Shown in pieces: positions 1 to 16,430 of a stretch of 16,430 bases of DNA. The stretch's first letter is position 1. Each line of letters starts with the position of its first letter. Origin of the DNA: Candidatus Heimdallarchaeota archaeon LC_2 (GTDB taxonomy: Archaea > Asgardarchaeota > Heimdallarchaeia > Heimdallarchaeales > Kariarchaeaceae); assembly GCA_001940725.1 (NCBI GenBank), contig MDVR01000159.1:1-16430 (forward strand). The letters are read 5' to 3'. Under the pieces are notes generated by a model. It ran no database searches, was not told the DNA's origin, and saw only the letters and a list, made by a program, of their open reading frames with translations. The translations under genes and the position numbers were made by a program.

Positions 1-442
1 TACATTTACTTTTATGATTAGAAAATGAGTACTTCACGTTCTGCAACCCCATATCTGATGTCACCATCACATTCCCATCTTTGTTTCTACACAAAAAAGT
101 TTATGTTGAAATAGGTTCTGTTTTTTGACAAAAACGGTGCGTCCTTCTGCCTCTCACCCTACAGGGGTCAACAAGGTCAGTTTTTCCGTGATCTTTAACT
201 ACTGGCAGATCATTTTCAGTCCGTAAACTGAGGACCAGCATTCCTGTTTTAGTGTACATCAAACAGGGTAGGACTGTCATTATGACATTTCGGTACGTTT
301 CCAACTTTTCCGTAAATCTTCCAAAAGAAGAAATGACAGGTAGATGCTTACCTAGTCCTCTCACACCTCAATTTACTGAGGTAGTAAGTTCAATACGTGC
401 AATCTTTAGATTGCAACTTCTACTATTATGTGATTTGACTAT
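1..442 (-). pseudogene. Possible decayed protein-coding remnant
   Basis: On the minus strand one frame can be read from 442 to the window edge and is broken only by TGA at 368-370 and TAA at 98-100. The longest open piece (364-101, GTG start, 87 codons) includes TKTGMLVLSLRTEND. After the TAA the same frame continues with CRNKDGNVMVTSDMG to position 1. The stretch is visibly less AT-rich than what follows, which suggests foreign or formerly constrained DNA. The tone is vaguely that of a transposase, but no family is recognised and no terminal repeats are visible. It could equally be non-coding sequence with a chance open frame. Confidence 0.25.
365..414. repeat. Two adjacent short inverted repeats
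   Basis: Two hairpin-forming sequences lie 16 bp apart. ACCTCA (365-370) pairs with TGAGGT (377-382) across a 6-nt loop, and GCAATCT (399-405) pairs with AGATTGC (408-414) across 2 nt. They fall inside the possible gene remnant. They could be RNA structure or chance; no T-run follows closely. Confidence 0.3.
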
Positions 443-924
443 TTAAAGTACTGAAGATCATAATTAGTCGTTAGCCCAATATATGTACGCACAATTCCTA
501 GCATGCTTAATACTACAACCTGTATAATATATATCTCGACCGTAATTTAAATTTGTATCTGCTTAAAAAGAAAGAAAGTCATTTTTTTCGTAGCAAAATT
601 ATTTATATAAAATTTATTCAAATTAAAGTGATTTGAGTACAAATTTGGATTCAACTTCTGAAGTCACGATTTTTGCGGTATTTGTCTAAATCTGAGAAAA
701 TAAATTCTTTCCCACATTGTTATGGAGGTTTTGAGTTGATTAGGAGAAAATATCTATAAAATCTTAACACAAATTATTCATTTTCTTTTGTCAATTAATG
801 TCTTTATCATTTCAATCCTAAAGTTAGGGAACTCGTGATAGAACCACAGATTAAGGTTATCATCAATACATCAATTGGGAATTCGAATTATTTAAAGTAG
901 ATGGCAAAAACTCAATCGATTGAT
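443..924. other. Intergenic region without recognisable gene
   Basis: This is a very AT-rich stretch of about 480 bp. No reading frame of coding character, tRNA-like fold or long repeat was found on either strand. It lies downstream of the minus-strand ATPase gene. The only structure noted is the palindrome right after that gene's stop, listed separately. Confidence 0.5.
912..923 (-). terminator. Possible terminator after the ATPase gene
   Basis: A perfect 12-bp palindrome, TCAATCGATTGA, starts 1 nt past the ATPase stop codon and is followed on the minus strand by GTTTTTG. A palindrome plus a short T-run fits an archaeal termination site. A perfect palindrome makes only a short stem once a loop is allowed, so a protein-binding site is also possible. 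Confidence 0.3.
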
Positions 925-2139
925 TCACAGGTGAACTTCTCGAACTCTATGCAATGGGAGGACAATCAGTTCTGGGTTATCAACTTGTACTTCAGTTTCT
1001 TTTTTCGTGATTAGGTATTTTTTTTTCACAAACTTGCTATTTAGTAAGGATCTAACAAATTTATTTGTAACAATATTACGCATTTTAACTTCTACTCCTT
1101 TCTCTAGTTCTTCACCAATGATGAAATCAATTTCTTTCCCTCTTTCGTTCCAAAAATATTCTGCAGATAACTGGAAGGCAACCTCGGTTTCAGCCTTTTT
1201 ACCAAATTCAACGGGGTATGGGGAAATATACCAATGTAGGGATGTATAAAATGGATAATATCGTTTATGACGTTTTTCACTCTTCCGTGGGTTTTTTGAG
1301 TAATTGTACACTTTTCTTATCAATAGGGATTGCTCAAGAATCTGTAAATATTGTTGTACAGTACGCCTATCCAAACTGAGTTCCTGTGAGAGATCGAGTG
1401 TGATAATCACATCGCCAGGTGCTTTGCAAATCAACCTAAAGATTGTATCTATTGGAGTTGTGTCTCGTATATTATAAAGTCTAATCAGATCATTGTTTAT
1501 CACCTTATCAACTAATTGAGAGATATACTCTTTTTCAGCTATCTTTGACGATACTAATTCAGGTAATTGATGATCCATATATTGTAAATAGGTCCTCCAT
1601 AGATTGTAATCAGAAACCGGTTTAATTTTTTTCATATCTAGATATTCAGTAAACGACAATGGAGGTAGAAAAAGCTCGAACTCTCTACCTGCAAGACTTT
1701 CCTTACCCCTTCGGAGATCAGAAGCTGATGAACCACTTATGTATATTTTGCAATCCAGATTATCATACAAAATTTTTACATGGGAAGCCCAATTTTCCAA
1801 ATATTGTATTTCATCAAATATTAAATAGTAATTACCTCGATAAGGAAGACTTAGATGAGAAATGTATGCATTATAAATACTCAACAAGTCATCCCTATGA
1901 AGATCAAGGCTGAAATAGAGAATTTGTCGTCTATCAACCCCCTTCTCAGATATTAAGTGATTAATCAATTGTTGTAACATAGTAGTTTTACCCACCCGTC
2001 TTGGGCCCACTAACGTAATAATAAATTTATGATTCAGTGATTCTATCAAGTCTGAGTACATCTCACGATAGAAAAGAGGGACATCGAAAGGGGCCTCCCA
2101 ATGTTGATTTTGTAGAAATAAATGATCTTCTAATGACAC
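925..2139 (-). CDS. AAA-type ATPase with C-terminal nuclease-like domain (AAA_14/DUF4143 type)
   Basis: The 404-residue protein has a Walker A motif GPRRVGKT (45-52), a Walker B LIFDE (106-110) and a sensor-like strand ISGSSA (134-139). A winged-helix-like stretch follows (about 240-285, with LSLDRRTVQQYLQIL). The C-terminal part has EIDFIIG (336-342) and VEVK (349-352), the D...E-x-K arrangement of the PD-(D/E)xK-like fold seen in DUF4143 proteins. This order and length are typical of the abundant archaeal ATPase family AAA_14 + DUF4143. Their cellular role is poorly known and is often placed with mobile or defence genes. The start is GTG at 2139. An in-frame TGA at 2152-2154 leaves no earlier start, and a TATA element about 25 nt upstream suggests a leaderless transcript. 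The gene reads away from the toxin-antitoxin pair, 248 bp from it. The family call is confident; the substrate is unknown. Confidence 0.9.
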   Translation of the reverse strand: MSLEDHLFLQNQHWEAPFDVPLFYREMYSDLIESLNHKFIITLVGPRRVGKTTMLQQLINHLISEKGVDRRQILYFSLDLHRDDLLSIYNAYISHLSLPYRGNYYLIFDEIQYLENWASHVKILYDNLDCKIYISGSSASDLRRGKESLAGREFELFLPPLSFTEYLDMKKIKPVSDYNLWRTYLQYMDHQLPELVSSKIAEKEYISQLVDKVINNDLIRLYNIRDTTPIDTIFRLICKAPGDVIITLDLSQELSLDRRTVQQYLQILEQSLLIRKVYNYSKNPRKSEKRHKRYYPFYTSLHWYISPYPVEFGKKAETEVAFQLSAEYFWNERGKEIDFIIGEELEKGVEVKMRNIVTNKFVRSLLNSKFVKKKYLITKKETEVQVDNPELIVLPLHRVREVHL

Positions 2140-2159
2140 GATATGTTTTTCTCATCAAT

Positions 2160-2169
2160 GTATAAAAAG
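2160..2169 (-). promoter_or_regulatory. TATA box of the ATPase gene
   Basis: On the minus strand CTTTTTATAC is centred about 25 nt before the GTG start at 2139. That is the usual archaeal TATA-to-transcription-start distance, so the mRNA probably begins at or next to the start codon. Confidence 0.55.
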
Positions 2170-2387
2170 GTTACAAAAAGAGGCATCATGTATGACAAGA
2201 TTGTAACTTTTATGGGCATTGAATTTGATAATGTTGAGCATTAAAAAAAACGCACATAGAGCGGGGATCCCACACTCAGAAATTATTTCTAAATCATTAA
2301 TTATAGATGGCTTATTTCAATCCTATAATAAGGAATCTATCAAATAAGGAAATTCTCACTCAAATATTATATTTCTTTGCACAGAGG

Positions 2388-2867
2388 TTAAAGTATAAAT
2401 TTCCTTGATCTACTAACACCAAAATTTTTAGAAAGTTGATAAGTATCAACTAAATTTGAGTAATCATTAGTATCAACGAATCCGTTAATCCATCTGTCTT
2501 CTGAAACTAAGATATCTGCTGAAACTATAGCAGTGGCCAAAATTAAACATTTTATGAAATCGGTGTGATATTTTCTTAATTCCATTGATAATTGCGTAAT
2601 TAAACTAGAGCTCGATAAATGAATTTCAGAAAAATCCCCACCCTGAGTTAAACTTTGTATCCCTCTCAATATTCGTTGGGGATCAAGATTTCCTTTTTCA
2701 CATTCTTTTGCCCCTTTTGCTTGTAATTCAAAAAGAGTGATTGTTGAATAAAGTAAATCATGGCTATCTTTATGATCAAGTAGTTTCAATAAATAATTTG
2801 GATCGAGATTCGAATTTGAAATTCCTATAATAGGTAAAAAGTAACATGTATCCAAAAATATTTTCAA
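2388..2867 (-). CDS. PIN-domain toxin (VapC-like ribonuclease)
   Basis: The 159-residue protein starts with MKIFLDTCYF, the PIN first strand carrying the first acidic residue (D6). Further acidic positions fit the metal site: E47 in TLFEL, D103 in HTDFIKCLILATA, and D118 with E123/D124 in ADILVSEDRW. PIN toxins of type II systems cut RNA with a Mg2+ or Mn2+ centre. The start is TTG at 2867, which overlaps the antitoxin stop by 4 nt (TTGA) and is preceded by GAAGAGG 7 nt upstream inside the antitoxin gene. This points to translational coupling. It is somewhat longer than a typical 130-140 residue VapC, with a basic tail SRSRKFIL. The toxin role is inferred from domain and pairing; the RNA target is unknown. 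Confidence 0.85.
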   Translation of the reverse strand: MKIFLDTCYFLPIIGISNSNLDPNYLLKLLDHKDSHDLLYSTITLFELQAKGAKECEKGNLDPQRILRGIQSLTQGGDFSEIHLSSSSLITQLSMELRKYHTDFIKCLILATAIVSADILVSEDRWINGFVDTNDYSNLVDTYQLSKNFGVSRSRKFIL

Positions 2868-3115
2868 GTTTGAGCCTCTTCACTAAATTGTTTTCTATCT
2901 TCTTCAAATTCTTGTTGTGAGATGTTAATCAGTTCTTTATTTTCATCTAAAATACTCCTAACAGTTGCAATGGGCTCTACTATGAGTTTTCCATTGTAAA
3001 TGTAGTATAGAATTTTTCTCCCAGCCTCTAATCCCAATTTTTTCCTTAATTTCATTGGGGGAAATAACTCCCCTTTTGAACCAACCTTAGCCATATATTG
3101 ATCATTTATAGTCAT
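2864..3115 (-). CDS. AbrB/MazE-like antitoxin
   Basis: The 83-residue protein has a SpoVT/AbrB swapped-hairpin DNA-binding domain at about 8-50 (KVGSKGELFPPMKLRKKLGL, then KILYYIYNGKLIVEPI). An acidic, helical C-terminus (about 52-83, DENKELINISQQEFEED) would bind and block the toxin. It starts with ATG at 3115 and overlaps the downstream PIN gene by 4 nt. Antitoxins of this kind usually repress their own operon with the toxin as co-repressor. A TATA box 27 nt before the ATG implies a leaderless message. The length and gene order, antitoxin first, are typical of VapBC-like systems. Confidence 0.85.
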   Translation of the reverse strand: MTINDQYMAKVGSKGELFPPMKLRKKLGLEAGRKILYYIYNGKLIVEPIATVRSILDENKELINISQQEFEEDRKQFSEEAQT

Positions 3116-3137
3116 AATTAGCTTTGTATACTCGAAT

Positions 3138-3146
3138 TATTTAAAA
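3138..3146 (-). promoter_or_regulatory. TATA box of the antitoxin-toxin operon
   Basis: On the minus strand TTTTAAATA is centred about 27 nt upstream of the antitoxin ATG. No Shine-Dalgarno site precedes that ATG, so a leaderless transcript is likely. This promoter faces away from the giant gene's promoter in the shared 210-bp intergenic space. Confidence 0.5.
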
Positions 3147-3209
3147 TTATCTGGTAATTAATATCTATTCGGTAAAATTAATATAATTCGAAATTAGTTA
3201 ATTGTTTCT

Positions 3210-3217
3210 TTTATAAA
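3210..3217 (+). promoter_or_regulatory. TATA box of the giant gene
   Basis: TTTATAAA is centred 25-26 nt before an ATG at 3239. That ATG opens a 12-codon reading frame ending at TGA 3275-3277, not the giant gene, which starts near 3326. The giant's leader would then be about 87 nt and contain mini-ORFs. A later promoter cannot be excluded. Confidence 0.4.
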
Positions 3218-3325
3218 TTTGCATGGTTAGATATAGTAATGACATTACTCGCTTTTCATTTAAGTCACTTTAGGTGATTTATTTGAATATCTAAAAGTAA
3301 TTCATGGTTTCTGGAATGATTTTCG

Positions 3326-6300
3326 TTGGTAAAATTTAGAAATAATATTACTTTTATCCTTATGCTACTGCAGTTGTTATTTGCACTTACAGCATCCGCA
3401 CACTACCCTTATGAAAATGAAATGAATCGTCTCCATCCCAACTTAGGGTCCAATTTAGAAGTTAAAGATATAATTGAAAAATCAATAGTTTTCAAAGGTA
3501 GGAGTCAAACTTATAATGTGAGTCACATTACAGATTCTTTCATATATGATCCTATAATTGTGAATTTTTATATTTATCAAAGTTCACTAGAAAATGAAAA
3601 AATGGATATATTTGATGCACAGAACCTCGATACACAACTTGAGTTAACATTTTCCCAAAACTCATCAGAAGGATACATGGAAATTGGTAATAGAATATTT
3701 ACTGTTCCTCAATATAATTTTAACCGTCGAGAACTTACTGTCAGCATTGACCCATCACTTGAATTTTATAGTTTAAGAACCTGGTATAACACAACTGATA
3801 AAATTGAAGATTTGAAAGACGATGAAAATGCATTCATTGATATTGAGATACAATTGAAAATTACTAGTGCTGGTTGGGGATACTTAGAACCATTGCATCT
3901 ATTTCTCGAAGGTGAGTTATTTACTTCTAGGACTAATTATCTTCAACCTGATGATCTTCACCATCCAATATCTGGCTATTTAGAATCATTCCCCAGGTAT
4001 TTTGTGATGAATAATTCAGTCTGGTTAGATCATAGGAAAATCTATGTGCCAATATCATTATCGTTGACATCCGGAATTTTTGAAAATTTATTAAAAACTC
4101 ATAATTATACTTCTTCCCCTACTTTCGACCTTTTTATCCGTTTGAGAATTATTGAAAATCAGTTTGAAATTGACGAAAATCCTCCCGATATCAGAATCTA
4201 CCATAATCAAAAGAAATTTGTCAGTAATCGAACTTCTGATTTCATCGATTATCATCTTGATATCACTCCTGGGATTGAACAGATACTTGAATTTGATTTA
4301 TATAATTACGGGTACTCTACCTATTTTTTCATTTATTCTATGTTTATTGAAATTCCACCTCTTTTCGTTGAATCGTTACCATCTAATTGGGATATATTTT
4401 GGACTTCCATGAAGGAAAATGCCCTGATTATTTTTATTTTCTTTGGTTTAATTCTTGTAATTGTACAAAATCCATATATGGAAAAACTTGAATATCATAA
4501 ATCCCCAATTAAAAGTTCTAAGAAAAATATCTCCAGACCTTTTGTTGATAGCTCCAAATATAACATAAATCAGGATAAGGGAGACGGAGATAAAGCGTCA
4601 ATAATCGATCCTGGTGTACAAAAAAGAGACTTATTGAGTAAAGTAAAAGCAGAAAATACTGAGCAATCTAACTCAAAAGTAAATCATATAGGTAACTGGA
4701 TCACCGATAGTGAAGGGTACCGTATTAGCCTTGATAATTATGAAAAGATTGAAGTTATAGATGACTTACTCGAAAAGGCTGTCAATCGGTTTCTAGAAAA
4801 ATCGGGAGCTGACTATTTACGGAGTAATTTTCATAATCGAGATTCCTTTTCAACCAAAAATAACTTGGATGAAGAAAGTTCAACGGATATCCAGCGACAT
4901 ATTGGAATAAATGCAAACGATGAAAATGATCCAGCAAACACTAGTGAATTCAAATCAATTTTCCCTTATTCTCATATATATGAGAGGGAAAAATCAGCGA
5001 AAGAAGCTTATGAATTAGCAGCTCATACAGATGATGGGGATCAAATTAGATATCAAAGTCCAATCAATTATAAACCTAATCACTCTGAAATTGAGCCATC
5101 TAATACACGATTAGAACAACGGAACAATAATACTGATGAAATTGACTATGGCCATACTAATCCCAACAGGGAAATTGAGGGCAAAATCAATGACGAGATA
5201 AGTCAAAAGAGCGATTCTCAAGGTCCAAGTACAAACGAATGGAATGAAAACCCGATTGACCATGAATTGGAAGATGCCGGACTAGAGCAGCCTGATATTG
5301 AGTTCATTGATCCAAAACTAGACCATTTTGAAGAAGAAGAAATTCAAACGATAGACCATTTTGATGAAGAAGAGATTGAAAGGAAGCGTACAATTCAAAG
5401 ACATCCTGATATAAATGATTTCTTTTGGTCTGAAGATTATGAAATAGAAATAAATAATGATAGGGCGGCTCATGAGAAAAGGATTGATGATTTTGAATCT
5501 GCGAAATCTGATGTTGATTCATTTACAAAATATGATCATGTTGACCATGAAATCAAACGAAAAAGGGATGAGATTGACTTTCATCATCCTGAAGTTGAGA
5601 CTATTATTGATCAAGGTGAAATTAAGGAACATTTCAAGGAAGGAGTGGATCAGTTAGATGATCGTACCATAGCAATTCCACCTATTGAGAAAAAAGTTGA
5701 ACCAGAAAAAATTAAGAAAACCGAAAGGAAAATTGCTGAGAGTGAACCTACACTCCCTTCATTTGGTGTTTCAGATGATATAATAACAGAAATTCTGGAA
5801 TATATTGCTGAAGGAGTGGATATCGACGTGATATATACTAGAACTGGGATTGATATCAATTTCATTTCACTTCTTTTTGAGAAGATGGAAATTGCACAGA
5901 TCATGTATGAGATCCAACAGGAGGCCGAGTTTGAACAGTATCACAAGGAGGTTGATGTAAAACCGCATGGTTCAAAAGTCGTTTCGGTTGATGCTGGAGG
6001 TTCTGAGGGGATTGAAATTGATAAAATTGAGGAGAGTGCGGAGATTGAAGGATTTGGGGAGATTGAAAAGTTTGATCCGTCAACAAATTTGAAAGAGCTA
6101 TTGGAACCTATTCCAGTGATTACTTTTACACAGGAGATTTTGGATATTGAGGTCCCATTAAGTGCGGCTCATTTTAAGAAGGTGGTTCCGAAGGCTGAGG
6201 ATGTAGATAAGTATAGAAGATCGCCTTATATTGAGGCGAATACACTGCGAGGGGTGAAGGGTTTGGTGAAGTTTCAAGATGCTGCCAGAATGCACTTTTT

Positions 6301-9300
6301 TAGTTTAGTGTATGCTGCTAGGAAGGCGCAGAAAGTAGTGGATGATATGAAAGACAATAAAATTAAAGAAATTCCACCTGCATGGAAAATCTTTGCTGAG
6401 TTTGAATTTGGGACCGTCCATGATTCAATTTCGAATTCTCTTCCAAGTCAGAAATTGCATGTTTATGAGTATTTAGGATTTCATAGTTATAGGACTGATC
6501 CAGAAATAAACAAAAAATTAAATTACATGTACCAAGCAATATTGCGATTTTGGAATCCTGGAAATAATAGTTTTATTAACCAAAACATAGTCGGTGAATG
6601 GATTAAAGGTAATGATTTCAATAATTTATATCGAGAAAAAATTTTATTTTACCCAAATAAAGATGAAAAAAATAAGGAAGCTTTTCATCTATTATATAAC
6701 CAAATCATAGCTAGAATTGCCAGTAATTATTTTCTATATTCCAATGCTAGCAATAGAGAAATTCATGAAAAAATTTGGGATTACCCATTCTTACTAAAAT
6801 ATCATCCACGACTCATTTATAACTTTCGCGAAACAGATGATGATGGCACTGGAACAGATATTGAAATCTCTGTCCTCTACAGTGATGATATTCTAGAAAT
6901 ATACAAAAAAATTAATTTTCAAACATATAGAATCGAAATAAAAAATCTTGCAAAACTAGATATTGAAGATTACAGAGTAGGAGGTAAACCTATTACAATT
7001 CATAAGAAATGGTCTGTTTCTCTGATCAATAAATTACTAAAGATAGGTCTGCCAGGGAAGAAGTCGGACTATAAATCCTTGATTAATACTAAGACACTGA
7101 ATAAAATTCCCGAACCTGTTTTTAGAAATCTTAGTAGAATAAATTATTCAAGATTCATAAATTTAAATAATATATATAGATCTGGTAAAAACACGAATGT
7201 GAGTTCTAAATATCTCACTTTTATGAAAACAGAAGATATTGGAGCACATTTCTATGATAGATTATCAAGAAACAGTGTGAATCTTGGATTGAATAAAGAA
7301 TTCAACATAATTAGAGGTAAATTTGGATTCAATGATTTATTCGATCCGTCAGTTTCGAAACATTATGCCAAATTTAGGACTGGTTTTCATTTTAAAGAGG
7401 AAAAAGGAACAACTAAATGGGATGTATCTTTTGAGGTAAAGGGACTTCAAAACGGGCAGCGGATTTCTATTGATTTAATTAATGCAATTTCAATACAAGA
7501 TCCATTTGTGGGTGAAATTTATGCATATCATTTTGATAATGTATGGAAGATAAACCCTGATATTCCCCCTAAGGATTTAGAAAGAATTATTGGAATTGCC
7601 AGATTTGAGACTTTCAAAAGAGAATATCAATTAATTCGCAACCAATTAATTGAACTTGCAGCAACTGGAGTCCTTGTTCAACTAAATGATGGACAAAATC
7701 TAACTTTGGGTTCAAATCTAGAAAGTGAATTAACATTATTGACTGGAATGCAAAATAATCAAATCTCGATGATTTCTCAGTTTGATGAAGGTAAACATAA
7801 TTATCTCAATAACACATATTCATTAATAGTCCCCTCATATGAAATTGGAGGTGGAAAGCACTTAAAATCAATTACCGTGAAAATTACTGCAGATACTTTT
7901 GGAAAACCTGGAGCAACCATTATGCCCTTAGGTGGGATATTCGGGAATAACAGTGTTAGTAGTTTTAGTTTAGGAATTTTATCTTCTGATATACCAGAAT
8001 GGAAGAAATTAAGTCCTAAATCACAGCATGCAATTTTGTCTGCATATTCAATCAATCTTTGGGATACTGATAGATATTATAGAAAAACCATACGTAGTTT
8101 CGATAAAGATAGTGAGTTAGAAAATTTAAACACCTTTACTAATCAAAGATTTCAAACAACCTGGATGATAATGATTAATCAATACAAATCATTAATCAAC
8201 AAATTCACCAATACACCTACCACCGATCCGCTGAAAATAATCTATGAGCTAAAAATTAATGAATTTCAATCTAAATACCAAGATTCTCTTTGGGAATTGC
8301 TGAATGAAGAATCTCCAGAGCTTATTAATATTATGATACAAGATCTCTTAGCAAGATTCGTAGGAAATTCTCCAAATATTGGCATTAGCCAATCATGTAG
8401 CATTGCATGGAATCGTTCATTAAATCAATCCAGAATTATGAAAAACAAGGGGATCAAAGATGCATTTTTACTTGCTGGGAAGTCTACTAGTAAGACAATA
8501 AGAAATATCAAATCTATTATTAATAATTTTAAGGATCCTCGAATATTAAAGGGGTATGATACATTTTTTATAGATAATGAATTTGCAAACAAAGAAAAAT
8601 TAGAATTATTTGAAAAGAAAAGAATGGATAAGGATGCTTACTTATTTGCTAATATTATGGAGGATTTTAAAATAACTACATTATATTCACCATATACCTC
8701 ATTGTATTTATTTCCTGATCCAAAAGGTGGTACGGACAGAATACAATATCAGTCCAATCCCTCAAATCGATATAAAGACCTTAGCATTAAGAAGAATAGG
8801 AAATCACTTGAAAAATTAGCAAAAACAATGCTTATAAAAAATGAAAATACAATCTCGAAGAGTTATAATGATCTTGTGTCAATATATATGGATGTATTTA
8901 AGCCATCAGAATATTATCACTCCGTTTTTCCTACACATGGGGATTACAATAAAGTTACCAATAATGGGTCTGAGCTTAAACCTGAGCATTTGTCATTAGG
9001 ACGAATAGCTGGAGTAGAAAAAACTGGATTATCTTTGACAAGTCAAGGAAACCTAATAATAATTGAAGTAACTAATCCAAAATTATTAGCAATAAGTCTA
9101 AGGGACTTCATTTATGTTGCAGAAGCAAAATCAGTTTCTAAATATTCTGATTTAAACTATAAACCTGCGCACATATCAGATCCATTTCTCTGGGATAGGT
9201 GGTTAGGAAAATTCGAATCCCGAGCTGATTTGACAGACAAAAATTTAAATTTAATACCTGTGTATGATGAAACAAATGATCCACCACTCAGATTCGCCTT

Positions 9301-10084
9301 GGAAGTAAGAGAAAATAATGTAAAATCAATGAATCTTGAGCAACTTCTCATTGGACGTGAAATGGGCAAACACTATAATATGTTGTTTTTACCAAACCGA
9401 GGAATACATTGGAAAAATTTCAAAACTAGAAATTTGGGTTCTGCAAGGGGAGCTTGGTTGTTTTACATAGTCAAAATTGAAAACGCTATCAGGATGGGAA
9501 CAAAATGGCCTTCGCTTACCGCTGCAAGAAAAAGTAGTGAATTTGTCAAAGAAGTTAAAATTTGGGATAAAACATTATTTTGTAAAAAGGGTCAAGGCCC
9601 AAATTCAAGTATGGTTACCTTTCAAGAATTTGAAGAAACCATAATTTCCACAAAAGAGGTTACAAGTTTTAAAAATAAATTCGAAGGATCAAACGAAAAG
9701 TATCAATCTTTATCTGAATACATGGCATTTTCGTTCAATCTTGAAGTTCTATTAAAATCAAATAGAATGAAAGTTAGACCAGGCAGGTTTGGTAAACCGA
9801 AGTATTATTATTTCGTTGATAAGCATAAATATGAAAAAACATTTTTGGGGATGAATTGGACCATCTACAAATTACCTTACAGAATGCCCTATAGTGATAC
9901 AAAATTATTAAATGAATTAAAAGAACTAATATTGAGTGTGAAAGACAATTGGAAAAATAGTGATTGGTTAAAGAAACTAATTCAGTTTTCAAGGGATAGA
10001 ATAAATAAACATCAAGGATGGGCATTCAATAAATTCATTTCCCTAATGGAATCTTATAATAAAAATGAAACAGCTGATGTTTGA
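3326..10084 (+). CDS. Giant single-pass membrane protein, 2252 residues, family not recognised
   Basis: A signal peptide (1-25: FILMLLQLLFALTASA, A-x-A cleavage before H26) leads into a beta-rich ectodomain (about 26-360) with six N-x-S/T sequons (N64, N112, N155, N229, N260, N301). One membrane segment follows (about 365-381, ALIIFIFFGLILVIV), then a Lys-rich stretch marking the cytoplasmic side. Residues about 385-815 are acidic and low-complexity, with the repeat DHFEEEEI/DHFDEEEI (from 666). Residues 816-860 resemble a helix-turn-helix (ILEYIAEGVDIDVIYTRTGI). The remaining ~1300 residues match nothing I know; D1178 with EIK at 1204-1206, and D1366 with EVK at 1370-1372, are weakly nuclease-like. 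The start is TTG at 3326, because an in-frame TGA lies at 3317-3319; the next candidate is ATG at 3362 (M13), which would leave a short signal peptide. The frame is open throughout. A surface-sensing or adhesion protein with a large internal effector is a guess. Confidence 0.85.
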   Translation: MVKFRNNITFILMLLQLLFALTASAHYPYENEMNRLHPNLGSNLEVKDIIEKSIVFKGRSQTYNVSHITDSFIYDPIIVNFYIYQSSLENEKMDIFDAQNLDTQLELTFSQNSSEGYMEIGNRIFTVPQYNFNRRELTVSIDPSLEFYSLRTWYNTTDKIEDLKDDENAFIDIEIQLKITSAGWGYLEPLHLFLEGELFTSRTNYLQPDDLHHPISGYLESFPRYFVMNNSVWLDHRKIYVPISLSLTSGIFENLLKTHNYTSSPTFDLFIRLRIIENQFEIDENPPDIRIYHNQKKFVSNRTSDFIDYHLDITPGIEQILEFDLYNYGYSTYFFIYSMFIEIPPLFVESLPSNWDIFWTSMKENALIIFIFFGLILVIVQNPYMEKLEYHKSPIKSSKKNISRPFVDSSKYNINQDKGDGDKASIIDPGVQKRDLLSKVKAENTEQSNSKVNHIGNWITDSEGYRISLDNYEKIEVIDDLLEKAVNRFLEKSGADYLRSNFHNRDSFSTKNNLDEESSTDIQRHIGINANDENDPANTSEFKSIFPYSHIYEREKSAKEAYELAAHTDDGDQIRYQSPINYKPNHSEIEPSNTRLEQRNNNTDEIDYGHTNPNREIEGKINDEISQKSDSQGPSTNEWNENPIDHELEDAGLEQPDIEFIDPKLDHFEEEEIQTIDHFDEEEIERKRTIQRHPDINDFFWSEDYEIEINNDRAAHEKRIDDFESAKSDVDSFTKYDHVDHEIKRKRDEIDFHHPEVETIIDQGEIKEHFKEGVDQLDDRTIAIPPIEKKVEPEKIKKTERKIAESEPTLPSFGVSDDIITEILEYIAEGVDIDVIYTRTGIDINFISLLFEKMEIAQIMYEIQQEAEFEQYHKEVDVKPHGSKVVSVDAGGSEGIEIDKIEESAEIEGFGEIEKFDPSTNLKELLEPIPVITFTQEILDIEVPLSAAHFKKVVPKAEDVDKYRRSPYIEANTLRGVKGLVKFQDAARMHFFSLVYAARKAQKVVDDMKDNKIKEIPPAWKIFAEFEFGTVHDSISNSLPSQKLHVYEYLGFHSYRTDPEINKKLNYMYQAILRFWNPGNNSFINQNIVGEWIKGNDFNNLYREKILFYPNKDEKNKEAFHLLYNQIIARIASNYFLYSNASNREIHEKIWDYPFLLKYHPRLIYNFRETDDDGTGTDIEISVLYSDDILEIYKKINFQTYRIEIKNLAKLDIEDYRVGGKPITIHKKWSVSLINKLLKIGLPGKKSDYKSLINTKTLNKIPEPVFRNLSRINYSRFINLNNIYRSGKNTNVSSKYLTFMKTEDIGAHFYDRLSRNSVNLGLNKEFNIIRGKFGFNDLFDPSVSKHYAKFRTGFHFKEEKGTTKWDVSFEVKGLQNGQRISIDLINAISIQDPFVGEIYAYHFDNVWKINPDIPPKDLERIIGIARFETFKREYQLIRNQLIELAATGVLVQLNDGQNLTLGSNLESELTLLTGMQNNQISMISQFDEGKHNYLNNTYSLIVPSYEIGGGKHLKSITVKITADTFGKPGATIMPLGGIFGNNSVSSFSLGILSSDIPEWKKLSPKSQHAILSAYSINLWDTDRYYRKTIRSFDKDSELENLNTFTNQRFQTTWMIMINQYKSLINKFTNTPTTDPLKIIYELKINEFQSKYQDSLWELLNEESPELINIMIQDLLARFVGNSPNIGISQSCSIAWNRSLNQSRIMKNKGIKDAFLLAGKSTSKTIRNIKSIINNFKDPRILKGYDTFFIDNEFANKEKLELFEKKRMDKDAYLFANIMEDFKITTLYSPYTSLYLFPDPKGGTDRIQYQSNPSNRYKDLSIKKNRKSLEKLAKTMLIKNENTISKSYNDLVSIYMDVFKPSEYYHSVFPTHGDYNKVTNNGSELKPEHLSLGRIAGVEKTGLSLTSQGNLIIIEVTNPKLLAISLRDFIYVAEAKSVSKYSDLNYKPAHISDPFLWDRWLGKFESRADLTDKNLNLIPVYDETNDPPLRFALEVRENNVKSMNLEQLLIGREMGKHYNMLFLPNRGIHWKNFKTRNLGSARGAWLFYIVKIENAIRMGTKWPSLTAARKSSEFVKEVKIWDKTLFCKKGQGPNSSMVTFQEFEETIISTKEVTSFKNKFEGSNEKYQSLSEYMAFSFNLEVLLKSNRMKVRPGRFGKPKYYYFVDKHKYEKTFLGMNWTIYKLPYRMPYSDTKLLNELKELILSVKDNWKNSDWLKKLIQFSRDRINKHQGWAFNKFISLMESYNKNETADV

Positions 10085-10100
10085 AAGTTAATTAAAAATA

Positions 10101-10122
10101 ATGAAATTTAAAATTGTTTCAT
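10101..10122. terminator. Possible bidirectional terminator between convergent genes
   Basis: ATGAAA (10101-10106) and TTTCAT (10117-10122) form a 6-bp stem with a 10-nt AT-only core, in the 39-bp gap between the giant gene and the convergent gene at 10124. The position suits a two-way terminator, but the stem is weak. Confidence 0.3.
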
Positions 10123-10123
10123 A

Positions 10124-10744
10124 TTAATCAATATGTAATCCTTTTCTCACCATATTATGAAATTCGTGATACTTCTCATCTAACAAAATTTTATGAAGAA
10201 TTTCTTTATCATTTATATGATACAAAAGCTCTTTCTCACAATTTTCAGATTTATAATTCCTCTTTTCCATATCAGATCTTGGATAGAGTTTTAAAATTTT
10301 CTTAAAATAATGATATCTTGCATCATCATCCAAATAATGAACCAAGTGTTGGTATGTATCTTGAGTTATGATGTAGGATTCCCAATTATATACCTCACTC
10401 AAATACAAGTCAATAATCTTTTTTACATTTTCGAGTGATGTTATTTTCGATGCAGCTGCTTCCCCAGGTGCATTATAATCAAAATCTTCATCACCTTGTG
10501 GTGAAAGTAATCTATCACTGTTTAATACAATTTCAACTAGAATTCGTTCATCATCGGTTTGCACAGCTATTTTATGCAATTCCCATATACCCCATTTCTT
10601 TTCTGTAAGAATGGTTTTATTGAACTCTTCATAATCTATATCGTAATCTGGTTGATAGTACTTATCTCCTACCTTCAAGGTAACTCCATAGAAATAAGGA
10701 TAACTATCTCGATCATCAAATGGTCTGTATGTAATACTCTTCAT
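10124..10744 (-). CDS. Hypothetical protein, 206 residues
   Basis: I do not recognise this family. The N-terminal half (about 1-100) alternates short strands rich in Tyr and Asp (YPYFYGVTLKVGDKYYQPDY) and looks like a compact beta-rich domain. The C-terminal half (about 105-206) is predicted helical (ENVKKIIDLYLSEVY, DDDARYHYFKKILKLY, DKEILHKILLDEKYHEF) and could be a small helical-repeat or protein-binding unit. There is no signal peptide or membrane segment, so it should be cytoplasmic. It starts with ATG at 10744; a TATA-like TCTATATATG lies about 31 nt upstream, so any leader is very short. It converges with the giant gene, 39 bp from its end, so the two are not co-transcribed. Its coding character (no low complexity, sensible start and promoter) makes it a real gene. 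Confidence 0.75.
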   Translation of the reverse strand: MKSITYRPFDDRDSYPYFYGVTLKVGDKYYQPDYDIDYEEFNKTILTEKKWGIWELHKIAVQTDDERILVEIVLNSDRLLSPQGDEDFDYNAPGEAAASKITSLENVKKIIDLYLSEVYNWESYIITQDTYQHLVHYLDDDARYHYFKKILKLYPRSDMEKRNYKSENCEKELLYHINDKEILHKILLDEKYHEFHNMVRKGLHID

Positions 10745-10835
10745 AAATTTCCCAACCTTATGTATATCACCATATATAGATAGTATGAAGTCAATATTAT
10801 ATAAATAAAATAATATAAAAACAAATGATGTATTT

Positions 10836-11360
10836 TCATTTTATTTGATTCAACTCTAATATTTTTTGCTCTAATTTCAACATCTCAAAATCGTATTTAC
10901 CATGATATGGAGAGTTGTAAATTATATAAGTTGTCAGATCTTTCGCTTCAATCATTTTTTCATTCCAGTCTTCTCTGACTCCACTACTTCTTTTTCCTGA
11001 TAAACTAAAAACCCCTTGATATATCTCCAAGAGCTTTTTTCTTACACTCTGGACTGAGAGACAAATTTCTTCTGGACTAAATTTTTTATAATGAGGGCAA
11101 TATGTGATGGCCTTCATGATGCTAATTATGATAGATCGCAATAAATCAGATAACGGACCATTTAACAACACTTCATGTTCCATTGCCCCTATTTTCATCT
11201 CATTCCTTGTTTCTGTCAATAATTCTTTTATTGCTATCTTCAGCTCAGCTGATTTCAGTTTTTTCCGTTTGGATCTATTACTCAATACCTTTTGGATGGT
11301 TGTTAGATAGTACGTATAGCCCCTATGTGCATTGATTGCGATTGAATTAACAGGTGAAAT
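10836..11360 (-). CDS. Hypothetical helical protein, probable ATT start
   Basis: Family not recognised. From ATT at 11360 it has 174 residues, mostly helix-forming, with a basic segment SNRSKRKKLKSAELK and a hydrophobic stretch LLRSIIISIMKAITY too polar for a clear membrane span. The conventional start would be TTG at 11285 (149 residues). The frame stays open upstream, and the extra 25 residues (SPVNSIAINAHRGYTYYL...) look coding. A perfect AAGGAGGT (11375-11368) lies 7 nt before the ATT, with no ATG or GTG nearby. A palindromic TATA box at 11435-11444 predicts a leader of about 50 nt. I therefore prefer the ATT start. It lies 91 bp upstream of the neighbouring gene at 10744 on the same strand, so they could share a message. 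Confidence 0.65.
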   Translation of the reverse strand: MSPVNSIAINAHRGYTYYLTTIQKVLSNRSKRKKLKSAELKIAIKELLTETRNEMKIGAMEHEVLLNGPLSDLLRSIIISIMKAITYCPHYKKFSPEEICLSVQSVRKKLLEIYQGVFSLSGKRSSGVREDWNEKMIEAKDLTTYIIYNSPYHGKYDFEMLKLEQKILELNQIK

Positions 11361-11367
11361 TTTTATT

Positions 11368-11375
11368 ACCTCCTT
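11368..11375 (-). promoter_or_regulatory. Perfect Shine-Dalgarno before an ATT codon
   Basis: On the minus strand AAGGAGGT is followed by 7 nt (AATAAAA) and then in-frame ATT (11360-11358). No ATG, GTG or TTG lies at a proper distance; the first standard start, TTG at 11285, is 82 nt further on. The site decides the start of the 174-codon gene. Confidence 0.65.
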
Positions 11376-11434
11376 AACTTATCAATCGATTAATGAAATC
11401 GCTTGAAAGGTTACATAAATATAATGCGATAAAT

Positions 11435-11444
11435 CTTATATAAG
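11435..11444 (-). promoter_or_regulatory. TATA box of the 174-codon gene
   Basis: CTTATATAAG is palindromic and lies about 65 nt upstream of the Shine-Dalgarno site at 11368-11375. Transcription would start near 11413, giving a leader of about 50 nt. This fits a gene translated through a ribosome-binding site. Confidence 0.45.
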
Positions 11445-11554
11445 TAACAATTTCTCGATTTTTTTATACTGAATTAATATTGATATTATTAGGATTGATA
11501 AAATGTAATTGAATATTATAGAATGGCAATCCAAATAATAACAATAAATGAATA

Positions 11555-11782
11555 CTAGATGGTTTTAATCAATTTTTTCCAAGAAATGAATTGAAAATCT
11601 TTCCAAGTTTCTAAAAGCTGAATTTTATTAATTAGGTCCTTATCCTCAGTAACCAATGTTAAATTCCGTGCTTTTGCACAACCCGCAACCCAACAATCCA
11701 TGATGTCAGTATGACCATTTATAAGTAAATCATCCGCCCAATCTAAAGCCTCTGGTATTTTCAGAGGAGTAATTGTATGCAC
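11555..11782 (-). pseudogene. Truncated PIN-domain protein (C-terminal half only)
   Basis: The 75 codons match the second half of a PIN domain. TDIMDCWVAGCAKARNLTLVTEDKDL carries the late acidic residues (D29, E46/D47, D49) and the helix and strand around them. The N-terminal strand with the first Asp and the mid-domain Glu are absent, and a TGA at 11789-11791 closes the frame. I looked upstream to about 11880 in the same frame and found no PIN N-terminus. No antitoxin gene is adjacent. The GTG at 11782 is therefore probably not a true start. Best read as the remnant of a VapC-like toxin gene; a functional half-domain is unlikely because the metal site would be incomplete. Confidence 0.6.
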
Positions 11783-11901
11783 AAGTCTTCATTAAAGTTG
11801 ATCGTAAATTGAGTAAATTAAATTCATGATCAACAATTCATCTAAGTTATAAGAAAACTTACCGATTTTATTTTGAAATTGGTACTAAATTGAACTGAAT
11901 T

Positions 11902-12423
11902 TCATTTTCTCTTATCGATTAATGTTTTTCCGATGTGTTTGAAAGATTCGGCAACATTAGTTCCAGTCAAAGCGGATGTTTCAATATAATCTATTGCACC
12001 CATTTCTTTTGCTTTAGTAGTACCTTCTTCTGTTGATATTTCTCTGAGATCTTCTAAATCATTCTTATTTCCTACAAGGATGAATATTTGGTCCGGACTC
12101 TCTTCTTTTGCTTCATTAATCCAAGTTTGAGCGTTATTGAAAGATTCTCGCCTGGTGAGGTCAAAAACTACAAGAGCACCCATTGCGCCACGGAAAAACA
12201 TCCCTCGCATGACTTTAAAGCGATCTTGACCTGCGATATCCCACAAGCTATAGCAGATCTTTGTACCCTCAATAGTTTCATACCTTGAGTACGGCTCCAT
12301 CCCAATCGTCATCAGGTAAGCTTTTTGGAATTTATTATGAACAAAACGGTGAACAAGAGCCGTTTTACCCACTGCACCGTCACCCAGAAGTAAAATTTTG
12401 AAAGTGTAACTGTAATTGCTAAT
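11902..12423 (-). CDS. Ras/Rab-like small GTPase
   Basis: All five G motifs are present (numbered from the ATT start): G1 GDGAVGKT (14-21), G2 Thr39 in MTIGMEP, G3 WDIAGQDRF (61-69) with the catalytic Gln66, G4 NKND (119-122) and G5 ETSA (148-151). With 173 residues it is the size of a minimal Ras-family domain. It should be an active GTP switch. It ends in IDKRK with no Cys, so no prenyl anchor. ATT at 12423 is preferred: GAGGAG sits 6 nt upstream, it places G1 at the usual distance from the N-terminus, and the TATA box at 12476-12484 would start transcription near 12454, downstream of the only standard start, TTG at 12471 (189 residues). Ras/Rab-like GTPases of this type are abundant in Asgard archaea. 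Partners are unknown. Confidence 0.9.
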   Translation of the reverse strand: MSNYSYTFKILLLGDGAVGKTALVHRFVHNKFQKAYLMTIGMEPYSRYETIEGTKICYSLWDIAGQDRFKVMRGMFFRGAMGALVVFDLTRRESFNNAQTWINEAKEESPDQIFILVGNKNDLEDLREISTEEGTTKAKEMGAIDYIETSALTGTNVAESFKHIGKTLIDKRK

Positions 12424-12429
12424 TTTTAT

Positions 12430-12435
12430 CTCCTC
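12430..12435 (-). promoter_or_regulatory. Shine-Dalgarno of the GTPase gene, before an ATT codon
   Basis: On the minus strand GAGGAG is followed by 6 nt (ATAAAA) and ATT at 12423. The spacer and codon (ATAAAAATT) are identical to those before the 174-codon gene. If TTG at 12471 were used, this would merely encode Glu-Glu. Confidence 0.55.
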
Positions 12436-12475
12436 AGTTGTGGTTTGTTTGTTATAATTCCGATTGATCAACTCA

Positions 12476-12484
12476 TATATTTAA
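12476..12484 (-). promoter_or_regulatory. TATA box of the GTPase gene
   Basis: TTAAATATA on the minus strand is centred at 12480. Usual archaeal spacing puts the transcription start near 12454, inside the longest possible reading frame. This argues against the TTG start at 12471. Confidence 0.45.
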
Positions 12485-12505
12485 CAAACACGTAACGAGA
12501 GTGGA

Positions 12506-12534
12506 AAACTTGAGAAAAAAATCCTTCTCAGTTT
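12506..12534. repeat. Imperfect 10-bp inverted repeat upstream of the GTPase promoter
   Basis: AAAC-T-TGAGAA (12506-12516) pairs with TTCTCA-GTTT (12525-12534) across an 8-nt loop with one bulged T. It lies about 22 bp upstream of the TATA element and could be an operator or a chance structure. Confidence 0.3.
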
Positions 12535-12883
12535 GTGATTTGGATATTATCATTGATGATACTCTTGCTTTGGTATATTTTGTTGTTTTTGTGAGTTAAG
12601 AGTTAATGTTGGTTTGGTATTTGATTAATTAATTTTATCGCGTATTGGAAGGATTTCAGCTAGTAAGGATATATTCAATCATCCCTCATATCGATTATAG
12701 TTGTTTTTACTTTCGGTCATTATTAAATGATATAAAAAATGTGTAAATTTACTAGCACAATTTCATTTGAAAATTATAAATTCAAAAGATACCAGGTGGA
12801 ATTTGAAAAGTAAGAAAACAAAGTATTATTATCTTCAGATATCATAACAATCCAATCAATTTCAATTGAACTAAAAGAATTTA
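12535..12883. other. Intergenic region without recognisable gene
   Basis: About 350 bp between the GTPase promoter region and the end of the DUF4242 gene. It is AT-rich and no reading frame beyond a few codons looks coding. No stable RNA or repeat was seen. Confidence 0.5.
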
Positions 12884-13123
12884 TTATTTAGCAGTTGATT
12901 CTATTTCTGTAATAAATTCACAATTGATTCCAAATTTTTCATGATGTTTTCTGACCGATTCGCTATCTGGTGCATCTAATACACAAAAAACTTTGTCCTC
13001 ATTTTTATTATAATGAATATTTACATGAACAACCCCAAATTCATCTTTAGGAGCTGTTTGTAATGCATGTAAATCAGCTACTGGGATCTTACCAAGTGGG
13101 TGAGAATCCATAAATACTGGCAT
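12884..13123 (-). CDS. DUF4242 family small protein
   Basis: The 79-residue protein fits DUF4242: an opening strand MPVFMDSH, a helix, the strand pair VVHVNIHYNKNEDKVFCVLDAPD, then SESVRKHHEKFGI and a closing CEFITEIE. The family has a ferredoxin-like alpha/beta fold; the studied member SCO4226 binds nickel. Several His residues (H8, H33, H37, H60, H61) could bind metal, but which do cannot be told. It starts with ATG at 13123, with TTTATAAA about 25 nt upstream and no Shine-Dalgarno, so it is probably leaderless. It is transcribed away from the cupin gene across a 594-bp gap. Catalytic function is not established for the family. Confidence 0.75.
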   Translation of the reverse strand: MPVFMDSHPLGKIPVADLHALQTAPKDEFGVVHVNIHYNKNEDKVFCVLDAPDSESVRKHHEKFGINCEFITEIESTAK

Positions 13124-13144
13124 GAAGTAGCTGACCTAAAATAT

Positions 13145-13152
13145 TTTATAAA
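13145..13152 (-). promoter_or_regulatory. TATA box of the DUF4242 gene
   Basis: TTTATAAA on the minus strand is centred 25-26 nt before the ATG at 13123, the spacing expected for a leaderless archaeal transcript. Confidence 0.6.
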
Positions 13153-13257
13153 CCTATTCCCGAACAGTTAAACTCTGATCAAGAAAATGTAAATATTATG
13201 AACGCATGTATTCGATTCCTATTATTACTATTGAGAATGAGCAACATTTCACCTCCA

Positions 13258-13284
13258 TTGTGACGTCGATCTAGCTTGTCACAA
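13258..13284. promoter_or_regulatory. Inverted repeat, possible operator
   Basis: TTGTGAC (13258-13264) and GTCACAA (13278-13284) form a perfect 7-bp dyad with a 13-bp spacer. The half-site centres are 20 bp apart, about two helical turns, as expected for a dimeric regulator. It lies about 105 bp upstream of the DUF4242 TATA box. Confidence 0.35.
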
Positions 13285-13392
13285 ATTCAGTCAATCATTT
13301 AATTAAATAGTAATTTAGTTATTTGAACTTTGATTTTAATTTTGGCTGAATTAATATGCCAAACCCCTCAAACTAGCTAATTCTTTGAAATA

Positions 13393-13412
13393 CGTATTAT
13401 GCTCATAATACG
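13393..13412. promoter_or_regulatory. Perfect 9-bp dyad, possible operator or hairpin
   Basis: CGTATTATG and CATAATACG are separated by CT. The left arm contains the ATG of a possible 45-codon frame, so the dyad could control its expression. It could also bind a dimeric regulator. Confidence 0.35.
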
Positions 13413-13536
13413 CACTTCACCATTATCGATGAATCAATCCCTACGCACAAGATTTCTCATGGAATATGTGATATGTGTATTCAAAATTTTAAAAAAAAAT
13501 CCTAGAATAAATATTGATCTTGATTATAAACTGTAG
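13399..13536 (+). CDS. Possible 45-residue small protein
   Basis: An ATG at 13399 opens 45 codons (MLIIRTSPLSMNQSLRT ... NIDLDYKL) ending at TAG 13534-13536. The start lies inside a perfect dyad, and a hairpin with an 8-nt T-run begins 2 nt past the stop. There is no clear TATA box or Shine-Dalgarno and no recognised family. AT-rich DNA can give such a frame by chance; it may also be a gene remnant. Confidence 0.2.
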   Translation: MLIIRTSPLSMNQSLRTRFLMEYVICVFKILKKNPRINIDLDYKL

Positions 13537-13538
13537 AG

Positions 13539-13557
13539 AAATCACATGATTTTTTTT
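13539..13557 (+). terminator. Possible terminator (hairpin plus T8)
   Basis: AAATCA (13539-13544) and TGATTT (13547-13552) form a small hairpin that merges into a run of eight T (13550-13557). T-runs are the main archaeal termination signal. It would end a plus-strand transcript covering the possible 45-codon frame. Confidence 0.35.
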
Positions 13558-13671
13558 ACTGATGTGATCGATCATCGATTAATTAATTAAACAATATTTA
13601 ATTTATTACTCAATTATTTCATTAAAGATCCAATTAATCATACCCCTCGCCATTTGCTTGTATGCATTTCA

Positions 13672-13680
13672 TTTATATAT
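13672..13680 (+). promoter_or_regulatory. TATA box of the cupin operon
   Basis: TTTATATAT is centred about 42 nt before the ATG at 13718, so transcription would start near 13702. The short leader then holds the purine-rich AGAAGGTAGGA that serves as ribosome-binding site. Confidence 0.5.
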
Positions 13681-13717
13681 TAATAATAATTCCAATACTT
13701 AAGAAGGTAGGAAAATT

Positions 13718-14182
13718 ATGACGATAGAACGCAAAAAAAGTTATACCTCACTTGCGAATGAAGGTTACCTCGTAAGTGCACTTGGTAGCGAATTTAACAT
13801 GAAAGCCAGTTTTGAAGAAACTGGAGGATTAATGGAGGTTATGGAAAGTATTTGGCCGCCTCAAGGTGGAATGCCTCCACATATACATGCATTTGATGAA
13901 ATCGCTTATTTTTATGAAGGTGAAATGAAGTTAACAATTGATAATAAGACCGTTGAAGCTGCTACTGGTGCGTTTGTATATATCCCAAAAGATGTAGTCC
14001 ATGCTTGGCATAATGATAGTTCAACAACCTGTAAGGCATTAATTATATTTATGCCAAAATTTGAGCCTGGGTTAAGGAATCTTTTGGAAGAGTTAGCTGG
14101 ATTGCCACAGGGTGAGCCAGATATGGCGAAAGTCTCCGACATTTTTAGCAGACACGGGACGAGAATTATTGTACCTGAATAG
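13718..14182 (+). CDS. Cupin-domain protein
   Basis: The 154-residue single-domain cupin has motif 1 at about 49-69 (PPHIHAFDEIAYFYEGE: H55, H57, E61) and motif 2 at about 84-98 (GAFVYIPKDVVHAWH: H95). These residues form the usual 3-His/1-Glu metal site, so it probably binds a divalent metal. The pattern resembles quercetin-dioxygenase-like cupins, but small cupins cover many reactions and the substrate cannot be read from sequence. The C-terminus (about 113-154) adds a helical tail seen in many such cupins. ATG at 13718 is supported by the AGAAGGTAGGA just upstream. A DUF1330 gene follows 51 nt later on the same strand, probably in one operon. There is no signal peptide. Confidence 0.88.
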   Translation: MTIERKKSYTSLANEGYLVSALGSEFNMKASFEETGGLMEVMESIWPPQGGMPPHIHAFDEIAYFYEGEMKLTIDNKTVEAATGAFVYIPKDVVHAWHNDSSTTCKALIIFMPKFEPGLRNLLEELAGLPQGEPDMAKVSDIFSRHGTRIIVPE

Positions 14183-14233
14183 GCATAAGTCAGGTGCAGA
14201 TTTGAGGAATGTAATAAAATTGAGAGGTTTAAA

Positions 14234-14545
14234 ATGTCAGCATACTTGATAGCAGATATAACCATAAGTGATCCAAATAAATACTCTGAATATCTAAAAT
14301 TTGTTGGGGCAACGCTGACAAAATTTGGGGGGAAATTAGTCATCGCAGTTGGGGAGCATAGTCGAGGTAAGATTGAGGTAATTGAAGGAAATTGGAATCC
14401 AAAACACTTGGTCATGGTAGAATTTGAACATTTAGATCTAATAAAGAAGTGGTATTCGTCATCAGAATATCAAGAAATTTTGAATCTTCGAAACGAATCA
14501 TCGCAAGCGAACTTTATTGCTGTTGAGAATGAAATCACTACGTAA
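14234..14545 (+). CDS. DUF1330 family protein
   Basis: The 103-residue protein matches DUF1330: MSAYLIADITISDPNKYSEY opens the fold, GGKLVIAVGE follows, then a strand with NPKHLVMVEFEHLDLIKKWYSSSEYQEI. The family forms dimeric ferredoxin-like alpha/beta barrels, related to small monooxygenases and YCII-like proteins; its reaction is not known. ATG at 14234 is preceded by GAGAGG 6 nt upstream. It lies 51 nt after the cupin gene, with no terminator visible between them, so the two are probably co-transcribed and may act on the same small molecule. That last point is inference. Confidence 0.85.
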   Translation: MSAYLIADITISDPNKYSEYLKFVGATLTKFGGKLVIAVGEHSRGKIEVIEGNWNPKHLVMVEFEHLDLIKKWYSSSEYQEILNLRNESSQANFIAVENEITT

Positions 14546-14773
14546 ATAATTTGATCGACTCTTATGAATCATGGTTATGGAAAAATCAATTTGTTAGAAA
14601 TCAAAAACAACGTAATTATAAACATTTGGTGACAAATTTTTAACAAATTGATGTAGAAATATTGAAAAAATAATTTTTATGATAGAAATAATGATTTCAG
14701 TTATTCTGACTATCCCATCTTAATAGATCGAATACTTAAAAAGTAGATTGTAGGAAAGCTATTTTGGTCGAAT
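14546..14773. promoter_or_regulatory. Intergenic region with a possible promoter for the DinB-like gene
   Basis: In this 228-bp AT-rich spacer, CTTAAAAAG at 14735-14743 could be a TATA box, placing the transcription start near 14765, just before the TTG start at 14774. AGGA at 14752-14755 is too far from the TTG (about 18 nt) to be a good ribosome-binding site. No gene is seen here. Confidence 0.3.
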
Positions 14774-15283
14774 TTGTTGAATACAGATCCAATTTATCAT
14801 ATTACAAAAACTGAAGAGATAACTGAATTAATTCTCAACCTTAGTGATACCATTGTCTTTCCAAATAGTTGGAGATTGAAAGATCTTCTTATTCATCTTC
14901 ATGTTGTGGATCTGGAATGGATAGATCAAATAAAACATTTACTTGACAAAAAGATAAGAATAAACTTGGCAGGATGGGCTATAACTGAATTTTATAAATT
15001 ACCAGAAGCGGAGCAAAAAGGTTTTGATAAAAAGTGTTTATTTAGTTGGGCTAAAATGAACTTGAATTATAATGAATGGACGGATCAAATTATTGAAAAA
15101 TACCAAAAATATAACTTGGATGAAATGAAAAAGAAATTTCGACAAGGTAGAAATGAATTATTAGCACACTTTAATCGAATTTCAAATGCAATTGACGATC
15201 ATGAAAAATTATCTGAAAACATTTTATCCTTATGGTATCACGATAAGGGTCATTTACAAAAGGGAAATATTGAATTTGAGTAA
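14774..15283 (+). CDS. DinB/DfsB-like four-helix-bundle protein
   Basis: The 169-residue protein has the features of the DinB/ClbS-DfsB superfamily: a helix with W33 and the metal-type His in LKDLLIHLHVVDLEWI (H41), a middle helix NYNEWTDQIIEKYQKY, a helix RQGRNELLAHFNRI, and a closing HDKGH (H156, H160). H41, H156 and H160 could form the three-His metal site typical of the fold. Members act in thiol transfer, in resistance to small toxins, or have no known function; the substrate is unknown here. The start is TTG at 14774; an in-frame TAG at 14744-14746 limits the upstream options and no ATG is available. It lies 228 bp after the cupin-DUF1330 operon on the same strand and may have its own promoter. 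Confidence 0.75.
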   Translation: MLNTDPIYHITKTEEITELILNLSDTIVFPNSWRLKDLLIHLHVVDLEWIDQIKHLLDKKIRINLAGWAITEFYKLPEAEQKGFDKKCLFSWAKMNLNYNEWTDQIIEKYQKYNLDEMKKKFRQGRNELLAHFNRISNAIDDHEKLSENILSLWYHDKGHLQKGNIEFE

Positions 15284-15432
15284 AGTTTGGTAAAAATTTA
15301 CTTTCTAGTTTAGAATATAAATCGGTTAATATTTTATTCCATCAATTTAAGTTCTCATTAATTTTGTAAACCACACTTGTTGAAAAAAAAAGGTTTTAAA
15401 TTCACGTGTGAAGAATGATTTAGAGTTGATTT

Positions 15433-15861
15433 ATGAGCCTTCAAGAAGTTAATGATTTCTGGCAGGAAGGTAATTTAGATGAAGCACTTGTATCAGTTGA
15501 AAATATAGATGAAGATGTAAGGATTGAAGGAAATATTATAAAAAGTAATATTCTCCGGTCGAAAGGAAAGTACAAGATGGCATTGAAATTAGCTGAAGAT
15601 GCACTGCAGGAAAGCAGGGCTAAACAAAATAAGTTATTGGAACTCGAAGCTTTATTATCAAAAACATATTTATTAATGCGACCGGATAAGATAGAGGTTA
15701 CGACATCAAGTATCGAAGATATTGAAGAATTGTTTGAAGAGCTGAAAGATCTGGAAGAAGAAAAGTTTAAAGAATTATTATCAACATTGCTTATAATTAA
15801 AGGTAGTACAGCAAATGATATTGGTAACTTTACAGATTCATTAGATTTTTACAATCAATAG
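15433..15861 (+). CDS. TPR-repeat protein, cut short at a repeat junction
   Basis: The 142 residues show tetratricopeptide-like helices: VNDFWQEGNLDEALVSVEN (6-24), ILRSKGKYKMALKLAEDALQ (about 40-59) and GSTANDIGNFTDSLDFYNQ (about 124-142). A more coiled acidic stretch (DIEELFEELKDLEEEKFKEL) lies between. TPRs mediate protein-protein contacts. The frame stops (TAG, 15859-15861) at the junction where the 424-bp tandem repeat begins again, in the middle of a TPR motif. The true protein is therefore probably longer and its 3' part is not in this window. ATG at 15433 follows a weak GAG, and a possible TATA (GTTTTAAATT) lies about 35 nt upstream. TPR proteins with several repeats are common in Asgard archaea. 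Confidence 0.75.
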   Translation: MSLQEVNDFWQEGNLDEALVSVENIDEDVRIEGNIIKSNILRSKGKYKMALKLAEDALQESRAKQNKLLELEALLSKTYLLMRPDKIEVTTSSIEDIEELFEELKDLEEEKFKELLSTLLIIKGSTANDIGNFTDSLDFYNQ

Positions 15862-16430
15862 CCTTCAAGAAGTTAATGATTTCTGGCAGGAAGGTAATTT
15901 AGATGAAGCACTTGTATCAGTTGAAAATATAGATGAAGATGTAAGGATTGAAGGAAATATTATAAAAAGTAATATTCTCCGGTCGAAAGGAAAGTACAAG
16001 ATGGCATTGAAATTAGCTGAAGATGCACTGCAGGAAAGCAGGGCTAAACAAAATAAGTTATTGGAACTCGAAGCTTTATTATCAAAAACATATTTATTAA
16101 TGCGACCGGATAAGATAGAGGTTACGACATCAAGTATCGAAGATATTGAAGAATTGTTTGAAGAGCTGAAAGATCTGGAAGAAGAAAAGTTTAAAGAATT
16201 ATTATCAACATTGCTTATAATTAAAGGTAGTACAGCAAATGATATTGGTAACTTTACAGATTCATTAGATTTTTACAATCAATAGCCTTCAAGAAGTTAA
16301 TGATTTCTGGCAGGAAGGTAATTTAGATGAAGCACTTGTATCAGTTGAAAATATAGATGAAGATGTAAGGATTGAAGGAAATATTATAAAAAGTAATATT
16401 CTCCGGTCGAAAGGAAAGTACAAGATGGCA
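15437..16430. repeat. Perfect 424-bp tandem repeat, about 2.3 copies, to the window end
   Basis: The block starting GCCTTCAAGAAG at 15437 recurs at 15861 and 16285, each 424 bp apart. Copies 1 and 2 are identical on reading, and the third is identical for its 146 bases up to the end. The unit is not a multiple of three, so each copy shifts frame and the TPR gene is broken at the first junction. A perfect, frame-breaking repeat at the very end of a sequence is best explained as an assembly loop. A very recent tandem duplication is the alternative. Confidence 0.97.
16001..16285 (+). pseudogene. Second copy of the TPR gene segment
   Basis: This 94-codon frame begins at an internal ATG (MALKLAEDALQ) and repeats residues 49-142 of the TPR protein exactly. 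It lacks the true start and ends at the next repeat junction. It is a product of the 424-bp repeat, not a separate gene. Confidence 0.8.

What the first reader, a model, noticed from the sequence alone, without database searches (positions are those of the whole stretch)
3326..10084. Giant surface-to-cytoplasm membrane protein of unknown family
A 2252-residue archaeal protein combines a secreted, sequon-rich ectodomain, a single membrane pass, about 430 residues of acidic linker and about 1400 residues of cytoplasmic protein. The topology resembles a eukaryotic single-pass receptor. I recognise no family in the ectodomain or the large C-terminal part. It may be a lineage-specific sensing, adhesion or effector protein.
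Basis: partly seen in the sequence, partly recalled or inferred. Interest (0 to 1): 0.75.

Follow-up and report, generated by a model that had tools for sequence, protein, structure and literature searches.

The report
Giant orphan Asgard membrane protein
An uncultured archaeon from the group nearest to complex cells appears to make a 2,252-residue protein with a small part outside the cell, one membrane crossing and a very large part inside; no relative of it was found, so what it senses, holds or does is still open.

The parts
3326..10084 (+). Giant single-pass membrane protein gene, 2252 aa
   Evidence: Open frame; chance about 5e-85
3326..3400 (+). Signal peptide, residues 1-25, ASA cleavage site
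   Evidence: Hydrophobic stretch 8-26, mean 1.88; charged n-region and ASA read from the sequence
3401..4408 (+). Ectodomain, residues 26-361
   Evidence: Position between signal peptide and membrane helix; model poor, mean pLDDT 37.6
3881..4363 (+). Possible jelly-roll domain, residues about 186-346 (a lead only)
4409..4465 (+). Membrane helix, residues 362-380
   Evidence: Mean hydropathy 2.27; positive-inside: K+R 0 before, 7 after
4475..5785 (+). Acidic, probably disordered linker, residues 384-820
   Evidence: Net charge -46; few hydrophobic residues
5768..5890 (+). Short three-helix segment, residues about 815-855
   Evidence: Blocks at pLDDT 56-68 in an otherwise poor model; sub-threshold CPSase_L_D3 match, E 0.012-0.095
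6113..10081 (+). Inner module of unknown fold, residues 930-2252, net +40
   Evidence: Charge; no relative
10124..10744 (-). Orphan neighbour, 206 aa, convergent to the giant gene
   Evidence: No family match over cut-off; 0 of 8 related genomes
10836..11285 (-). Orphan neighbour, 149 aa
   Evidence: DUF2096_N only below cut-off; 0 of 222 Asgard genomes

Best explanation
A lineage-specific (orphan) type I single-pass membrane protein of a Heimdallarchaeota-like archaeon. Shown from sequence: an intact frame, a signal peptide, one membrane helix, and a tail of about 1,870 residues that should lie inside. Inferred: the small, probably beta-rich ectodomain binds something at the cell surface (a glycan or another surface protein); the acidic, probably disordered linker is a long tether that may space or shield the mildly basic inner module; and the inner module of about 1,320 residues is the working part. 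It either passes surface binding on to the cytoplasm (sensor) or anchors an inner structure to the surface (tether).
For: Frame and length. Two hydrophobic stretches only, signal peptide and one helix; charge pattern. Codon usage homogeneous along the frame. Host: Ras-like gene 77% identical to a Heimdallarchaeota MAG's, 24 of the 33 loci found are titled Heimdallarchaeota or Heimdallarchaeum. No relative. Faint jelly-roll signal in the ectodomain.
Confidence: 0.5

Rival explanations
1. The gene is cargo of a mobile or defence island, comparable to the giant genes carried by Heimdallarchaeal aloposons, and serves an element or anti-virus function rather than host signalling or adhesion.
For: Three neighbouring orphan genes between 3326 and 11285; next to them a MazE-like/PIN-like pair (below cut-off) and an AAA_14/DUF4143 ATPase that matches PADLOC's candidate defence family PDC-S01 at E 2.1e-56. 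Giant genes on Heimdallarchaeal transposons are in print (PMC8813620, passages).
Against: No tRNA in the window, no tandem giant, no ParA-like gene among the genes scanned; no similarity to the 12 frames of 2000 aa or more in the PR6 stretch. No integrase or transposase among the proteins scanned. The contig is too short to see the ends of an element.
Confidence: 0.3
2. The frame is an assembly chimera or a fused pseudogene of a surface protein and an unrelated cytoplasmic protein.
For: GC at codon position 1 is higher in residues 601-1050 (0.50-0.57) than in 1051-2252 (0.30-0.45); the contig's 3' end has an exact 424-base repeat that looks like an assembly fault.
Against: No codon-usage difference between parts in 10 of 10 tests at P 0.05; the composition shift follows the acidic amino acids; the repeat starts 5.3 kb after the frame ends; no stop in 2252 codons.
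Confidence: 0.06
3. The inner module descends from an Abi/HEPN-type RNA-cutting anti-phage protein (residues about 935-1055), so the whole is a membrane-tethered defence effector.
For: Sub-threshold Abi_2 matches in 5 of the 8 pieces that hold all or most of this region (E 0.006-0.018, best 17.3 bits against a cut-off of 25.6) and PHROG 38079 on overlapping residues (E 0.0023 and 0.0028; 0.052 on the whole protein).
Against: The other pieces holding the region, and the whole protein, gave no Abi_2 match. HMMs from 6 and then 7 real Abi-family proteins score the segment no better than shuffles of it. PHROG 38079 gives equal bit scores in 4 of 222 Asgard genomes. No R-x4-6-H motif in 935-1130.
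Confidence: 0.04

Closest known systems
Giant proteins of Asgard archaea, including aloposon Otus and Ephialtes (PMC8813620; abstract and passages seen)
   Same: Very long, lineage-restricted proteins without known domains in Heimdallarchaeota-like archaea; [quoted passage not shown]
   Different: 2252 aa, single gene, no tRNA or ParA-like gene seen beside it, no sequence likeness to the 12 frames of 2000 aa or more in 2.8 of 3.33 Mb of PR6. In that set 5 of 12 have a signal-peptide-like start and a helix at the very C-terminus, so nearly all of their length lies outside; here about 83% lies inside.
Single-pass receptors of eukaryotes
   Same: Layout only: signal peptide, ectodomain, one helix, inner part.
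   Different: No recognisable signalling domain; the inner part is more than five times the ectodomain.
Carbohydrate-binding jelly rolls (CBM35, CBM6, CBM29 and the like)
   Same: Possible overall sandwich shape of residues about 186-346 in a poor model.
Heimdallarchaeal beta-helix/TSP3 proteins with one internal helix (PR6, L095)
   Same: Signal-peptide-like start, one later helix, an inner tail.
   Different: Known ectodomain families (NosD/Beta_helix, TSP3) and tails of 437-472 residues.

Membership tests
Type I single-pass membrane protein (topology class) | N-terminal signal peptide | tested here: met
   Hydropathy peak 8-26 and ASA site; by hydropathy and eye, no dedicated predictor was available
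Type I single-pass membrane protein (topology class) | Exactly one membrane helix, positive side inside | tested here: met
   One further peak over 1.7, at 362; K+R 0 before and 7 after
Aloposon giant proteins (Otus/Ephialtes) | Tandem giant genes of 3,000-6,000 aa | tested here: not met
   One 2252-aa frame in the window; feature from PMC8813620
Aloposon giant proteins (Otus/Ephialtes) | tRNA integration site downstream of the giant genes | tested here: inconclusive
   0 tRNA in the window, but only 6.3 kb is held downstream
Aloposon giant proteins (Otus/Ephialtes) | MinD/ParA-like ATPase among four genes upstream | tested here: not met
   The three genes upstream scanned are on the other strand: MazE-like, PIN-like and AAA_14/DUF4143
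Aloposon giant proteins (Otus/Ephialtes) | Sequence similarity to the Heimdallarchaeum giants | tested here: not met
   No match better than shuffles among frames of 1500 aa or more in 2.8 of 3.33 Mb of PR6; that the tandem giants there are Otus/Ephialtes is inferred from size and pairing
Abi_2 / HEPN | Score over Pfam's cut-off (25.6 bits) | tested here: not met
   Best 17.3 bits
Abi_2 / HEPN | R-x4-6-H catalytic motif in the domain (recalled) | tested here: not met
   None between 935 and 1130; elsewhere at 686-688, 747, 2011 and 2223
Carbohydrate-binding jelly rolls (CBM35/CBM6-like) | Jelly-roll fold | tested here: inconclusive
Carbohydrate-binding jelly rolls (CBM35/CBM6-like) | Carbohydrate binding | not testable with these tools
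   Needs a binding assay
Eukaryotic-type receptor with a signalling domain | Recognisable cytoplasmic signalling domain | tested here: not met
   No Pfam or NCBIfam family over cut-off, whole or in pieces

The most novel reading that the evidence does not exclude
A class of receptor-like protein not described before in the archaeal group near the origin of eukaryotes: a carbohydrate-binding-type ectodomain coupled through one helix and a long acidic tether to a 1,300-residue cytoplasmic machine of a new fold, passing surface recognition inward without a two-component kinase.
Probability: 0.2. Interest if true: 0.75.

Novelty: new variant of a known kind. Interest (0 to 1): 0.4.

Why it matters
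Giant orphan proteins are known in Asgard archaea, but in the one chromosome examined here the anchored ones carry their helix at the very end and so hold nearly all their mass outside the cell (5 of 12 giants). A protein with about 1,870 of its 2,252 residues inside, tied to a surface domain by one helix, would be a candidate for communication between surface and cytoplasm in the archaea nearest to eukaryotes, and a test case for a large fold without known relatives. The weight of this rests on finding a second copy.

Tried and rejected
Rejected: (1) Abi_2/HEPN in residues 935-1055: sub-threshold hits, not supported by HMMs of real Abi proteins against 2000 shuffles. (2) Other Pfam hits below cut-off (DUF7073, CPSase_L_D3, DUF4706, DUF2396, Cpf1_PI-like) and NCBIfam hits at E 0.13-0.21: judged chance. 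(3) Weak genome hits: I inspected L039 and L041, L050, L051, L053 and L056 and L209 by their translations and judged them chance (transglutaminase-like, TldD-like, flavoprotein-like and others, names by recall); the other rows were not inspected. (4) Synteny: contigs around the ATPase relatives in three genomes show no giant gene. (5) Internal repeats in the protein: none reported at BLASTP E 10. (6) The 5541-aa PR6 giant as a precedent for the layout: its 'helix' holds E, N and D and is doubtful, its tail has no strong acidic block, and tail against tail scores no better than shuffles. (7) PDB sequence searches of pieces: best E 0.71 and 0.85, both ribosomal proteins. (8) sigma-70-type promoter scan: 70 sites against 64.8 in shuffles, uninformative.

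Limits: no genome is held for the window. The genome search uses a loose first look, and no genome known to hold the giant served as positive control; the ATPase rang in 3 of 8 genomes. One search scored only the 7,994 candidates that share most words. Residues 1171-2252 were not modelled. The Abi HMMs come from one kind of 'Abi family protein'; other Abi_2 subfamilies are not excluded. The PR6 stretch is 2.8 of 3.33 Mb and contains 56,244 N. The layout screen used hydropathy alone. Papers were sought (full-text term searches of open-licence PMC papers only); PMC8813620 was seen as abstract and passages, the others as listings.

Full report
What is there. The window appears to be a whole contig of 16,430 bases: the protein database lists that as the longest contig of the only match. 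The frame 3326-10084 + codes for 2252 residues from a TTG to a stop, with a TGA in frame 9 bases upstream. Its length is far beyond chance.

Anatomy. Residues 1-25 signal peptide; 26-361 outside; 362-380 membrane helix, mean hydropathy 2.27; 381-2252 inside by the positive-inside rule (K+R 0 before, 7 after). Residues 384-820 are acidic (net -46) and poor in hydrophobic residues, 820-930 are also acidic (-19), and 930-2252 are net +40. The ectodomain has 6 sequons where shuffles give 3.35 (P 0.10), so 'sequon-rich' is not supported. No internal repeats were reported.

One gene or two? Five parts of the frame show no difference in synonymous codon usage at P 0.05 in 10 of 10 pairwise tests; against five neighbouring genes 23 of 25 tests show none, the two exceptions being against the Ras gene. 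GC at codon position 1 is raised in residues 601-1050, as the acidic amino acids there would cause. I see no sign of a false join, but one contig cannot exclude it.

Host. The Ras-like GTPase at 11902-12471 is 77% identical to one in a Heimdallarchaeota MAG, and 24 of the 33 loci found with it are titled Heimdallarchaeota or Heimdallarchaeum. The AAA_14/DUF4143 ATPase at 925-2139 has relatives in 3 of 8 of those genomes: 64% and 66% identical in two, and in two pieces of 64% and 56% with stops in a third. The window is therefore from a Heimdallarchaeota-like Asgard archaeon.

Relatives. Three searches of 5.8 billion proteins, with residues 930-2252, 1-390 (E up to 10) and 1799-2252 (E up to 10), return only the window's own protein. 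Pfam, NCBIfam, PHROGs and PADLOC give nothing over a curated cut-off, and nothing below E 0.002, for the whole protein or for the pieces scanned. PDB sequences: nothing below E 0.7. Viral contigs, genome contigs, phages and plasmids: none. Asgard genomes: 0 of 17 with residues 930-2252 at E 1; 6 of 227 with the whole protein, best E 0.014; 21 of 222 with the last 402 residues, best E 4.9e-4; 1 of 8 with residues 801-1152, E 0.19. E-values are per genome, so a few such hits are expected among hundreds of genomes; the seven that I inspected look unrelated. An unfiltered phmmer run against 2,174 frames from 2.8 of 3.33 Mb of the PR6 chromosome gave a best E of 0.023.

The Abi lead. Pfam's Abi_2 came up at E 0.006-0.018 on residues about 935-1055 in some pieces and not in others, and PHROG 38079 at E 0.0023 and 0.0028 on residues about 966-1064. 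HMMs built from 6 and then 7 real Abi-family proteins score the segment no better than shuffles of it; the PHROG gives equal bit scores in 4 of 222 Asgard genomes; the recalled catalytic motif is missing there. Rejected, with the reserve that one kind of Abi protein was tested.

How unusual is the layout? In the PR6 stretch, 387 frames have at least 500 residues; 52 have a signal-peptide-like start plus exactly one later helix, and 36 of these 52 have tails under 60 residues. Two tails exceed 800: one in a 5541-aa giant whose putative helix contains E, N and D and is doubtful, the other in a HerA-like ATPase with two hydrophobic stretches near its N-terminus. A tail of about 1,870 residues has no clear precedent there. 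One genome, 84% seen, is a narrow base for this.

Surroundings. The giant gene and two small genes on the other strand (10124-10744, 10836-11285) form an orphan block of about 8 kb: the 149-aa protein has no match in 222 Asgard genomes, the 206-aa protein none in 8; neither search has a positive control. To the left lie a MazE-like and a PIN-like gene (both below Pfam's cut-off) and the ATPase; to the right Ras, cupin and DUF1330 genes. This would fit a variable island. Published aloposons carry tandem giants of 3,000-6,000 aa, a ParA-like gene and a tRNA target (PMC8813620, passages); none of these was seen here, though the contig is short.

Conclusion. The anatomy is fairly secure at sequence level, and orphan status is as firm as these collections allow. 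What the protein does is not shown. I favour a surface-binding tether or sensor that reaches the cytoplasm (0.5), with island cargo in second place (0.3).

Noticed in passing
window 15436-16430: Exact repeat units spaced 424 bases (starts 15436, 15860, 16284), running to the contig end; 424 is not a multiple of 3, so the TPR-like frame is broken by it. Looks like an assembly fault.
   Followed up: partly
window 2388-3115: Overlapping MazE-like and PIN-like genes, a possible toxin-antitoxin pair, both below Pfam's cut-off.
   Followed up: no
window 925-2139: AAA_14/DUF4143 ATPase that matches PADLOC's candidate defence family PDC-S01, E 2.1e-56; in one related genome it lies in two pieces with stops.
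   Followed up: partly
window 4152-4412: An 86-aa frame inside the giant gene in another reading frame, rich in hydrophobic residues; probably a chance by-product.
   Followed up: no
L174-L175, L182-L183 and L184-L185 (G013 2207504-2236911, 2361052-2390357, 2409596-2437404; the last end lies in L185): Three tandem pairs of giant frames (3170-6099 aa) in the PR6 chromosome, presumably the published aloposon/HeimV2 giants (inferred from size and pairing).
   Followed up: partly
L095 6000-8591 and 13561-16752: PR6 proteins with NosD/beta-helix and TSP3 matches, one later hydrophobic helix and tails of 437 and 472 residues; possible receptor-like proteins of the lineage.
   Followed up: no
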